Assembly: GCF_000797445.1 (NCBI RefSeq)
Contig: NZ_JSWF01000032.1
Coordinates: 124,001-188,000, forward strand
Direction: 5' to 3'
DNA: 64,000 bases
Source: Lacinutrix jangbogonensis
GTDB taxonomy: Bacteria; Bacteroidota; Bacteroidia; Flavobacteriales; Flavobacteriaceae
Position 1 is the first letter of the stretch. Each line of letters starts with the position of its first letter. The translations under genes and the position numbers were made by a program. A model generated the notes under the pieces. It ran no database searches. It was not told the DNA's origin and was given only the letters and a program-made list of their open reading frames with translations. Positions 1 through 64,000 of the stretch are shown here, piece after piece.

Positions 1-1215
1 GTAAAAACAAACCAGTTAGATGCAAAACTAGACTATTGGAATATTCTAAATAAAAAGAGTGATATAAACTTTACATTGGGTACAATATATAGTAATCAAC
101 AATTCGATTCTAATATATTTCAGACATTAGATGATGGTAGTGAGTTAGATACCGATTCAAGTATTCCTGGAATATCAGATGTTAATGATGTAAGATACAC
201 GTTTAGCGATGTTTATTTAGGGTTACATTATCGTTATAAAACAGGTAAATTTACTATAAGTCCGGGTGTATCTGGTCATGCTTACAGTGTAACAAACGAC
301 CAATTAAATATTGAAACTAAAGACAACTTCTTTAGATTATTACCAGATTTAAATGTGAGAGTGCAATTAAAAACGTCTGAAAACTTAAACTTTTCTTACC
401 GTATGCAAACGCAATTTACAGATGTTAATCAATTTGCAAGAGGTGTAGTTTTAAATAATTACAATTCAACATTTGTAGGTAATCCAGGCTTAGAGAATTC
501 ATTATCTCACAACTTGAACTTGAGATATTTTAGTTTTAATATGTTTAATTATACAAATGTTTTTGCGTTTTTAAATTATAGTAAAAATATTGATAATATA
601 AGAACACAATCTGTTTTTCAACCAGGTTCTGTTATTAGAACTAGTACACCTTTTAATTCTGGATTAGCAGATGAAACGTTTACAGCAAGCGGTCGTTTTC
701 AAAGACGTTTTGGAAAGTTGCAAGCGAGTATAAGAGGTAGCTTTAATTATTCTAAATTTAACCAATTCATTAATGATCGATTATCTGTAAACGAAAATTT
801 CTCTCAAACATATACACCAACTTTACGTTCTAATTTTAGAGACGCACCTAATTTCGAGTTAAGTTACAGGTATAGCGTTAGTAAAAATAATCAAGGTGAT
901 AGAAGTACCGATATTTTAACCAATAGCCCATCTGTAGAGTTTGATGCATTAATCTTTAAAAAGTTTACTTTTAAAACAGATTATGGTTACACAAGACAAA
1001 CGGTTGGAGACAATACCAACAGCTTTGGACTTTTAAACGCCAATTTAATTTACAGAAAAGAAAACGATAGTAAATGGGAGTACGAAATAAAAGCAACAAA
1101 CATATTAGATGTAGACTCAAATCTAACCAATAATGTTGGTGGATTCTCAGTAAGTACTAGTGAGTACTTTATACAACCAAGATTTTTAACGTTTAGAGCT
1201 ATCTATAATTTATAA
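1..1215 (+). CDS. Outer-membrane beta-barrel / TonB-dependent receptor-like protein, C-terminal part
   Basis: The frame is open from the first base of the window, so this is the last 404 residues of a longer protein. Nearly the whole stretch is alternating polar/aromatic beta-strand sequence with many Asn, Tyr and Phe residues, and it ends in an aromatic-rich strand (FRAIYNL), as expected for a Bacteroidota outer-membrane barrel. This resembles the C-terminal barrel of TonB-dependent receptors that begin with a carboxypeptidase-regulatory-like domain, but the plug and N-terminal domain lie outside the window, so substrate and subfamily cannot be assigned. Some Met-initiated or TTG-initiated calls near base 76 would be artefacts of the window edge. 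A terminator shared with the convergent nitroreductase follows. Confidence 0.75.
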   Translation, partial: VKTNQLDAKLDYWNILNKKSDINFTLGTIYSNQQFDSNIFQTLDDGSELDTDSSIPGISDVNDVRYTFSDVYLGLHYRYKTGKFTISPGVSGHAYSVTNDQLNIETKDNFFRLLPDLNVRVQLKTSENLNFSYRMQTQFTDVNQFARGVVLNNYNSTFVGNPGLENSLSHNLNLRYFSFNMFNYTNVFAFLNYSKNIDNIRTQSVFQPGSVIRTSTPFNSGLADETFTASGRFQRRFGKLQASIRGSFNYSKFNQFINDRLSVNENFSQTYTPTLRSNFRDAPNFELSYRYSVSKNNQGDRSTDILTNSPSVEFDALIFKKFTFKTDYGYTRQTVGDNTNSFGLLNANLIYRKENDSKWEYEIKATNILDVDSNLTNNVGGFSVSTSEYFIQPRFLTFRAIYNL

Positions 1216-1217
1216 TT

Positions 1218-1311
1218 GGGCGTTACCAAAACATGCTAAAAAGCATGATTCGGCCAGGCTCTCGGCAGTCGCTCTCTTCGAGGAGCTTCAACAATGCCTC
1301 CATCCTTAACG
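1218..1311 (+). repeat. Dispersed structured intergenic element, copy A
   Basis: This element begins with GGGCGTTAC and ends with CCTTAACG. In between are a local hairpin (ACATGCT / AGCATG), then GGCTCTCGGCAGTCGCTC, a small GAGGAGC stem side and TGCCTCCATCC. The same architecture recurs at 29080-29177, inverted at 10871-10944, and in a longer variant at 13944-14109. It lies between two convergent genes. Confidence 0.75.
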
Positions 1312-1316
1312 TAAAC

Positions 1317-1346
1317 AAAAAAGCGAGCATAAAGCTCGCTTTTTTT
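1317..1346. terminator. Bidirectional rho-independent terminator
   Basis: AGCGAGC, a five-base loop, GCTCGCT and then six T, preceded by a run of A. It can therefore end transcription from both sides, serving the receptor gene on the plus strand and the nitroreductase on the minus strand. Confidence 0.85.
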
Positions 1347-2073
1347 ATACTTTAAAGTATACGTCTTCAAAAGGAACTCTAAATCTTGTGCCATAAATAC
1401 CTTCAGGTTTTCTAATACCGCAACTAATAATCATATTTATTTCTGCGCCTTTTGGTAATCCTAATATTTTTTTTACTCTCAAGGTATCACTGCCTTCCAT
1501 TGGGCAAGTGTCGTAATTAATTTCAGACATGCTAAGCATGAAATTCTCAGCAGCTAATCCAGCGCTTTTGTGGGCAACAATTCTCATATCGCTAGTCCTA
1601 GCTTGTCTGTAAATAGGCTTGAAAAGTCCAATAATTTGAAAAGCCCAATATTTTAGATACCCCAAAAGACCAAAAAAATCAATATAAATAGTTGGTATTA
1701 TTTTGTTGTAATAATCCGTTGCCATTTTTTTGCGTTTGTGCTCTCTTTCTGTTAAATCAGGCTTGTTATAAACGCTATTTAAAAAACTAATATTTGCTTT
1801 AGCACGCTGTCTCCATAAATCTTTTCTTGTAACTATAACGACGAGTTGTTTTGCTGTTTTTGCAGCATTTTGGTTAAAACAAGCTTTTGATAATTTGTTT
1901 AGTATGTCTTTATCGGTAACATGATAAAACTCCCATAGTTGTAAATTACTACTTGTAGGCGCCAAAGAGGCATTGTAAAGACACTGTTTTACTTTTTTAG
2001 TATCAATTTCCGTGTCTTGGTATACTCTAGTTGAGCGTCTATATTCAATTGCTTCTGTAACGGTTTTCTTCAT
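1345..2073 (-). CDS. Nitroreductase family protein (FMN-dependent)
   Basis: A 242-residue protein of the nitroreductase fold. The N-terminal motif EYRRSTRVY matches the FMN-phosphate-binding RRSxR signature. APTSSNLQLWEF matches the APSxxNxQPWxF pattern, and AGLAAENFMLSM matches the helix of the GxAxQNxLL type. Such enzymes use NAD(P)H to reduce nitroaromatics, quinones or flavins; the substrate cannot be told from sequence. The start was placed at MKKTVTEAIEYRRS because an in-frame upstream Met would add 15 hydrophobic residues not seen in the family. A hydrophobic insert of about 25 residues (YIDFFGLLGYLKYW) lies in the middle and is unusual for the minimal family. The gene stands alone. 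Confidence 0.85.
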   Translation of the reverse strand: MKKTVTEAIEYRRSTRVYQDTEIDTKKVKQCLYNASLAPTSSNLQLWEFYHVTDKDILNKLSKACFNQNAAKTAKQLVVIVTRKDLWRQRAKANISFLNSVYNKPDLTEREHKRKKMATDYYNKIIPTIYIDFFGLLGYLKYWAFQIIGLFKPIYRQARTSDMRIVAHKSAGLAAENFMLSMSEINYDTCPMEGSDTLRVKKILGLPKGAEINMIISCGIRKPEGIYGTRFRVPFEDVYFKV

Positions 2074-2170
2074 GCCTAAATATAGATTAAAAATTAATAC
2101 ATTTATAATAACCAACACGACGTTCCTGATGTTGGACCTCAGGATAGAATTTTTCGTATTATATAAAAAT

Positions 2171-2202
2171 AAAAAAGTCTATACTCTCGTATAGACTTTT
2201 AG
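2171..2202. terminator. Terminator downstream of tRNA-Tyr
   Basis: A 12-base stem AAAAGTCTATAC / GTATAGACTTTT with a TCTC loop, flanked by A on the left and T on the right. It is placed to end the minus-strand tRNA transcript. Confidence 0.75.
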
Positions 2203-2211
2203 ATTAAAATG

Positions 2212-2293
<82 letters not shown>

Positions 2294-2346
2294 AATAATC
2301 GATTGCAAATATATTATTTAAATGATACTTTTAAACAGTTTAGCGC

Positions 2347-2375
2347 AAAAAAAAGCCTCTTTTTTCAGAGGCTTT
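2347..2375 (-). terminator. Terminator of metK
   Basis: On the minus strand: AAAGCCTC, a short loop, GAGGCTTT, followed by eight T. It lies 25 bases past the metK stop codon. Confidence 0.85.
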
Positions 2376-2399
2376 AGTATCTGTTTTAGTATCAGTTTA

Positions 2400-3656
2400 T
2401 TACAGTTTAAATTCAGCTTTTACCTTATCAATATAATCTAGTTTTTCCCAAGTAAATAGTTCAACATCCATAGTAATGTCTCCACCATTAGGTCGAGAGA
2501 ACGTTTTAGTGACCGTTTCGTTTACTCTTCCCATATGTCCATAAGCAGCAGTTTCGCTGTACATTGGATTACGCAATTTTAAACGCGCTTCTATAGCAGC
2601 CGGTCTCATATCAAATATCTTAGAAACTTTCTCTGCTATTTCCCCGTCTGTCATGTTAAATGGGCAAGTACCATAAGTGTCAACAAAAATCCCCATAGGT
2701 TCTACAACACCAATCGCGTAAGAAACCTGAACGAGTAGTTCATCGCAAACACCAGCAGCAACTAAATTTTTAGCGATATGTCTTGTCGCATAAGCAGCGC
2801 TTCTATCTACTTTACTAGGATCTTTTCCTGAAAAAGCACCACCACCATGAGCTCCTTTTCCACCATATGTATCAACAATAATCTTACGTCCGGTTAATCC
2901 TGTGTCTCCATGTGGTCCACCAATAACAAATTTCCCTGTCGGATTAATATGATATTTTATTTTGTCATTAAACAATGCTTGGATTGATTCTGGTTGTTTT
3001 GCAATAACTCTTGGTATTAATATGTCAACAATATCTTTTCTGATTTTAGCTAGCATAACTTCATCATTACTATCAAAATCGTCATGTTGTGTAGAAACAA
3101 CAATAGAGTCAATACGTTGTGGTACGTTGTCATCACTATACTCAATTGTTACCTGACTTTTAGAATCTGGTCTTATGTAGGTAATGTCTTTGTTCTCGCG
3201 ACGTAACTCTGCTAATTCAATTAGAATTATATGAGATAAATCTAAAGCCAAAGGCATATAGTTTTCAGTTTCACGGGTTGCGTAACCAAACATCATGCCT
3301 TGATCTCCAGCACCTTGTTCTTCTTTTGTGTCACGATCTACACCACGATTAATATCGTCACTCTGTTCGTGAATAGCGCTAAAAACGCCACAAGAATTAC
3401 CATCAAACATATATTCGCTTTTTGTATAGCCAATTTTGTTTATAGTATCTCTTGCAATTTTCTGTACATCTAAATAGGTGTTAGATTTTACTTCACCTGC
3501 AAGTACAACTTGACCGGTAGTAACAAGCGTTTCGCAAGCGACCTTAGATTCGCTGTCGAAAGCTAAAAAATTATCAATTAATGCGTCACTAATTTGATCT
3601 GCAACTTTGTCTGGATGTCCTTCAGAAACACTTTCTGATGTAAATAAGTATGCCAT
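2400..3656 (-). CDS. metK: S-adenosylmethionine synthase
   Basis: MetK makes S-adenosylmethionine from methionine and ATP in the cytoplasm. The 418-residue protein starts with the family signature [18 protein letters not shown] (methionine/ATP site), and continues with [12 protein letters not shown] (signature 1) and [19 protein letters not shown] (signature 2, P-loop-like). Length is usual for Bacteroidota MetK. The gene is monocistronic: it has its own terminator and is transcribed away from metY. Its 5' leader, about 100 bases, contains a SAM-II riboswitch, so the enzyme appears to be repressed by its own product. The ATG follows directly on an A/T-rich leader without Shine-Dalgarno, as usual here. 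Confidence 0.98.
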
Positions 3657-3708
3657 AATTTTATTTTATAATATTTATGGATTTGACGAGAGCGTCGAAG
3701 GAAGTTTA

Positions 3709-3760
3709 CACTGCCTTTAGCATTTTTTAATGAGGTTGCAATCAGTCAAATCCGTCCTCG
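3709..3760 (-). ncRNA. SAM-II riboswitch in the metK leader
   Basis: Read on the minus strand: stem P1 GAGG pairs with CCTC. The loop contains GGATTTGACTGATTGCAA, and the segment after P1 contains ATGCTAAAGG followed by CAGT. ACTG in the loop can pair with CAGT to form the pseudoknot typical of SAM-II. The spaced blocks ATTT, ATTGCA and GCTAAA are the conserved SAM-II positions as I remember them. It lies about 55 bases upstream of the metK start, close enough for SAM binding to mask translation initiation. A TATTTTTG box just upstream (about 3774-3781 on the minus strand) could be the -7 element. Confidence 0.8.
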
Positions 3761-3917
3761 AAATTAATATTAGCAAAAATATAAAAATAATGTGGAAAGA
3801 AATTTGTTTTTACGTTTTTTGTGAAAATTTTGTTTTGTAACACGAAGTAATTAGATTTTTTTTCTAAAAAGTTCTTATATTATAAAGTATTAATGAAAAT
3901 TAATCTAAATTATTAGG

Positions 3918-3945
3918 TTGTGTAAAATATTTTTCACAATATTTG
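3918..3945 (+). promoter_or_regulatory. Putative promoter of the metY operon
   Basis: TTG, 17 bases, AATATTTG. This is a one-mismatch fit to the Bacteroidota -33/-7 pattern (TTG ... TAnnTTTG), located about 30 bases upstream of the SAM-I aptamer. Confidence 0.45.
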
Positions 3946-3974
3946 CATTCACAAAGTTCAAAACTTTATTTAAA

Positions 3975-4096
3975 TGTTATCAAGAAAGGTGGAGGGATTA
4001 GACCCTTTGAAGCCTTAGCAACCCTTAGATTTACTAAGAAGGTGCTAATTTCTACCTGAAATCGCGAGTCATTTTTCGCAAATTCGGATAGATAAC
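3975..4096 (+). ncRNA. SAM-I (S-box) riboswitch upstream of metY
   Basis: P1 is GTTATC / GATAAC. The S-box core reads AAGAAAGGTGGAGGGA, then GACCCTTTGAAGCC and TTAGCAACCC, which are the conserved SAM-I blocks (AAGAGAGGTGGAGGGA, GATGAAACC, GGCAACC) with small changes. Two further hairpins (TTAGA/TCTAA-type P3 and CGCGAG/TTCGCA P4 region) follow before P1 closes. It controls the transcript that carries metY and the following methionine genes. Confidence 0.93.
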
Positions 4097-4103
4097 CAAA
4101 CGT

Positions 4104-4130
4104 AATCACCCATCTGTGATTGCTGTTTTT
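4104..4130 (+). terminator. Possible expression-platform terminator of the SAM-I riboswitch
   Basis: AATCAC, a six-base loop, GTGATT, then GCTG and five T, beginning eight bases after the aptamer closes. The stem is short (6-7 pairs), so it is only a candidate; a competing pairing with the 3' side of P1 is not obvious by eye. Confidence 0.45.
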
Positions 4131-4207
4131 CTTATAACATTTTTCTATTAGATGCTTTTTAGCACAATTATTAATTAGAGCTTTTTTACCTGTTCCTTTA
4201 GAGAGGT

Positions 4208-4231
4208 CAAAACTGTTTTTTAACAGTTTTG
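4208..4231 (+). repeat. Perfect 10-bp hairpin just upstream of metY start
   Basis: CAAAACTGTT, TTTT loop, AACAGTTTTG, flanked on both sides by GAGAGG. It ends 25 bases before the metY ATG and could influence translation or mRNA stability. No T-run follows, so it is not an intrinsic terminator. Confidence 0.6.
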
Positions 4232-4256
4232 GGAGAGGCTCAAAAAACTTAGAAAA

Positions 4257-5549
4257 ATGAGTGCACAAAAATTTGCAACCCAAGCGCTGCACGCCGGGCA
4301 CGACACAACAAAAACAGGAGGAACCAGAGCGGTTCCTATTTATCAATCTACAGCATATGTTTTCGACGATTCAGACGATGCGGCTGGTAGATTTAATCTT
4401 TCCGTTCCCGGATTTATTTATACACGACTAAATAATCCAACAAACGACATTTTAGAGCAACGTATTGCAGCGCTCGAAGGCGGTGTTGGCGCAGTAGCAA
4501 CTGCTTCAGGTACAGCAGCAATTTCTACAACATTATTAACCTTATTAAAAGCAGGAGATCATATTGTGGCATCAAGTAGTCTGTACGGTGGGACTTATAA
4601 TTTATTAAGTGTGACTTTGCCAAGACATGGAATTACAACAACATTTGTAGATCCTTCAAATCCAGAAAATTTTAGTAAAGCAGCACAGCAAAATACACGA
4701 ACTATTTTTGTTGAATCTCTAGGTAACCCAAAACTAGATGTTTTAGATTTAGAGGCTATTTCTAGGGAAGCTAAAGCAAAAAAAATCCCATTAATTGTAG
4801 ATAATACAGTAGCTACACCATATTTGTTAAATCCTATTGCGCATGGCGCAAATATTGTTATTCATTCATTAACCAAATATATTAACGGTAATGGAACCTC
4901 TCTAGGAGGTATTATTGTAGATGCCGGAACATTTGATTGGACAAACGGAAAATTTCCAGAATTTACAGAGCCTTCCGATGGTTACCATGGTTTAGTCTAT
5001 AGTGAAGTTATTGGAGCAGCCGCATTTATTGCAAAAATTAGAATTGAAGGATTAAGAGATTATGGTGCTGCATTAAGTCCGTTTAATGCTTTTCAAATCA
5101 TACAGGGATTAGAAACATTAGAATTACGAATTCTTAAACATAGTAAAAATGCATTAGAATTAGCGAGATGGTTACAAGAACAACCAGAAGTGACTTGGGT
5201 AAATTATCCCGGTTTACGAACTAGTAAATATCATAATCTGGCTCAAAGATACTTGCCGAAAGGACAAAGTGGTATTGTTACTTTTGGGGTTGTAGGTGGT
5301 TACGAGTCTGCAAAAGCGATAGCAGATACAACAAAACTATTCTCACTGTTAGCGAATATTGGAGATACAAAATCGTTAATTATTCATCCAGCAAGCACAA
5401 CACATCAGCAATTAAGTGACGCTGCGCAAGAAACTACAGGTGTTACAAAAGACTTGATTAGATTATCCGTCGGCATTGAGCATATTGACGATTTAAAATC
5501 GGATTTAAAAGAAGCGCTTACACTAGTTAATAAAACGGTTCTAGCTTAA
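4257..5549 (+). CDS. metY: O-acetylhomoserine aminocarboxypropyltransferase (homocysteine synthase)
   Basis: A PLP enzyme of the Cys/Met metabolism family that makes homocysteine from O-acetylhomoserine and sulfide. The 430-residue length and the start FATQALHAGHD are typical of MetY rather than of the shorter cystathionine synthases. ASGTAAISTTLL binds the PLP phosphate, LIVDNTVATPYLL carries the Asp that contacts the pyridine nitrogen, and IHSLTKYINGNGTSLGG contains the Schiff-base Lys. It is the first gene after the SAM-I riboswitch, so sulfur assimilation into homocysteine should fall when SAM is high. The next gene begins about 90 bases later after a hairpin. Confidence 0.96.
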   Translation: MSAQKFATQALHAGHDTTKTGGTRAVPIYQSTAYVFDDSDDAAGRFNLSVPGFIYTRLNNPTNDILEQRIAALEGGVGAVATASGTAAISTTLLTLLKAGDHIVASSSLYGGTYNLLSVTLPRHGITTTFVDPSNPENFSKAAQQNTRTIFVESLGNPKLDVLDLEAISREAKAKKIPLIVDNTVATPYLLNPIAHGANIVIHSLTKYINGNGTSLGGIIVDAGTFDWTNGKFPEFTEPSDGYHGLVYSEVIGAAAFIAKIRIEGLRDYGAALSPFNAFQIIQGLETLELRILKHSKNALELARWLQEQPEVTWVNYPGLRTSKYHNLAQRYLPKGQSGIVTFGVVGGYESAKAIADTTKLFSLLANIGDTKSLIIHPASTTHQQLSDAAQETTGVTKDLIRLSVGIEHIDDLKSDLKEALTLVNKTVLA

Positions 5550-5581
5550 AAAAATTTAATTTTAATTATTTAATAGAAATA

Positions 5582-5616
5582 GCTTCACATTCTATTTGTT
5601 ATTTAAAATGTGAAGC
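5582..5616 (+). repeat. Intergenic inverted repeat between metY and osmC-like gene
   Basis: GCTTCACATT and AATGTGAAGC form a perfect 10-bp stem with a 15-base AT-rich loop. No T-run follows, so it may be an mRNA-processing or stability hairpin, or an operator. Confidence 0.6.
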
Positions 5617-5636
5617 CTATTTCAAATTCAAAAAAC

Positions 5637-6089
5637 ATGAGTGATTTAAAATTTACAGTCACAGGGAAAAGTACTTCTGCTACACAATTTATAGGAGAAG
5701 CAAGGCAATTTAAATTAATAGTTGATGAGCCGGAAGCTTTAAATGGGACCGACGAGGATGCTAATCCCGTAGAATATATTCTTGCAGGCTTTGCTGGCTG
5801 TGTTAATGTTGTTGGCCATTTAGTAGCAAAAGAGCTAGGCTTTAAAATAGATAAATTAAATATAGAGGTTTCAGGATATATTAATCCAAACAAATTTTTA
5901 GGTGCTTCAAATAACGAAAGAGCAGGTTTTAAAAGCATAGAATTGAATCTGGTGCCGGAGACTGAAGCGAGTATAGAAATATTAGTTAAATGGTTGGAAA
6001 TTGTTGAAGCGCGTTGTCCAGTGAGAGATAATTTATCTAATAAAACACCAATAAAAATCTCAGTAGAAAAAGAATACAATCTTAAATAG
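5637..6089 (+). CDS. OsmC family protein
   Basis: A 150-residue OsmC/Ohr-fold protein. Two cysteines sit in the family's positions: FAGCVNVVGHL (peroxidatic-type, residue about 52) and EARCPVRDN (residue about 127). Members with known activity reduce hydroperoxides with a dithiol partner, but many, like YhfA, are of unknown role. The start MSDLKFTVTG was preferred over a Met nine codons upstream because it follows an A-rich track and matches usual family length. It lies inside the methionine operon, three bases before metX, so it is probably co-regulated by SAM. That suggests a role in sulfur or thiol chemistry, which is inference from position only. Confidence 0.85.
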   Translation: MSDLKFTVTGKSTSATQFIGEARQFKLIVDEPEALNGTDEDANPVEYILAGFAGCVNVVGHLVAKELGFKIDKLNIEVSGYINPNKFLGASNNERAGFKSIELNLVPETEASIEILVKWLEIVEARCPVRDNLSNKTPIKISVEKEYNLK

Positions 6090-6092
6090 AAA

Positions 6093-7112
6093 ATGAAAGG
6101 TTTACAATACATAAACATACCAGATTTTATAAACCAAAAAGGTGAAACCGTTAATATAAAATTGTCATACCAATTATTTGGACTCGCCTTACATACTGCA
6201 CCAATTATATTGGTGAACCATGCTTTAACAGGGAATTCTATGGTGACAGGAGATCAAGGTTGGTGGAACAATTTAATAGGAGATAATAAATGTATTGATA
6301 CATTGAATTATACTGTTTTGGCTTTTAATATCCCAGGAAATGGGTTTGATAATTTAAAGGAAAACCAAATCTTTAATTACAAAGATTTTACTGCTCGTAA
6401 TATTGCCGAAATTTTTTTGGAAGGACTTAAAAATTTAAAAATAGAGACTCTTTTTGCTGTAATTGGCGGTTCTGTTGGTGGCGGAATAGCTTGGGAATTG
6501 GCAGTGTTAAGACCAGATTTAATTCAACATTTAATTACGATTGCAACAGATTGGAAAGTAACAGATTGGCTCATTGCAAATTGTCATATTCAAGATGCAA
6601 TTTTAAATAATTCTAGTGCGCCTTTATCAGATGCTAGAATGCATGCGATGACGTTGTACAGAACACCAGAATCTTTAACTCATAAGTTTAAAAGTAGTGA
6701 GAATTACGATGCGTCACATAATGTAGAAAATTGGTTGAATCACCATGGCAAAACCTTAAATGAACGTTTCAGTGTGTCTGCCTATAAACTAATGAATCAA
6801 ATACTAAGAACTATAGATATTACTAGAGACCGTTCTTCTTTTAAAGAAGTTGCTTGTGAGATTAGTGCAACAATTCATATTATAACAATAAATAGTGATT
6901 TGTTTTTTAAACCTGAAGAAAACTGGGAAACCTATATCGACTTGAAATCGGTAAAACCAAATGTAACTATTGGAGAAATAAAATCTATTCATGGCCACGA
7001 TGCTTTTTTAATTGAATTTGAACAACTTTCAAAATTATTAAAACCAATTTTTGAAGTCAAAACTATCGATAAACAAACCGAATATAACAGTAGACTTAAA
7101 AAGTGTATATGA
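6093..7112 (+). CDS. metX: Alpha/beta hydrolase, homoserine O-acetyltransferase-like (MetX family)
   Basis: The fold and motifs are those of MetX: NHALTGNS near the start (oxyanion region), nucleophile elbow GGSVGGGIAWE (usual MetX: GGSMGG), the acid in TINSDLFFKPEE and the catalytic His in HGHDAFLIEFE. MetX transfers acetyl from acetyl-CoA to homoserine, supplying the substrate of MetY. The position after metY supports this. At 339 residues it is slightly short and fairly divergent in the lid region, so another acyltransferase or esterase activity cannot be excluded. The stop TGA overlaps the next ATG as ATGA, indicating translational coupling to metH. Confidence 0.82.
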   Translation: MKGLQYINIPDFINQKGETVNIKLSYQLFGLALHTAPIILVNHALTGNSMVTGDQGWWNNLIGDNKCIDTLNYTVLAFNIPGNGFDNLKENQIFNYKDFTARNIAEIFLEGLKNLKIETLFAVIGGSVGGGIAWELAVLRPDLIQHLITIATDWKVTDWLIANCHIQDAILNNSSAPLSDARMHAMTLYRTPESLTHKFKSSENYDASHNVENWLNHHGKTLNERFSVSAYKLMNQILRTIDITRDRSSFKEVACEISATIHIITINSDLFFKPEENWETYIDLKSVKPNVTIGEIKSIHGHDAFLIEFEQLSKLLKPIFEVKTIDKQTEYNSRLKKCI

Positions 7113-8119
7113 ATACAATAAACGAAGCCATTCAAAAAAGAATTTTAGTTTTAGATGGAGCTATGGGAACCATGTTACAACGCTATAAATTTACGGAAGC
7201 CGATTTTCGTGGTGAACGTTTTAATAACTATCCATCACCTTTGCAAGGTAATAACGATTTGTTATCCCTAACCCAGCCGAAAGCAATTGCAGATATTCAT
7301 AGAAAATATTTTGAAGCTGGGGCAGATATAGTTGAGACCAATACCTTTTCAGGCACTACAATCGCGATGGCAGATTACGGTATGGAAGACTTGGTTTACG
7401 AGTTAAATTATGAATCGGCTAAAATAGCAAAACAAGTTGCAGACGAGTTTACAAAGCAAAATCCGGATAGGCCGCGCTTTGTAGCCGGAAGTATTGGTCC
7501 AACCAATAGAACGGCAAGTTTATCTCCAGATGTTAATAGACCAGAGTATCGCGCGATAACTTTCAAAGAATTAAGAATAGCATATAAGCAACAAGTAGAG
7601 GCTTTATTAGATGGTGGAGTAGATGTTTTGTTAGTAGAAACGATATTCGATACGTTAAACGCAAAAGCAGCACTATTCGCTATTGAAGAAGTAAAAGAAG
7701 AACGCAATATTACTATTCCAATTATGGTGTCTGGTACCATTACAGATGCCTCTGGTCGCACATTATCTGGACAAACAGTAGAAGCTTTTCTTGCTTCAGT
7801 TTCACACATTCCTTTACTAAGTGTTGGTTTTAATTGTGCTTTAGGAGCAGAACAATTACAACCTTATTTAAAACGCTTAGCACATGAAACAGAATTTTAT
7901 ACGTCTGCACATCCAAATGCTGGATTACCAAATGCGTTTGGGGAATACGAAGAATCTGCAGAAGAAATGCAAGGTTATATCGAGTCGTATTTAAAAGACA
8001 ATTTAATAAATATTATAGGTGGTTGTTGTGGTACAAACCCAGATCACATTAAAGCCATTGCAGAAGTAGCTGCAAAATACAAACCACGCCAAATTCCTGT
8101 GCAGGCAGGAACCTCATAA
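7109..8119 (+). CDS. metH: Methionine synthase, homocysteine-binding module (split MetH, N-terminal part)
   Basis: A 336-residue homocysteine S-methyltransferase domain. It starts with [16 protein letters not shown]. It has ETNTFSGTT, the first zinc ligand in VGFNCALG and the paired cysteines in [11 protein letters not shown], the three-Cys zinc site that activates homocysteine. In the one-chain MetH of proteobacteria this is the first of four modules; here it is a separate protein. The other modules are encoded 11 bases downstream. The start was set at ATG 7109, overlapping the metX stop, rather than the GTG two codons earlier. Confidence 0.95.
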
Positions 8120-8130
8120 ATACGAGTTCT

Positions 8131-10842
8131 ATGTCTAAAGAAAATAAATATTTAACCTTATCAGGTCTAGAACCTTTAATAGTCACTCCAGAAACAAATT
8201 TCATTAATATTGGAGAACGTACTAACGTTACAGGCTCACGTAAGTTTTTGCGTCTAATAAAAGAAGAGAAATTTGAGGAAGCATTAGAAGTTGCCAGACA
8301 CCAAGTAGAAGGTGGCGCGCAAATTATAGATGTTAATATGGACGAAGGCATGTTAGATGGTTTAGAAGCTATGACTATCTTTTTAAACCTTATTGCATCA
8401 GAGCCAGACATTGCGCGTGTGCCATTAATGATTGATAGTTCTAAGTGGGAAATTATAGAAGCTGGTTTACAAGTTGCTCAAGGAAAATGTATTGTAAATT
8501 CTATCAGTTTAAAAGAAGGCGAAACCGAATTTAAACGACAAGCGAAATTAGTAAAACGTTATGGAGCAGCAGTAGTTGTTATGGCTTTTGATGAGGTTGG
8601 GCAGGCAGATAACTACCAAAAAAGAATAGATATTTGCAAACGCTCGTATGATATTTTGGTTAATGACGTTGGTTTTGCACCTCAAGATATTATTTTCGAT
8701 CCTAATATTTTTCCGGTAGCAACAGGAATGGACGAGCATAGAAAAAACGCATTAGATTTCTTTAATGCAACGAAATGGATTCGAGAAAATTTACCCTATG
8801 CAAATGTCTCTGGAGGTGTAAGTAATGTGTCTTTTAGTTTTCGAGGTAATAATACGGTTCGAGAAGCTATGCACTCTTCGTTTTTATATCATGCCATAAA
8901 AAATGGAATGAATTTAGGTATCGTTAACCCAGCACTTTTAGAAATTTACGATGAAATTAATCCAGACTTATTAAAATGTGTTGAAGATGTATTATTCGAT
9001 AAAAGGGATGATGCAACAGATCGTTTACTAGAGTACGCAGAAACTGTAAAAGATAATAAAAAGGAGCAAATAGAAACCGTTCAAGAATGGCGTAGTGAGC
9101 CATTGCAAAGTAGAATAACACATGCTTTAGTAAAAGGGATTGATGCGTTTATTTTGGAGGATGTTGAGGAAGCAAGACTAGCAGCTTCAAGACCAATAGA
9201 AGTCATTGAGATTAACTTAATGATTGGTATGAACGTGGTTGGTGATCTTTTTGGTAGCGGAAAAATGTTTTTACCACAAGTGGTGAAATCTGCTAGAGTA
9301 ATGAAAAAAGCTGTAGCGTATTTACAACCATTTATTGAAGCCGAAAAAGATGGGAAACAAGCGTTTTCTGGTAAAATTTTAATGGCAACAGTAAAAGGAG
9401 ATGTGCACGATATTGGTAAAAATATTGTGAGTGTAGTTTTGGGTTGTAATAATTATGAAATTATCGATTTAGGTGTTATGGTTCCGCCAGAAAAAATAAT
9501 TGAAATCGCAAAAAAAGAACAGGTAGATATTATTGGATTGAGTGGTTTAATAACACCATCATTAGACGAAATGGTTTATGTTTCTAAAGAAATGGAGAAG
9601 CAGAATTTTAAAATCCCATTAATTATTGGTGGCGCAACAACATCAAAAGCACATACCTCTGTTAAAATTGCTCCACATTATAATGATACTGTTGTGCATA
9701 TTAATGATGCCTCTAGAGCAGTAACTGTCGTCGGTAATTTACTTAAAAAGGATAGTCAGGTTTTTAAAGGTGAGATAAGAGCAGAATACAACAAATTTCG
9801 TGAGCAGTTTTTAAACCGAACAAAGCAAAAAGAATTCAGAACACTTGAGGATGCAAGAGCTCGTAAATTTCAAATAGATTGGACGACTTCAGAGATTGTA
9901 AAGCCAAGGCAATTAGGCATTCAAGCCATTCAAGATTTTGATATCACAAAGTTAGAGTCGTTTATAGATTGGTCTCCATTTTTTAGAAGTTGGGATTTAC
10001 ATGGGAAATATCCAGAGATTCTAAAAGATAAAATAGTAGGTGAACAAGCCACAGAATTATTTGCAGATGCTAAAGAATTACTCAAAAAAGTAATCGACCA
10101 AAAATTATTAAAAGCAAAAGCAATCTTTGGGATATTTCCAGCAAATACTATAAATCATGATGATATTGAGGTTTCTTCTGTCAGGCTGAGTGCAGTAGAA
10201 GATAATGAAGAAACGTATAAATTTTTAACTCTACGTCAACAACTAAAAAAACGAGACGGTATTCCAAATCACGCATTAGCAGATTTTATAGCACCAAAAG
10301 AAACTGGGATTCAAGATTATATTGGGGCTTTTTGTGTGTCTACAGGTTTTGGAACTGCTGCTTTAGCAAAACAATTTGAAGCAGATAACGACGATTATAA
10401 TTCTATTATGATTAAAGCATTAGCCGATAGATTAGCTGAAGCTTTTGCAGAATATTTACATAAAGAAGTTAGAACAAAGCATTGGGCTTATGCTGCAAGT
10501 GAAACGTTAACCAATCAAGATTTAATAAAAGAAGAATATAAAGGTATTCGTCCGGCACCAGGATATCCTGCGTGTCCAGATCATTTAGAGAAAATCACGA
10601 TTTGGAAGCTTTTAGATGTTGAAAAAGAAATAGGAGTAACGCTAACAGAAAGTTTGGCTATGTGGCCAGCAGCTAGTGTAAGTGGTTATTATTTTGGAAA
10701 TAAAGAAGCAAGGTATTTTGGACTTGGTAAAATAAAAGAAGACCAATTATTGGATTACGCCAAGCGCAGACGGATTAATAAAGAAGAAGCTGAGAAATGG
10801 TTGAGCCCAAACTTGGTAAGTTCGTTAGGTTTCAATACTTAG
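8131..10842 (+). CDS. metH: Cobalamin-dependent methionine synthase, folate/B12/activation modules (split MetH, C-terminal part)
   Basis: A 903-residue protein with the remaining MetH modules in order. The methyltetrahydrofolate (pterin)-binding barrel (residues about 20-290) has [11 protein letters not shown] and DVNMDEG. The cobalamin cap and Rossmann domain (about 300-540) has the B12 axial-ligand motif DVHDIGKNI and [13 protein letters not shown]. The AdoMet-binding reactivation domain (about 600-890) has [12 protein letters not shown]. It methylates homocysteine together with the separate N-terminal module. No cobalamin riboswitch was seen upstream; control appears to come from the SAM-I riboswitch at the operon start. 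A dispersed repeat and about 180 bases separate it from metF. Confidence 0.96.
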
Positions 10843-10870
10843 ACCTTAAAGGATTTTGTTCGAGTAAGCT

Positions 10871-10944
10871 GCGTTAGGGATTGAGGCTTTGTTGAAGCAC
10901 CTCGCAGAGTGCGACTGCTGAAAGCCCGACCTTTAGGTAATGCC
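10871..10944 (-). repeat. Dispersed structured intergenic element, copy C (inverted)
   Basis: On the minus strand it reads GGCATTACC ... GGTCGGGCTTTCAGCAGTCG ... CAATCCCTAACGC, aligning end to end with copy B (29080-29177) but with a shorter first hairpin. The small central stem is GCAC/GTGC where copies A and B have GCTC/GAGC, which is a compensatory change. It sits between metH and metF. Confidence 0.75.
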
Positions 10945-11024
10945 AAAAATGTTGATATTAAAAGAGAATTCCACTTGTGCTAAGGAGCATTAAGGAAACA
11001 GTTGGAAACGAAAAACTAAAATTT

Positions 11025-11981
11025 ATGAAAGTAACAGATCACATAAAAAACGCAAAAGGAAGCACGCAGTTTTCTTTCGAAATTTTACCACCTTTAAAAG
11101 GGCAGCATATACAGTCTGTTTTCGATAATATAGATCCGTTAATGGAATTTAAACCACCGTTTATAGATGTTACTTATCATCGGGAAGAATATACTTTTAA
11201 AGCGGTTGGAAACGGATTACTAAAAAAACAAGTGGTTAAAAAACGTCCAGGAACTGTTGGTATCTGTGCGGCAATACAAAATAAATATAATGTAGATGCG
11301 ATACCACATATTTTGTGTGGCGGTTTTACAAAAGAGGATACCGAGAATTTTTTAATCGATTTAGATTTTTTAGGTATTGATAATGTTGTGGCTCTTCGTG
11401 GAGATGCTGTAAAAACAGAGACTTATTTTACACCCGAAAAGGAAGGGCATCATTACGCGAGTGAACTGGTGTCTCAAATTTCGGATTTAAATAAAGGTTT
11501 GTATTTAGATGAAGCGTTACAAAATTGTTCTACAACTAATTTTTGTATTGGTGTTGGTGCTTATCCCGAAAAACACATGGAAGCACCAAGCTTAGATAGC
11601 GATATTCATTTTCTAAAAAAGAAAATTACAAATGGGGCAGAATATATTGTAACGCAGATGTTTTTTGATAACGGAAAGTATTTCGATTTTGTAAAAAAAT
11701 GCAGAGCAGAAGGTATTACTGTGCCTATAATCCCAGGATTGAAGCCTATTTCTACTCGAAAGCAATTAAATATTATTCCGCATCGGTTTCATGTAGATTT
11801 ACCTGAAGCCTTAATTATGGAAATTATTAAATGTAAAGATAACAAGCGGGTTCGCCAAGTTGGTATTGAGTGGTGTGTGCAGCAATCTAAAGCATTGGAA
11901 AAGGCAGGGGTTCCAGTATTGCATTACTATTCTATGGGAAAAAGCGATAACATAAAAGCAATCGCTCAGGCGGTATTCTAA
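11025..11981 (+). CDS. metF: Methylenetetrahydrofolate reductase (NAD(P)H)
   Basis: MetF reduces 5,10-methylene-THF to 5-methyl-THF, the methyl donor for MetH. The 318-residue protein has FSFEILPPLKG (with the conserved catalytic Glu), PPFIDVTYHRE, the FAD-contact stretch NVVALRGDA and YIVTQMFFDN. The ATG at 11025 was chosen because it follows an A-rich tract (ACTAAAATTT) and gives MKVTDHI, a typical flavobacterial MetF start; an upstream in-frame TTG would add 16 unrelated residues. It may be read through from metH or have its own promoter in the 180-base gap. Confidence 0.95.
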   Translation: MKVTDHIKNAKGSTQFSFEILPPLKGQHIQSVFDNIDPLMEFKPPFIDVTYHREEYTFKAVGNGLLKKQVVKKRPGTVGICAAIQNKYNVDAIPHILCGGFTKEDTENFLIDLDFLGIDNVVALRGDAVKTETYFTPEKEGHHYASELVSQISDLNKGLYLDEALQNCSTTNFCIGVGAYPEKHMEAPSLDSDIHFLKKKITNGAEYIVTQMFFDNGKYFDFVKKCRAEGITVPIIPGLKPISTRKQLNIIPHRFHVDLPEALIMEIIKCKDNKRVRQVGIEWCVQQSKALEKAGVPVLHYYSMGKSDNIKAIAQAVF

Positions 11982-12010
11982 TTTGTTGCGATTAAAAACC
12001 TTCAAAGCAT

Positions 12011-12039
12011 TTTGCGTAATAATAAATTACATACTTTTG
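12011..12039 (+). promoter_or_regulatory. Putative promoter of the PagL-like gene
   Basis: TTTG, 17 bases, TACTTTTG. This matches the Bacteroidota TTG / TAnnTTTG pattern 20 bases upstream of the ATG. Confidence 0.55.
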
Positions 12040-12059
12040 CCAACTAATTAATTCGTTAG

Positions 12060-13154
12060 ATGAGGTATTTATTATACGCTTATATTTTATTTTTTTCTAT
12101 TTGTATTTCGGCTCAAGAAAGCAAAAATGCATTTACACTAGATGTTAATTATTTTTATGGAAATATTACAGAGCACAATAGTGATATTTCGCATTTAATA
12201 ACTGGTCATCCATCTGGTGTTATTTTAAGTTATAACCAAAAAACTTTTGGAAAAAAGGCTTGGCAAAGCAGATATAATTACCCAGATTATGGAACTTCAT
12301 TTATTTATCAAAAATTTAATAATGAATTTTTAAGTGAAAATTATGGAGTATATGCGCATTATAATTTTTACTTTCTTAAACGAAATCTAATGCTTCGCAT
12401 TGGGCAAGGACTTGCGTATAATACTTCGCCTTACGATAAGGTTGAGAACTTTAGAAATAATGCATTTGGTACACAATTTTTAAGTTCATCTTATTTAATG
12501 TTAAACTATAAAAAAGAAAACCTTTTTAAAGGTTTTGGTTTTCAAACAGGTTTGTCTATCATTCATTATTCTAACGCTAATATAAAAGCACCAAATAGTT
12601 CTATAAATAGTGTCGTTTTTAATGTTGGAGTAAATTACGTGTTTGATGCAGAACGGCAAACAGAATATATTCCTGCTAAAGAAGACAAGTATTTTAAAGA
12701 AAAAATAAAATATAATATTGCTTTTAGAACCGGAGTTAACGAAAGCGATATTATTAATTCTGGGCAATATGCTTTTTATGTGGTGTCTGCTTATGCCGAT
12801 AAACGATTAAATAGAAAAAGTGCTATTCAATTTGGAGCAGACGTGTTTTTTTCAAATTTTCTAAAGAAACATATTCAATATAAAGCGGTTGCATTTCCAG
12901 AAGATAATGTAAGTGGAGATGAAGATTATAAACGTGTAGGGCTATTTGTTGGGCACGAACTGTTTATTAGTAAAACGTCTATTGGATTTCAATTGGGTTA
13001 TTACGTTTACTATCCATTTGATTTTGAAGGTCGCGTGTATAATAGAATAATATTAAAACGTTATTTTGGAGATAAATTGTATGGTGCATTATCTTTGAAG
13101 TCTCATGGAGCCAAAGCGGAAGCTGTGGAAATAGGAATTGGAATACGACTGTAA
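12060..13154 (+). CDS. Lipid A 3-O-deacylase (PagL)-like outer-membrane protein
   Basis: A signal peptide (residues 1-19, cleaved after ISA) leads into a beta-barrel-rich protein of 364 residues. IHYSNANIKAPN in mid-protein fits the PagL catalytic motif, in which His and Ser of HxSN act with a downstream Glu. GIGQGLAYNTSPY-like and GTQFLSSSYLMLNY strands match the acyloxyacyl hydrolase/PagL family seen in Flavobacteriaceae. PagL removes an acyl chain from lipid A at the cell surface. The C-terminal 120 residues go beyond the ~170-residue proteobacterial enzyme and carry further strands. It is followed immediately, with no gap, by a head-GIN lipoprotein gene. Confidence 0.75.
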   Translation: MRYLLYAYILFFSICISAQESKNAFTLDVNYFYGNITEHNSDISHLITGHPSGVILSYNQKTFGKKAWQSRYNYPDYGTSFIYQKFNNEFLSENYGVYAHYNFYFLKRNLMLRIGQGLAYNTSPYDKVENFRNNAFGTQFLSSSYLMLNYKKENLFKGFGFQTGLSIIHYSNANIKAPNSSINSVVFNVGVNYVFDAERQTEYIPAKEDKYFKEKIKYNIAFRTGVNESDIINSGQYAFYVVSAYADKRLNRKSAIQFGADVFFSNFLKKHIQYKAVAFPEDNVSGDEDYKRVGLFVGHELFISKTSIGFQLGYYVYYPFDFEGRVYNRIILKRYFGDKLYGALSLKSHGAKAEAVEIGIGIRL

Positions 13155-13898
13155 ATGAAAAAAATAGTATACATACTTACACTACTAATTTTGGCTAGTT
13201 GCGATAGCGAAAATGCGCCAGATTGTTTTAAAAATGCTGGTGATTTAATTGAAAAAGAATTTGCCGTGGCACCATTTACCAAAGTAACGGTCTTTAAAAA
13301 TATAGAATTAATTGTTACCGACGCTTTAAATTATAGTGTAAAAGTAGAAACAGGAGAAAACTTAATGGACGCTATTGCTGTTACTGTAGAAAATGGCAGA
13401 TTACTTTTAAACGATAATAACGGTTGTAATCTTTTTCGAGATTATGGCTTAACCAAAGTATATATAAATGCTCCAAATTTAACCGAAATTAGAAACAGTA
13501 GCCAGTTTACAGCGCGCAGTAATGGAGTTTTAAACTATCCAGAACTAAAATTATTGAGTGAAGATTATTTTAGTGATTTTTATAATAACGGTATTTTTAA
13601 TGTAGAAGTTAATGCCACAGATATTTCTGTAGTCATTAACAATTTTACAACTACTTATATTTCTGGAATAACAACTAACTTAAAAATTAATCACGCCTCT
13701 GGAGATGGACGTTTTGAAGGTAGAAATCTTATAGCACAAGAGGTTACTATTTATCATCGTGGAACTAACGATATCATTGTAAATCCGCAACAAAAGTTAA
13801 CAGCTAATTTGGTAAGCACAGGTAATGTTATTTCGGTAACAACACCTCCAGTTTTGGATATTCAAGAGCAGTTTGATGGACGTGTAATTTTTGAATGA
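13155..13898 (+). CDS. Head GIN domain lipoprotein (DUF2807)
   Basis: A 247-residue lipoprotein: the signal peptide ends in the lipobox LASC (Cys16). The rest is a repetitive beta-helix-like fold: FTKVTVFKNIELIV, YSVKVETGENL, LTEIRNSSQFTARS, which is the pattern of the putative auto-transporter adhesin head GIN domain. Proteins of this family are common in Bacteroidota envelopes and have no established biochemical role. Its ATG directly follows the stop of the PagL-like gene, so the two are probably co-transcribed. Confidence 0.85.
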   Translation: MKKIVYILTLLILASCDSENAPDCFKNAGDLIEKEFAVAPFTKVTVFKNIELIVTDALNYSVKVETGENLMDAIAVTVENGRLLLNDNNGCNLFRDYGLTKVYINAPNLTEIRNSSQFTARSNGVLNYPELKLLSEDYFSDFYNNGIFNVEVNATDISVVINNFTTTYISGITTNLKINHASGDGRFEGRNLIAQEVTIYHRGTNDIIVNPQQKLTANLVSTGNVISVTTPPVLDIQEQFDGRVIFE

Positions 13899-13943
13899 TA
13901 TAATATCATCATTTCCATTACTTGTGCTGAATTTAGCTCTTTA

Positions 13944-14109
13944 GGGCGTTCCCTTTTTAAGCTGAAAGGCTTAAAAACGTCAGGCTGTACATTATATCTT
14001 TTTTTTTATATAGAACACGTTGTAGTATCTCTGTAACTCATTAAATTTTATTTCACTTTTAGAACTTTAATCCATTACAAAAAAAGGATGCTATTTCCAT
14101 CCTTAACGC
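13944..14109 (+). repeat. Dispersed structured intergenic element, long variant (copy D)
   Basis: It begins GGGCGTTCCC, has a perfect 9-bp hairpin (TTTTTAAGC / GCTTAAAAA), then GTCAGGCTGTACATTATATC, about 75 AT-rich bases, and ends AAAGGATGCTATTTCCATCC followed by TTAACGC. It shares both ends and the hairpin position with copies A-C but has a different middle. Nothing else was recognised in this gap. Confidence 0.65.
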
Positions 14110-14171
14110 GCTTACTCGATTGTCTTACTCAAAATCTAAATTCTTAAAGTGTAGTTCCTCGATTTCTATTT

Positions 14172-14193
14172 GTTATATGCGCATGTTAGCTAC
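14172..14193 (+). repeat. Left inverted repeat flanking the decayed lipoprotein gene
   Basis: GTTATA and GTTAGCTAC on the plus strand. The 9-base block GTTAGCTAC is the exact reverse complement of GTAGCTAAC at 14869-14877 on the other side of the pseudogene. Confidence 0.5.
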
Positions 14194-14858
14194 TGCCTTT
14201 TATTCCATTCATCAATGCTCATAATTTTAGTCAGTTCAAGAGTTTCCTTTTTTCCGTTTGAATATTCCTTTTCCATTTTCGCTAAACCAACACCTTTTAT
14301 ATAATAACTATATTGAGTGTATTCAAACTTTTCTGTTGAATTCACAACAACAGTTTTGTAAACCCCTTTTAGTTTAATTGCTTCGTATTCTTTTCCGAGA
14401 ATATTGATTTTAGATTTTCCGACAAACACTCTTTCTTTTGAAAATATCGTTTTATATGTTCCATCATAATCAGTTTCTGTGGAATATTTATAAGGTTCTT
14501 TAGTTTTCTATTTGAAAACATCAATATCTTGGGGAATGTTATAAACAAGAAGTAAAAGACCTTTTTGGTTTTTGAGATAACTTGTGAATTCGATTACTTC
14601 TGTTCCTTTGTGAGTAACCTTTTCTTTAAACAACTCATATTGTCTGAAGTCACTTTCAAACGCTTCTGTGGTTAGAATTTGATTCTTTAAGTCGGAAGTT
14701 AGTTTTCAATATTGGGTTTTAGTTGGTTCTAATTTGCATTCATATTTATAAACTTTTCCATTAGTTAATTCAGACATTGGAAAATAATATTCCTTAACTG
14801 AACATCCTGGTAAAGTCATAATTATAATAAATATAGAAATCAGTTTTGCGTATTTCAT
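14190..14858 (-). pseudogene. Lipoprotein gene interrupted by two in-frame stops
   Basis: Reading the minus strand from the ATG at 14858 gives a lipoprotein signal (MKYAKLISIFIIIIMTLPGC) followed by about 200 residues in one uninterrupted frame, except for TGA at 14706-14708 and TAG at 14508-14510. The intact remainder (14429-14190) ends ...MSIDEWNKRQ. There is no frameshift. Both stops fall inside otherwise sensible protein (KTQY-stop-KLTSDL and DVFK-stop-KTKEP), so they are nonsense mutations in a gene that was recently functional. I do not recognise the family. The GC-poor codon use differs little from neighbours, and short inverted repeats flank it. Confidence 0.75.
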
Positions 14859-14868
14859 TTTTTAGGTT

Positions 14869-14886
14869 GTAGCTAACTCGTTATAA
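14869..14886 (+). repeat. Right inverted repeat flanking the decayed lipoprotein gene
   Basis: GTAGCTAACTCGTTATAA, the partner of 14172-14193. The arrangement resembles a single-gene cassette, but the cores do not match the integron attC consensus well. Confidence 0.5.
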
Positions 14887-14996
14887 AGTAAGTTTTATTG
14901 TCGTTATCCCGTATAGTTACTTTTCTTACACGATCAAAAAGACTTCTTATTTGCTAAAAACACATCATGTTACAGTAACTCTAGTAATAAATAAAT

Positions 14997-15890
14997 TTAG
15001 GTAGTCAATGCCCTAAACATACTTTCCAAACTAGCATTCTTTTGATTGAGCTGAAGAATTTTTAGGTCACTATCATGAGCAAAATCAAAAACATGAGAAC
15101 GCATGTCTTCTTTTGTAGAAAATATTATTTCGTAAATAAAATCGTGTGTGTTCTTAACACTTTTCGCATTGGGTAATTTTAGTAGAAATGCATCTTCAAC
15201 TCGATAATCAAATTCAACAATAACTGTTTGCTCTTGGCCATCGCGAAGCTCGCTTAGCTTTTTATTAGCAACAATTTCACCTTTATTAATAATAATCACG
15301 CGATCACACATGGCTTCAACCTCTTGCATTATGTGTGTAGAAAGAAAAACGGTTTTTTCTTTACCAATAGATTTAATAAGATTTCTAATTTCTACTAATT
15401 GATTTGGGTCTAATCCAGTAGTAGGCTCGTCGAGAATGAGAACATCTGGATTGTGCAATAAAGCATTTGCTAAGCCAACACGTTGTCTGTAACCTTTAGA
15501 CAGTTGACTTATTTTTTTATGAGCTTCAGATGCTAAACCAGTAAGTGAGATTACCTCCTCGATTCTGTTTTTGCTTACGTTGTAAACATCAGCATTAAAC
15601 CCTAAATATTCACGAACGTACTGCTCTAAATATAATGGATTGTGTTCGGGTAAGTAGCCAACACTTTGTTGTACTTGTTTAGCATGGGTTAGAATTGGAT
15701 GTCCGTTTACTGATGCTTTACCTTCAGTTGGATTAATAAAAGTGGTTAATATTTTCATCATTGTAGATTTTCCAGCACCATTTGGACCAAGAAATCCTAC
15801 AATCTCTGGCTTCTTTATCTCAAAAGACACATTGTTAAGTGCTTTTTGCTCGCCATAAATCTTTGTTATATTTTCAACCTTTATTGACAT
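14997..15890 (-). CDS. gldA: Gliding-motility ABC transporter ATP-binding protein GldA
   Basis: A 297-residue ABC ATPase. Walker A is GPNGAGKS (residues about 36-43), the Q-loop region is YLPEHNPLY, the signature is LSKGYRQRV, Walker B is VLILDEPTTGLDP, and the H-loop is FLSTHIMQE. The EHNPLY Q-loop and the overall sequence match GldA of gliding Bacteroidota, which works with the membrane subunits GldF and GldG; those are not in this window. The start MSIKVENITKIYG was chosen over a Met six codons upstream because it matches the family N-terminus. It is divergent from the aromatic operon. Confidence 0.9.
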   Translation of the reverse strand: MSIKVENITKIYGEQKALNNVSFEIKKPEIVGFLGPNGAGKSTMMKILTTFINPTEGKASVNGHPILTHAKQVQQSVGYLPEHNPLYLEQYVREYLGFNADVYNVSKNRIEEVISLTGLASEAHKKISQLSKGYRQRVGLANALLHNPDVLILDEPTTGLDPNQLVEIRNLIKSIGKEKTVFLSTHIMQEVEAMCDRVIIINKGEIVANKKLSELRDGQEQTVIVEFDYRVEDAFLLKLPNAKSVKNTHDFIYEIIFSTKEDMRSHVFDFAHDSDLKILQLNQKNASLESMFRALTT

Positions 15891-15992
15891 CTTATAATCT
15901 TTCTTCAAAAATAAACATTCTGTAATTTAAACAAGACTTTGTATAGAAATCTTTAAATCTTATGCTAAAACCCTAAAATACATGCTTTAGTA

Positions 15993-16023
15993 TTTTGATT
16001 TGTGAATTATTTATTTAATTTAG
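15993..16023 (+). promoter_or_regulatory. Weak candidate promoter of the aromatic operon leader
   Basis: TTTTG, 18 bases, TAATTTAG: one mismatch to TAnnTTTG. It would start transcription only a few bases before the leader ATG, so a promoter further upstream is also possible. Confidence 0.3.
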
Positions 16024-16036
16024 CATCATAATTATT

Positions 16037-16114
16037 ATGAAAACATTTCAAATTACATATTATAGCTGGTTCTATTTCTTTTTTAGCAAAAAGAACGAGA
16101 CTGCGTATATGTAA
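16037..16114 (+). CDS. Aromatic-rich leader peptide of the Phe/Tyr operon
   Basis: A 25-codon ORF beginning MKTFQIT and continuing YYSWFYFFF, so eight of nine consecutive codons (8-16) are Tyr, Trp or Phe; ten of 25 codons are aromatic overall. It ends at TAA 16112-16114, 27 bases before a strong terminator and about 107 bases before pheA. Such composition by chance is very unlikely and is the hallmark of amino-acid-specific attenuation leaders such as proteobacterial PheL. The peptide itself probably has no function; ribosome progress along it is the signal. Confidence 0.85.
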   Translation: MKTFQITYYSWFYFFFSKKNETAYM

Positions 16115-16147
16115 TTGTAACATACATATATTTAAAACTAAGTCTCG
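16096..16147 (+). promoter_or_regulatory. Antiterminator pairing of the attenuator
   Basis: CGAGACT at 16096-16102, inside leader codons 20-22, is the exact complement of AGTCTCG at 16141-16147, the 5' arm of the terminator. A ribosome stalled at codons 8-16 leaves CGAGACT free to pair, blocking the terminator. A ribosome that reaches the stop covers it, and the terminator forms. TATATGT / ACATACATATA between them can form an extra small hairpin. Confidence 0.75.
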
Positions 16148-16171
16148 ATAATATTTATCGGGACTTTTTTT
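16141..16171 (+). terminator. Attenuator terminator upstream of pheA
   Basis: AGTCTCGATAA, TAT loop, TTATCGGGACT (11 pairs including one G-T) followed by seven T. It lies between the leader stop codon and pheA and would stop transcription before the operon. Confidence 0.9.
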
Positions 16172-16220
16172 ATTGAATAATATCAACAAAAGTTGAATCC
16201 CATTTAAAAAGAAATATAAT

Positions 16221-17048
16221 TTGATTAAAACAGTAGCCATACAAGGAATAAAAGGATCGTTTCACCACATCGTGTCGCAAGACTACTTTGGTGAGCATAC
16301 TGCTGTAAACGAGTGTCTGTCTTTCGATGATACTGTAGATGTTTTACTCTCTGGAAAAACAGAAGCAGCAATTATGGCTTTAGAAAACTCTATTGCAGGT
16401 TCAATTATACCAAACTATGCTTTGATAGATGCAAATAATCTTCATATTGTTGGAGAACATTATTTAGATATCCAGCATAATTTAATGGCATTACCAAATC
16501 AAAATATTCAAGATATTAAAGAAGTGTATTCGCACCCAATGGCATTATTGCAATGCAAAGCATATTTTAAAAATTATCCACATATAAAATTAATTGAAGA
16601 TAAAGATACAGCAGATGTTGCAAAGCGAATTCAAGATCAAAAACTTAAAGGTGTTGCTGCAATAGCGAGCCAATTGGCAGCTTTAATTTTCGAGCTTAAT
16701 ATTTTGGAGGAAAGCATACAGACCATTAAACACAACGAAACACGTTTTGCTATTGTGAAGCAAAATAATTCTGAAATTAATAAAACTGAAATAAGCAAAG
16801 CTTCAATTAAATTTGAGCTTGATCACAAGCGCGGAAGCTTAGCAGCAATCCTTAATGTTATGAGTGATTGTAAGCTTAATTTAACCAAAATACAATCCTT
16901 GCCTATAATTAAAACACCTTGGCTTTATGCCTTTTTTGTTGATGTTACTTTCCATGATTATAAAGATTATGAAAAGGCAAAGGCAATAATAGAAATTATG
17001 GCAACACATTTTAAGGTTTTAGGAGAATATAAAAACGCAAAAAAATAA
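16221..17048 (+). CDS. pheA: Prephenate dehydratase
   Basis: It converts prephenate to phenylpyruvate in Phe synthesis. The 275-residue protein has the catalytic region (about 1-185) starting IQGIKGSFHH, MALENSIAGSI, YSHPMALLQC and the invariant catalytic NETRFAIV motif. A C-terminal ACT domain (about 195-275) has KRGSLAAILNV, the usual Phe-binding feedback module. There is no ATG; the TTG at 16221 is the sensible start and gives the family N-terminus. The stop overlaps the next ATG (TAATG). It is the first structural gene behind the aromatic attenuator. Confidence 0.93.
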   Translation: MIKTVAIQGIKGSFHHIVSQDYFGEHTAVNECLSFDDTVDVLLSGKTEAAIMALENSIAGSIIPNYALIDANNLHIVGEHYLDIQHNLMALPNQNIQDIKEVYSHPMALLQCKAYFKNYPHIKLIEDKDTADVAKRIQDQKLKGVAAIASQLAALIFELNILEESIQTIKHNETRFAIVKQNNSEINKTEISKASIKFELDHKRGSLAAILNVMSDCKLNLTKIQSLPIIKTPWLYAFFVDVTFHDYKDYEKAKAIIEIMATHFKVLGEYKNAKK

Positions 17049-18187
17049 TGGAAGTCGCAAAAAGATTACATAGCGTTGAAGAGTACTACTTTTCTAAGAA
17101 GTTAAAGGAAGTTAATGTCCTTAAATCTCAAGGCAAGCCTATTATTAATTTAGGTATTGGAAGCCCAGATTTACAACCACCTGGAAAAGTAATTTCTGCA
17201 ATTACAGATAGCCTTACATCAGGTAATGCTCATAAATACCAAAGCTATCAAGGTTTGCCAGAACTACGTGAAGCAATCGCAGGTTTTTATAAAACGCATT
17301 TTCAAGTGAATATTAATGCAGCAAACGAAGTGTTGCCGCTTATGGGAAGCAAGGAGGGTATCATGCATATTTCTATGGCTTTTTTAAACGAAGGCGATGC
17401 GGTTTTAATTCCAAATCCAGGGTATCCAACATATACTTCTGTTACTAAATTATTACAGGCTGAGCCTATATTTTACAATTTAGCTGAAGCTAATAACTGG
17501 TGTCCTAATTTTGAAGAACTTGAAAAACAAGATTTATCTAAAGTGAAGATTATGTGGTTAAATTATCCACACATGCCAACTGGAGCCAAAGCGACTAAAG
17601 CAATGTTTAAAACAGTAATAGCTTTTGCTAAAAAGCATAATATTTTAGTGATAAATGATAATCCGTATAGTTTTATTTTAAATAAAGAGCCGCTAAGTAT
17701 TTTAAGTGTTAAAGGTTCAAAAGAAGTGTGTTTAGAATTAAACTCACTAAGCAAAACATTTAATATGGCGGGCTGGAGAGTTGGAATGTTACTAGGTAAT
17801 CAAGAGTTGCTAAATGCGGTTTTAAAAGTGAAAAGTAACATGGATTCTGGTATGTTTTATGGCATTCAAAAAGGAGCTATTGAAGCATTAAATTCTTCAG
17901 AAATGTGGTTTGTAAGTTTGAATAGTATTTATGAGCGAAGACGTAAACTAGTTTGGGAATTAGCTGCTAAATTAAATTGTTCTTTCGATGAAAATGCAAG
18001 CGGATTATTTGTTTGGGCAAAGTTACCTCCGTTTTTTAAATCTGAAGAATTTATAGATAAATTATTAATAGAGAATAATATTTTTATAACACCAGGGACT
18101 GTTTTTGGTAGTCAAGGTGAAGGTTATGTCCGTTTTTCATTATGTGCAACAACCGATGAAATACAAGAAGCAATTGCAAGAGTATGA
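17048..18187 (+). CDS. Class I/II aminotransferase, probably aromatic/aspartate type
   Basis: A 379-residue fold-type I PLP aminotransferase: NLGIGSPDLQPP at the N-terminus, YPTYTS, DNPYSFIL (Asp contacting PLP), NSLSKTFNMAGWRVGM with the Schiff-base Lys, and VRFSLCATTDEIQEA with the substrate-carboxylate Arg. Placement between prephenate dehydratase and prephenate dehydrogenase argues that it transaminates phenylpyruvate and 4-hydroxyphenylpyruvate to Phe and Tyr, the last step missing from the operon otherwise. The exact specificity is inferred from context. It overlaps pheA by one base and tyrA by four (ATGA). Confidence 0.9.
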   Translation: MEVAKRLHSVEEYYFSKKLKEVNVLKSQGKPIINLGIGSPDLQPPGKVISAITDSLTSGNAHKYQSYQGLPELREAIAGFYKTHFQVNINAANEVLPLMGSKEGIMHISMAFLNEGDAVLIPNPGYPTYTSVTKLLQAEPIFYNLAEANNWCPNFEELEKQDLSKVKIMWLNYPHMPTGAKATKAMFKTVIAFAKKHNILVINDNPYSFILNKEPLSILSVKGSKEVCLELNSLSKTFNMAGWRVGMLLGNQELLNAVLKVKSNMDSGMFYGIQKGAIEALNSSEMWFVSLNSIYERRRKLVWELAAKLNCSFDENASGLFVWAKLPPFFKSEEFIDKLLIENNIFITPGTVFGSQGEGYVRFSLCATTDEIQEAIARV

Positions 18188-19038
18188 TAAATAATATTTA
18201 CATAATAGGCGTAGGTTTAATAGGAGGGAGTTTAGCTTTAGATATAAAGAAAAAGCGACCGCATGCTACTGTTTATGGTATAGATAATAGTGCACAGCAC
18301 CTAGCAGAAGCTTTAGAATTAAATGTTATCGATGCAAAAGCAACCTTGGGCGATTTAGACAAAGCAGATTTGGTAATATTATCTATTCCTGTAGATTCTG
18401 CTGTGGCATTATTGCCAAAAGTATTGGATAAAGTTTCAGATTTTGGATTGGTTGTAGATGTTGGTTCTACCAAACAAGCTATTTGTAATGTGGTAGAAAC
18501 TCATTCAAAACGAAGAAATTTCTTAGCTATGCATCCCATTGCCGGAACAGAATTTTCTGGACCTAAAGCAGCCATTTTTGATTTATTTCAGCATAAAACA
18601 AATATTGTTTGCGAAGTTGAAAAAACAGCTTTCAAACTTCAAGAAAAAGCATTGGGTTTATTTTCAGAAATAGGCATGAGAATGCGTTACATGAATCCGG
18701 AAGCGCACGACAAACATATTGCTTATGTGTCTCATTTATCGCATATTAGCGCTTTTATGTTGGGTAAAACGGTTATAGAAAAAGAAAAAAACGAACGCGA
18801 TATTTTCGATATGGCAGGTTCTGGTTTCGAAAGCACAGTACGATTGGCAAAAAGTTCACCTGCGATGTGGACACCAATTTTTAAACAGAATAAAGATAAT
18901 GTTGTTGAGACTTTGGAAGATTACATCACGAATTTAACACAGTTTAAAAACATGATGGAGAACGATGATTTTGAAGGTGTTTTTAATGAAATGAAAGACA
19001 CCAATTATATAAAACAGATATTAAACGGAATACAGTAA
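18184..19038 (+). CDS. tyrA: Prephenate dehydrogenase
   Basis: It oxidatively decarboxylates prephenate to 4-hydroxyphenylpyruvate with NAD(P)+, the Tyr branch. The 284-residue protein begins with the nucleotide-binding IYIIGVGLIGGSLALD (GxGxxG) and contains VVDVGSTKQAI, AMHPIAGTEFSGP and HDKHIAYVSHLSHISAF, the helical-domain substrate motif. No ACT domain is attached. The start overlaps the aminotransferase stop by four bases, so translation is coupled. Confidence 0.95.
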   Translation: MINNIYIIGVGLIGGSLALDIKKKRPHATVYGIDNSAQHLAEALELNVIDAKATLGDLDKADLVILSIPVDSAVALLPKVLDKVSDFGLVVDVGSTKQAICNVVETHSKRRNFLAMHPIAGTEFSGPKAAIFDLFQHKTNIVCEVEKTAFKLQEKALGLFSEIGMRMRYMNPEAHDKHIAYVSHLSHISAFMLGKTVIEKEKNERDIFDMAGSGFESTVRLAKSSPAMWTPIFKQNKDNVVETLEDYITNLTQFKNMMENDDFEGVFNEMKDTNYIKQILNGIQ

Positions 19039-19116
19039 TAACAAAACTTAAAAACTAAATAGCAATAACTTTAGGGCTTTTGGAATTTAGAATTTTTTAG
19101 TTGGAATTTTAGAATT

Positions 19117-20199
19117 ATGGAAAATAAAAAAGAAATGAGAAACTGGTTGGATGCTATGAAATTAGACCATCCATTAGTAATCGCGGGACCATGTAGTGCA
19201 GAGACGGAAGAGCAAGTTTTAAAAATCGCTCACGAGCTTAAAGATACTGACGTTAGCTATTTTAGAGCGGGTATATGGAAACCACGTACACGTCCAGGAA
19301 TGTTTGAAGGTGTTGGAGCTTTGGGTTTAAATTGGCTTAAAAAAGTAAAGGAAGAAACGGGAATGAAAACCTGTACAGAAGTTGCCAATGCAGCGCATGT
19401 AAAGTTGGCGATTGAAAATGATGTCGATTTACTTTGGATTGGAGCACGCTCGACTGTGAGTCCATTTATAATGCAAGAATTGGCAGACGCTCTAGCTGGA
19501 ACAGATAAAATTGTTTTAGTAAAAAATCCAGTAAATCCAGATTTAGCCTTATGGTTAGGTGGTATTGAAAGATTATACTCTGCAGGAATTAAAAATTTAG
19601 GAGCAATCCATAGGGGTTTTTCTACTTACGAAAAAACCAAATATAGAAACATTCCAGAATGGCAAATTGCTATCGAATTTCAAAATAAATTTCCAGATTT
19701 GCCATTAATTAACGATCCATCTCATATTACAGGAAAACGTGATATGGTTTTTGATGTCTCTCAAACAGCTTTAGATCTTAATTTTGATGGTTTAATGATT
19801 GAAACACATACAGATCCAGATAATGCATGGAGTGATGCTGCACAGCAGGTTACGCCTGAAACATTGGTGAATATGATGCAGGATTTGAAAATTAGAAAAG
19901 TGAGCGATCCTGAAGCAGAATACAATAAAGATCTAGCTAATTTAAGAGCGCAGATAGATGTTGTAGATAATCAACTAATAGATTTAATGGGTAAACGTAT
20001 GCAGGTTGCAGATGGCATTGGTGTATTAAAAAAACAAAAGAATGTTGCTGTTTTACAAAGCAAACGTTGGAATGAGATTCTAGGTAAAATGGTATTACAA
20101 GGCGATGAAAAAGGCTTAAGCGAAGAATTTATTTTAAAGCTTTTTAAAGCAGTACACCAAGAATCTATTAATCATCAAGAGAAGGTAATAAACGGGTAG
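19117..20199 (+). CDS. Bifunctional 3-deoxy-7-phosphoheptulonate synthase / chorismate mutase
   Basis: A 360-residue fusion. The N-terminal domain (about 10-255) is the KDO8P-like DAHP synthase: VIAGPCSAET, YFRAGIWKPRTRPG, GARSTVSPF, VKNPVNPD and LINDPSHITGKR. The C-terminal domain (about 270-350) is an AroQ-type chorismate mutase (LRAQIDVVDNQLIDLMGKR ... GVLKKQKN). It thus supplies both the first shikimate-pathway step and the prephenate used by the two upstream enzymes. The fused mutase often mediates feedback by prephenate. It lies 78 bases after tyrA and is most likely the last gene of the attenuated operon. Confidence 0.95.
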   Translation: MENKKEMRNWLDAMKLDHPLVIAGPCSAETEEQVLKIAHELKDTDVSYFRAGIWKPRTRPGMFEGVGALGLNWLKKVKEETGMKTCTEVANAAHVKLAIENDVDLLWIGARSTVSPFIMQELADALAGTDKIVLVKNPVNPDLALWLGGIERLYSAGIKNLGAIHRGFSTYEKTKYRNIPEWQIAIEFQNKFPDLPLINDPSHITGKRDMVFDVSQTALDLNFDGLMIETHTDPDNAWSDAAQQVTPETLVNMMQDLKIRKVSDPEAEYNKDLANLRAQIDVVDNQLIDLMGKRMQVADGIGVLKKQKNVAVLQSKRWNEILGKMVLQGDEKGLSEEFILKLFKAVHQESINHQEKVING

Positions 20200-20222
20200 A
20201 ATATTTCTATAAATTATTTTTA

Positions 20223-20269
20223 ATGCCATTATTAGTTAATCATTTTTAAATATTAATTAATAATGGCAT
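20223..20269. repeat. Long near-perfect inverted repeat before rsgA
   Basis: ATGCCATTATTAGTTAAT and ATTAATTAATAATGGCAT (17 of 18 pairs) with an 11-base loop. It follows the end of the aromatic operon and ends ten bases before the rsgA ATG. No T-run follows, so it may be a processing hairpin or an operator; CATCTTTG at its right edge resembles a -7 box. Confidence 0.6.
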
Positions 20270-20279
20270 CTTTGTATTA

Positions 20280-21230
20280 ATGACAGGACTAGTATATAAA
20301 TCTACAGGAAGTTGGTACACAGTTAAAACAAAACTTGGTATCACGTACGAATGCCGCATAAAAGGTAAATTTCGTTTACAAGGCATTAAAAGCACTAATC
20401 CTATTGCAGTAGGTGATTACGTGGATTTCGAATTGGATACCAAAAGTGATCAGGAAACAGGTGTTATTGATAAGATTCATGATCGTGAAAATTATATTGT
20501 TAGAAAGTCTGTTAACCTGTCCAAGCAAACACATATTATAGCATCAAATATCGATCAGGTTTTTTTGTTAATAACGATAGATAATCCGCCAACATTTACA
20601 AGTTTTATAGATCGTTTTCTAGTAACGGCAGAGGCGTATTCTATTAAAACGGTATTGGTTTTTAATAAAATAGATACGTATAACGAAGATACTATTCTTG
20701 AAGTTAAATACTTAGAACATATCTATACGAATATTGGTTATGAATGTGTTAGTGTTTCAGCTAAAACAGGAGAGAATATAGATAAAATTAAAACGTTGAT
20801 GGAAGGCAAAGTGAGTGTGTTTACAGGTCACTCAGGAGTGGGTAAATCTACTTTAGTAAACACTATCGAGCCAAGTTTAGACTTGAAAACAAAGACTATT
20901 TCCACACAGCATTCACAAGGGCAACATACTACAACATTTGCAGAAATGTTTGATTTAAGTTTCGATGCAAAAATAATAGATACACCTGGAATTAAAGGTT
21001 TTGGAGTTGTAGATATGGAAAAGGAAGAAATAAGTGATTATTTTCCAGAATTTTTTAAGTTGAGTCAGGATTGTAAATTTAACAACTGCATGCATATAGA
21101 AGAACCTAAATGCGCCGTTAAAGAAGCATTAGAGAAAGATGAAATTGCTGCTTCACGTTACCGAAGTTATGTCCAAATAATAGAAGGAGACGATCAGCAT
21201 TACAGAACCGATATTTGGGATAAAGATTAA
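20280..21230 (+). CDS. rsgA: Small ribosomal subunit maturation GTPase RsgA
   Basis: A circularly permuted GTPase that checks late 30S maturation. The 316-residue protein has an N-terminal OB fold (1-70), then G-motifs in permuted order: VFNKIDTY (G4), SVSAKTGENI (G5), GHSGVGKSTL (G1), DTPGIKGFG (G3), and a C-terminal zinc finger with Cys/His ligands in CKFNNCMHIEEPKC. All expected residues are present. It is followed 30 bases later by dtd. Confidence 0.97.
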   Translation: MTGLVYKSTGSWYTVKTKLGITYECRIKGKFRLQGIKSTNPIAVGDYVDFELDTKSDQETGVIDKIHDRENYIVRKSVNLSKQTHIIASNIDQVFLLITIDNPPTFTSFIDRFLVTAEAYSIKTVLVFNKIDTYNEDTILEVKYLEHIYTNIGYECVSVSAKTGENIDKIKTLMEGKVSVFTGHSGVGKSTLVNTIEPSLDLKTKTISTQHSQGQHTTTFAEMFDLSFDAKIIDTPGIKGFGVVDMEKEEISDYFPEFFKLSQDCKFNNCMHIEEPKCAVKEALEKDEIAASRYRSYVQIIEGDDQHYRTDIWDKD

Positions 21231-21260
21231 AAAATAATACCGTTTTCACAGAATGCAAAC

Positions 21261-21713
21261 ATGAAAGTAGTTATTCAAAGGGTTTCAAAAGCAAGCGTTA
21301 CAATTGAAGGCAACAGTGTAGCTTCTATAGAAAACGGACTTTTAGTCCTATTAGGAATCGTTTCAGAAGATACTCAAGAAGACATCATTTGGCTAACCAA
21401 TAAAGTTGCAAACCTACGCATCTTTGAAGATACAGACGGTGTAATGAATAAATCTTTATTAGATACCAATGGAGAAGCTATTGTTGTAAGTCAATTTACG
21501 CTTCAAGCCAGTACAAAAAAAGGTAACAGACCAAGTTATACAAAAGCAGCGCGTCCAGAAGTTGCCATTCCATTATACGAAGCTTTTAATTCAACATTAG
21601 AATCTATAGTAAACAAGCCTATTCAAACAGGTGTTTTTGCTGCAAATATGAAAGTAGAATTACTCAATGATGGTCCTGTAACAATTATTATAGATTCTAA
21701 AAATAAAGTATAA
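21261..21713 (+). CDS. dtd: D-aminoacyl-tRNA deacylase
   Basis: It hydrolyses D-amino acids (and glycine) mischarged on tRNA. The 150-residue length is standard. Family motifs are MKVVIQRVSKASVTI at the N-terminus, the SQFTLQA segment with the active-site Ser/Gln/Thr, and the NRPSYTKAARP segment near residue 95 that lines the chiral-selection pocket. It probably shares a transcript with rsgA. Confidence 0.96.
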   Translation: MKVVIQRVSKASVTIEGNSVASIENGLLVLLGIVSEDTQEDIIWLTNKVANLRIFEDTDGVMNKSLLDTNGEAIVVSQFTLQASTKKGNRPSYTKAARPEVAIPLYEAFNSTLESIVNKPIQTGVFAANMKVELLNDGPVTIIIDSKNKV

Positions 21714-21777
21714 TTTTTTTTTATATTTATTCTTCAAAGTATTAATTGTTAGTATATTTCTAATCTAAAATAAATCA

Positions 21778-23673
21778 ATGTTTAAAAATATTTCGTTGAG
21801 CATAATGTTTATGTTTTTTGCGCTTATTTGTGCATCGCAATCAAGCAAAACTGATGCTTTAACAATAAGTCCAGAACTAAAGAATAATGCTAATGCAGTG
21901 ATTAGGTTTAAGTCTTTAGAGATTGAAATTAAGGCCTATAATAAGATGATTATAAAAGAGCATCGCATTGTTACCGTTTTAAATGAATACGGAATTCGAA
22001 ATATTGGTGCCTATTTGGGTTATGACGATACTGTCAACATTAAGGAAATGAATGCTGTTATTTACGATGCATTTGGAACAGAAATTAAAAAAGTTAAAGA
22101 AAGAGATTTTAAAGATGTTAGTGACGTATCTGGAAGTACATTGTTTTCAGATAATAGACAGAAATACTTAAGTTACACACCATCTAGCTATCCCTACACA
22201 GTTGAGTTTACTAGCGAATATGTGACGTCTACAACTTCATTTATGCCAAGATGGGCTCCTTTAGAAAACTATTATGTAAGTACAGAATTTTCTAGTTTTA
22301 AAGTTGTGAATAATTCAAGTATTGTGCTAGAAAAAAAGGCATCACATTTTGAAAATTATAATATAACTGAATTATCCGATTTCCATTTTGAGGCGAACAC
22401 AATCAAAGCGATTAAAAAAGAAGCTTATGCGCCAAATTTTTATTCTTTTGCACCACGCTTAAAACTAGCCTTGCAAGAATTTGATATGAAAGGTGTTAAA
22501 GGGACTAATTCTGGATGGCAGTCTTTTGGAAAGTGGGTCGATACAGATTTAAATAAAGGCACAGAAGCATTACCAGAAAGTGTAATAAACGAAGTTAAAA
22601 ACCTAACGCAAGCAGCAAATTCTAACATAGAAAAAGCTAAAATTGTTTATAAATACATGCAAGACAAAACGCGCTATATAAGTGTTCAGGTTGGTATTGG
22701 AGGCTGGAAACCAATGTTGGCTAGCGATGTCGATAGATTAAGTTATGGCGATTGTAAAGCTTTATCTAATTACACAAAAGCATTACTTAAGGCCGTTGGT
22801 ATAGCGTCTTATTATACCTTAATTTATGGTAATAGTAATATCCAAAATATAGACAAGAATTTCTCTTCTCAGCAAGGAAATCATGCTATTTTAGCAATGC
22901 CATACCAAGACGATTATGTGTTTTTAGAATGTACAAGTCAAACAAATCCATTTGGTTATATCGCAAATTTTACAGATGATAGAGATGCTTTAATAATTAC
23001 TCCAGAAGGCGGTAAAATTATTCATACTACAATATATAATACACAAAGCAACACCCAAAATACTAAAGCGACTATAACATTAGATGTACTTGGAACGTTA
23101 AATGCATCACTTGATGTCACGTCTCAAGGGACTCAGTATGATAGATATTCGCAGTTAGAAACAAAAGAAGAAAAAGATAGAATCCTTTATTATAAAAATA
23201 GATTCGATAATATTAATAATCTCGAAATTTTATCCATGACTATTAATAACGATAAAGAAAATATCGTTTTGACTGAGAATTTAGAAGTAAAAGCCACTAA
23301 ATATGGCTCAAGAGCGGGAAATAGAATACTATTAATACCAAACGCTTTTAATAAAAACACTTATATACCACCAAGATATAAAAATAGAACCCTGCCTTTT
23401 GAAGTCGATAGAGGGTATGTAGATGTAGATGAATATGTTTTTAATCTTAGCGAAACACTATCAATAGAAGCGGTATTCGATCCAATAGCAATAAGTAATA
23501 AGTTTGGCGAGTACAGTGCGAAAATTGAAAAAATAAGCGATAAAAAATTTAAATATACGCGAAAACTGACATTCAATAAAGGCAAATATAGCAAAGAAGA
23601 TTATCAAGATTTTAGAAAGTTCTATAGCGATATTGTCAAAAATGATAAATCTAAAATAGCATTAAAAAAGTAA
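21778..23673 (+). CDS. Secreted DUF3857/transglutaminase-like protein (apparently catalytic)
   Basis: A 631-residue protein with a signal peptide (about 1-21, ICASQ). It has the DUF3857 beta-rich domain (about 50-225) and a transglutaminase-like core (about 270-390) with WQSFGKWV, TRYISVQVGIGGW, YGDCKALSNYTKALL (catalytic Cys) and GNHAILAMP (His). The usual third residue in LDCT is Glu here (FLECTSQ). A third, DUF2569-like beta region follows. The substrate is unknown. It is followed five bases later by a related gene, and tandem pairs of this kind are frequent in Flavobacteriaceae. Confidence 0.85.
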   Translation: MFKNISLSIMFMFFALICASQSSKTDALTISPELKNNANAVIRFKSLEIEIKAYNKMIIKEHRIVTVLNEYGIRNIGAYLGYDDTVNIKEMNAVIYDAFGTEIKKVKERDFKDVSDVSGSTLFSDNRQKYLSYTPSSYPYTVEFTSEYVTSTTSFMPRWAPLENYYVSTEFSSFKVVNNSSIVLEKKASHFENYNITELSDFHFEANTIKAIKKEAYAPNFYSFAPRLKLALQEFDMKGVKGTNSGWQSFGKWVDTDLNKGTEALPESVINEVKNLTQAANSNIEKAKIVYKYMQDKTRYISVQVGIGGWKPMLASDVDRLSYGDCKALSNYTKALLKAVGIASYYTLIYGNSNIQNIDKNFSSQQGNHAILAMPYQDDYVFLECTSQTNPFGYIANFTDDRDALIITPEGGKIIHTTIYNTQSNTQNTKATITLDVLGTLNASLDVTSQGTQYDRYSQLETKEEKDRILYYKNRFDNINNLEILSMTINNDKENIVLTENLEVKATKYGSRAGNRILLIPNAFNKNTYIPPRYKNRTLPFEVDRGYVDVDEYVFNLSETLSIEAVFDPIAISNKFGEYSAKIEKISDKKFKYTRKLTFNKGKYSKEDYQDFRKFYSDIVKNDKSKIALKK

Positions 23674-23677
23674 AAGA

Positions 23678-25705
23678 ATGAATTTTAAAAACACAGCAGT
23701 AATAGTATTTCTATTAACCATAAGTGTAGTGTCAGCTCAAGATTATAGATTTGGTAAAGTAAGTAAAGAGGAGCTTAAGGAGACCATTTATAGAAATGAT
23801 TCTACTGTTGATGCAGCGGTGTTGTATCGGGAATTAAAGGTTCATTACCCATACAGACAAGGAGAAGGTTTTAATCAATTTGTTGAAGTTTTTGAACGTA
23901 TAAAGATTTATAATCCTGAAGGCTATAGATTTGCGACCATTAAAAATAAACTGTATGATGAGAGTTCTGAAAAAGAGGAACAGATTGAAGGTCTAAAAGC
24001 ATATACGTACAGTCTTGAAAGTGGGAAAGTTAAAGACGTAAAATTAAAGAAAGACGGAATTTTTGAAGAAAAAATAAATCAATTTTGGAAGTCACACAAA
24101 TTCACGATGCCAAATTTAAAAGAAGGCTCAATAATTGAATATACGTATAGAATAGAATCGCCATTTATGTCTATAGATGACGTGAATTTGCAATATGATA
24201 TTCCAATTAAAAAATCTAAAGTCGAGATCTTTGTGCCAGAATATTTTATTTTTAATAAAACGATAAACCCTAAAGCGGCTTACCACCCAGAAATTGTTGA
24301 GAGCTCTATGAATAGAACAGAAGTACTTACTAAAAGTCAAGTGACCCTAACTAATGGTTCGGGTTATCAAACGGGTACAAATAGTAAAAATCCTCAATTA
24401 AAGTTTACACAAAATAAAATTGAAATAATTGGTTCTAATATTCCTGCATTAAAACGAGAAATGTTTGTCGATAATATTAATAATTACCGTTCAAAATTAT
24501 TAATGGAATATGTTGCTTATAAAAATTCAGATGGTAACACAAGATATTTTTCTAAAACATGGGAAGATGTCTCTAAAACAATTTATAATAGCTCAGATTT
24601 TGGTGCTCAGCTTTCCAAAGAAGGCTATTTTAAAGATGATGTAGATGTTATTGTAAGTAATTCTAACGCTGAAAAAGAAATAATAGCAAAAATATATAGC
24701 CTCGTAAAAAAGAAAGTAAAATGGAATGGTTTTACTGGTTATAAGTCCAATGAGAATTTAAGGAAAGTGTATAAAGAAGGCTCAGGAAACGTAGGAGACA
24801 TTAACCTAATGCTTGTAGCAATGTTGCGTTATGCTGGAATAGCTGCAAATCCTGTATTGTTAAGTACAAGAGCTAATGGTATTCCACTCGCCCCTACTTT
24901 AGATGGTTTTAATTATGTAATCTGTCGTGTTAAATTAGAAGAGGGTTATGTGCTTTTAGATGGGACAAGCAACTACAGTACCGCAAATATTCTTCCAGAA
25001 AGAGCCATAAACTGGCAAGGAAGAGTAATCGACGATAGAGGTTTTTCAGATTGGATAAGTTTAAAACCAGAAACAGTTTCAGATAAGATCTATCAAATGA
25101 ATATTAATATTCAAGAGGATTTATCTATTGATGGAAAATTAAGAGAAAAACTAACTAACTACTTAGCCCTAGATTTTAGAGAGGACTATGCTAAAGTAAA
25201 ACCAGAGAGTATTATTGCGGAATTAGAAAAAGAAAAAGGATACATAGTCATTGAAAATCTAGACATAAAAAATAAAACAGACTTAAGTAAACCAATTCTT
25301 ATATCTTACGATTTTAAACTAGATAATGCTGTAGACGAAATAGGAGGAAAGCTTTACTTCTCTCCACTGTTATTTTTTGGTAATAATACGAATGCATTTG
25401 TGCAAGACACTCGTGTTTATCCCATAGATTTAATATATCCTCAAAACGCTAAATATAGAATAAGTATTAATTTACCAGAAGGATACGAAGTAGAATCACT
25501 ACCGGGAAACGCAAAGTTTGTACTCAATACAACCGAAGGTGAGTTTTCTTATGTTATTGTCCCTAACGGAAAATCTATTCAGTTAGTTATTAGTTCAAAC
25601 CTTAAAAACACTTTAATACTCCCAAAAGGATATCCGGAATTTAAAAAATTCGTACAATTATCTTCAGAGAAAAAAGCAGAAAAAATAGTGCTTAAAAAAG
25701 TGTAA
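23678..25705 (+). CDS. Secreted DUF3857 protein with degenerate transglutaminase core
   Basis: A 675-residue paralogue of the preceding protein, with a signal peptide ending VVSAQ. It has DUF3857 (about 60-250), then a transglutaminase-like core (about 330-440). The cysteine position of the GDC motif reads GNVGDINLMLVAMLRYAG, with Ile in place of Cys, and the His position reads FNYVICR, with Tyr. The core should therefore lack protease or transglutaminase activity and act as a binding or partner protein. The five-base gap to the upstream gene suggests co-translation, and the two may form an active/inactive pair. Confidence 0.83.
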   Translation: MNFKNTAVIVFLLTISVVSAQDYRFGKVSKEELKETIYRNDSTVDAAVLYRELKVHYPYRQGEGFNQFVEVFERIKIYNPEGYRFATIKNKLYDESSEKEEQIEGLKAYTYSLESGKVKDVKLKKDGIFEEKINQFWKSHKFTMPNLKEGSIIEYTYRIESPFMSIDDVNLQYDIPIKKSKVEIFVPEYFIFNKTINPKAAYHPEIVESSMNRTEVLTKSQVTLTNGSGYQTGTNSKNPQLKFTQNKIEIIGSNIPALKREMFVDNINNYRSKLLMEYVAYKNSDGNTRYFSKTWEDVSKTIYNSSDFGAQLSKEGYFKDDVDVIVSNSNAEKEIIAKIYSLVKKKVKWNGFTGYKSNENLRKVYKEGSGNVGDINLMLVAMLRYAGIAANPVLLSTRANGIPLAPTLDGFNYVICRVKLEEGYVLLDGTSNYSTANILPERAINWQGRVIDDRGFSDWISLKPETVSDKIYQMNINIQEDLSIDGKLREKLTNYLALDFREDYAKVKPESIIAELEKEKGYIVIENLDIKNKTDLSKPILISYDFKLDNAVDEIGGKLYFSPLLFFGNNTNAFVQDTRVYPIDLIYPQNAKYRISINLPEGYEVESLPGNAKFVLNTTEGEFSYVIVPNGKSIQLVISSNLKNTLILPKGYPEFKKFVQLSSEKKAEKIVLKKV

Positions 25706-25715
25706 TAAAAAAAAT

Positions 25716-26234
25716 ATGGCATCACTCTTTGGTCATGGATTAGTTGGTTTTACATTAACTAAAATCGCTAGTGCAAAGACAAGTAAATTACTACTATTCT
25801 TAGCAATTGGCTCTGCAATATTTCCAGATTTAGATGTTGTTACATTTGGTAAAATACCTTATTCGCATCCTTTTGGGCATCGTGGATTTACACATTCCAT
25901 TGTGTTTGCTGTTATTTGGGCTGCGATCTTAGCTTTTATATTTACAAAAACGAAGCGTAAGCTGTTTTTTATTGTCCTTTTTCTGTCTACAATATCGCAT
26001 GGTATTCTAGATGCTTTAACAACAGGAGGAAAAGGCGTTGGTTTTTTAATTCCGTTTAATAATGATCGCTTTTTCTTTCCCTGGAAAGTAATAAAAGTGT
26101 CACCTATTGGAATAAGTAAATTCTTTTCAAGTTGGGGAATGGAAGTGATTTTGAGCGAATTAAAATATATTGGTATTCCATGCCTAATAGTTTTATTATT
26201 TTTACATTTTAAAAGAAAGACCAATGAACATTAA
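25716..26234 (+). CDS. Membrane-bound metal-dependent hydrolase (YdjM/DUF457 family)
   Basis: A 172-residue integral membrane protein with about four hydrophobic segments. The start ASLFGHGLVGFTLTK and the HPFGHRGFTHSIVF cluster carry the His residues of the YdjM/LexA-regulated inner-membrane hydrolase family. The biochemical role is not established. The stop lies past the start of the next gene (11-base overlap), so the two are translationally coupled. Confidence 0.85.
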   Translation: MASLFGHGLVGFTLTKIASAKTSKLLLFLAIGSAIFPDLDVVTFGKIPYSHPFGHRGFTHSIVFAVIWAAILAFIFTKTKRKLFFIVLFLSTISHGILDALTTGGKGVGFLIPFNNDRFFFPWKVIKVSPIGISKFFSSWGMEVILSELKYIGIPCLIVLLFLHFKRKTNEH

Positions 26235-26550
26235 AAACGCACAGCAAGAAGTCGATACCTGGATTAAAAACCATGGTGTTCGTTATTTTAATGAGCTTAC
26301 CAATATGGCCCAGCTTACTGAAGAAGTAGGCGAGGTAGCCAGAATTATCGCGAGACGTTATGGAGAGCAAAGCGAGAAAGAAAGCGATAAAAACAAAGAT
26401 TTAGGCGAAGAATTAGCAGATGTTATGTTTGTGGTTTTATGTTTAGCAAACCAAACAGGAATAAATTTACAAGATGCTTTCGATAAAAAATTAGATCTAA
26501 AAACCAAACGCGACCACGATCGCCATCATAATAACGAAAAGCTGAAATAA
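26224..26550 (+). CDS. MazG-like nucleotide pyrophosphohydrolase
   Basis: A 108-residue all-alpha NTP pyrophosphohydrolase of the MazG/dUTPase-like superfamily. The Mg-binding acidic motifs are seen as TEEVGEVARII (ExxE) and EELADVMFVVL (ExxD). Such single-domain forms hydrolyse (d)NTPs to monophosphates, possibly for housecleaning; the nucleotide is unknown. It overlaps the upstream membrane protein gene by 11 bases and is followed 42 bases later by aroA. Confidence 0.87.
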   Translation: MNIKNAQQEVDTWIKNHGVRYFNELTNMAQLTEEVGEVARIIARRYGEQSEKESDKNKDLGEELADVMFVVLCLANQTGINLQDAFDKKLDLKTKRDHDRHHNNEKLK

Positions 26551-26592
26551 CAGCTTTGTTATTTCTGCTTAAGTATGAATTTACTTTTTTCT

Positions 26593-27825
26593 ATGAATAT
26601 AAAACTCCAAAAATCATCAATTAATAAAACGACTTCAATACAAATAACAGGCTCAAAAAGTGAGACTAATAGATTGTTACTACTGCAAGCCTTGTATCCA
26701 GAAATTAATATTGAGAATGTTTCTAATAGTGACGATTCTCAATTAATGACAAAAGCTTTGGCCGCGACAGGGCAAGTAATAGATATTCATCATGCAGGAA
26801 CTGCTATGCGTTTTCTAACGGCTTATTTTGCTGTTCAAAATAACCGAGAAACACTAATTACGGGCTCTAAACGCATGAAAGAAAGACCAATTAAAATTTT
26901 GGTCGATGCATTAAATCAACTAGGAGCAGACATTTCATATCAAGAAAATGAAGGCTTTCCGCCACTTTTAATAAAAGGGAAACAACTTACAAAAAATAAA
27001 GTATCTCTAGACGCTAATGTCAGTAGTCAATATATTTCGGCATTATTACTAATAGCTTCAAAATTAGAAAACGGATTAGAACTCACCTTAAAAGGTAAGA
27101 TAACTTCTGTGCCTTATATAAATATGACTTTGAGTTTATTAAGTCAATTAGATATAGAAACGCAGTTTATAGATCATGTGATCACAGTAAGGCCGCAACA
27201 AGAAAAAGTAAAATCTAGAACATTAACAGTAGAGTCAGACTGGTCTTCGGCTTCTTATTTTTATAGTATTGCGGCTTTAGCACCAGTTGGAACTTCAATT
27301 ATAATTTCATCTTATAAAAAAGACAGTTTACAAGGCGATTCTGCATTAGCAGAAATTTATAAAAGCTTTGGTGTTGCAACCACTTTTCATGAAAATACTG
27401 TGCGTATTGAAAAAATAGCTAAAGTAGATGCTCTAAATTCAATAGATTTCAATTTAGAAAATGCACCAGATATAGCGCAAACAATCTCGGTAACAGCTTT
27501 TGCTTTAGGTCTAGAGTCTAATTTAACAGGATTACACACGCTTAAAATAAAAGAAACAGATCGATTAGAAGCTCTAAAAACTGAAATCGAAAAATTAGGT
27601 GGAGCAGTTAAAATCACTAACGAAAGCCTTCATGTTAAAGCGTCAAATAAAATTAAAGAAAATGGTGTTATAGCCACATATAGTGATCATAGAATGGCAA
27701 TGGCTTTTGCGCCTTTAGCTTTAAAAGTACCTATTGAAATTGAAGATTATATGGTGGTTTCAAAATCGTATCCAACCTATTGGGACGATTTAAAACAACT
27801 TGGTTTTAAATTTAATGCTAAATAA
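26593..27825 (+). CDS. aroA: 3-phosphoshikimate 1-carboxyvinyltransferase (EPSP synthase)
   Basis: It joins shikimate-3-phosphate and PEP in the chorismate pathway. The 410-residue protein has TGSKSETNRLLLLQAL (conserved phosphate/substrate-binding Lys and Ser), HAGTAMRFLTAYFA (the usual NAGTAxR signature with His for Asn), VSSQYISALLLI, ESDWSSASYF and TDRLEALKTEI plus SDHRMAMAFA. The start at 26593 (MNIKLQKSS) was preferred to an ATG six codons upstream. It is separate from the aromatic operon at 16-20 kb and has no visible attenuator. Confidence 0.94.
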   Translation: MNIKLQKSSINKTTSIQITGSKSETNRLLLLQALYPEINIENVSNSDDSQLMTKALAATGQVIDIHHAGTAMRFLTAYFAVQNNRETLITGSKRMKERPIKILVDALNQLGADISYQENEGFPPLLIKGKQLTKNKVSLDANVSSQYISALLLIASKLENGLELTLKGKITSVPYINMTLSLLSQLDIETQFIDHVITVRPQQEKVKSRTLTVESDWSSASYFYSIAALAPVGTSIIISSYKKDSLQGDSALAEIYKSFGVATTFHENTVRIEKIAKVDALNSIDFNLENAPDIAQTISVTAFALGLESNLTGLHTLKIKETDRLEALKTEIEKLGGAVKITNESLHVKASNKIKENGVIATYSDHRMAMAFAPLALKVPIEIEDYMVVSKSYPTYWDDLKQLGFKFNAK

Positions 27826-27847
27826 AAAATAATAATCACTCATTTAC

Positions 27848-27879
27848 TTGACAACGCCTATGTTGAGATTGTATATTTG
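27848..27879 (+). promoter_or_regulatory. Putative queA promoter
   Basis: TTG (of TTGACA), 21 bases, TATATTTG. A full match to TAnnTTTG, 35 bases upstream of the queA ATG. Confidence 0.6.
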
Positions 27880-27914
27880 CCACTTTCTAACCTTAAATTT
27901 TTATCGACGTGAAA

Positions 27915-28964
27915 ATGAAACTATCACACTTTAACTTCGAGTTACCCGAGGAGTTATTGGCAGAATATCCAGCAGAAAACAGAGACGAATCTCGTTTAAT
28001 GGTTTTAAACCGCAAAGAGCAAACCATAGAGCACAAGCAGTTTAAAGATATTATTGATTATTTTGATGAAGATGATGTCATGATTCTTAATAATACAAAA
28101 GTTTTTCCAGCACGTTTATTTGGAAACAAAGAGAAAACTGGAGCCAGAATTGAAGTTTTTTTATTACGTGAGTTAAACGAAGAGCAACGCCTTTGGGATG
28201 TATTAGTAGATCCAGCACGTAAAATAAGAATAGGAAATAAATTATATTTTGGTGATGACGAAACATTAGTTGCCGAAGTAATAGATAATACAACATCAAG
28301 AGGAAGAACATTACGTTTTCTTTACGACGGGTCTTATACAGAATTCCGTAAGAAATTAACCTCGTTAGGCGAAACACCTTTGCCTAAATACATCAAACGA
28401 GATGTAGAACCAGAAGACGAACACCGTTACCAAACCATTTTCGCAAAAAAGGAGGGTGCTGTTGCAGCTCCAACCGCAGGAATGCATTTTTCTAAGCATT
28501 TATTAAAGCGTTTAGAAATAAAAGGTATCGATTTTGCTGAGGTCACTTTACATGTTGGTTTAGGTACTTTTAATTCTGTAGAAGTAGAAGATTTATCTAA
28601 GCATAAAATGGATAGCGAAGAAGTAACTATAGGTCCAGAAACGGTAGAGAGAATAAACAAAGCGTTAAAAAAGCGACGTCGTATTTGTGCTGTAGGTACA
28701 ACTGCAATGCGAGCTGTAGAAAGTGCTGTATCTTCTAATCATACCTTAAATGAAATTGACGGTTGGACAAATAAGTTTATTTTTCCTCCTTACGACTTTA
28801 GTATTGCTAACGCAATGATTACTAATTTTCATACGCCAAAATCTACATTAATGATGATGACCTCTGCATTTGCAGGACACGATTTTGTTAAACGTGCGTA
28901 TGACGAAGCCGTTAAAGAAAAATATAAATTCTATAGTTATGGAGATGCGATGTTAATTATTTAA
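27915..28964 (+). CDS. queA: S-adenosylmethionine:tRNA ribosyltransferase-isomerase
   Basis: QueA transfers the ribosyl part of SAM to preQ1 in tRNA to make epoxyqueuosine. The 349-residue protein shows [21 protein letters not shown], the family N-terminus, [28 protein letters not shown] (catalytic region), HVGLGTF and [12 protein letters not shown]. The ATG at 27915 was used; a GTG two codons earlier is also in frame. It is monocistronic, with a strong terminator 70 bases downstream. Confidence 0.97.
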
Positions 28965-29034
28965 TCCTGAAATATTTGCTGAACTTGTTTCAGTACCTCA
29001 GGAAATTATTATCACGATTTTCAATACACAATTT

Positions 29035-29066
29035 AGCCTTGTCACTTTAGACAAGGCTTTTTTTTT
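29035..29066 (+). terminator. Terminator of queA
   Basis: AGCCTTGTC, six-base loop, GACAAGGCT, then a run of T. Perfect 9-bp stem. Confidence 0.9.
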
Positions 29067-29079
29067 GCTAATTTTATTT

Positions 29080-29177
29080 GGGCGTTACTCACTTTTGCTC
29101 TTATAGGCAAAAGTAAGTCGGGCTTTCGGCAGTCGCTCTCTGCGAGGAGCTTCAACAAATGCCTCCATCCCTAACGC
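29080..29177 (+). repeat. Dispersed structured intergenic element, copy B
   Basis: GGGCGTTAC at the left, CCCTAACGC at the right. The first hairpin is ACTTTTGC / GCAAAAGT, and the conserved middle is GTCGGGCTTTCGGCAGTCG. The GCTC/GAGC stem flanks CTCTGCGAG. It aligns closely with copies A and C. It lies between the queA terminator and the rlmN promoter region. Confidence 0.78.
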
Positions 29178-29252
29178 AGACTTATCTGTTAAGTTTTGCG
29201 TTTTACAAAAGTACAAGCAAACAACAATATTTAATTACCTTTGCATTACAAT

Positions 29253-30293
29253 ATGGAAATAAAGAAAAAAGACATACGCGCATTAACCAAAGAACAGCTT
29301 AGAGATTTCTTTGTAAAAGAAGGAGACAAAGCCTTTCGAGGAAACCAAGTGTACGAATGGTTGTGGAGTAAAGGCGCTCATACTTTTGAGGATATGACTA
29401 ATATATCTCTAGAAACGCGCCAAATGATGGAAGATAGCTTTGTTATCAATCATATTGAAGTTGATACCATGCAACGTAGTAGTGATGGTACAGTTAAAAA
29501 CGCTGTTAAGTTACACGATGGGTTAATTGTGGAATCTGTACTTATTCCAACAGAAACGCGCACTACAGCTTGTGTTTCTAGTCAAGTTGGTTGTAGTTTA
29601 GATTGTAAATTCTGTGCAACTTCGCGTTTAAAACGCATGCGGAATCTAAATCCAGATGAGATTTATGATCAAGTTATTGCTATAGATAGAGAAAGCAAAT
29701 TGTATTTTAATAGACCGTTAAGTAATATTGTGTTTATGGGTATGGGAGAACCACTCATGAATTATAATAACGTTATTAAATCCATAGAGAAAATTACCTC
29801 TCCAGAAGGCTTAGGGATGTCTCCAAAACGCATTGTGGTCTCAACGTCTGGTGTGCCAAAGATTATTAAAAAAATGGCAGACGATCAAGTCAAGTTTAAT
29901 CTTGCTGTATCGCTGCATTCTGCAATAGATGAGGTAAGAACACAGATTATGCCTTTTAACGAAACCTTTCCGCTTAAAGACTTAAAAGAAGCATTAGAAT
30001 ACTGGTACGAGAAAACAGAACGTAAAATAACCTACGAATACATTGTTTGGGATGGTATTAACGATAGAACTGAAGATATTGATGCCTTAGTTAAGTTCTG
30101 TAAATATGTGCCCTGTAAGGTTAATATTATAGAATACAATCCTATCGACGATGGGCAGTTTCAGCAAGCCTCAAGTGCTGCGATAGATAATTACATTCAA
30201 GAATTAGAACGCAATCGCATTGTTGTAAATGTGCGTAGAAGTAGAGGTAAAGATATTGATGCTGCATGTGGGCAGTTAGCAAATAAAGCATAA
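29253..30293 (+). CDS. rlmN: 23S rRNA (adenine-2503-C2)-methyltransferase RlmN
   Basis: A radical-SAM methyltransferase acting on A2503 of 23S rRNA and A37 of some tRNAs. The 346-residue protein has the [4Fe-4S] motif CSLDCKFCATS, preceded by TACVSSQVG. It has FMGMGEPLMNYNNV, RIVVSTSGVP, FNLAVSLHSA and a C-terminal Cys in DAACGQL that serves as the methyl-carrying residue; the other reactive Cys is in the CKVN/CK region. The start was set at ATG 29253, ten bases after a TACCTTTG -7 box (29236-29243), so the mRNA leader is very short. Part of its 3' end is duplicated at 31539-31604. Confidence 0.96.
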   Translation: MEIKKKDIRALTKEQLRDFFVKEGDKAFRGNQVYEWLWSKGAHTFEDMTNISLETRQMMEDSFVINHIEVDTMQRSSDGTVKNAVKLHDGLIVESVLIPTETRTTACVSSQVGCSLDCKFCATSRLKRMRNLNPDEIYDQVIAIDRESKLYFNRPLSNIVFMGMGEPLMNYNNVIKSIEKITSPEGLGMSPKRIVVSTSGVPKIIKKMADDQVKFNLAVSLHSAIDEVRTQIMPFNETFPLKDLKEALEYWYEKTERKITYEYIVWDGINDRTEDIDALVKFCKYVPCKVNIIEYNPIDDGQFQQASSAAIDNYIQELERNRIVVNVRRSRGKDIDAACGQLANKA

Positions 30294-30329
30294 AAAAAAT
30301 GCCTTACAATTAAGTAAGGCATTTTTTTC
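30294..30329. terminator. Bidirectional terminator between rlmN and the convergent T9SS gene
   Basis: AATGCCTTAC, AATTAA loop, GTAAGGCATT, with A-run before and T-run after. Confidence 0.92.
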
Positions 30330-30345
30330 TAAAAGAAATTTTAGA

Positions 30346-31446
30346 TTACTTCTTAATAATCTTTATTGTTTCAGTTTTATTGTCTGAAGTAATATTTATT
30401 ATATAAATACCACTATTTAAATCACCAATATTTATAGTGTTATTTGTTATTGAGTTTTTCTTAAAATTAAGAACTTCTTGTCCTAATTGATTGTAAACTT
30501 TAACATTTTCTATTTCTAATTCTGTTTTTATTGTCAACTCATTTATTACAGGATTTGGAAAAACAGAGAAAGAAGAATTTTCAAACTCAGTTACGCTTAA
30601 AGAAGGATCCATTTCTGTTCTAAAACTCCAAACTGGAGAGTTTACAGCTAAACCACCAACGTTTTTTGCTACTACTTGCCAAAAATACTCAGTATCGTAT
30701 GTATTACCAGTAATATTAACAGAAGTAGAACCTAATGAACCTAACAAAGTTAATGTAGTAGCTGAGTCTCCAAAATAAATATCATATGCTGTTGCTGCAT
30801 CTCCAGTTGCTGCTGCTACCCATGCAAGTGCTACAGCATTAGTGTTGGCAGCATCAAGAGGTACATCTATTGCCATATCTGCTGGAGTAGGAGTTGAAAC
30901 AGGATCAGGCGCACTAGCATTCGCGATCATATCAATATTATCAAGAATCCAACGGTCTCCGTTATTTTGTTCTAATACAAAGGCTACATAAATAGGTTGT
31001 CCAATATAAGCTGTTAAATCTACTGTATGTTGAGATAAAGGTCCTCCAGACCAAACATCGGTTTCTGTTTGAGTGTCCACAGTAGTGAAATCTGCGTGAG
31101 TTGTTTGTGATGCAGTAGAAACTCTAATAGTGTAAGTACTGCCGTAATCTGCAGCAAAACTATCAGATTGATCAAATGATAAAATGAAATTCGTTGCACT
31201 TACAGTAAATTGTGGCGAAACTAACCAGTCTTCTGCTGAAGTTGTTACAGCTTCCCAAGTAACAAAAGCTAAATTATTTGTAGTCCCGTCATTAACTTGC
31301 CAATTTTGAACAGCACCTTCTCCATTAGTTCCAATGAATGATGTCCAACCAGTTGGTATAGTAATACTTCCTTCAAAGTCTTCGGTTAATTGAGCTTGTA
31401 CTTGAAGTACAAGTAAAAAAGATAATAATAAAGTAATTTTTTTCAT
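30346..31446 (-). CDS. Secreted protein with choice-of-anchor J domain, Fn3-like domain and T9SS type A sorting domain
   Basis: A 366-residue secreted protein. The signal peptide is 1-18 (VQAQ). Residues about 22-180 look like a MAM/choice-of-anchor-J jelly-roll (EDFEGSITIPTGWTSF, EDWLVSPQFTVS, DRWILDNIDMI). An Fn3-like domain (about 185-280, YDIYFGDSATTLTLLG, TYDTEYFWQVVAKN) follows. The last 75 residues (FSVFPNPVINELTIK ... IYIINITSDNKTETIKIIKK) are a type A T9SS sorting domain, so it is exported by the Por system and probably attached to the surface. The function is unknown. It sits between rlmN and a decayed copy of the rlmN 3' end. Confidence 0.88.
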   Translation of the reverse strand: MKKITLLLSFLLVLQVQAQLTEDFEGSITIPTGWTSFIGTNGEGAVQNWQVNDGTTNNLAFVTWEAVTTSAEDWLVSPQFTVSATNFILSFDQSDSFAADYGSTYTIRVSTASQTTHADFTTVDTQTETDVWSGGPLSQHTVDLTAYIGQPIYVAFVLEQNNGDRWILDNIDMIANASAPDPVSTPTPADMAIDVPLDAANTNAVALAWVAAATGDAATAYDIYFGDSATTLTLLGSLGSTSVNITGNTYDTEYFWQVVAKNVGGLAVNSPVWSFRTEMDPSLSVTEFENSSFSVFPNPVINELTIKTELEIENVKVYNQLGQEVLNFKKNSITNNTINIGDLNSGIYIINITSDNKTETIKIIKK

Positions 31447-31538
31447 AGTAATAAGATTTTAGTATTAATTGTGTACAAAGATAAGAAATTAACCTAACAT
31501 TATATGTTAAAGTATTTAAGGGTAAGGTTATCAAAATT

Positions 31539-31604
31539 ATAGATAATTACTTTCAAGAAGTAGAGCGTAATCGCATTGTTGTAAATGTACGTAGAAGTCG
31601 AGGT
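31539..31604 (+). pseudogene. Degenerate duplicate of the rlmN 3' end
   Basis: Sixty of 66 bases match rlmN 30183-30248 by eye. Translated, it keeps the protein sequence RNRIVVNVRRSRG (rlmN: the same residues), then meets a TAA. Weaker similarity continues for about 20 bases. The fragment is in the same orientation as rlmN and lies 1.25 kb beyond it, with the T9SS gene in between. Confidence 0.85.
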
Positions 31605-31616
31605 TAAAATATAGCT

Positions 31617-31638
31617 GTTGCTAGTTGACAACTAGCAA
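31617..31638. repeat. Palindrome downstream of gldC
   Basis: TTGCTAGTTG and CAACTAGCAA with a one-base centre. It may act as a terminator for gldC on the minus strand, but no T-run follows on either side. Confidence 0.5.
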
Positions 31639-31651
31639 TAAATCTTAGTAT

Positions 31652-31987
31652 CTATTTTTTATTCAACTCTAGTTTTTCAGCAAAATAATCACAAAAATCT
31701 TTCATTGTAGCTGTCATTTTATCATCCTGTGTTGCACGATTAAAAGTACTACTCATAGCTACTAAAGTCTGGTGGAAGAATATTTTCATCTCATCTACAG
31801 GCATATCTTTAGTCCATAAATCTATACGTAAAGATTCTTGAGCAGTACTATCCCAAACCGAAAGCATCATCGCTTTAGCTTCGGCATTTGTAATACCTCC
31901 ATCTTGAGCGGTCCAGTTTATTTTTTCTGGAACACGATTCTCGTCTAATTCTACGTTTAATGTGATTTTAGATTTTAAGTTAGCCAT
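31652..31987 (-). CDS. gldC: Gliding motility protein GldC
   Basis: A 111-residue soluble protein starting MANLKSKITLNVELDENRVPEKI, with ITNAEAKAMMLSVWD and the typical GldC C-terminus. In Flavobacterium johnsoniae GldC is a small cytoplasmic protein that improves gliding and is encoded next to GldB, as here. No enzymatic motif is visible. Its ATG is one base from the gldB stop (overlap at 31987), so the two are coupled. Confidence 0.92.
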   Translation of the reverse strand: MANLKSKITLNVELDENRVPEKINWTAQDGGITNAEAKAMMLSVWDSTAQESLRIDLWTKDMPVDEMKIFFHQTLVAMSSTFNRATQDDKMTATMKDFCDYFAEKLELNKK

Positions 31988-32961
31988 TATTTTCTTGGTT
32001 TGTAATTTGCGTTATCGAATATTTCTTTAGTGCTTTTTGTAAGCATTTGCTTAAAAGAGATGGTATTGTTTTCCATATAAGCACGTACTATTTGCCAGCC
32101 AATATATTTACCAAGTTCTCCAGGCGAATCACTATCTATTTGTTCTAGATAGAACTTGGAGAATGGCGAAGGATTAATAAACCGACTTGCAAGTTTTGGG
32201 TCTGTATTGTAAAGTAATTCCTTATCTACAAAATAACGCCAAATATATTCCTCATTAGCTTGAGCCCATTTATACTCAGTATCTGTGTAGCTTAATTTTT
32301 GCGAATTGCTTTTAAACGGAATGACTTTATCTTTAAAATATAACAGTTTGCCTTCGTAAATTAAATCGTCTAAAAATGTTTTTCTGCGTTGCTCAAAAGT
32401 ATAATGCTTAGCATATTTGTTAGCCAAATCAACAACCATTAATTCAGGTTCCAAATCTTGGGCTATATACGCTTGAAGCCCTTGATAGAAAAAGTGGCCC
32501 TGACCTAAGTAATTGGCTAATGGTAATACAACAATAGTATCCGTAACAATAACTTTATTTATATAGTCCACGTCTGAAGCTACAGTAACTACTCTTGGTG
32601 TTTTAAATTGCGGGAAGTAAAATTTTAAATGCTGAAATAAAGATTCTATTTCTAAAGCTTCAGTTTTTAAATCTTTATATTTTTTTATGGTTTCGTTTTG
32701 TAATTCTATTTGTAGTGTGTCTTTTTGTCGGTCTAACCAAAAAGAATCATCATATTGTTTTGCAAACATAAACGGAAATGTGCCCTTCAGTTTAGGTAGG
32801 TCTTTGGGTGTGACTTCAGCGAAAGCTTTATCAAAGCGTTCTACGGTAAGATTAATACTTATTTTAGCAATTTCACTTTCAGTTTTATCTTCCTTTTCAC
32901 AAGAAAAAATGCTTAAAAAAGTGAGTAAAAGAAAATAAATAGGTTTCAAAAGGCTTTTCAT
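31987..32961 (-). CDS. gldB: Gliding motility lipoprotein GldB
   Basis: A 324-residue lipoprotein with the signal ending LSIFSC. Recognisable GldB blocks are RFDKAFAEVTPKDLPKLK, FPFMFAKQYDDSFW, DYINKVIVTDTIVVLPLANYLG and GKYIGWQIVRAYMENN. GldB is essential for gliding and, with GldA-N, is linked to the type IX secretion/gliding apparatus in the envelope. A longer reading frame exists upstream, but MKSLLKPIYF gives a proper lipoprotein signal and leaves room for the promoter. It is divergent from nadE. Confidence 0.93.
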   Translation of the reverse strand: MKSLLKPIYFLLLTFLSIFSCEKEDKTESEIAKISINLTVERFDKAFAEVTPKDLPKLKGTFPFMFAKQYDDSFWLDRQKDTLQIELQNETIKKYKDLKTEALEIESLFQHLKFYFPQFKTPRVVTVASDVDYINKVIVTDTIVVLPLANYLGQGHFFYQGLQAYIAQDLEPELMVVDLANKYAKHYTFEQRRKTFLDDLIYEGKLLYFKDKVIPFKSNSQKLSYTDTEYKWAQANEEYIWRYFVDKELLYNTDPKLASRFINPSPFSKFYLEQIDSDSPGELGKYIGWQIVRAYMENNTISFKQMLTKSTKEIFDNANYKPRK

Positions 32962-32997
32962 TTTTATTAATAAAGTGTTTGCTTTATTTTTGTTTGG

Positions 32998-33030
32998 CAA
33001 AGGTACTATTCTTTGTTTTAAATACTTCAA
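32998..33030 (-). promoter_or_regulatory. Putative gldB-gldC promoter
   Basis: On the minus strand TTG, 22 bases, TACCTTTG: a full -7 match, about 37 bases upstream of the chosen gldB ATG. Confidence 0.5.
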
Positions 33031-33033
33031 AAA

Positions 33034-33822
33034 ATGCAAACAGAAAAAGTAGTAAATCATATCGTTAATTGGTTAAAAGACTATGCTTATAACGCAAAAG
33101 TTAATGGGTTTGTTGTGGGTATTTCTGGCGGAATTGATTCTGCAGTAACATCAATTTTATGCGCAAAAACAGGATTAGACGTCTTGTGTATAGAAATGCC
33201 AATTCATCAAGCAGCTAGTCACGTCTCTCGAGCACAAGAACATATTAAACAATTAAAAGCACGTTTTCCAAACGTAAGTGAAACGCAAACAGACTTAACT
33301 CCAGTTTTTGAGGAATTTAAAACTGAAGTGTCTCTTAAAGGAAAACAAGCTGTTGTAGATATGGCTTTAGCGAATACGCGTGCGCGGTTAAGGATGACAA
33401 CTTTATATTATCATGCCGGATTATTAGGCTTGTTAGTGGCAGGGACAGGAAACAAAGTGGAAGACTTTGGTGTTGGGTTTTATACTAAATATGGAGATGG
33501 TGGTGTGGATTTGAGTCCGATTGCCGATTTACTAAAAAGTGAAGTTTATGCCCTTGGAGATTCTCTGGAGGTTCCACATTCTATAATGAAAGCTGCACCA
33601 AGCGATGGTCTTTTTGGTGATACTAGAAGCGATGAAGACCAAATAGGTGCTTCGTATCCAGAATTAGAGTGGGCTATGCAAAAAAGTGAAGATGGTAATA
33701 CTGAAGCAGATTTTAATGGAAGAGAAAAAGAAGTATTTATTATCTATAACAAATACAATAGGTTAAACAAACATAAGATGTTGTCGATTCCTATTTGTGA
33801 AATTCCTAAAGAATTAAACTAA
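33034..33822 (+). CDS. nadE: NAD(+) synthase
   Basis: It amidates deamido-NAD to NAD with ATP. The 262-residue protein is the short, ammonia-type form without a nitrilase domain. Motifs are the PP-loop VGISGGIDSAVTS, ANTRARLRMTTLYYHA, VAGTGNKVEDFGVGFYTKYGDGG and the C-terminal APSDGLFGDTRSDEDQIG. It is divergent from gldB in a 72-base gap, an arrangement also common in relatives. Confidence 0.95.
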   Translation: MQTEKVVNHIVNWLKDYAYNAKVNGFVVGISGGIDSAVTSILCAKTGLDVLCIEMPIHQAASHVSRAQEHIKQLKARFPNVSETQTDLTPVFEEFKTEVSLKGKQAVVDMALANTRARLRMTTLYYHAGLLGLLVAGTGNKVEDFGVGFYTKYGDGGVDLSPIADLLKSEVYALGDSLEVPHSIMKAAPSDGLFGDTRSDEDQIGASYPELEWAMQKSEDGNTEADFNGREKEVFIIYNKYNRLNKHKMLSIPICEIPKELN

Positions 33823-33887
33823 ACGTTATATATAATATAATATTCGTTACCTTTGAGCGGTTATTATTTTAGCCTATTGTTAATTTT

Positions 33888-33910
33888 GTTTAACCTTTAA
33901 TTGGTTAAAC
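33888..33910. repeat. Inverted repeat upstream of the response regulator gene
   Basis: GTTTAACC, seven bases, GGTTAAAC. It lies 25 bases before the ATG, downstream of a TTACCTTTG box, and could be an operator for this or another regulator. Confidence 0.5.
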
Positions 33911-33934
33911 ATAACAAATGAAATTTATAAAATT

Positions 33935-34561
33935 ATGGTCAAGTTACTAGTTGTTGATCAGCATCCTATTGTTTGTAAAGGTCTAGAGCTTATATTTAGC
34001 GCAATGCGTGATATAAAATTTATGGGCAGCGTAAATAATGGTGAAGCGATCTTTGATTTTTTAAAAACGACTCCTGTTGATGTTATATTGACCGAAATCG
34101 ATTTACCTAAACTTAACGGTATTACTGCTATAAGACGTATAAAAACAGATTTCCCTAATGTAAAAATTATTATGTTTAGTGCACAATCTGAAGAGGTCTA
34201 TGCTGTAAGTTCTATTAAAGCTGGAGCTAATGGGTTTATACCAAAATCTGCCAGTTTAGAAACTATTAAAGAGGCTATTTTAAAAGTTAATAGTGATGGG
34301 TTGCATTTAAGTGATGCACTTATGCTTCGATTAAATAAAAACGCTAAAGGTTTAAAAGGGAGCTCCTATTATAAAAAATTATCTACAAGAGAGGTCGAGG
34401 TTTTAAAATTACTAGCTTCTGGAAAGCGTAATAAAGATATTGCTAAAGAGCTTGTTATTAACGAAAAAACGGTAAGTACTTATCGCGCACGTTTAATGAA
34501 GAAATTAAATGTAGATAATTTGGTGGATCTTGTTAATATCTCTAATACAATGGATTTATAG
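33935..34561 (+). CDS. NarL/FixJ-type response regulator with atypical receiver domain
   Basis: A 208-residue regulator: receiver domain (1-120), then a LuxR-type helix-turn-helix (about 145-205: LSTREVEVLKLLASGKRNKDIAKELVINEKTVSTYRARLMKKL). The receiver begins LLVVDQHPIV, where NarL-type proteins have DDH, so the second acidic residue is Gln. The phospho-acceptor position reads VILTEIDLPKLNG, with Glu aligned to the usual Asp. The conserved Ser (MFSAQS) and Lys (IPKSAS) remain. It may be constitutively active or regulated without phosphorylation. No histidine kinase is adjacent. It overlaps dnaG tail to tail by six bases. Confidence 0.9.
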   Translation: MVKLLVVDQHPIVCKGLELIFSAMRDIKFMGSVNNGEAIFDFLKTTPVDVILTEIDLPKLNGITAIRRIKTDFPNVKIIMFSAQSEEVYAVSSIKAGANGFIPKSASLETIKEAILKVNSDGLHLSDALMLRLNKNAKGLKGSSYYKKLSTREVEVLKLLASGKRNKDIAKELVINEKTVSTYRARLMKKLNVDNLVDLVNISNTMDL

Positions 34562-36514
34562 AACCCGATTTAGTTTTCTTGACAATAGCATTTTTAAACC
34601 TGAATAATCTTTCACCTCTTCTAAAACACTTCTGTTCACCTCATTTTTATTCTCCAAAGTTTGTTGCTGAAAACCAATTACTTTTCTATCAATTAAATGG
34701 CAGCGTAAACTTAAAATAGTCTCACTTACTAATTGCGGAATACTTTCTGTTTTTAACTTTGGAAAAATATCTTTACGATTCCAATCTGATAAAAAATAGC
34801 GTTCATCTTCCATTAAAATGGTAGTGATTTCATTGCCAACCTGAGCATCTACACTATTAATTAAATGCTGTGATGAAAATTCAGGGTTCTGATTTAAAGT
34901 TTCTATTATTTTGTAATACAAACTTTTAAACTGCTCGTTAGAAAATTCCATTTCATCATCTTGTAAGTCTAAAAACACTTTTTCGAACACTTTCGCTTGA
35001 TGAATAATAGGTTCTAAAATTAAAACACCGTTTTCATTTTCTTTTAAAACAAGGTCTTCGAAATCTTGGGTTTTATTACCATAAAGGAGGAGTATTTCTA
35101 TAATTTTTCGTTCTAAAACAAATTGCACATCAACCTTTTTTAGGGGTTGTTGGTGCTTAATAACTTCAAATGCTTGCTGTGGTTTTTGTTGTTGTTTAGA
35201 TTGATCGTTTGCCTCTTTTTGTGTGAGTTGTGCAAGTGTGCTAAACAATACGCCTTCACTTATATCCATTATTCTAGAACATTCCTGGATATAAACTTCC
35301 CGTTTAATACGGTCTGGTATTTTAGCAATACTATTAATAATATCTCTAATAGTTTCTGCCTTTTTTATAGGATCGTTTTTAGAGTCTTCAAATAAAATGG
35401 AAGCTTTAAACTGAATGAAATCTTTAGCATTTTCTTCTAGATAATGCTTTAATTCTACTAGTGTATTCGTTTTTGCAAAACTGTCTGGGTCTTCGCCTTC
35501 AGGAAAAGTACACACCCTAACATTCATGCCTTGCTCTAAAATAAGATCAATACCACGAAGCGAGGCACGCATTCCTGCCGCATCACCATCAAAAAGTACA
35601 GTAATGTTTTTTGTAAGTCTGTTTATTAATCGAATTTGGTCGCTAGTTAGGGCCGTTCCAGAAGAGGATACTACATTAGTAATACCCGTTTGATGAAACT
35701 GTATAACATCTGTATAGCCTTCTACCAAATAACAATTATCTTCTTTGGCAATACTCTGTTTTGCATGGTAAATACCGTACAACACTTTACTTTTATGGTA
35801 AAGATCGCTCTCTGGTGAATTTAAATATTTAGCAGCTTTTTTGTCGTTGGTTAAAATACGCCCACCAAAACCCAAAACACGACCACTCATGCTTTGTATT
35901 GGAAACATCACACGACCTTTAAACCTATCGAATTGTTTAGTGCCTTTATCTATAGTTAACCCAGTTGCTGCTAAAAATTCTAACTTGTAACCTTTCTTGA
36001 TGGCTTCGTCTGTAAAAGCACTCCACGCGTCTGTACAATAGCCTAAATCGAATTTTTTAATAGTTTCATCTGTAAAGCCACGCTCTTTAAAGTAGCTTAA
36101 ACCTATAGCTTTGCCTTTGTCTGTTTTATGTAAAATATGCTTAAAATAGGTGTTGGCATATTCGCTAACTAAATAAAGACTTTCGCGTTGATCTTGTGCT
36201 TCTTTTTGCTCGTTAGACTGTTCGGTTTCTTCAATTTCGATATTGTATTTTTTAGCGAGATATTTTATAGCTTCTGGATAGGTAAAGTGTTCGTGTTCCA
36301 TTAAAAAGGCAACAACATTTCCACCTTTACCACTTGAGAAATCTTTCCATATTTGCTTTACTGGAGATACCATAAAGCTTGGTGAGCGTTCTTCGCTAAA
36401 CGGACTTAAACCTTTAAAATTACTTCCCGCTTTTTTTAATTGTACAAAATCGCCAATAACCTCCTCTAATCGAGCAGTTTCATATACTAGGTCTATGGAT
36501 GATTTTGATATCAA
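34556..36514 (-). CDS. dnaG: DNA primase
   Basis: It makes RNA primers at the replication fork. The protein starts ISKSSIDLVYETARLEEVIG and carries GLSPFSEERSPSF with KQIWKDFSSGKGG. The N-terminal zinc finger here lacks the classic CxxH/CxxC spacing, as is frequent in Bacteroidota DnaG. The TOPRIM core has LVEGYTDVIQFHQTG and VLFDGDAAGMRASLRG. A C-terminal helicase-interaction region follows. The TTG at 36514 gives the usual N-terminus; ATG at 36583 would add 23 residues (MMKNPQII...) not typical of the family, but is possible. Total length is about 652 residues. Confidence 0.93.
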   Translation of the reverse strand: MISKSSIDLVYETARLEEVIGDFVQLKKAGSNFKGLSPFSEERSPSFMVSPVKQIWKDFSSGKGGNVVAFLMEHEHFTYPEAIKYLAKKYNIEIEETEQSNEQKEAQDQRESLYLVSEYANTYFKHILHKTDKGKAIGLSYFKERGFTDETIKKFDLGYCTDAWSAFTDEAIKKGYKLEFLAATGLTIDKGTKQFDRFKGRVMFPIQSMSGRVLGFGGRILTNDKKAAKYLNSPESDLYHKSKVLYGIYHAKQSIAKEDNCYLVEGYTDVIQFHQTGITNVVSSSGTALTSDQIRLINRLTKNITVLFDGDAAGMRASLRGIDLILEQGMNVRVCTFPEGEDPDSFAKTNTLVELKHYLEENAKDFIQFKASILFEDSKNDPIKKAETIRDIINSIAKIPDRIKREVYIQECSRIMDISEGVLFSTLAQLTQKEANDQSKQQQKPQQAFEVIKHQQPLKKVDVQFVLERKIIEILLLYGNKTQDFEDLVLKENENGVLILEPIIHQAKVFEKVFLDLQDDEMEFSNEQFKSLYYKIIETLNQNPEFSSQHLINSVDAQVGNEITTILMEDERYFLSDWNRKDIFPKLKTESIPQLVSETILSLRCHLIDRKVIGFQQQTLENKNEVNRSVLEEVKDYSGLKMLLSRKLNRVL

Positions 36515-36782
36515 TTTTGAAATTTTTATCGCTTCCGCGGAATTACTCCGTAAATGTAATATAATTTGTGGATTCTTCATCAAATGCTGAATGACAAAAA
36601 CCTGAATTTATTCCAAACTTCTACACACTTATTTAACTTTAGATCTGAATTATTTTTACAGTTTTAAAACACGATGTTTAGAGAAGTGAAAAAAAGTACC
36701 TTCAATCAATAGGAGAATTTATTCTCCAACAAAAAAATAAAGCTTTATATTTATGCATCGTTAATTAATAAATATCCACATT

Positions 36783-38429
36783 ATGAAAAAAATTACATTA
36801 TCTTTTTTGCTATCAATATTTAGCTTTGCTATAATTTTTGCTCAAGGCATTTTTGATGATGCTATTCACACAGCTGTTAATTTTGGGAGCGTTAATTCTC
36901 CAGGTGCAGAAGGTGTTCAGAATATTATCGATCAAAATTCTGCTACAAAATTCTTAGATTTCAATGCTGGAGATGGTATTGGATTTGATGTCGACTTATT
37001 AGGTGTTTCTCACATTGCAATTGCAATGGAAATAGTTACAGCAAATGATGCTCCGGAACGCGATCCGACTGCCTACGAAATCCTTGGTTCTAACGATGGT
37101 AATGCATATACTAGTGTTGCTACTGGAACAATTCCATGTGTTTCAACCCGTTTATTCAATAGAACCTACTCTTTTGCTAGCACTACAGCTTATACTTTTT
37201 ATAGAGTTAATTTTACTGGTACGTGTGGCACAAGTACTATAAATCAAATTGCAGATGTGCAATTGTATAGTGCTATTGGAGATACACCTGTTTTTACCTG
37301 TCCGGGAGATATTACAGTAGATAATACTGCTGGACAATGTGATGGTGTTGCTACTTATACTATTACAGTAAGCGATACAGAAGATGGTAGTTTAACACCT
37401 ACTTTAATTACAGGGCAGCCTTCTGCAGGTAGTTTCCCTATAGGAACTACAATTGTTTCTTACACAGTTACAGATAGTGATAACAATACTGTGAGTTGCA
37501 GCTTTAATGTCACTGTAAATGATACTGAAAATCCAGTAGTAAATTGTCCTGCAAATATAATGGCAGATACTAATCCTGGAGATCCTACAACTGTTGTAAC
37601 TTATGCCGTTATCGGGTCAGACAATTGCTCCGCTATTAATCCTTTAGCAGGTTTTTCTCCATTAGGGACAATAAATGGACAGGCCTATTATTTATCAGAT
37701 GCCTCTCTTTCTCCTGCCGGTGCTTTTACAGAAGCTGGAAATCAAGGTGGTTTTATAGGAACCATTAGAAACGCAGCAGATGGTACATACCTTTTAGATG
37801 CCATAAAAAAAGCAGGCTTTCTTGGAGATATTCTTCTTGGATATAACGATACCGCTTCTGAAGGTTCTTTTGTTTGGCATACTAGCGATCCAGCAACTTA
37901 TAATAACTGGAATCCTGGAGAACCAAATAATTCTGGAAACGAAGATTATACAGTTATGCAATCTAGTGGAGGATGGAACGATGTTAATGATATTGCTTCT
38001 TACAGATATCTTTTAGAAATCCCTTATTCGCCTGAGCAAACTGCTGGATTGGCAAGCGGTAGTGATTTCCCTATTGGTGTAACTACAAATACTTTTGTTG
38101 TAACAGATGTTACAGGTAATTCTGAAACTTGTTCTTTTACGGTTACTGTAAATGAAGTATTAAGTGTCGATTCTTTTAGTTTAGAAACTAGTATTTCTAT
38201 GTTGCCTAACCCTGTAAAGAATAATTTATTTATAAGCAATTCATCAAATATTAAACTAGAGACTGCTTTAGTTTTTGATATTAATGGAAGACTGGTTAAA
38301 TCATTTAATCTTAATGAAGTAAATGAAACGGTAAGGCTAGAGATTTCAGCTCTTAAAAGTGGTTTGTATTTAATTAATATTACTAACCAACAAGGACATT
38401 CAATAATTAAGAAATTTATAAAAGAATAA
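36783..38429 (+). CDS. Secreted HYR/C-type-lectin protein with T9SS sorting domain
   Basis: A 548-residue secreted protein with a signal peptide (1-20, IFAQ). Residues about 22-160 look like an F5/8-type (discoidin) jelly-roll. A HYR domain (about 168-252) starts FTCPGDITVDNTAGQC. A second HYR domain begins at about 255 (VNCPANIM) and is split by a C-type-lectin-like domain (about 285-420). That domain holds W376-NPGEPNN-383, EDYTVM and GGWND. In C-type lectins EPN and WND are calcium/mannose-type sugar ligands. The C-terminus (SMLPNPVKNNLFIS ... LYLINITNQQGHSIIKKFIKE) is a type A sorting domain. A surface carbohydrate-binding role is likely; the ligand is unknown. Confidence 0.85.
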   Translation: MKKITLSFLLSIFSFAIIFAQGIFDDAIHTAVNFGSVNSPGAEGVQNIIDQNSATKFLDFNAGDGIGFDVDLLGVSHIAIAMEIVTANDAPERDPTAYEILGSNDGNAYTSVATGTIPCVSTRLFNRTYSFASTTAYTFYRVNFTGTCGTSTINQIADVQLYSAIGDTPVFTCPGDITVDNTAGQCDGVATYTITVSDTEDGSLTPTLITGQPSAGSFPIGTTIVSYTVTDSDNNTVSCSFNVTVNDTENPVVNCPANIMADTNPGDPTTVVTYAVIGSDNCSAINPLAGFSPLGTINGQAYYLSDASLSPAGAFTEAGNQGGFIGTIRNAADGTYLLDAIKKAGFLGDILLGYNDTASEGSFVWHTSDPATYNNWNPGEPNNSGNEDYTVMQSSGGWNDVNDIASYRYLLEIPYSPEQTAGLASGSDFPIGVTTNTFVVTDVTGNSETCSFTVTVNEVLSVDSFSLETSISMLPNPVKNNLFISNSSNIKLETALVFDINGRLVKSFNLNEVNETVRLEISALKSGLYLINITNQQGHSIIKKFIKE

Positions 38430-38448
38430 CCATAAAATTAAGTTTTAA

Positions 38449-38486
38449 AAAAGTCCGCTTCAAAATTATTTTGAAGCGGTTTTTTA
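38449..38486. terminator. Bidirectional terminator
   Basis: CCGCTTCAAAA, short loop, TTTTGAAGCGG, with A-run before and T-run after, between convergent genes. Confidence 0.9.
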
Positions 38487-38509
38487 TTTCTAACTAATTC
38501 AAATGAAAA

Positions 38510-39601
38510 TTATTCTATATTTAGCCTAAGGCCTAAAGAAATATTATTTTGTTTTATAGAGTTGTTTTTAAAGGTGTTAGATAAATCGTATTTAAAAAAC
38601 AAACTAACATCATCTAAGCCAATATAAGCACCAACACCATAAACAAAAGGATTTACATTATAATCTTGTTTAATTTTCTGCTTTGTTCTTTCTCCATTTT
38701 CTTTATACCATAGTTTTTGTTTCGCTCCAATATTTAAGCCTGCATAACCGCCAAATCCAATTTTAAAACCTCTGTTATAATATCTTACGCGATCTTTCTT
38801 TTCGGTTTTAGTATACTGTCCAAACTCGAAATATAATGGTACAACTAAATTTGTGGTTCTAAATTTTGCTTGTTTTAAATCTACAGGAAATGTTTCTATT
38901 GTTGTTAAATTACCATCTTGAACAAAATACTTATTGTCTTTTAAATCATACTTATTCCATTGTAGAGATAAACCATATCTCAGTCTTATAGCGTTAGAAT
39001 TTTTTAAAATTCGTGTTCTCCACTGGAAACCTAATTCAAAAAAACCAGAACCACCAATTTTGTAAGGCGAATCGCTAAGACTTTGTCCATCTATTAAAGC
39101 GTTATTAATTCCTGCAGCAACTACTAATCCACTAAGTGTTCTGTAATCGTATTTAACTGGTTTTTTTTTACCACCTAAAATTGTAACACCTGTAAAGTTA
39201 TTAATATCATTTAAAGAATTAAATGAAATATCAAATTCTCTTTTCTTAACATTACCATCTTCATCTAATGGAGTTCTAAGGTTGTTTCTTTCGTAGAACG
39301 CTAGTTTATTTTTAAATATAGAAATACGATTTTCAATATTTAAGGCTCTTTTTTTAGCAACTTCTTGTTTTAAATCTTCGCCTTCTTCATAAGTAATTTC
39401 CTTTTTTGTAACACGATCATTGATTTGTTCTACTTCAAATTTTAAAGCACTCTTTTCGTGAGTTCTAATTTCTTCTATTAAAAGCTCTAATTGCTTTTCT
39501 TTTTCTGGATTATTTGATGACTCCTCAATGTCTTGCGCACTAGCATAAATTGTAAATAAACCTAATATTAAAATGATAATGTACTTTGTAATGGTTTGCA
39601 T
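38510..39601 (-). CDS. Outer-membrane beta-barrel protein with coiled-coil N-terminal region
   Basis: A 363-residue protein with a signal peptide (1-22, IYASAQ). A charged, helical stretch (about 25-110: EKEKQLELLIEEIRTHEKSA ...) likely forms a coiled coil. A C-terminal 200-residue beta-barrel resembles PorT-family outer-membrane proteins (GFFELGFQWRTRIL, FKIGFGGYAGLNIGAKQKL, ISLGLRLNIE at the end). The function is unknown. It is the third gene of a sigma factor / membrane protein / outer-membrane protein run, so it is probably part of an envelope-sensing regulon. Confidence 0.7.
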   Translation of the reverse strand: MQTITKYIIILILGLFTIYASAQDIEESSNNPEKEKQLELLIEEIRTHEKSALKFEVEQINDRVTKKEITYEEGEDLKQEVAKKRALNIENRISIFKNKLAFYERNNLRTPLDEDGNVKKREFDISFNSLNDINNFTGVTILGGKKKPVKYDYRTLSGLVVAAGINNALIDGQSLSDSPYKIGGSGFFELGFQWRTRILKNSNAIRLRYGLSLQWNKYDLKDNKYFVQDGNLTTIETFPVDLKQAKFRTTNLVVPLYFEFGQYTKTEKKDRVRYYNRGFKIGFGGYAGLNIGAKQKLWYKENGERTKQKIKQDYNVNPFVYGVGAYIGLDDVSLFFKYDLSNTFKNNSIKQNNISLGLRLNIE

Positions 39602-39676
39602 AAGTGTTCGTTTTTTGATGCTGATAAGTCTATCAGCGATTGTTGATATTGATTGTAAATTGATGAGTTGTTCTTG

Positions 39677-40441
39677 TTAATCGTTGCGTTCTGCAACAGA
39701 TTCCCTTATGGTTTCGTAGCCTTTTCTTACTGCGTTAAACATTTTGTCTCTAAAGGTTTTATCGAGATCGTCTTCGACAGCGATGAGTAAACCGTTGTAA
39801 TCTATTGGTATTGATTTACTTTTAGGTTCTTGCATTGCAATATCTTCTGTCGCTTTGGCAAGTAAAGAATTTATCTCGTTGTCTAGAGTAATGTTATTTT
39901 TGGTTTCTATGTTGTTTTTTTTGTCAGGTATATTTTCAACGATAGCAACAAGAGGTTCATTTTGGATTGTGCTTTTGTCGACAAGTAAGGGTTCTTCAAC
40001 TTGAGTTTTGTTTACTATTGTCTTTACCTTATTTTTAGAATTTACATTAGCATAATATTTAGTGCTTTCAATTGGTTTCTTTTCTGTTTTCTTCCTGCTC
40101 TTTTTTATTGTTTGCTCTTCTATTTTAACTATTACTTCTTGTTTTGGAGTACTAATTATTTGTTTTGGAACTTCAATTTTTAAAGTGTCGGTAGTTGTGT
40201 TTTCTTTAGCTATACTACTGTCTGTACTATTTGTTATTTTAGTATTTATAAAGAAATTCGAAACCAACAAAACACCAATAATGCTTGCCGCCATACCTAG
40301 CCACCAAAAGCCCGTTTTGTTACTCTTTTTTTCTTCGTGATCTAAACGTTTCGATAGAGTATCCCAAGATTTAGATGCAGGCGTAATAGTTCTTTTTTCG
40401 AGCCTATCTTTCATGTCTTCTTCAAATTTAATTGGTGCCAT
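39677..40441 (-). CDS. Single-pass membrane protein, probable anti-sigma factor
   Basis: A 254-residue protein. The N-terminal cytoplasmic part (about 1-44, FEEDMKDRLEKRTITPASKSWDTLSKRL) is followed by one membrane helix (about 45-66, FWWLGMAASIIGVLLVSNFF). A long Lys/Glu/Thr-rich periplasmic segment ends in a helical region (DDLDKTFRDKMFNAVRKGYETI). The topology and its start, which overlaps the 3' end of an ECF sigma gene by 14 bases, argue for an anti-sigma role, although no ZAS zinc motif is present. The gene follows the frameshifted sigma factor. Confidence 0.65.
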   Translation of the reverse strand: MAPIKFEEDMKDRLEKRTITPASKSWDTLSKRLDHEEKKSNKTGFWWLGMAASIIGVLLVSNFFINTKITNSTDSSIAKENTTTDTLKIEVPKQIISTPKQEVIVKIEEQTIKKSRKKTEKKPIESTKYYANVNSKNKVKTIVNKTQVEEPLLVDKSTIQNEPLVAIVENIPDKKNNIETKNNITLDNEINSLLAKATEDIAMQEPKSKSIPIDYNGLLIAVEDDLDKTFRDKMFNAVRKGYETIRESVAERND

Positions 40442-40990
40442 AACTCGATGTGTTTAATTTTTTAATCTCTTGCTGAAGCATTTTTCTTGCTTTAAATAAT
40501 TGCGATTTGGAAGTCCCTTCATTTATATTTAGAAGAGAAGCAATTTCTTGGTGTTTATAGCCTTCAATTGCATACATAACAAAAACCATTTTATAACCTT
40601 CTGGTAGTTTATCTATTAATTTCTGGATGTGTTCTACTTCAATCTCACTATTAATAGTGTTTGAATAATCATGCTTAACCTGTATGTCTTCGATAGAAAA
40701 CTCTATTTTTTTTGTTGTCTTAAAAACGAAATAGACTCTCTAACCATAATACGTCTTATCCAACCTTCAAAACTGCCTTCACTTTTAAAATGCTTTAAGT
40801 TTTTAAATACTTTAAAAAACCCATTGAGCATGGCTTCTTCAGCATGTTGTAAATCTTTAATATAATACCTGCAAACACTTAACATTTTTGGCGCATGCAA
40901 CTCATACAATACGTGTTGTGCTTCACGATTGTTTGTTTGAGCTCTTTTAATTAGCTTCGTTTCATTTTTATAGAGTTGAATAACTTTCAA
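40428..40990 (-). pseudogene. ECF-type RNA polymerase sigma factor gene with a frameshift at an A8 run
   Basis: The first frame (40990-40703) encodes sigma region 2 (AEEAMLNGFFKVFKNLKHF, GWIRRIMVRESISFLRQQKK) and then stops at TAG 40703-40705. This stop directly follows eight A on the minus strand (plus-strand T8 at 40706-40713). In the -1 frame the sequence continues without interruption: IEFSIEDIQVKHDYSN, then region 4 (LPEGYKMVFVMYAIEGYKHQEIASLL, EGTSKSQLFKARKMLQQEI) to TAA at 40428. Joined, it would be a normal sigma factor of about 187 residues. Either the gene is broken, the read has one A too few, or slippage on the A-run restores it. The following gene overlaps its 3' end. Confidence 0.8.
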
Positions 40991-41197
40991 AAAAGGATTA
41001 GTTTTGTGGTTCTATTTATAAAGACGTGATTTTTGTATAAAAGGTTGCCTCATGGTTATACTATTTTTATAATTTTAAAAAAAAATAATTAAAAATGAAC
41101 TCAATTAATTTAACTTTAACAAAATACAAAGTTAAGCTATACTTCAAATAGTTACTAATTTTGCATTAGTGTTTGTAAAATACAAAACTTTAAAAAT

Positions 41198-44100
41198 ATG
41201 ATTCGTTTTTTTGCTTTTAGCCTATTTTTTTGCCTTATTTCTTGTAAAAAAGAAGAAGTAGGGTCTGCAAACAGAGAGCTAAACTTGCCATTATTCTCTC
41301 TCTTAGAAATGAATAAAACAAATGTTTTATTTTCAAACGATATTATCGAAAATGAAGCTTTTAATACTTTTAAATATGAATACTTCTATAATGGAGCTGG
41401 TGTTTCTATTGGAGATATTAACAACGATGGTTTGTCTGATATTTATTTTACAGGAAACATGGTTGATGATAAATTATATTTAAATAAAGGGAATTTAGAA
41501 TTCGAAGATATAACCCAAAACGCAATTGGTAAACAAGCTAAAGGCTGGCACACAGGAACAACGTTTGTAGATGTAAATGGGGATGGTTTTTTAGATGTTT
41601 ATGTATGTAGGGGAGGAGATATTAGAAATTTTAAAGACCAATCTAATTTATTATACATAAACAATGGTGATTTAACTTTTACCGAACAAGCGCATGTTTT
41701 TGGAATTGATGATGGTTCTAATTCTACCCAAGCCGCATTTTTTGATTACGATTTAGATGGCGATTTGGATGCTTATGTAATGAATGTTCCCAATGAATTA
41801 TTTCAATATTCTATGCAAGAGTATCGCGATATGTTTAAAAGTGGTAAAAATAAATCTGATCACTTTTATAAAAATGATAACGGAAAATTTATAGAAATAT
41901 CTAAAAGCTTGGGCATTAATAATCATGCTTTTGGATTAGGGCTATGCGTTTCTGATATCGATAATAATGGCTATCTAGATATTTATGTTAGTAATGATTA
42001 TGAAGACCGCGATTACCTGTTTATGAATAATAAAGGTGTTTTTACAGAAGAATTAAAACAACGTACAAGGCATATTTCAAACTTTGGAATGGGAATAGAT
42101 ATCGCAGATTTTAATAACGATGCTCATCAAGATATCATGGAATTAGACATGGCTTACTCTTCTCATATTCGCTCTAAAAGAAACATGGCATCCATGTCTA
42201 TCGATAAATTTTGGAACACAGTAGCCACAGGGAATTATTATCAATATATGAGTAACTCATTGCAACTAAACAATGGGAATGGCACGTTTAGCGACATCGC
42301 TCATTTGGCCACAGTGGCCAAGACAGATTGGAGCTGGGCAGCTCTATTTGCAGATTTCGACAATGATGGTCTAAAAGATTTGGTAATTACTAATGGACAG
42401 TATCGAGATTTTAAAGATAGGGATTTTCAAGAAAATCTAAATAAGCAGATTGCTGAAAAAGGAAAATTGTCGCTAGATGAGGTCTATTCGTTTACACCAT
42501 CAAGTGTGCAAAGTAACTTTGTGTTTAAAAATAAAGGCGATCTATCTTTTGAGAACAATACCAAAAGTTGGGGATTCAATAAAAAGATAAATTCAAACGG
42601 CATTGCGTATGCAGATTTAGATAATGATGGAGACTTGGATTTGGTTGTAAATAATCTTGATAAACCAGCTTCTATTTATGAGAATAACCTAAATGGACAG
42701 GTAAACTATGTAGCTTTTCAATTAAAAGGGAATAGAAAAAACGTGTTTGCTTTTGGAGCAAAAGTTAAAGTTTATACAGAATATGGAGTTCAAACCCAAG
42801 AGATTTCTCCAACAAGAGGTTATTTGTCATCAGTTGATACCAAACTACATTTTGGCTTAGGGGAGGCTTCTTTAATTAAAAAAGTAGAAATAATTTGGCC
42901 AGATAACAAGACTACAATACTTCACAATTTAAATAGTAATCGAACACATTATCTAAGCTATAATAAATCAGCTTTTAAAGAATTAACTAAAGAAAAAGTG
43001 ACACCTATTTTTAAAGATATTTCGCAATCTCAACCTTTACAATATAAGCATACAGAAAATAAATTTAATGATTGGGACAGAGAAATCTTATTGCCTTATG
43101 CACTTTCAAGTCAAGGTCCAGTTATAGCCGTTGCAGATGTTAATAAAAACCAATTAGAAGATGTGTTTATTGGAGGCTCTAGCGGCAATTTGTCTCAAAT
43201 TAGATGCCAAAAATTAAATGGAACATTTATATCTCCTATTAACAGTCCATTTATAGAAGATATAAAAAGCGAAGATATTGGTGCTTTGTTTTTTGATGCA
43301 GATAACGATGGCGATAATGATTTATACGTTTGTAGTGGTGGTAACGAATTTGTAAAAAACTCAAAACATTTGCAAGACAGATTATATATAAATGATGGTA
43401 ATGGTAATTTTATAAAAAGCAGAAATGCTTTGCCAAAAATGATCTCAAGCACCAAAGTTATCGTCTCTGGTGATATAGACAGCGATGGTGATTTAGATTT
43501 GTTTGTTGGAGGAAGGTTAACACCAGGAGAATACCCTAAAGCCTCAAGAAGCTATGTTTTAAGAAACGATAATGGGAATTTCACAGACATTACCAGTCAA
43601 TGGTCTAAAGCACTTTTGTTTCCGGGAATGATAACTGGTGCCGAATTTACGGATGTCAATAATGATGGGAAATTAGATTTAACATTAGTTGGTGAATGGA
43701 TGGGTTTTACGCAGTTTATTAATGACGGAGAAAAATTTGCAAAAAAAGAGACAGACCTTTCTACAGAAGGTTTATGGTTTAGTTTAGCATCGGGCGATAT
43801 TGATAATGATGGAGACATAGACTTTGTTGCTGGAAATCTTGGTGCTAACTCAAAATTTAAAGCCTCTTTAAAAAAACCATTTAATATCTATGGAAGTGAT
43901 TTTGATAAAAATGGTAGTTACGATTTGGTTTTAAGTGCATATGAAGGAGATAAAAATTATCCTGTTCGTGGAAAAGAATGTTCGTCTCAACAAATGCCTT
44001 CGCTTTTAGAAAAATTCCCTACATATAAATCTTTTGCTGAGTCAGATATGAAACAACTTTATGGTAGTAATCTAGATGAAGCACACCATTTAACAGCAAG

Positions 44101-44470
44101 GCATTTAAAATCTTCAATTTTTATTAATGATGGAAACGGCAATTTTATAATGAAGGACTTACCTAATGAAGCTCAATTTTCACCAATTATGGGTATAGAG
44201 CTTGAGGATATAAATGGAGATAATAAAATAGACATTGTCGCTGCAGGAAATTTGTATGAAGCAGAAGTTGAAACGGTGCGCTATGATGCTGGAAGAGGAG
44301 TTTGTTTAATTGGAGATGGTGAAAATAATTTTAAGCCTTTAACTCCAGAAGTATCTGGGTTTTTTGCTTGGAATAATGTGAAATCAATAACCAAAATAAC
44401 TTTAGATAATAAAAAATGTTTCATTTTGGGTGTAAATAATAATTTCCCTCAAATTTTTGAATTAAAATAA
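41198..44470 (+). CDS. Large VCBS/FG-GAP-repeat lipoprotein with ASPIC/UnbV domain
   Basis: A 1090-residue lipoprotein (lipobox LISC, Cys16). Many calcium-binding FG-GAP/VCBS repeats are visible, with Asp/Asn-rich loops such as DINNDGLSDIYF, DVNGDGFLDVYV, DLDNDGDLDLVV and DIDSDGDLDLFV. They form two beta-propeller blocks (about 60-500 and 630-1080). Between them (about 525-595) lies an ASPIC/UnbV domain (GAKVKVYTEYGVQTQEISPTRG ... HFGLG). Such proteins are abundant in marine Bacteroidota, often near glycan- or sulfate-ester-related genes. No enzymatic activity is established. It is four bases upstream of an arylsulfotransferase-like lipoprotein gene. Confidence 0.88.
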   Translation: MIRFFAFSLFFCLISCKKEEVGSANRELNLPLFSLLEMNKTNVLFSNDIIENEAFNTFKYEYFYNGAGVSIGDINNDGLSDIYFTGNMVDDKLYLNKGNLEFEDITQNAIGKQAKGWHTGTTFVDVNGDGFLDVYVCRGGDIRNFKDQSNLLYINNGDLTFTEQAHVFGIDDGSNSTQAAFFDYDLDGDLDAYVMNVPNELFQYSMQEYRDMFKSGKNKSDHFYKNDNGKFIEISKSLGINNHAFGLGLCVSDIDNNGYLDIYVSNDYEDRDYLFMNNKGVFTEELKQRTRHISNFGMGIDIADFNNDAHQDIMELDMAYSSHIRSKRNMASMSIDKFWNTVATGNYYQYMSNSLQLNNGNGTFSDIAHLATVAKTDWSWAALFADFDNDGLKDLVITNGQYRDFKDRDFQENLNKQIAEKGKLSLDEVYSFTPSSVQSNFVFKNKGDLSFENNTKSWGFNKKINSNGIAYADLDNDGDLDLVVNNLDKPASIYENNLNGQVNYVAFQLKGNRKNVFAFGAKVKVYTEYGVQTQEISPTRGYLSSVDTKLHFGLGEASLIKKVEIIWPDNKTTILHNLNSNRTHYLSYNKSAFKELTKEKVTPIFKDISQSQPLQYKHTENKFNDWDREILLPYALSSQGPVIAVADVNKNQLEDVFIGGSSGNLSQIRCQKLNGTFISPINSPFIEDIKSEDIGALFFDADNDGDNDLYVCSGGNEFVKNSKHLQDRLYINDGNGNFIKSRNALPKMISSTKVIVSGDIDSDGDLDLFVGGRLTPGEYPKASRSYVLRNDNGNFTDITSQWSKALLFPGMITGAEFTDVNNDGKLDLTLVGEWMGFTQFINDGEKFAKKETDLSTEGLWFSLASGDIDNDGDIDFVAGNLGANSKFKASLKKPFNIYGSDFDKNGSYDLVLSAYEGDKNYPVRGKECSSQQMPSLLEKFPTYKSFAESDMKQLYGSNLDEAHHLTARHLKSSIFINDGNGNFIMKDLPNEAQFSPIMGIELEDINGDNKIDIVAAGNLYEAEVETVRYDAGRGVCLIGDGENNFKPLTPEVSGFFAWNNVKSITKITLDNKKCFILGVNNNFPQIFELK

Positions 44471-44506
44471 TATATGATACCCACTATAAAAACAAACCAA
44501 AAAAAC

Positions 44507-45802
44507 ATGAAGTATAATAGATATTTTATTTGCCTCATTGGTCTTTTACTATTAAATAGTTGTAAAGATGACGACGACGTTGTCACGCAAGAACCCATGC
44601 AAGAAGAAGTTGTTTTAACAGATAATGTTGAAGTTTATAATGCAGCCTTAGTAGATAATAGTCTCGTTTTGGCAGTTGTAAACGGAGGTGATAAATCTTA
44701 TCTTGTAGATAAGTCTGGAAAAAAAGTAAAAGAATGGAACTTTTCTTCAAATCTTGGAAATGATTTAGAGATTATGCCAGATGGTAAATTGTTAGGGATG
44801 TTTAAAACACTAACTCCAAGTGTGAACTTTGGAGGATTTGGTGGTGTCATAAAAATTATAAATTTAGATGGATCTATAGATTGGGAATATGAATATGCCT
44901 CTTCAGAATACCTAGCACATCATGATGTAGAAATGCTTCCAAATGGCAATATTTTATTTTTGGCTTGGGAAAAAGTAGATATGTTAGAGGCGCAACAGCA
45001 AGGTGTAAATACGGCATCGCACCTATATCCAGAAACGCTTATAGAAGTAAATCCAAATACAAATCAAATAGTATGGAAATGGAATAGTTATAACCATAAA
45101 ATACAAGATCAATTTCCTAGTCTACCAAATTTTGGATCTGTTAGCAGTAACCCACAATTAATAGATTTAAACTATTTTTCTTTAGATAATGGAGACATCA
45201 TGCACGCTAATGGTATAGATTACGATGCCCAAAAAGATGTTATATACATGAGTGTAAATAATTATAGTGAAGTTTGGGTTATCGATCACAGTACAACAAT
45301 ACTTGAAGCAGAGACGAGTAATGGTGGTGCATACAATAAGGGAGGAGATTTAATTTATAGATTTGGAAACCCAGAAGCTTACAAAAACTTATTTGGTAAC
45401 CGTTTGTTTTATAATAATCACTTTCCCAACCTATTAGAAGATAATGTCCCGGGAGAAGGAAATGTTTTAGTCTTTGTAAACGGAAGTAATACAACTCAAT
45501 CTACAGTATACGAGTTGGATATGCCGGACGTTCTTAATTTAATTCCAAATAGCAATAATGAGCCACAGCTAATTTGGGATTTTACAGATCCAACACTCCA
45601 GTATGGAAGAGTATCTGGAGCGGTAAGGTTACAAAATGGTAACACGCTAATTTGCGAAGGCGATTATGGTTTTTGGGAAGTGACCCAAACAGGTGAAATA
45701 GCATGGAAATATTCAGGTTTAAATACAAGTCAATTTTGGAGATGTTATGCCTATAAATTTGATGATTCAGAAATTTTAAACCAAAACATTGAATTTGAGT
45801 AG
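44507..45802 (+). CDS. Arylsulfotransferase (ASST)-like lipoprotein
   Basis: A 431-residue lipoprotein (LLLNSC lipobox after MKYNRYF). It folds as a beta-propeller similar to aryl-sulfate sulfotransferases: HHDVEMLPNGNILFLAWE, IVWKWN, DIMHANGIDYDAQKDVIYMSVNN, HNSL-like HNNHFPNLLED and EGDYGFWEVTQTGEIAWKY. In true ASST a central His carries the sulfate; the His in DIMHANGIDY and NNHFPN are candidates. The activity is thus possible but unproven. The start at 44507 gives a proper lipoprotein signal; an ATG 11 codons upstream does not. It is co-transcribed with the VCBS protein. Confidence 0.8.
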   Translation: MKYNRYFICLIGLLLLNSCKDDDDVVTQEPMQEEVVLTDNVEVYNAALVDNSLVLAVVNGGDKSYLVDKSGKKVKEWNFSSNLGNDLEIMPDGKLLGMFKTLTPSVNFGGFGGVIKIINLDGSIDWEYEYASSEYLAHHDVEMLPNGNILFLAWEKVDMLEAQQQGVNTASHLYPETLIEVNPNTNQIVWKWNSYNHKIQDQFPSLPNFGSVSSNPQLIDLNYFSLDNGDIMHANGIDYDAQKDVIYMSVNNYSEVWVIDHSTTILEAETSNGGAYNKGGDLIYRFGNPEAYKNLFGNRLFYNNHFPNLLEDNVPGEGNVLVFVNGSNTTQSTVYELDMPDVLNLIPNSNNEPQLIWDFTDPTLQYGRVSGAVRLQNGNTLICEGDYGFWEVTQTGEIAWKYSGLNTSQFWRCYAYKFDDSEILNQNIEFE

Positions 45803-45869
45803 TTTAAATGTTGCATTCTAAAAAAATGAATTAAATTTACAGTTAAGTTATTAATTAAATTTTACACAC

Positions 45870-47558
45870 ATGAAAAAAATTACCTTATTATTATTATGTT
45901 TCTCTTTAAACTTTACTTTCTCGCAAGTAATATTTGAAGATGATTTTGACGGCTCTGGCCCTGGATTTGCAGCTTGGTCTGTTTATGATGTAGACGGTAA
46001 TACCGTAAACGCCAATGTCGCTCAGTTTACTTCTGCATGGATAGAAGAACAAGCTACTCTTGTTACAGCACCACCAGATGATTTAGTTGCAAAAAGCACC
46101 TCTTGGTATTCACCAGCTGGTACTTCAGACGATTGGTTGGTAACACCAGCGATGAATTTAACAGGTTTTACAGGAGATCCAATACTTACATGGGAAGAAA
46201 ACGCACCAGATGCTGCTTATGCTGATGGTTACGAGGTTAGAGTTTCTACAACAGGTAATACTCCAGCAGATTTTACAGATGCACCTATATTTACAATTGC
46301 CAACGCTTCTGGTGGAACTGGAGTTTGGGCTTCTCAATCTGTAAATTTAAATGCTTATGTTGGTAATGCAGTTGTTTATATTGCATGGCGAAACACTTCT
46401 ACAGACAAGTTTGTTTTACAAATAAACAATGTAAAAGTAGAAGTGCCTCCAGCTTTTGATGCTGGAATCACAACGAATGGTGAGACTCAAGATCAATACA
46501 CACAAATTCCTCTTGAACAAATTGTAGCTATGGGTACCAATGCTATTATTAATAATATAGGTGATGCCGTTACAAACGCTATAGCAACAGTAACTGTTGC
46601 AGATGGCGGAGGAACTGTTTACACAGAGTCTAGTACTCCAATTGCTATTGCAGCAGGAGCAGTTCAAGCAGTTACATTTACTGGGTACATACCAACTGCA
46701 GTAGGCACATTCACTACTACATATTCAGTTGCTATTGCAGAAGTAGATGGAGACCCTGCTAACGATACTACAACTAGTAATGATACAGAAGTTACAACTA
46801 ATACGTATGCTAGAGATAATGGTATTGTAACAGGTTCTTTGGGTATTGGAACTGGAACTACTAGTGGTCAATTGGGACAACAATTTGATATTATTGAAAC
46901 TGAAGCTATTTTGTCGGTTACTTTTCAATTAGAAAATGGAAGCGATTTATTAACAGGATCAACAACATTTGTTAAGGTTTGGAGTATGGCAGGTGGGATT
47001 CCTGATGCTATTATTGCACAAACCGATGTAGTGACAATACTTACAGGATCTAATCTATATACTGCAAATATTGTAGGAGGTGCTTTTAACCTGAACCCTG
47101 GTGTTTATGTAATAACTGTAGAAGAAGGTGTAGAAAGTATTTCGCTTGCTCATACTGACGAGATACATACGCCTGGAACAACTTGGATAAATTGGCCAAC
47201 TAATCCTAATGGAACTTGGTCTAACAATGAAGACTTTAATGTTGATGTTTCATATATTCTACGTCCAAACTTCCAAGATAATACTTTAGGTGTTGATAAT
47301 TTTGATGTTGAAAACATTACAATTGGTTTATACCCTAATCCAGCTACTGATTTTGTTACTATAAGTAATCCAAATGGAGTAAGTTTACAAGAGGCTATTA
47401 TAGTTGATATTGCAGGTCGCGTTGTAAAAACTTATAATTTAGGGAGTACAATAGATAGTGAAAAAACTATTGATGTTTCTTCTCTAAATGCCGCTGCTTA
47501 CTTTGTAACTATAAAAAGTAGTCATGGAGCAATAACTAAAAAATTAATTATTAACTAA
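45870..47558 (+). CDS. Secreted choice-of-anchor J protein with T9SS type A sorting domain
   Basis: A 562-residue secreted protein with a signal peptide (1-18, TFSQ). The first domain (about 20-190) is a MAM/choice-of-anchor-J fold (FEDDFDGSGPGFAAW, TSDDWLVTPAMNLTGF, VQINNVKVEVP-like end). A CARDB-like beta-sandwich (about 195-310, DAGITTNGETQDQYTQIP) and a further domain follow. The last 75 residues (IGLYPNPATDFVTISN ... AYFVTIKSSHGAITKKLIIN) are the T9SS sorting signal. It shares its first-domain type with the gene at 30346-31446. The role is unknown. Confidence 0.87.
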   Translation: MKKITLLLLCFSLNFTFSQVIFEDDFDGSGPGFAAWSVYDVDGNTVNANVAQFTSAWIEEQATLVTAPPDDLVAKSTSWYSPAGTSDDWLVTPAMNLTGFTGDPILTWEENAPDAAYADGYEVRVSTTGNTPADFTDAPIFTIANASGGTGVWASQSVNLNAYVGNAVVYIAWRNTSTDKFVLQINNVKVEVPPAFDAGITTNGETQDQYTQIPLEQIVAMGTNAIINNIGDAVTNAIATVTVADGGGTVYTESSTPIAIAAGAVQAVTFTGYIPTAVGTFTTTYSVAIAEVDGDPANDTTTSNDTEVTTNTYARDNGIVTGSLGIGTGTTSGQLGQQFDIIETEAILSVTFQLENGSDLLTGSTTFVKVWSMAGGIPDAIIAQTDVVTILTGSNLYTANIVGGAFNLNPGVYVITVEEGVESISLAHTDEIHTPGTTWINWPTNPNGTWSNNEDFNVDVSYILRPNFQDNTLGVDNFDVENITIGLYPNPATDFVTISNPNGVSLQEAIIVDIAGRVVKTYNLGSTIDSEKTIDVSSLNAAAYFVTIKSSHGAITKKLIIN

Positions 47559-47590
47559 TAGTCCATATATTTTAGATAGTTTAGATTTAA

Positions 47591-47624
47591 AAGCCAGTAA
47601 CTATTGTAGTTACTGGCTTTTTTT
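47591..47624 (+). terminator. Rho-independent terminator
   Basis: AAGCCAGTAACTA, TTG loop, TAGTTACTGGCTT and T-run. Perfect 13-bp stem. The plus-strand T-run serves the T9SS gene; it lies 26 bases from the convergent polyprenyl synthase stop. Confidence 0.93.
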
Positions 47625-47649
47625 ATGGGATTAAAATAGCGTTTCTAAA

Positions 47650-48627
47650 TTACTTCTTTCGCTCAATTACATAATTCACCATGAGTTCTAAAGAAGTTTT
47701 ATACTCAGAATCTGGGAATTGTTGTAGTATTTGTAGTGCTTCAGATTGAAAGGCTTTCATTTTTGTTACAGCATAGTCTAAACCACCATTATTTTTAACA
47801 AAAGCAATCACTTCATTAACGCGTTGTTTGTCTTTATTATGGTTTTTAATAGAATTGATTATCCATTTCTTATCCTTTTTACTCACGATGTTAAGCACAT
47901 GAATAAGAGGTAATGTCATTTTTTGTTCTTTAATATCGATACCTACAGGTTTCCCAATGCTTTTGGTGCCATAATCGAACAAATCATCTTTAATTTGAAA
48001 TGCCATACCTATAAGTTCTCCAAATTTTCGCATGGTTTCAACCTCAGGAGACTCTGGTTTAACAGAAGCTGCGCCAAGGCTGCAACAAGCTGCAATTAAA
48101 GTGGCCGTTTTTTGTCTTATTATTTCGTAATACACGTCTTCTGTAATATCTAAACGTCTGGCTTTTTCAATTTGAAGCAGTTCACCTTCACTCATTTCTC
48201 TTACTGCAACCGAAATAATTTTAAGCAAGTCGAAATCATTATTGTCAATAGACAATAACAAACCTTTAGAGAGTAAATAATCGCCTATAAGCACAGCAAT
48301 TTTGTTTTTCCAAAGCGCATTAATGCTAAAGAAACCACGACGTTTATTGCTGTCATCCACAACATCGTCGTGCAATAAAGTAGCAGTATGTATTAATTCT
48401 ATAACTGATGCGCCTCTATAAGTTCTGTCTTTAACTTCTCCATTAGACACCATTTTTGCTACAAGAAACACAAACATTGGTCGCATTTGCTTTCCCTTTC
48501 TGTTAACAATGTAATGTGTGATTCTATTTAATAAAGCAACTTTAGAAGCCATAGCTAAACGGAACTTTTGTTCAAAAAGATCCATTTCGTAAGCGATGGG
48601 TTGTTTTATTTGTTCAGTTATTTTCAA
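47650..48627 (-). CDS. Polyprenyl (octaprenyl-type) diphosphate synthase
   Basis: A trans-prenyl transferase that extends allylic diphosphates with IPP, probably for the menaquinone side chain. The 325-residue protein has the first Asp-rich motif LLHDDVVDDSNKRRG and the second FQIKDDLFDYG, plus KGKQMRPMFVFLVAK (IPP-binding). The length and the small residue set before the first motif fit long-chain synthases, but chain length cannot be read with certainty. It is followed, upstream on the same strand, by the cell-shape operon. Confidence 0.92.
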   Translation of the reverse strand: MKITEQIKQPIAYEMDLFEQKFRLAMASKVALLNRITHYIVNRKGKQMRPMFVFLVAKMVSNGEVKDRTYRGASVIELIHTATLLHDDVVDDSNKRRGFFSINALWKNKIAVLIGDYLLSKGLLLSIDNNDFDLLKIISVAVREMSEGELLQIEKARRLDITEDVYYEIIRQKTATLIAACCSLGAASVKPESPEVETMRKFGELIGMAFQIKDDLFDYGTKSIGKPVGIDIKEQKMTLPLIHVLNIVSKKDKKWIINSIKNHNKDKQRVNEVIAFVKNNGGLDYAVTKMKAFQSEALQILQQFPDSEYKTSLELMVNYVIERKK

Positions 48628-48707
48628 AAGAAAAATTTCAGTTTTATAAAGTTACTAATAAAGTTTATTTTAAAAATTTATATAGGCAAATATTAACATA
48701 ATCTTTA

Positions 48708-49982
48708 CTACCACTCATTAATTCTATTAGAATCTAGTTTAACAAAAATAAAGATAAGAATAGTAAATCCCCAAAGTCCTGAGCCTCCATAACTAAACAT
48801 TGGGAGAGGAATGCCAATGGTAGGGATTAAGCCCATTACCATACCAATATTGATTAAGAAGTGTATAAATAGTATCGAAGCAACCGAATAACCATACACA
48901 CGACTAAACTGCGATTTTTGGAGTTCGGCTAAATGTAATATACGTAATATTAGAAGTATCATCCCGAGCACAACTGCAAAACTGCCTATAAAACCCCATT
49001 CTTCACCTACTGTTGTGAAAATATAATCGGTATGTTGCTCAGGTACAAATTTACCTGTAGTACGCGTGCCTTGCATAAAACCTTTACCAGTAAAACCACC
49101 AGAACTAATGGCTTTTTCACTTTCTAAAAGATTGTAGGCGGCCTCTTTTTTCATTTTTGCCAGCTTACCTGCATCCTTTTCAAGACTTAGCCAAATAGTA
49201 ATTCGGTCTTTTTGATGGAAAGGTAGCAATGTGTCGTAAGTGTAACGCACACCAAAAGTAATTAATAAGGCAATTAATAATGTTAGAGCCGGTTGGAGGA
49301 ATGAGGGCTTTTTTTTAAGAGAAAAATAATAACCAAACACTATTACAGTTGCTATAATCATGGTTATTAGCAACCCGAACTTTAAAGCGAGTACCGCTAA
49401 AACTATTAAAAGAGATCCAAGAATTAAATAAACTTTAGGAAGTCCTTCACGATATAATACAAAGAAAAATGCGCCATATACTAGCGTACTTCCTGCATCT
49501 TTTTGTAATAAAATTAGAAAGGCAGGAGCTATAATAATTGCGAAAATTCGAATTTGATGTTTAAATTGTTTAATATCGGTTTGTAAATCACTCACATATT
49601 TTGCTACAGCTAAAGCAGTAGCAGCTTTCGCAAACTCACTAGGTTGTAGAGTCATACCTCCTAAATCGTACCAAGACGTGGCGCCATTTATGCTTTTTCC
49701 AAAGATGAATAAACCAATTAAGGAGAGTAGGGACGCAAAGTAGATGATGCTAGAAAAGCGTTCGTAAAACTTAGCGTCAATAGATAAAATAAGTGTAATT
49801 AGTACTACCGATAGAATTAAGAAAATAAGCTGTTTGCCATAAAATTCTGTAAAACTAAAATAGTCTATTATTTCGCCTGTATGTGAAGCCGATAATATAT
49901 TTAGCCAACCAAAACTTGCTAGCATAAAAAATAGCACGATAGTAATCCAGTCAAATTTAAAATGTCTATCAGTTTTTCTCAT
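48708..49982 (-). CDS. rodA: Rod shape-determining glycosyltransferase RodA
   Basis: A SEDS-family peptidoglycan polymerase of the elongasome. The 424-residue polytopic protein has about ten membrane segments. LQPSEFAKAATALAVAKY and QKDAGSTLVYGAFFFVLYREG (with the conserved Asp) are SEDS motifs; GTRTTGKFVPEQHTDYIFTTVGEEWGF and the C-terminal GIPLPMFSYGGSGL are the usual signature. Five bases separate it from the PBP2 gene upstream. Confidence 0.95.
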   Translation of the reverse strand: MRKTDRHFKFDWITIVLFFMLASFGWLNILSASHTGEIIDYFSFTEFYGKQLIFLILSVVLITLILSIDAKFYERFSSIIYFASLLSLIGLFIFGKSINGATSWYDLGGMTLQPSEFAKAATALAVAKYVSDLQTDIKQFKHQIRIFAIIIAPAFLILLQKDAGSTLVYGAFFFVLYREGLPKVYLILGSLLIVLAVLALKFGLLITMIIATVIVFGYYFSLKKKPSFLQPALTLLIALLITFGVRYTYDTLLPFHQKDRITIWLSLEKDAGKLAKMKKEAAYNLLESEKAISSGGFTGKGFMQGTRTTGKFVPEQHTDYIFTTVGEEWGFIGSFAVVLGMILLILRILHLAELQKSQFSRVYGYSVASILFIHFLINIGMVMGLIPTIGIPLPMFSYGGSGLWGFTILIFIFVKLDSNRINEW

Positions 49983-49987
49983 TAAAT

Positions 49988-51910
49988 TTATAACTTGAGA
50001 TCAGGTTTATTTGGTAATTCAATGATGGCTTCCATTGGAATAACTTGATATTGCGATTCACGATTTATTTTAAAAGGTTTACCAGAATAAGGTTTCGCAT
50101 ATTCGTTTTCCAAACTATGAGTTAATAACCACTCCTCTAAATCTTTTCTAGTAATAGTTCTATTAATGTATTTCTCTATCATTAAGCTGGCAATTCTTCC
50201 AGCAAACCTGCTTCCAAAATAGCCGTTCTCAACAAATACTGCAATTGCTATTTTTGGGTTGTCTTTGGGTGCAAAAGCTACAAATATGGAATGATCCGTA
50301 AGTTGAGTTCTTACACTATCTATTATCGCATAATTTTCTACAGTGCCTGTTTTTCCACATATTTCTAGGCCTTTAACCTGAAGACTACTTGCTGTGCCTT
50401 TATTATAAACTTGAAACATACCTTCAATAACAGGTGTAAAATGTTCTTTGTCTATAGTTGTGTATTTAGGTTTGGTGAAATTTTCAGGTAGTGTTTTACC
50501 CTGTATAGATTTTATAATATGTGGTGTATAATAATAACCACGATTAGCTATTGCGGCTGTCATATTAGCTAATTGTATTGGAGTAGTAGAAACTTCTCCT
50601 TGACCAATGGCATTAGAAATGGTATAAGTAGAATAAAATTCTCTTGGGTAGGCATATTTATAGTATTTTCTATCTGGAATTCTTCCTTTTTGACCAACAA
50701 CTAAATCGTTGTTTAAATAATTTCCAAGCCCAAAACTTTTTACATGTTTACTCCAATTATCTATGCCTTTTGAAGCATTATTGTCTTTATCTAAAATGCG
50801 TCTATAGACAGTTGCAAAATAGGCATTACAAGATTTTTGAATACCTAAAACCATGTTTCTTGAACCACCACCACAATGGCATCCCATAAAACTATTTCCG
50901 TATTTGTAACCATCATAGCACGATATGCTTTCCCTTGTTGATATTACGTCTTCTTGCAAAGCTACAAGCGCATTCATTAGCTTAAATGGAGAGCCAGGAT
51001 TATAAACACCTTGCAAGCTTCTATTAAATAAAGGTTTTGCAATAGAGTCTCTTATTAATGTATTGAAGTTTTTAGAGCGCTTTCTGCCAACTAAATCGTT
51101 AGGGTTGTATGTTGGTGCAGCAATCATGGCTAAAATTTCGCCAGTACTTGGTTCTATAGCAATTATTCCTCCACGTTTATTCTGCATTAGCCATTCTCCA
51201 TAAGCTTGTAATTCAGAATCTATTGTGATTGTAATATCTTTTCCTTGTTCTGGAATAATGTTTTCTTTACCATTTTTATAGGGTCCTATATTTCTATTAA
51301 ATCTGTCTTTTTGAATAAGTTTTAGACCTTTTTCACCACGTAAAATATCTTCATAAGACTTCTCAACACCTTGCTTACCAATAAGGTCACCCATTTTATA
51401 ATAGTCATCTTTCGCGATGTCTCTATTGTTTACTTCGCCAATATCGCCTAATACATTAGCTCCAATGGTTGTTTCGTATTGTCTTAAAGAACGCTTCTGA
51501 ATATGAAAACCTTTAAATTTCCTCATTTTTTCTTGAAGCACAGCATAGTCTTCCTTCGATAAATGCGAAACTAAAGGTGATGGTATTCGCCAAGAATATT
51601 TTTTTGCTTTTTTAAACTGACTAATAAAACGAGCCTTATCAATTTTTAGTAATTTACAAAATTCTAACGTATCTAATGCAACTACTTCTCTGGGGATAAC
51701 CATAACATCGTAAGAGGGTTGGTTGGCTACTAAAAGTTTGCCGTTTCTATCGTAAACAAAACCTCTTTTTGGGTAGTCGTACACTTTTCTAATAGCATTG
51801 TCGTCAAAAACACTATCGTTGTTAGAGGTGTGAATTTGTAAGTAGTAAAGCCTCGCAGTAAAAATAACACCAACGAGAATAACAGAAAGGAAGAGTAAAA
51901 ATTGTCTCAT
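49988..51910 (-). CDS. mrdA: Penicillin-binding protein 2 (transpeptidase)
   Basis: A class B PBP that cross-links lateral-wall peptidoglycan with RodA. The 640-residue protein has an N-terminal membrane anchor (1-22), the dimerisation/pedestal region with RGFVYDRNGKLL, and the transpeptidase with SxxK motif GSPFKLMNA, SxN motif KSCNAYF and KTG motif CGKTGTVEN. All catalytic residues are present. It overlaps mreD by four bases. Confidence 0.96.
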   Translation of the reverse strand: MRQFLLFLSVILVGVIFTARLYYLQIHTSNNDSVFDDNAIRKVYDYPKRGFVYDRNGKLLVANQPSYDVMVIPREVVALDTLEFCKLLKIDKARFISQFKKAKKYSWRIPSPLVSHLSKEDYAVLQEKMRKFKGFHIQKRSLRQYETTIGANVLGDIGEVNNRDIAKDDYYKMGDLIGKQGVEKSYEDILRGEKGLKLIQKDRFNRNIGPYKNGKENIIPEQGKDITITIDSELQAYGEWLMQNKRGGIIAIEPSTGEILAMIAAPTYNPNDLVGRKRSKNFNTLIRDSIAKPLFNRSLQGVYNPGSPFKLMNALVALQEDVISTRESISCYDGYKYGNSFMGCHCGGGSRNMVLGIQKSCNAYFATVYRRILDKDNNASKGIDNWSKHVKSFGLGNYLNNDLVVGQKGRIPDRKYYKYAYPREFYSTYTISNAIGQGEVSTTPIQLANMTAAIANRGYYYTPHIIKSIQGKTLPENFTKPKYTTIDKEHFTPVIEGMFQVYNKGTASSLQVKGLEICGKTGTVENYAIIDSVRTQLTDHSIFVAFAPKDNPKIAIAVFVENGYFGSRFAGRIASLMIEKYINRTITRKDLEEWLLTHSLENEYAKPYSGKPFKINRESQYQVIPMEAIIELPNKPDLKL

Positions 51911-52416
51911 TTTTTATTTGAACCACTAAAAATTATAGTTATTAAAAGACATAATAAAATAGTGAATATACTAGAGAATAACGTATTTTTGAGTACTAAA
52001 AGTATTTTCGAAAAGTTAAAAATTTCAAACGAAAATAAAACAAAGTGATGGATAACAGTTAGTATAGAAATGTAGGTAATACGTTGTCCAAAATCTGAAG
52101 TGCTAAATTTTATTGTTTGATGCTCATAAACAGCACCAAAACTAAATTTTAAAGCTGCTGGTCTAATAAAAGCGATTGTTAATGCTGCAGCTGCATGTAT
52201 GCCTCCAGAATCTAAAAATAAATCTATAGAGAAGCCTAACAGAAAGCTTAATAGAATAAACGCCATTCTATTATTTTTTATTGGAAAAAGGATAATGAAT
52301 AATATATATGGATACGGATTTATATACCCCATAAAATTTACATGACTTAACAATAGCACCTGTACTAAAATAAGTACAATAAAACGGATGGTATGTATAG
52401 ATAAAAGATTAGTCAT
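51907..52416 (-). CDS. mreD: Rod shape-determining protein MreD
   Basis: A 169-residue inner-membrane protein with five hydrophobic segments (VLILVQVLLLSHVNFMGYINPYPYILFIILFP ...), matching MreD in size, topology and the LGFSIDLFLDSGGIHAAA motif. It links MreC to the elongasome. It overlaps both mreC (eight bases) and the PBP2 gene (four bases). Confidence 0.9.
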   Translation of the reverse strand: MTNLLSIHTIRFIVLILVQVLLLSHVNFMGYINPYPYILFIILFPIKNNRMAFILLSFLLGFSIDLFLDSGGIHAAAALTIAFIRPAALKFSFGAVYEHQTIKFSTSDFGQRITYISILTVIHHFVLFSFEIFNFSKILLVLKNTLFSSIFTILLCLLITIIFSGSNKK

Positions 52417-53227
52417 TGTTGTCTAATAATTTTTCTATTAGTTTCTTATCCTCATTTTCAATAATATAAACGTGCTCGATATTTGTCATGTCGTTAAAAA
52501 GAGCGACTTCAATTTCATAATAATTTTCTGCTATGTCCAATTTAAAATTAGATATAGTACCGATAGGAATCCCTTTTGGGAAAATGGTAGAACGACCAGA
52601 AGTAATAATTGTATCTCCAGTTGCAACAGAAGCTATTTTTGGAATCTCTGTAAGCTGTATAAATTCTGGCGAGTTACCATCCCATTTTAGATCTCCAAAA
52701 TGGTTGCTTTTTTTAACTAATGCACTAATGCTGCTTGTTGTATTTAATATAGAAAGAACAGTTGCGAAATTCGAATCTGTTTTTTCAATAATACCAATAA
52801 TACCTTTGCTTGAAACAACGCCAAAATCTTGTTTAATATTATCGTTTTTTCCTTTGTTTAAAAGTAGAATATTGTTAGTAGAAGCATAACTATTTCTAAT
52901 CACTTGAGCAGCTGTGAATTTATAATGATTCGTAAAATTCACACTATCAGTATAAGTAGAATCAGCATTTTTATTAGTGTTAAAAAGAATAGCTTTTAAT
53001 TGGCTATTCTCTTCTTGAAGTAATTTATTTTGTTCTCTTAATCCAAAATAATCGCTTATGTTATTTGAAGTGTTATAAACACCACCACTTAAAAAGTTAG
53101 CCGAATTAATAAATCTACTTCTATGATAACTGTTCGATTGTATCGTTAACATCACAGAAATAAACAGCAATAGCACAAACAGAAGAAACGTTTTGTTTCT
53201 TAGTATAAAGTTTACTATTTGTTGCAT
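52409..53227 (-). CDS. mreC: Rod shape-determining protein MreC
   Basis: A 272-residue protein with one N-terminal membrane helix (10-28), a coiled coil (about 55-85, LREQNKLLQEENSQLKAILF) and a two-barrel beta domain (GVVSSKGIIGIIEKTDSNFATVLSILN; DTIITSGRSTIFPKGIPIGTI), all typical of MreC. It activates PBP2-RodA in the periplasm. It lies 15 bases after mreB. Confidence 0.95.
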   Translation of the reverse strand: MQQIVNFILRNKTFLLFVLLLFISVMLTIQSNSYHRSRFINSANFLSGGVYNTSNNISDYFGLREQNKLLQEENSQLKAILFNTNKNADSTYTDSVNFTNHYKFTAAQVIRNSYASTNNILLLNKGKNDNIKQDFGVVSSKGIIGIIEKTDSNFATVLSILNTTSSISALVKKSNHFGDLKWDGNSPEFIQLTEIPKIASVATGDTIITSGRSTIFPKGIPIGTISNFKLDIAENYYEIEVALFNDMTNIEHVYIIENEDKKLIEKLLDNND

Positions 53228-53242
53228 CTATTTGGGCTGGTT

Positions 53243-54271
53243 TTATTTAATCAATACGCTTTTGTATTTCGCTAGATTTTTAAGCGTAATTCCTGTACCA
53301 CGAACAACAGCACGTAATGGGTCTTCGGCAATATAAACTGGTAAATCTGTTTTTTGAGATAAACGCTTGTCTAAACCGCGAAGCATAGAACCACCACCAG
53401 CTAAATAAATACCAGTATTATAAATATCTGCAGCTAATTCTGGAGGTGTTTGCGATAGTGTTTCCATTACAGCATCCTCGATTCTAAGAATAGATTTATC
53501 TAAAGCCCTGGCAATCTCTCTATAAGAAATTTGAACCTGTTTAGGTTTTCCAGTTAATAAATCACGTCCTTGAACGCTCATGTCTTCTGGTGGTATGTCT
53601 AAATCTTCGGTTGCAGCACCAATTTGAATTTTTATTTTCTCTGCGGTGCGCTCACCAACATATAGATTATGTTGGGTACGCATGTAATAAATAATATCGT
53701 TCGTAAAAACATCACCTGCAATTTTAACAGATTTGTCACAAACAATTCCTCCTAAGGCAATTACAGCAATTTCGGTTGTTCCACCTCCAATATCAACAAT
53801 CATGTTCCCTTTAGGTTGCATAATATCAACACCAATACCAATAGCAGCAGCCATTGGCTCATGGATTAAATAGACTTCTTTGCCGTTTACACGTTCGCAA
53901 GATTCTTTTACTGCTCGCATTTCTACTTCCGTAATTCCAGAAGGAATACAAACCACCATACGTAAAGATGGAGTAAATAACTTTTTTTTAAGCGCAGGAA
54001 TATTTTTAATAAACATGCTTATCATTTGCTCTGAAGCATCAAAATCTGCAATTACACCATCCTTTAAGGGTCTAATAGTTTTTATGTTTTCGTGTGTTTT
54101 TCCTTGCATTAAATTAGCTTCTTGGCCAACTGCAATTATTTTTCCCGAAATTCGATCTCTTGCAACAATAGAAGGCGCATCCACAACAACCTTGTCATTA
54201 TGAATGATTAATGTATTTGCAGTTCCTAAATCTATTGCAATTTCTTCTGTTAGGAAGTCGAAAAATCCCAT
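53243..54271 (-). CDS. mreB: Cell shape-determining actin homologue MreB
   Basis: A 342-residue actin-fold ATPase that guides lateral-wall synthesis. Phosphate-1 motif IDLGTANTLIIH, connect-1 EPMAAAIGIGVDI, phosphate-2 VDIGGGTTEIAVIALGG and adenosine motif GIYLAGGGSMLRGLD are all present. It heads the mreB-mreC-mreD-PBP2-rodA operon, transcribed leftwards, with about 370 bases of non-coding DNA upstream. Confidence 0.98.
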   Translation of the reverse strand: MGFFDFLTEEIAIDLGTANTLIIHNDKVVVDAPSIVARDRISGKIIAVGQEANLMQGKTHENIKTIRPLKDGVIADFDASEQMISMFIKNIPALKKKLFTPSLRMVVCIPSGITEVEMRAVKESCERVNGKEVYLIHEPMAAAIGIGVDIMQPKGNMIVDIGGGTTEIAVIALGGIVCDKSVKIAGDVFTNDIIYYMRTQHNLYVGERTAEKIKIQIGAATEDLDIPPEDMSVQGRDLLTGKPKQVQISYREIARALDKSILRIEDAVMETLSQTPPELAADIYNTGIYLAGGGSMLRGLDKRLSQKTDLPVYIAEDPLRAVVRGTGITLKNLAKYKSVLIK

Positions 54272-54645
54272 GCGTTAAGTAGTAATTTATGAAGTTATTA
54301 TTGTGATGTTGTAAAAGTAATAAAACTAACGAAAAAAACAGCCTTTATTGTACATTGTTCTTGTATAAATTTTTAATGCTGAATGATTTAGAATTAACAC
54401 AAAATAGTAGATACGTTTTTGTATCGCTTTTAGATGTTTTTTGTTTTTATTTTTTGCGCTCCCGCAGAAATATTAAGTGGTGAATATAAAATAATATTTT
54501 CTGTTAGAAATCACCGATTTGTTCAATTTTTATTTATAATAGCGTGCTTCGATGGATTCCGAAATAAATAAAAAACCTGATAAGCTTTGACACTTATCAG
54601 GTTTAAAAATATTAATATGAGATTCCTTTTTTCTAAAGAATTTAT
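54272..54645. other. Gene-free gap between mreB and purH
   Basis: 374 AT-rich bases. The left part should hold the mreB promoter, but no convincing -33/-7 pair was picked out. The right end holds the purH terminator. No ORF, RNA motif or repeat was recognised in the rest. Confidence 0.5.
54573..54604 (-). terminator. Terminator of purH
   Basis: AAACCTGATAAG and CTTATCAGGTTT with an eight-base loop. On the minus strand it is followed by a T-rich tract. Confidence 0.85.
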
Positions 54646-56178
54646 CTAATGTTTAAAATGACGTGTTCCTGTAAATACCATAGCGACTTCATTGTCATTA
54701 CAATAATCAATGCTTAATTGGTCTTTTATAGAACCTCCTGGTTGGATTACAGCCGAAACTCCTGCGTTTTTTGCAATTTCTACGCAGTCTGGAAACGGAA
54801 AAAAAGCATCACTCGCCATAACACTTCCTTTTAAATTGAATTTAAAAGATTGTGCTTTGTGTATCGCTTGGTTTAAAGCATCTACACGACTTGTTTGTCC
54901 TGTGCCACTTGCACATAATTGTCTGCCTTTTACAAGTACAATAGTGTTAGACTTTGTATGCTTACAAATTTTAGAAGCAAAAATTAAATCGTCTAATTCT
55001 TCTGTTGTTGGTGCTTTTGTTGTTGCGTTTTTAAGGTCTTCTAATGTGTCTGTTATATTATTTCTGTCTTGCACTAAAATACCGTTTAAACAAGTTCTTG
55101 CAGTAGTTTGCGCAAATTCAGCATTTTTTAAAATTAAAAGCACTCTATTTTTCTTGCCTTTTAAAATGGTTTCAGCTTCAGTAGAAAAACTTGGAGCAAT
55201 TACCACCTCGCAAAATAACTTATGGATTTCTTCCGCAGTTGCAGCATCAATTTCAGTATTAGAAATTAGTACGCCTCCAAAAGCAGAAACAGGGTCGCCA
55301 GCTAAAGCATCGGTATAAGCTTGGTGTAAAGTGTTACGTTGTGCTAAACCACAAGCGTTATTATGTTTTAAGATTGCAAAGGTTGGCGCATCGTTTTTAA
55401 ACTCTGCCATTAAATTTACTGCTGCATCAACATCTAAAAGGTTGTTGTAGCTTAATTCTTTACCATGTAGTTTGGTGAACATCTCGTCAAAATTTCCGAA
55501 GAAAAAACCACGTTGATGTGGGTTTTCTCCATAACGCAATACTTTTCCGTTAGTTTCAGAAATTTTTAAAGCTGCTATTTCATGATCGGCATTAAAGTAA
55601 TTGAATATTGCAGAATCATAATGAGAAGATACATTGAATGCTTTTGCAGCGAAACTTCTTCTATCTTCTTCAGATAAATCACCTTTCTTGTCTGTAATCA
55701 ATTCTAAAAACTCAGCATAATCATCTACCGAAGAAACGCAAATAACATCAGCATAATTTTTTGCTGCTGCGCGAATAAGAGAAATACCTCCAATATCAAT
55801 TTTCTCAATAATATCTTGATTAGCAGCACCCGAAGCTACAGTTTTTTCAAAAGGATACAAATCGACAATTACTATATCAATTTGTGGAATATCGAATGCC
55901 TTCATTTCAGCAACATCACCATCATGATTTTGGCGATTTAAAATACCTCCAAATACTTTTGGGTGAAGTGTTTTTACGCGACCTCCAAGAATTGAAGGAT
56001 ACGATGTTACGTCTTCCACAGGAACGACTTTAATACCTAAGTCGCTAATAAATTTTTCTGTTCCACCAGTAGAATAAATAGTAACGCCTTGTTTATCCAG
56101 TGCTTTAACAATTGGCTCTAAGCCATCTTTGCTAAATACCGAAATTAATGCAGATTTAATTGTTTTGTTATTGCTCAT
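54646..56178 (-). CDS. purH: Bifunctional AICAR formyltransferase / IMP cyclohydrolase
   Basis: It catalyses the last two steps of IMP synthesis. The 510-residue protein has the MGS-like cyclohydrolase domain (about 1-190: SALISVFSKDGLEPIVKAL, STGGTEKFI, GGRVKTLHPKVFGGIL) and the AICAR transformylase domain (about 200-510: LRYGENPHQRGFFF, LKHNNACGLA with the catalytic Lys-His, SDAFFPFPD, QPGGSIKDQ). It is monocistronic, with its own terminator. Confidence 0.98.
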   Translation of the reverse strand: MSNNKTIKSALISVFSKDGLEPIVKALDKQGVTIYSTGGTEKFISDLGIKVVPVEDVTSYPSILGGRVKTLHPKVFGGILNRQNHDGDVAEMKAFDIPQIDIVIVDLYPFEKTVASGAANQDIIEKIDIGGISLIRAAAKNYADVICVSSVDDYAEFLELITDKKGDLSEEDRRSFAAKAFNVSSHYDSAIFNYFNADHEIAALKISETNGKVLRYGENPHQRGFFFGNFDEMFTKLHGKELSYNNLLDVDAAVNLMAEFKNDAPTFAILKHNNACGLAQRNTLHQAYTDALAGDPVSAFGGVLISNTEIDAATAEEIHKLFCEVVIAPSFSTEAETILKGKKNRVLLILKNAEFAQTTARTCLNGILVQDRNNITDTLEDLKNATTKAPTTEELDDLIFASKICKHTKSNTIVLVKGRQLCASGTGQTSRVDALNQAIHKAQSFKFNLKGSVMASDAFFPFPDCVEIAKNAGVSAVIQPGGSIKDQLSIDYCNDNEVAMVFTGTRHFKH

Positions 56179-56354
56179 TAGTAGTTGTGTTAATAAGCGA
56201 GCAAATTTACAAAAAAAGGAAATGTAATTAACTCAAAAAGTCTATTGGGTTTTTAACTAAAAATAGATGTTGTTAACATTTTATAGTTAAAGATACAGAA
56301 CCAAATTATAAAAACTGTATCTTAAGAATGGTTTAAACATTAAAACGCAAACTG

Positions 56355-56783
56355 ATGAAAGTAAAACTACTAGTTATATTAATTTCAGTTTTATTTATAA
56401 GTTGTCAAAATGATGATGAACAAAATGATACTGAACAAAATAATGATGTTCAAACTGAGGCCATAGAGGGTTCTTGGAATTTAAAACATGTTTATGGCGG
56501 ATTTTCACCAGTTAATATAGATTATACTTTTGGCGATGTAAAATGGACTTTTAATGAAAGTAATAGAAATGTTGTTATAGAAAATAATGTTCTAACCACT
56601 GGTCCAGAAGATATTCATGCTGGATTAGATAGTGGAATCTATAGTTTTGAAATCCAACTCGAAAATGATTTACAAACATTGTATATCGATAGTGTAGAAA
56701 TAGGAACTATACTTATTTCAGGAGATAATTTGGATATTGATAATGGTCTAGCTCTTGATGGTTTTGTTAATAAAGGTAAATGA
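56355..56783 (+). CDS. Small lipoprotein, lipocalin-like
   Basis: A 142-residue lipoprotein: lipobox LFISC (Cys17), then an Asn/Asp/Glu/Gln-rich linker (NDDEQNDTEQNND) and a beta-rich domain opening GSWNLKHVYGGF, typical of the short lipocalin-like proteins common in Flavobacteriia. No binding residues can be assigned. It is convergent with the GAF-domain gene. Confidence 0.7.
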   Translation: MKVKLLVILISVLFISCQNDDEQNDTEQNNDVQTEAIEGSWNLKHVYGGFSPVNIDYTFGDVKWTFNESNRNVVIENNVLTTGPEDIHAGLDSGIYSFEIQLENDLQTLYIDSVEIGTILISGDNLDIDNGLALDGFVNKGK

Positions 56784-56789
56784 CTTTTT

Positions 56790-57248
56790 TTATTCTAGTG
56801 TTTTAGCAACTTCACTGCAAACAAACTCTAAAAAACGTTCATCTTCTTCTGTAAAAGGATTTGGAGTATTAGAATCTATATCTATTTGTCCAATATTTTC
56901 ACCATTTACAAAAATAGGAATTACAATTTCAGCCTTTACAGTAATACTACAAGCGATATAATTATCTTGAGCAGCAACGTCTGGTACTACAAAGTTTTCA
57001 TTACTAACTGCTACTTGACCGCAGATGCCTTTTCCAAAAGGAATAATAGTATGGTCTGTGGGCTCACCAACATAAGGTCCAAGCTTTAATTCGTTCTTGT
57101 TGCCATTTTTAAAATAAAAGCCAACCCAATTATAATGGTTAATATTTGCTTCTAATAACTCACAAATTGACATTAAGCGCTCATCTATAGCGATTTTAGA
57201 ATTAGAAAGTATAGCTTCAGTTTTTTGTTTTAAAGTGTCAAAAATCAT
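56790..57248 (-). CDS. GAF domain protein, possible free methionine-(R)-sulfoxide reductase
   Basis: A 152-residue single GAF domain. The segments NHYNWVGFYF, GKGICGQVA and NYIACSITVKAEIVIPIF correspond to those of the fRMsr (YebR) family, including two of its three redox cysteines (in GKGICG and IACS). The third is not obvious. If active, it would reduce free methionine-R-sulfoxide, which would fit with the methionine-rich theme of the window, but a plain GAF protein cannot be excluded. Confidence 0.72.
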   Translation of the reverse strand: MIFDTLKQKTEAILSNSKIAIDERLMSICELLEANINHYNWVGFYFKNGNKNELKLGPYVGEPTDHTIIPFGKGICGQVAVSNENFVVPDVAAQDNYIACSITVKAEIVIPIFVNGENIGQIDIDSNTPNPFTEEDERFLEFVCSEVAKTLE

Positions 57249-57329
57249 TAGGATAAAAATTTTAGTAAAAGTATTTAAAAAGGCGTAGTTTTAAACTCTC
57301 AAAATCTAATTATTTTTACAAAAAAAAAA

Positions 57330-57881
57330 TTGAAAACTCTTTTTATAAAGTATAAGTCTGTAATAAAATTTATTCTTACATTTTTGTTAGTGTATATTGG
57401 TTTATCTATAGTATATAACTTATATCTTAATACTTCTATTGGTTCAAAGTATCATCCAGATTATATAACGAATGCAGTAGCATACCAAACGGAAGCTTTG
57501 CTAAGTATGGTTGGTTATGAGGCTCAGGTTATTAAACATCCTGAGGAGCCTTCGATGAAGATGATAGTAAGAGGTAAGTATATTGCCAGAATAGTAGAAG
57601 GTTGTAATGCTATTAGTGTTATTGTTTTATTTATTTCTTTTGTTGTTGCTTTTTCGGGAAAATTAAAAACAACAATTTTATTTTTATTATCTGGAAGTGT
57701 TATTATTTATACTGTAAATCTTATTCGAATCGTTATTCTATCCATTGGATTGTACCATTATCCATGGAGAAATGCTATTTTACATTCAGTAATCTTTCCT
57801 GCAATAATTTATGGAATGGTGTTTTTATTATGGATGCTTTGGGTGAATAGATTCTCTAATATTGGTAAAAATAATGGATAA
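57330..57881 (+). CDS. xrtF: Exosortase family protein XrtF
   Basis: A 183-residue polytopic membrane protein, short like the exosortase F group. The three catalytic residues are seen in context: Cys in VEGCNAISV, Arg in VNLIRIVIL and His in NAILHSVIFP. Exosortases are transpeptidase-like enzymes thought to process proteins carrying a PEP-CTERM-type C-terminal signal. No candidate substrate with such a tail was seen in this window. The start is TTG, preceded by a run of nine A. Its stop overlaps the next start by eight bases. Confidence 0.88.
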   Translation: MKTLFIKYKSVIKFILTFLLVYIGLSIVYNLYLNTSIGSKYHPDYITNAVAYQTEALLSMVGYEAQVIKHPEEPSMKMIVRGKYIARIVEGCNAISVIVLFISFVVAFSGKLKTTILFLLSGSVIIYTVNLIRIVILSIGLYHYPWRNAILHSVIFPAIIYGMVFLLWMLWVNRFSNIGKNNG

Positions 57882-58302
57882 GTATAAAAAATATATCTGG
57901 CTATTTTTTCTTTTTGTTTTATTAGCGATGGTCCGTGGTTTTGAAAACGAGCTTTTTTATGATCCGTATCTAAAATTCTTTAAAGGCGATTATTTGTATA
58001 TAGATTCTCCTAGACGTGAAGTTTTACATTTAGCACTATCAACATCACTACGCTATTTAATTAACTCCATCGTTTCTTTAGCTATTTTATATGGTTTTTT
58101 TAAGGATATAAGTATTGTGAAATTTTCGGTTTTAGTCTACGGTTTTTCTTATGTTGTTCTGCTTATATTGTTTTTGTTCTTTGTATTAAATCCACAACAA
58201 GAAGATTATTATATGTTTTTTAATATTCGAAGGTTTTTAATTCAGCCAGTAATACTGTTATTATTGCTTCCGGCGTTTTATTACCATAGAAAAAGAACAT
58301 AA
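57874..58302 (+). CDS. Exosortase F system-associated membrane protein
   Basis: A 142-residue protein with about four membrane segments. It is the conserved neighbour found next to XrtF in Flavobacteriaceae (GFENELFYDPYLKFFKGDY near the N-terminus is characteristic). The function is unknown. ATG 57874 was chosen because it overlaps the xrtF stop (ATGGATAA), which indicates translational coupling; an in-frame ATG four codons upstream is less likely. Confidence 0.82.
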   Translation: MDKYKKYIWLFFLFVLLAMVRGFENELFYDPYLKFFKGDYLYIDSPRREVLHLALSTSLRYLINSIVSLAILYGFFKDISIVKFSVLVYGFSYVVLLILFLFFVLNPQQEDYYMFFNIRRFLIQPVILLLLLPAFYYHRKRT

Positions 58303-58361
58303 ATTAGTGTTAAAGCTAATAATAATATGCATTGTTTATGTTATTTTATTAACTTTGTAAT

Positions 58362-58766
58362 GTGAAAATCAGTTTATTAAATAAAAGTTTATCTTTTTTA
58401 ATGGCATTTATTGTGTTGTTTTCAACGCTATCATTTACCATTGAGTCTCACTATTGTGGGAATAATTTAATTGATACTGCTGTTTTTTCTAAAGTGAAGA
58501 ACTGCGGAATGGAATCTTCAGCAACAACACTAATTAAGAAAAGTTGTTGTAAAGATGAGGTTGTAGTAGTTCAAGGTCAAGACCAACTTAAACTTAACAC
58601 CTTTGACGACCTTAATGTTAACCAACAGATACTTTTTACTTCTTACGTTTATAGTTATATATCTTTATTCATAAGCTTACCAAAGCAAGTTATTCCTAAT
58701 GAAGGATATGCGCCTCCAAACCTTTTCTGCGACATACAAGTATTAGATGAGACTTTCCTTATTTGA
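58362..58766 (+). CDS. Cysteine-rich HYC_CC_PP family protein
   Basis: A 134-residue protein with an N-terminal signal/anchor (about 1-25). Three landmarks that name the family are present in order: SHYCGN, KSCCKDEV and YAPPNL. Spaced Cys residues and one His suggest metal or redox chemistry, but no function is known. It precedes an HMA/MauE protein and a TonB receptor in what looks like one unit. The GTG start sits only five bases after a TAACTTTG box (58350-58357), so either the mRNA is nearly leaderless or another promoter is used. Confidence 0.8.
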   Translation: MKISLLNKSLSFLMAFIVLFSTLSFTIESHYCGNNLIDTAVFSKVKNCGMESSATTLIKKSCCKDEVVVVQGQDQLKLNTFDDLNVNQQILFTSYVYSYISLFISLPKQVIPNEGYAPPNLFCDIQVLDETFLI

Positions 58767-58783
58767 TAGATGGTTTCTTTTTC

Positions 58784-58806
58784 ATTTCTGCGTAGGCGGA
58801 AATCTC
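58784..58806 (+). repeat. Short palindromic repeat, copy 1
   Basis: ATTTCTGCGTAGGCGGAAAT followed by CTCA: an imperfect palindrome. A related copy (ATTCCTGCGCAAGTTAGGAA then TCTCA) lies at 61800-61824, also between genes of this operon. Confidence 0.6.
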
Positions 58807-58836
58807 AAATAGAAATAAGTTATTAAATAAAACATA

Positions 58837-59562
58837 ATGAAACATACATATACAGTTGCAGGCATGACCTGCAATGGCTGTAGTGCTTCGGTTGAAAAAA
58901 GCCTGAATGCGCTACCAAAAGTGATAAGTGCCTCTGTTGATCTTGAAGAAGCAGAAGCGACCGTTGAGATGTCTCAGTACATTTCAATAGAAACTTTAAA
59001 AGCGGCTTTACCCGAAAAATTTTCAATTTTAGAAAAAGAACAAAAAAATGTCTTTTCATCTGCAAAGCGTGAAGAACAAAAAAGTGACCTTCAGCAATTA
59101 AAACCATTATTTATAATCTTTGGTTATATAACAATGGCTTCAATATTATTGCATTATAAAAATTGGGATTGGAGCGACTTTATGCTCGATTTTATGGGCT
59201 TATTCTATGTGGTTTTTAGCTTTTTTAAAATATTAGATTTAAAGGGCTTTCCGGAATCTTTTAAAATGTACGACCCATTGGCGAAAGCCTTTCCTTTTTA
59301 TGGAAAAATCTATCCTTTTCTTGAGTTGACATTGGGCTTACTGTTTTTAATGCGTATACAAATACCTTTAGCTTTAGCTGTTACTATTATTATTTTAGGA
59401 GTGACCACAATAGGCGTAACGAAAACACTTTTAGATAAAAAAGCAATACAATGTGCTTGTTTAGGTACAGCTCTAAAATTGCCAATGACGAAAGCAACAT
59501 TTATTGAAAATACCATCATGATTATTATGGCAATTATTATGTTAATCAATATCTATTTGTAA
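58837..59562 (+). CDS. HMA domain fused to MauE/DoxX-like membrane domain
   Basis: A 241-residue fusion. The N-terminal heavy-metal-associated domain (1-70) has the metal-binding MTCNGCSAS motif. After a linker, four membrane helices (about 85-240) with KAIQCACLGTAL near the end resemble the MauE/DoxX-type redox membrane domain, whose Cys pair may relay electrons or metal. The stop overlaps the ATG of the TonB receptor gene by one base. Together with that gene and the later HMA protein it suggests transition-metal uptake or handling; copper is a guess. Confidence 0.85.
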   Translation: MKHTYTVAGMTCNGCSASVEKSLNALPKVISASVDLEEAEATVEMSQYISIETLKAALPEKFSILEKEQKNVFSSAKREEQKSDLQQLKPLFIIFGYITMASILLHYKNWDWSDFMLDFMGLFYVVFSFFKILDLKGFPESFKMYDPLAKAFPFYGKIYPFLELTLGLLFLMRIQIPLALAVTIIILGVTTIGVTKTLLDKKAIQCACLGTALKLPMTKATFIENTIMIIMAIIMLINIYL

Positions 59563-61796
59563 TGAAAAATATATTAAACTTATTGATATTATTGCCAATA
59601 TTTGCAATATCTCAAACGCAATTGAAAGGTGTTATTTTTGAAGAGAACTCTAATAAAACACCGCTTCCTGGAGCTAATGTGTTTTGGCTTGGAACTAAAG
59701 TTGGAGATGTGACTGATTTTGATGGAAAGTTCTCTTTACCTTATAAGAAGGAGTACAGTAAATTAGTAGTTAGTTTTGTAGGTTATAAAACAGATACATT
59801 AACAATACTAGAACCAAAAGCTATTAAACATAGTTTAAAACCTACAAGTGAGCTTGACGAAATTAACATTACTGCGAGAAAAAAGGCCTCTTCGAGTTCT
59901 TATTTATCAGCACAAAATATTATTACTGTAAGTAGCGATGAGTTATTAAAGGCTGCTTGCTGCAACCTTTCTGAAAGTTTTGAAACAAATCCATCCATCG
60001 ACGTTAATTTTGCAGATGCTGTAACTGGTACGCGACAAATTAAAATGTTGGGCTTAACGAGCCCATATATCTTAATTGCTACCGAAAACATCCCATCTAT
60101 TCGTGGAGCATCTCAAGCTTTTGGACTTAGTTTTATTCCAGGAACTTGGGTAGAGAGTATTCAAATTACAAAAGGAGCTGGTAGTGTTGTTAATGGTTAC
60201 GAGAGTATTGCGGGCCAAATAAATGCAGAGCTTGTAAAGCCGTCAAGCGATGATAAATTGTTTGTAAACCTTTATGCAGCTAGTAATGCGCGTTTGGAAT
60301 TAAATACACACCTTAATACTAAGGTTAGCGACAAATGGGATACAGGAATCTATTTACATGGAAGTACTCAAAATACAAAGCATGATGTAAATAATGATGG
60401 GTTTCTAGATATGCCATTGTATAGCCAAGTTAATATCATGAATCGTTGGCAATATACCAATCTAGAAAAAGGCTTCGTGAGTTTTATTAATTTGAAGTAT
60501 TTAAACGACCAGAAACAATCTGGACAATTAGATTTTAATCCCGAAACAGATAAGCTTACAACTAATAATTGGGGAAACGAAATAGACACCGAACGCTATG
60601 AGGTTTCTGCAAAATTAGGTTACGTTAATCCAGAGTTACCATGGCAAAGTCTTGGTTTACAAGCTGCATTTAGTGGTCACCAACAAGACTCTTATTTTGG
60701 TTTGAATATTTACGATATAGAGCATAATAGTTTGTATGCAAATTTAATATACAATACAATTATAAGCGACTCTAGGCATAAAATTAAAACAGGTGTAAGT
60801 TATACTTACGACCACTATAATGAACTTGTAAATACTACAGATTTTAAAAGAACGGAAAATTCAATTGGTGCTTTTGTGGAGTATAATTATTTTAATTTAG
60901 ATAAATTAAATGTTACTGCAGGATTAAGAATTGATAAACATAATCTATTAGGCACATTTATTACGCCTCGTCTTCACATGCGTTATACAACATGGGAAAA
61001 AGGTGTGTTTAGAGCTTCTATAGGCAGAGGGAAACGTAGCGCAAATATTTTTGCAGAAAACCAGAAACTATTCTCAACCTCTCGTGCAATAAATATATTA
61101 AACACAACAGGAGAAATTTATGGATTAGACCCAGAAATAGCATGGAATTATGGTGTGTCTTTTTTACAGGGATTTAGAGCGCTTGGTAGAAAAGGAGAAG
61201 TAACAGCAGATTTTTATAGAACTAATTTTAAAAATCAAGTTGTGGTAGATTATGAAAACCCACAAGAGGTAAATTTCTATAATTTAAATGGAGAGAGTTA
61301 TGCTAATAGTTTTCAAGTGGAGTTGCATTATGAAGCTTTCGATAATTTCGATATGCGTTTAGCTTATAAAAATTATGATGTAAAAACACAATTTAATTCT
61401 GGTAAATTAGAAAGACCACTAACACCAAAGCATCGTTTTTTTGCTAATGCTTCTTATAAAACACAAATGCAAGACGGCAAAACGGGACAATGGAAATTTG
61501 ATGCAACTTATAATTGGTTGGGAGCGCAGCGTTTCTCTTCTACACAAAATAATCCTGTGCAATATCAGTTGGCAGATTATTCTCCTACGGTTGCAACATT
61601 TAACGCTCAAGTAACTAAGGTGTTTTCTCCAAAATTTGAAGTATATTTAGGAGGTGAAAATATATTTAATACCAAACAAAATAACCCAATAGTATCGGCA
61701 GATAATCCTTTTGGTTCAAGTTTTGATACAACGTTTGTCTATGGACCAATTTTTGGTGCTAATTATTTTGCAGGATTGAGATATAAAATAAAGTAA
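59562..61796 (+). CDS. TonB-dependent receptor with carboxypeptidase-like regulatory domain
   Basis: A 744-residue outer-membrane receptor: signal peptide (about 1-17), CarboxypepD_reg-like domain (18-105, GVIFEENSNKTPLPGANVFWLGT), plug (about 115-235, with the unusual AACCNLSESFETNPSIDV and IQITKGAGSVVNGYESIAGQI) and a beta-barrel to FAGLRYKIK. A Cys-Cys pair in the plug is typical of the metal-linked group found beside HMA-domain genes in Bacteroidota. The substrate is inferred to be a metal complex from the neighbours only. Confidence 0.88.
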   Translation: MKNILNLLILLPIFAISQTQLKGVIFEENSNKTPLPGANVFWLGTKVGDVTDFDGKFSLPYKKEYSKLVVSFVGYKTDTLTILEPKAIKHSLKPTSELDEINITARKKASSSSYLSAQNIITVSSDELLKAACCNLSESFETNPSIDVNFADAVTGTRQIKMLGLTSPYILIATENIPSIRGASQAFGLSFIPGTWVESIQITKGAGSVVNGYESIAGQINAELVKPSSDDKLFVNLYAASNARLELNTHLNTKVSDKWDTGIYLHGSTQNTKHDVNNDGFLDMPLYSQVNIMNRWQYTNLEKGFVSFINLKYLNDQKQSGQLDFNPETDKLTTNNWGNEIDTERYEVSAKLGYVNPELPWQSLGLQAAFSGHQQDSYFGLNIYDIEHNSLYANLIYNTIISDSRHKIKTGVSYTYDHYNELVNTTDFKRTENSIGAFVEYNYFNLDKLNVTAGLRIDKHNLLGTFITPRLHMRYTTWEKGVFRASIGRGKRSANIFAENQKLFSTSRAINILNTTGEIYGLDPEIAWNYGVSFLQGFRALGRKGEVTADFYRTNFKNQVVVDYENPQEVNFYNLNGESYANSFQVELHYEAFDNFDMRLAYKNYDVKTQFNSGKLERPLTPKHRFFANASYKTQMQDGKTGQWKFDATYNWLGAQRFSSTQNNPVQYQLADYSPTVATFNAQVTKVFSPKFEVYLGGENIFNTKQNNPIVSADNPFGSSFDTTFVYGPIFGANYFAGLRYKIK

Positions 61797-61799
61797 TAA

Positions 61800-61824
61800 A
61801 TTCCTGCGCAAGTTAGGAATCTCA
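61800..61824 (+). repeat. Short palindromic repeat, copy 2
   Basis: ATTCCTGCGCAAGTTAGGAA then TCTCA, related to 58784-58806. It lies in the short gap after the TonB receptor gene. Confidence 0.55.
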
Positions 61825-61844
61825 TAATTATAAACTTAAACAAT

Positions 61845-62216
61845 ATGAAATCAATGAAACTAATAAAAAACACAGTAATAGTTTTAGTACTATTAATAAC
61901 ATCTGTAACATTCGCACAGAATAAAAATGAACGCGCCTCTTTAGAAGTAGATGGCGTTTGTTTAATGTGTAAAAAGAGAATTGAAAAAGCAAGTTTAAAC
62001 ACCAAAGGCGTTAAGTCTGCTATTTGGAATGTTGAAACACACGAATTAAAACTAATTTTCGACGAACGTAAAACAAATTTAGAAACTATTTCTAAAAGTA
62101 TTGCAGAAGTTGGACACGACACTAAAGAATTAAAAGCAACAGAAGAAGCTTATAATACTGTCCATCCATGTTGTAAGTATCGTGATGAAGAGGTACAAGA
62201 AGATCACAAAGATTAG
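61845..62216 (+). CDS. Periplasmic heavy-metal-associated (HMA) domain protein
   Basis: A 123-residue secreted protein with a signal peptide (about 1-24, TFAQN). The HMA fold (about 30-100) has its CxxC as VDGVCLMCKKRIEKA. A C-terminal tail, HPCCKYRDEEVQEDHKD, adds two Cys and several His/Asp/Glu, which could be a second metal site. It is likely the soluble carrier of the preceding HMA/TonB group. A terminator follows. Confidence 0.85.
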   Translation: MKSMKLIKNTVIVLVLLITSVTFAQNKNERASLEVDGVCLMCKKRIEKASLNTKGVKSAIWNVETHELKLIFDERKTNLETISKSIAEVGHDTKELKATEEAYNTVHPCCKYRDEEVQEDHKD

Positions 62217-62232
62217 TAATAGATTAAGTAAT

Positions 62233-62261
62233 AAAGCCTGAATTTCTATTCAGGCTTTTTA
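62233..62261 (+). terminator. Terminator of the HMA/TonB operon
   Basis: AAAGCCTGAAT, short loop, ATTCAGGCTTT then T. Eleven-base perfect stem. Confidence 0.9.
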
Positions 62262-62271
62262 TTTTCAATTT

Positions 62272-62562
62272 ATGCCATACAGAATTTACGTTATAGAACT
62301 ATCCAAACGAGTGTTTACCGAAAACGCAAAGTTTAGAACTGCTAATCCACAGTTTAATGGTGTTTTGGAATGCTTGTATGTTGGTATGACGAGTAAAACA
62401 CCAAAGGAACGCTTCATCCAACACAAAACAGGTTATAGAAATAAGAAAGGACATAAACTGTCATCTAATAGTGTAGAAAAGTATGGTTCTTATTTAATAT
62501 CAAGTTTATACAATCATATAGATCCAATTGTAACTAGAGCAGAAGCGCTTAAAATGGAATAA
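62272..62562 (+). CDS. GIY-YIG nuclease family protein with an early stop
   Basis: A 96-residue protein with the GIY-YIG layout: RIYVIEL as the first block and LYVGMTSKTPKERFIQH as the YIG block and conserved Arg. Reading on after the TAA at 62560-62562 the same frame gives ALALELRRKRYAVWFN and TAA at 62611-62613, which looks like the normal family end. The gene therefore probably lost its last 17 residues by a nonsense change at a position often Lys or Gln. Whether the short product is active is unclear. The substrate is unknown. Confidence 0.72.
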   Translation: MPYRIYVIELSKRVFTENAKFRTANPQFNGVLECLYVGMTSKTPKERFIQHKTGYRNKKGHKLSSNSVEKYGSYLISSLYNHIDPIVTRAEALKME

Positions 62563-62727
62563 GCTTTGGCTTTGGAATTAAGGCGAAAACGTTATGCGGT
62601 TTGGTTTAATTAAGATTGCTTGACTTTGTTAAAAAAATAAAGCTCAATTTCGTATCATACTAATACACCTTTGCTGGGCTTGTCTCAGTATTGGAATAAT
62701 TTATTTTACAGAAGTACTACCTTCAAT

Positions 62728-63687
62728 ATGGCAAAAAAACACAGAATTAAAATCATAAAACGCTTTTTATTTATCTTTCTAATTCTAGGATTATTATTAA
62801 CTCACTTTTTTATTCCACGTCTTATTTCTGAAATAAGAAACCCAATTGTAGGTTTAATTAAACGAAATCGCAATGTCAGTCATAAACTAATAACTAATGA
62901 AGACTCAGAAATAAAAAGAAAGACAATAGTAATAAAATCATTTGATAATATTAAGCTCTCAGCTAGTTTAACGTATTCAGATGTAGACCCTATTAAAGGT
63001 ACTGTGATTTTACTACATGGCATAAGATCTAACAAAGATCATTTTAAAGGTTTAAGTTCTTTGTTGTCTAAAAATGGATATAATTCAGTTGCTCTGGATT
63101 TAAGAGCACACGGAGAAAGCGAAGGTCAGTTTTGTTCCTTTGGAGTAAACGAAAAAAAAGATGTTACGAAGTTAATTGACTATTTATATGAAAAAGAAGA
63201 CTTAAATTATATTGGGATTTGGGGGCAATCTTTAGGTGGAGCAATTAGTTTACAGGCCATGGGATTTGATGCGCGATTGAAATTTGGAATTGTAGAAAGT
63301 GCATTCTCTGATTTCAAAACGATTGTGAATGATTACTTTCATCGCTATGCTGGATTTAGCTTTGCACCTTTTTCAAATTATTTAGTTAATAGAACTGGAA
63401 ATATTGCAGCGTTTAATCCAAATGAAGCCAAACCAATTAAATACTGCGAAAATATAACCCAACCAGTTTTAATTGTACATGGTAATGATGATAAGCGTAT
63501 TAATATAAAATATGGAAAGGATAATTTTTTTAAAATAAAAAGTACTGATAAGGAGTTTTTAGTAGTTGATACAGCAAACCATACTAATGTTTGGAATGTT
63601 GGCGGTGAAAAGTATTTTAATAAAGTGATCTCATTTTTAGATAAGCATGCAGCGGCTAATAGTAGTTTAAGTCTAGTAAAAAAGTAG
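62728..63687 (+). CDS. Membrane-anchored alpha/beta hydrolase
   Basis: A 319-residue protein with an N-terminal membrane anchor (about 10-30, FLFIFLILGLLLTHFFIP). The serine-hydrolase core (about 80-310) has LLHGIRSNKDHF, LDLRAHGESEGQF, nucleophile elbow GIWGQSLGGAISLQ, acid in VHGNDDKRINIKY and His in DTANHTNVW. The catalytic triad is complete. The substrate is unknown; membrane-linked esterases or BAAT/DUF1749-type proteins are alternatives. The ATG at 62728 gives a Lys-rich start before the anchor; the frame is open 19 codons further upstream. Confidence 0.83.
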   Translation: MAKKHRIKIIKRFLFIFLILGLLLTHFFIPRLISEIRNPIVGLIKRNRNVSHKLITNEDSEIKRKTIVIKSFDNIKLSASLTYSDVDPIKGTVILLHGIRSNKDHFKGLSSLLSKNGYNSVALDLRAHGESEGQFCSFGVNEKKDVTKLIDYLYEKEDLNYIGIWGQSLGGAISLQAMGFDARLKFGIVESAFSDFKTIVNDYFHRYAGFSFAPFSNYLVNRTGNIAAFNPNEAKPIKYCENITQPVLIVHGNDDKRINIKYGKDNFFKIKSTDKEFLVVDTANHTNVWNVGGEKYFNKVISFLDKHAAANSSLSLVKK

Positions 63688-63740
63688 TGCTGATTTTTAA
63701 TTCGTTAAACACTCAACCGTTAAATAATCATATAAACAAA

Positions 63741-63777
63741 AAAAATGCTCCTAGAGATTTATCTAGAAGCATTTTTT
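63741..63777. terminator. Bidirectional terminator between the hydrolase and groEL
   Basis: AAAAATGCT...CTAGA, six-base loop, TCTAG...AGCATTTTTT with one mismatch. Confidence 0.8.
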
Positions 63778-63802
63778 ATAATTTATCTATAGTGATTCAC
63801 CA

Positions 63803-64000
63803 TTACATCATACCTGGCATACCTCCACCCATTGGCATTCCGCCAGCAGGAGCATCTTCTTTAATGTCAATTAAAGCACACTCAGTAGTTAATATCATTC
63901 CAGCAACAGAAGCAGCATTTTCTAATGCAATACGTGTTACTTTTTTAGGATCGATAATACCAGCTTTAAGCATATCTACATACGTTTCAGATTTAGCATC
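63803..64000 (-). CDS. groL: Chaperonin GroEL, C-terminal 65 residues
   Basis: The minus strand from the window end reads [20 protein letters not shown] ... [20 protein letters not shown], then ends with the Gly/Met-rich tail [13 protein letters not shown] and stop. This is the typical end of GroEL; the rest of the gene lies beyond the window. Confidence 0.98.

Follow-up and report, generated by a model that had tools for sequence, protein, structure and literature searches.

What controls the four-gene Phe/Tyr operon at positions 16221–20199 of the 64,000-nucleotide stretch of DNA analysed here (the window), and which amino acids are read by the candidate attenuator region (16037–16171) lying directly before it? 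The source DNA was closest to Lacinutrix among named relatives, as judged by a search with the protein of the first gene, prephenate dehydratase (PDT, pheA). Domain matches of all four genes (Table 1) agree with the remark in the initial annotation that the operon supplies Phe and Tyr from a DAHP synthase/chorismate mutase. Because the neighbouring gene on the other side is divergent, the terminator lying between that gene and pheA is part of the 5' leader of the operon and not the end of an upstream gene.

Table 1. Features of the leader, the operon and the adjoining gene, in window coordinates.
Feature	Start	End	Strand	Details
ABC-transporter-like ATPase gene, divergent	14997	15908	-	named by eye
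Predicted -33 promoter element, TTTTG	15993	15997	+	TTG at -24 or -25 from TTTAG-like motif in 66/77 (raw counts, no chance control)
Predicted -7 promoter element, TAATTTAG	16016	16023	+	relatives often TACTTTAG; TTTAG-like motif near leader ATG
Leader ORF, 25 codons plus TAA	16037	16114	+	MKTFQITYYSWFYFFFSKKNETAYM; read from sequence; ATG at 16037, TAA at 16112-16114; in 77/80 related loci
1:2 (protector) hairpin	16051	16116	+	16051-16060 with 16107-16116; inner pairs join aromatic codons to A-rich stretch and segment 2
Control codons 8-16, YYSWFYFFF	16058	16084	+	aromatic kept in 15/15 single-base changes at last six codons of run
Segment 2	16096	16113	+	CGAGACT 16096-16102; GTATATGTA 16105-16113
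Segment 3	16123	16147	+	TACATATAT 16123-16131; AGTCTCG 16141-16147; 2:3 antiterminator, 3:4 terminator
Intrinsic terminator (3:4)	16140	16171	+	stem 16140-16166, 12 pairs; T run 16165-16171; pattern in 78/78 leader-bearing sequences
Prephenate dehydratase (PDT, pheA)	16221	17048	+	PF00800; TTG start
Class I/II aminotransferase	17048	18187	+	PF00155
Prephenate dehydrogenase	18184	19038	+	PF02153, PF20463
DAHP synthase - chorismate mutase fusion	19117	20199	+	PF00793, PF01817

A 25-codon ORF with YYSWFYFFF at codons 8–16 had been annotated initially, and direct reading of the sequence confirmed both the ORF and its coordinates. A locus was scored as having the leader if an ATG mini-ORF with at least 6 F/Y/W within 10 codons lay upstream of PDT. 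A search with the PDT protein gave 275 loci, of which the best 80 formed the close set, or 81 sequences with the window; 78 of the 81 had such a mini-ORF, as did 2.6% of 810 dinucleotide shuffles and none of the 47 other ORFs of the window. The terminator pattern accompanied the leader ORF in all 77 related loci that have one and in the window itself. Of the three remaining loci, two (L040 and L069) are on contigs that begin inside the element, the rest of which is kept, and only one, L054, is without a leader in the 500 bases upstream of PDT. By eye, L054 (Gelidibacter salicanalis) has several near-identical repeats of ~110 bases before PDT instead of the leader; a stretch similar to these repeats lies between the terminator and PDT in L110. 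The check suggested with the initial annotation, conservation upstream of PDT, thus came out in its favour: the aromatic mini-ORF, the terminator and the alternative stems are all kept in relatives.

The element extends well beyond the close set. Run against 299 genomes of the family, a covariance model (R1) had matches at E ≤ 0.01 in 214, as a rule one in each; the window's own genome has a single match and no second copy, the next match having E = 0.41. Inspection covered 30 strong and 20 weaker matches (E 6e-8 to 3e-6 for the latter) of the 214 genomes, the weakest matches lying outside this selection, and every one inspected was an aromatic leader before PDT. In a sample of the class, PDT was recognised by PF00800 in 31 of 119 genomes; besides the window's own genome, 20 of the other 30 passed the leader criterion (L209 among them) and ten failed it (L145, L146, L148, L152, L154, L157, L163, L165, L167 and L173), yet in L163 a leader with five aromatics (MKLTQTYFWFYPTLSTGG) is plausible. 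Among additional loci outside this sample, four at the order level (L203–L206) and two at the class level (L207 and L208) were without a leader, and two of the same family (L210 and L211) each had one. Outside the class, none of 29 loci, the best-scoring of 258 PDT-bearing among 296 genomes, passed the criterion; this control differs in G+C (53% versus 34%), and the dinucleotide shuffles are the better one. The order-level family f2 (L145 and L203–L206) carries a PDT of another sequence type, with a start resembling MKIAFLGP.ASFTQLA, and has no aromatic leader by the criterion.

The RNA of the leader can adopt three helices. The terminator (3:4), folded from 16140, gave -13.4 kcal/mol with a z of -6.64, which is beyond chance, and it was the sole terminator-like site in 15850–16300, against a mean of 0.1 in shuffles. 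The initial annotation described it as an 11-bp stem with seven T; the seven T were borne out, but the scanner found 12 pairs in the stem. The antiterminator pairing proposed there, CGAGACT with AGTCTCG, holds as an exact 7-base complement, and it is extended by an upper helix, GTATATGTA with TACATATAT, which was absent from that annotation; the whole 2:3 fold gave -14.4 kcal/mol (z -3.76), again beyond chance. Likewise absent from it was the 1:2 hairpin, which sequesters the antiterminator arm. In folds of the window the helices 1:2, 2:3 and 3:4 were mutually exclusive, with the antiterminator and terminator sharing one arm.

When compared with codon-shuffled leaders, the 1:2 fold had a mean z of -2.5 in each of the close, weaker and class-level sets, and it was within the best 5 of 100 codon shuffles in 57/77, 15/20 and 12/17 loci, respectively. 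At least three bases of segment 2 were paired upstream in 77/77 close and 20/20 weaker loci but in only 10/17 at the class level. Four features of an attenuator were thus found by folding and reading the sequences: a short ORF, predicted, rich in aromatic codons; a terminator before the first structural gene; an antiterminator exclusive of it; and a protector hairpin, present in the window and the close set and weaker in class-level loci.

The three segments were then compared across loci. Segments 2/3/4 read CGAGACT/AGTCTCG/CGGGACT in the window, ACGGGACT/AGTCCCG/CGGGACT in L120, TCGGAACT/AGTTCCG/CGGAACT in L137, TCAGGATT/AATCCTGA/TCAGGATT in L156 and AGGCGGGA/TCCCGCCT/AGGCGGGA in L147. Compared with 200 shuffles, the pairing of segments 2 and 3 came among the best 10 in 107 of 118 loci and among the best 2 in 70; 11 loci fell short of the top 10, the threshold used. 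Three of the 41 diverged loci (L149, L161 and L164), in which no good terminator was detected, were dropped here and from the 1:2 hairpin and ribosome-model sets; the last two sets also exclude L019, for which the terminator finder chose the wrong hairpin. In the 38 diverged loci retained, a locus's own segments 2 and 3 paired at an average of -11.71 kcal/mol, versus -8.28 (sd 0.34) with segments 3 permuted, and none of 10,000 permutations, which ignore kinship and G+C, matched the own pairing. The own segment 3 beat every different one in only 8 of the 38. RNAalifold on the 78 close sequences reported two-sided change at just 1 of 20 consensus pairs; the evidence for covariation rests on the diverged loci because the stem cores of the close set hardly vary, being nearly invariant. 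In the diverged loci, the antiterminator arm changes together with the terminator arm, and this is compensatory change of segments 2, 3 and 4.

Whether a stalled ribosome would throw the switch was modelled by treating the mRNA as covered to a point 12 nt beyond the first base of the A-site codon and computing the probability of 2:3 before segment 4 exists; the model is one of equilibrium, without kinetics or pausing. In the window this probability was 0.77–0.78 with the ribosome at codons 8–16; it was still 0.66 with codon 17 in the A site but 0.01 with codon 18. A value of 0.75 was obtained at codons 3–7 too, before the aromatic codons, and, because 2:3 is high for a stall upstream as well, the model bounds the control codons on their downstream side only. 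Averaged over 77 close loci, 2:3 was 0.88 with the ribosome at the last aromatic codon and fell to 0.43 two codons on and to 0.05 four codons on; the corresponding means for 37 diverged loci were 0.77, 0.33 and 0.01. The last aromatic codon begins 9–18 nt before the segment 2 duplex in 38 diverged loci. In the equilibrium model, then, the control codons lie where a ribosome stalled on them leaves segment 2 open and one that moves on hides it, and the geometry fits ribosome-stalling control as had been suggested: 2:3 is high at the aromatic codons and has vanished about four codons farther on. Without a ribosome, 2:3 was 0.26 in the window and averaged 0.56 in the close and 0.52 in the diverged loci, and because of these averages the untranslated state may be leaky.

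The conserved ORF, terminator and alternative stems support the original description of a classical attenuator with an aromatic leader before a Phe/Tyr operon. On the sequences and the model, we regard it as very probable that this is a genuine ribosome-mediated transcription attenuator, which would make expression of the operon depend on how much charged tRNA-Phe and tRNA-Tyr is available. Transcription would begin just upstream of the leader ORF. If the leader were untranslated, segment 1, including its U-rich aromatic codons, would pair with segment 2, the 3:4 terminator would form, and transcription would stop at about 16171. When Phe or Tyr is scarce, the ribosome would stall at codons 8–16 and cover segment 1, leaving segment 2 free; 2:3 would then form, block the terminator and allow the operon to be read. 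When the supply is ample, the ribosome would proceed towards the stop codon and cover segment 2, so that 3:4 would terminate transcription. Inferred in this scheme are that the leader is translated, that the ribosome stalls, that it keeps pace with the polymerase, that transcription terminates in vivo, and which amino acids are sensed.

A predicted promoter is compatible with this start. A TTTAG-like motif lies no more than 45 nt from the leader ATG in 77/78 sequences and at 14–21 nt in 68/77 (raw counts, no chance control), and the TTTTG/TAATTTAG pair of the window is promoter-like by the promoter consensus of the phylum. The transcription start is predicted at about 16030, giving a 5' UTR of several bases only.

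The initial annotation also raised the possibility that all three aromatic amino acids are sensed, and this is the point at which it is weakly supported. At least two Phe and at least two Tyr codons occur in 117 of 118 leaders. Trp occurs in 81 of the 118, divided as 65/78 close, 12/20 weaker and 4/20 class-level leaders; at the aligned Trp codon of the close set, W is found in only 63/78, the others having F, N, S or G, partly through deletion. The same attenuator sensing Trp as well as Phe and Tyr would have in its favour the frequency of Trp in the close leaders, a modelled stall at the Trp codon that leaves segment 2 free, and the established fact that DAHP synthase, encoded in this operon, feeds Trp too. 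Against it, Trp is missing from 37/118 leaders and from 16/20 of the class-level set, and the trp operon of this genome carries its own WWW leader. We therefore consider sensing of all three unlikely, though the best placed of the alternatives; joint sensing of Phe and Tyr would fit better.

The own trp leader (MNTNLNHTWWWTSRNSIRE; L142, reverse strand, upstream of a trpE-like gene) has WWW and a terminator and matches Rfam RF01692, Bacteroid-trp, at 56 bits against a cut-off of 49; its 2:3 pairing was weak, at -5.2 kcal/mol, in a quick test with a clipped segment 3. Upstream of hisG, also on the reverse strand, is a his leader (MNFIQLHHHFHTCTQAR; L140) with HHHFH and a terminator; its 2:3 pairing was strong (-18.1 kcal/mol) in a three-helix fold. 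It is thus like the Phe/Tyr leader in its three-helix design and terminator, and unlike it in having His codons and serving a his operon. No obvious leader was present in the 330 bases examined at ilvD of the same genome, and the stretch examined at its thrA-like gene seems to be inside a longer open frame. Together, these leaders suggest that leader peptides govern the synthesis of Phe/Tyr, Trp and His in this genome.

How the aromatic codons have changed bears on the remaining explanations. On a tree of the PDT genes, the six codons that close the aromatic run underwent 15 single-base changes, 12 synonymous and 3 between F and Y, all of which preserved an aromatic residue; of the 9 possible single-base changes of a Phe or Tyr codon, only 2 do so. 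A further 16 changes at these codons were larger and 6 of them remained aromatic, so that changes of any size were aromatic in 21/31; all 10 losses of an aromatic residue fell on the first two of the six codons. By this pattern of substitution, the aromatic residues of the leader are kept by selection on the peptide. A second constraint is suggested by the third-to-last codon of the run, a Phe codon that is TTC in 77/78 sequences, whereas TTC makes up only 119 of 1037 Phe codons in pheA genes. In the consensus fold the C of this TTC is paired to segment 2, and the bias points to a constraint on the nucleic acid, which may lie in that pairing or in keeping T runs short. Residues before the aromatic core vary among leaders, as does the length of the core, and six leaders (L034, L036, L038, L053, L058 and L072) stop no more than three codons after the aromatic run. 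The DNA beyond their stop codons stays alike, and because of this the tail of the leader peptide appears to be of no importance.

A leader RNA that binds a metabolite or a protein (a riboswitch, a T-box or the target of a repressor), with the ORF incidental to it, would also yield a structured and conserved 5' leader. The leader had no match in Rfam either at the gathering level or at E ≤ 1; in particular, no T-box or amino-acid riboswitch was found in it in the gathering-level search of the window, and it matched no other family, the enterobacterial Phe leader of Rfam included. It is in keeping with a binding RNA that the available text of PMC9723704 describes the pheA element only as a 5' element with structure. 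The lack of an Rfam match and the synonymous and F/Y changes, by which the aromatic codons are kept as codons, nevertheless make a binding RNA very improbable in our judgement.

That the hairpin acts chiefly on translation of pheA rather than on transcription is suggested by its position in some relatives. The T run ends 0–5 nt before the pheA start codon, as placed by homology, in 29 of 78 leader-bearing sequences (e.g., L022, L036, L043 and L076), where the hairpin would cover the initiation site; the start placed in this way is TTG in 33/78 genes, including that of the window. The gap from T run to start codon is, however, 49 nt in the window, and a T run follows the stem in 78/78; a role mainly in translation is accordingly very doubtful. 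An additional effect of the hairpin on pheA translation may occur in the 29, about a third of the close relatives, in which the terminator abuts the start. Least likely of all is a functional small aromatic peptide next to an ordinary terminator, for which the strongly conserved core would speak, but not the variable residues before it, its varying length, the tails cut short in six leaders, the pairing of aromatic codons with segment 2 or the nearly constant TTC.

The transcription attenuator has a well-known counterpart in pheL-pheA of E. coli, where Phe codons in a short ORF and alternative hairpins govern a terminator before pheA. The mechanism would be the same; the Lacinutrix system differs in that Phe and Tyr codons, often with Trp, are mixed, in that the operon includes prephenate dehydrogenase and DAHP synthase, and in the lack of an Rfam match for the leader. 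Bacteroidota start translation largely without Shine-Dalgarno pairing. If the attenuator is as proposed, ribosome and polymerase would have to be closely paced across a group largely without such pairing, on an ORF with a predicted 5' UTR of several bases.

Leader-peptide control was already known in Bacteroidota from Bacteroid-trp (Rfam RF01692), the Bacteroidete tryptophan peptide leader RNA of PMC2864571, as far as the available text of that paper goes. It too is a cis-regulatory RNA with a leader peptide, found in the same phylum before an operon for an aromatic amino acid, but it serves another operon, has Trp codons and differs in sequence, the Phe/Tyr leader giving no match to it even at E ≤ 1. 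The available text of PMC9723704 (2021), on Flavobacterium psychrophilum, describes structured elements 5' of pheA and of hisG, which occur in other Flavobacteriaceae genera and lack Rfam hits, and it speaks of 'strong clues' for attenuation by leader peptides ahead of amino-acid operons. Its pheA element agrees with ours in gene position, family and want of an Rfam match; it is described there in a few sentences, and the two were compared by description and not by sequence. The remark in the initial annotation that a described Phe/Tyr attenuator in Flavobacteriaceae was not known to its author must thus be qualified, since this element had been flagged; no fuller account of a pheA leader was found in the literature searched, most subscription journals being outside its scope. 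In the portions available, PMC7366714 treats leader-peptide-like sORFs of B. thetaiotaomicron in general terms, and PMC8305728 discusses his attenuation with no Bacteroidota leader. The attenuator is therefore partly anticipated in print, to judge by these texts, and its mechanism is that of the textbook. As far as our searches show, the three-helix anatomy, the joint use of Phe and Tyr codons, the spread through a large part of the class, the compensation among segments 2, 3 and 4 and the switch point are apparently new.

Evenly balanced, in our estimate, is the wider proposal that the common Phe/Tyr operon of a large part of Bacteroidia is controlled by a single ancient family of leaders, without a name in Rfam, that senses Phe and Tyr jointly. 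The loci would be numerous Phe/Tyr attenuators from outside Proteobacteria that can be aligned and whose switch point is sharply defined, offering a direct test of transcription-translation coupling in Bacteroidota, and the covariance model is usable for annotation of Flavobacteriaceae.

The Rfam search of the whole window at the gathering level returned only SAM-I, SAM-II and one tRNA, none of them in the leader. SAM-II (RF01726) lies at 3707–3765 on the reverse strand, before a metK-like gene (2400–3656, reverse strand), and SAM-I (RF00162) at 3974–4098 on the forward strand, before a sulfhydrylase-like gene (4257–5549, forward strand) that heads a methionine cluster; the genes were named by eye. 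Two riboswitch classes thus stand back to back on opposite strands.
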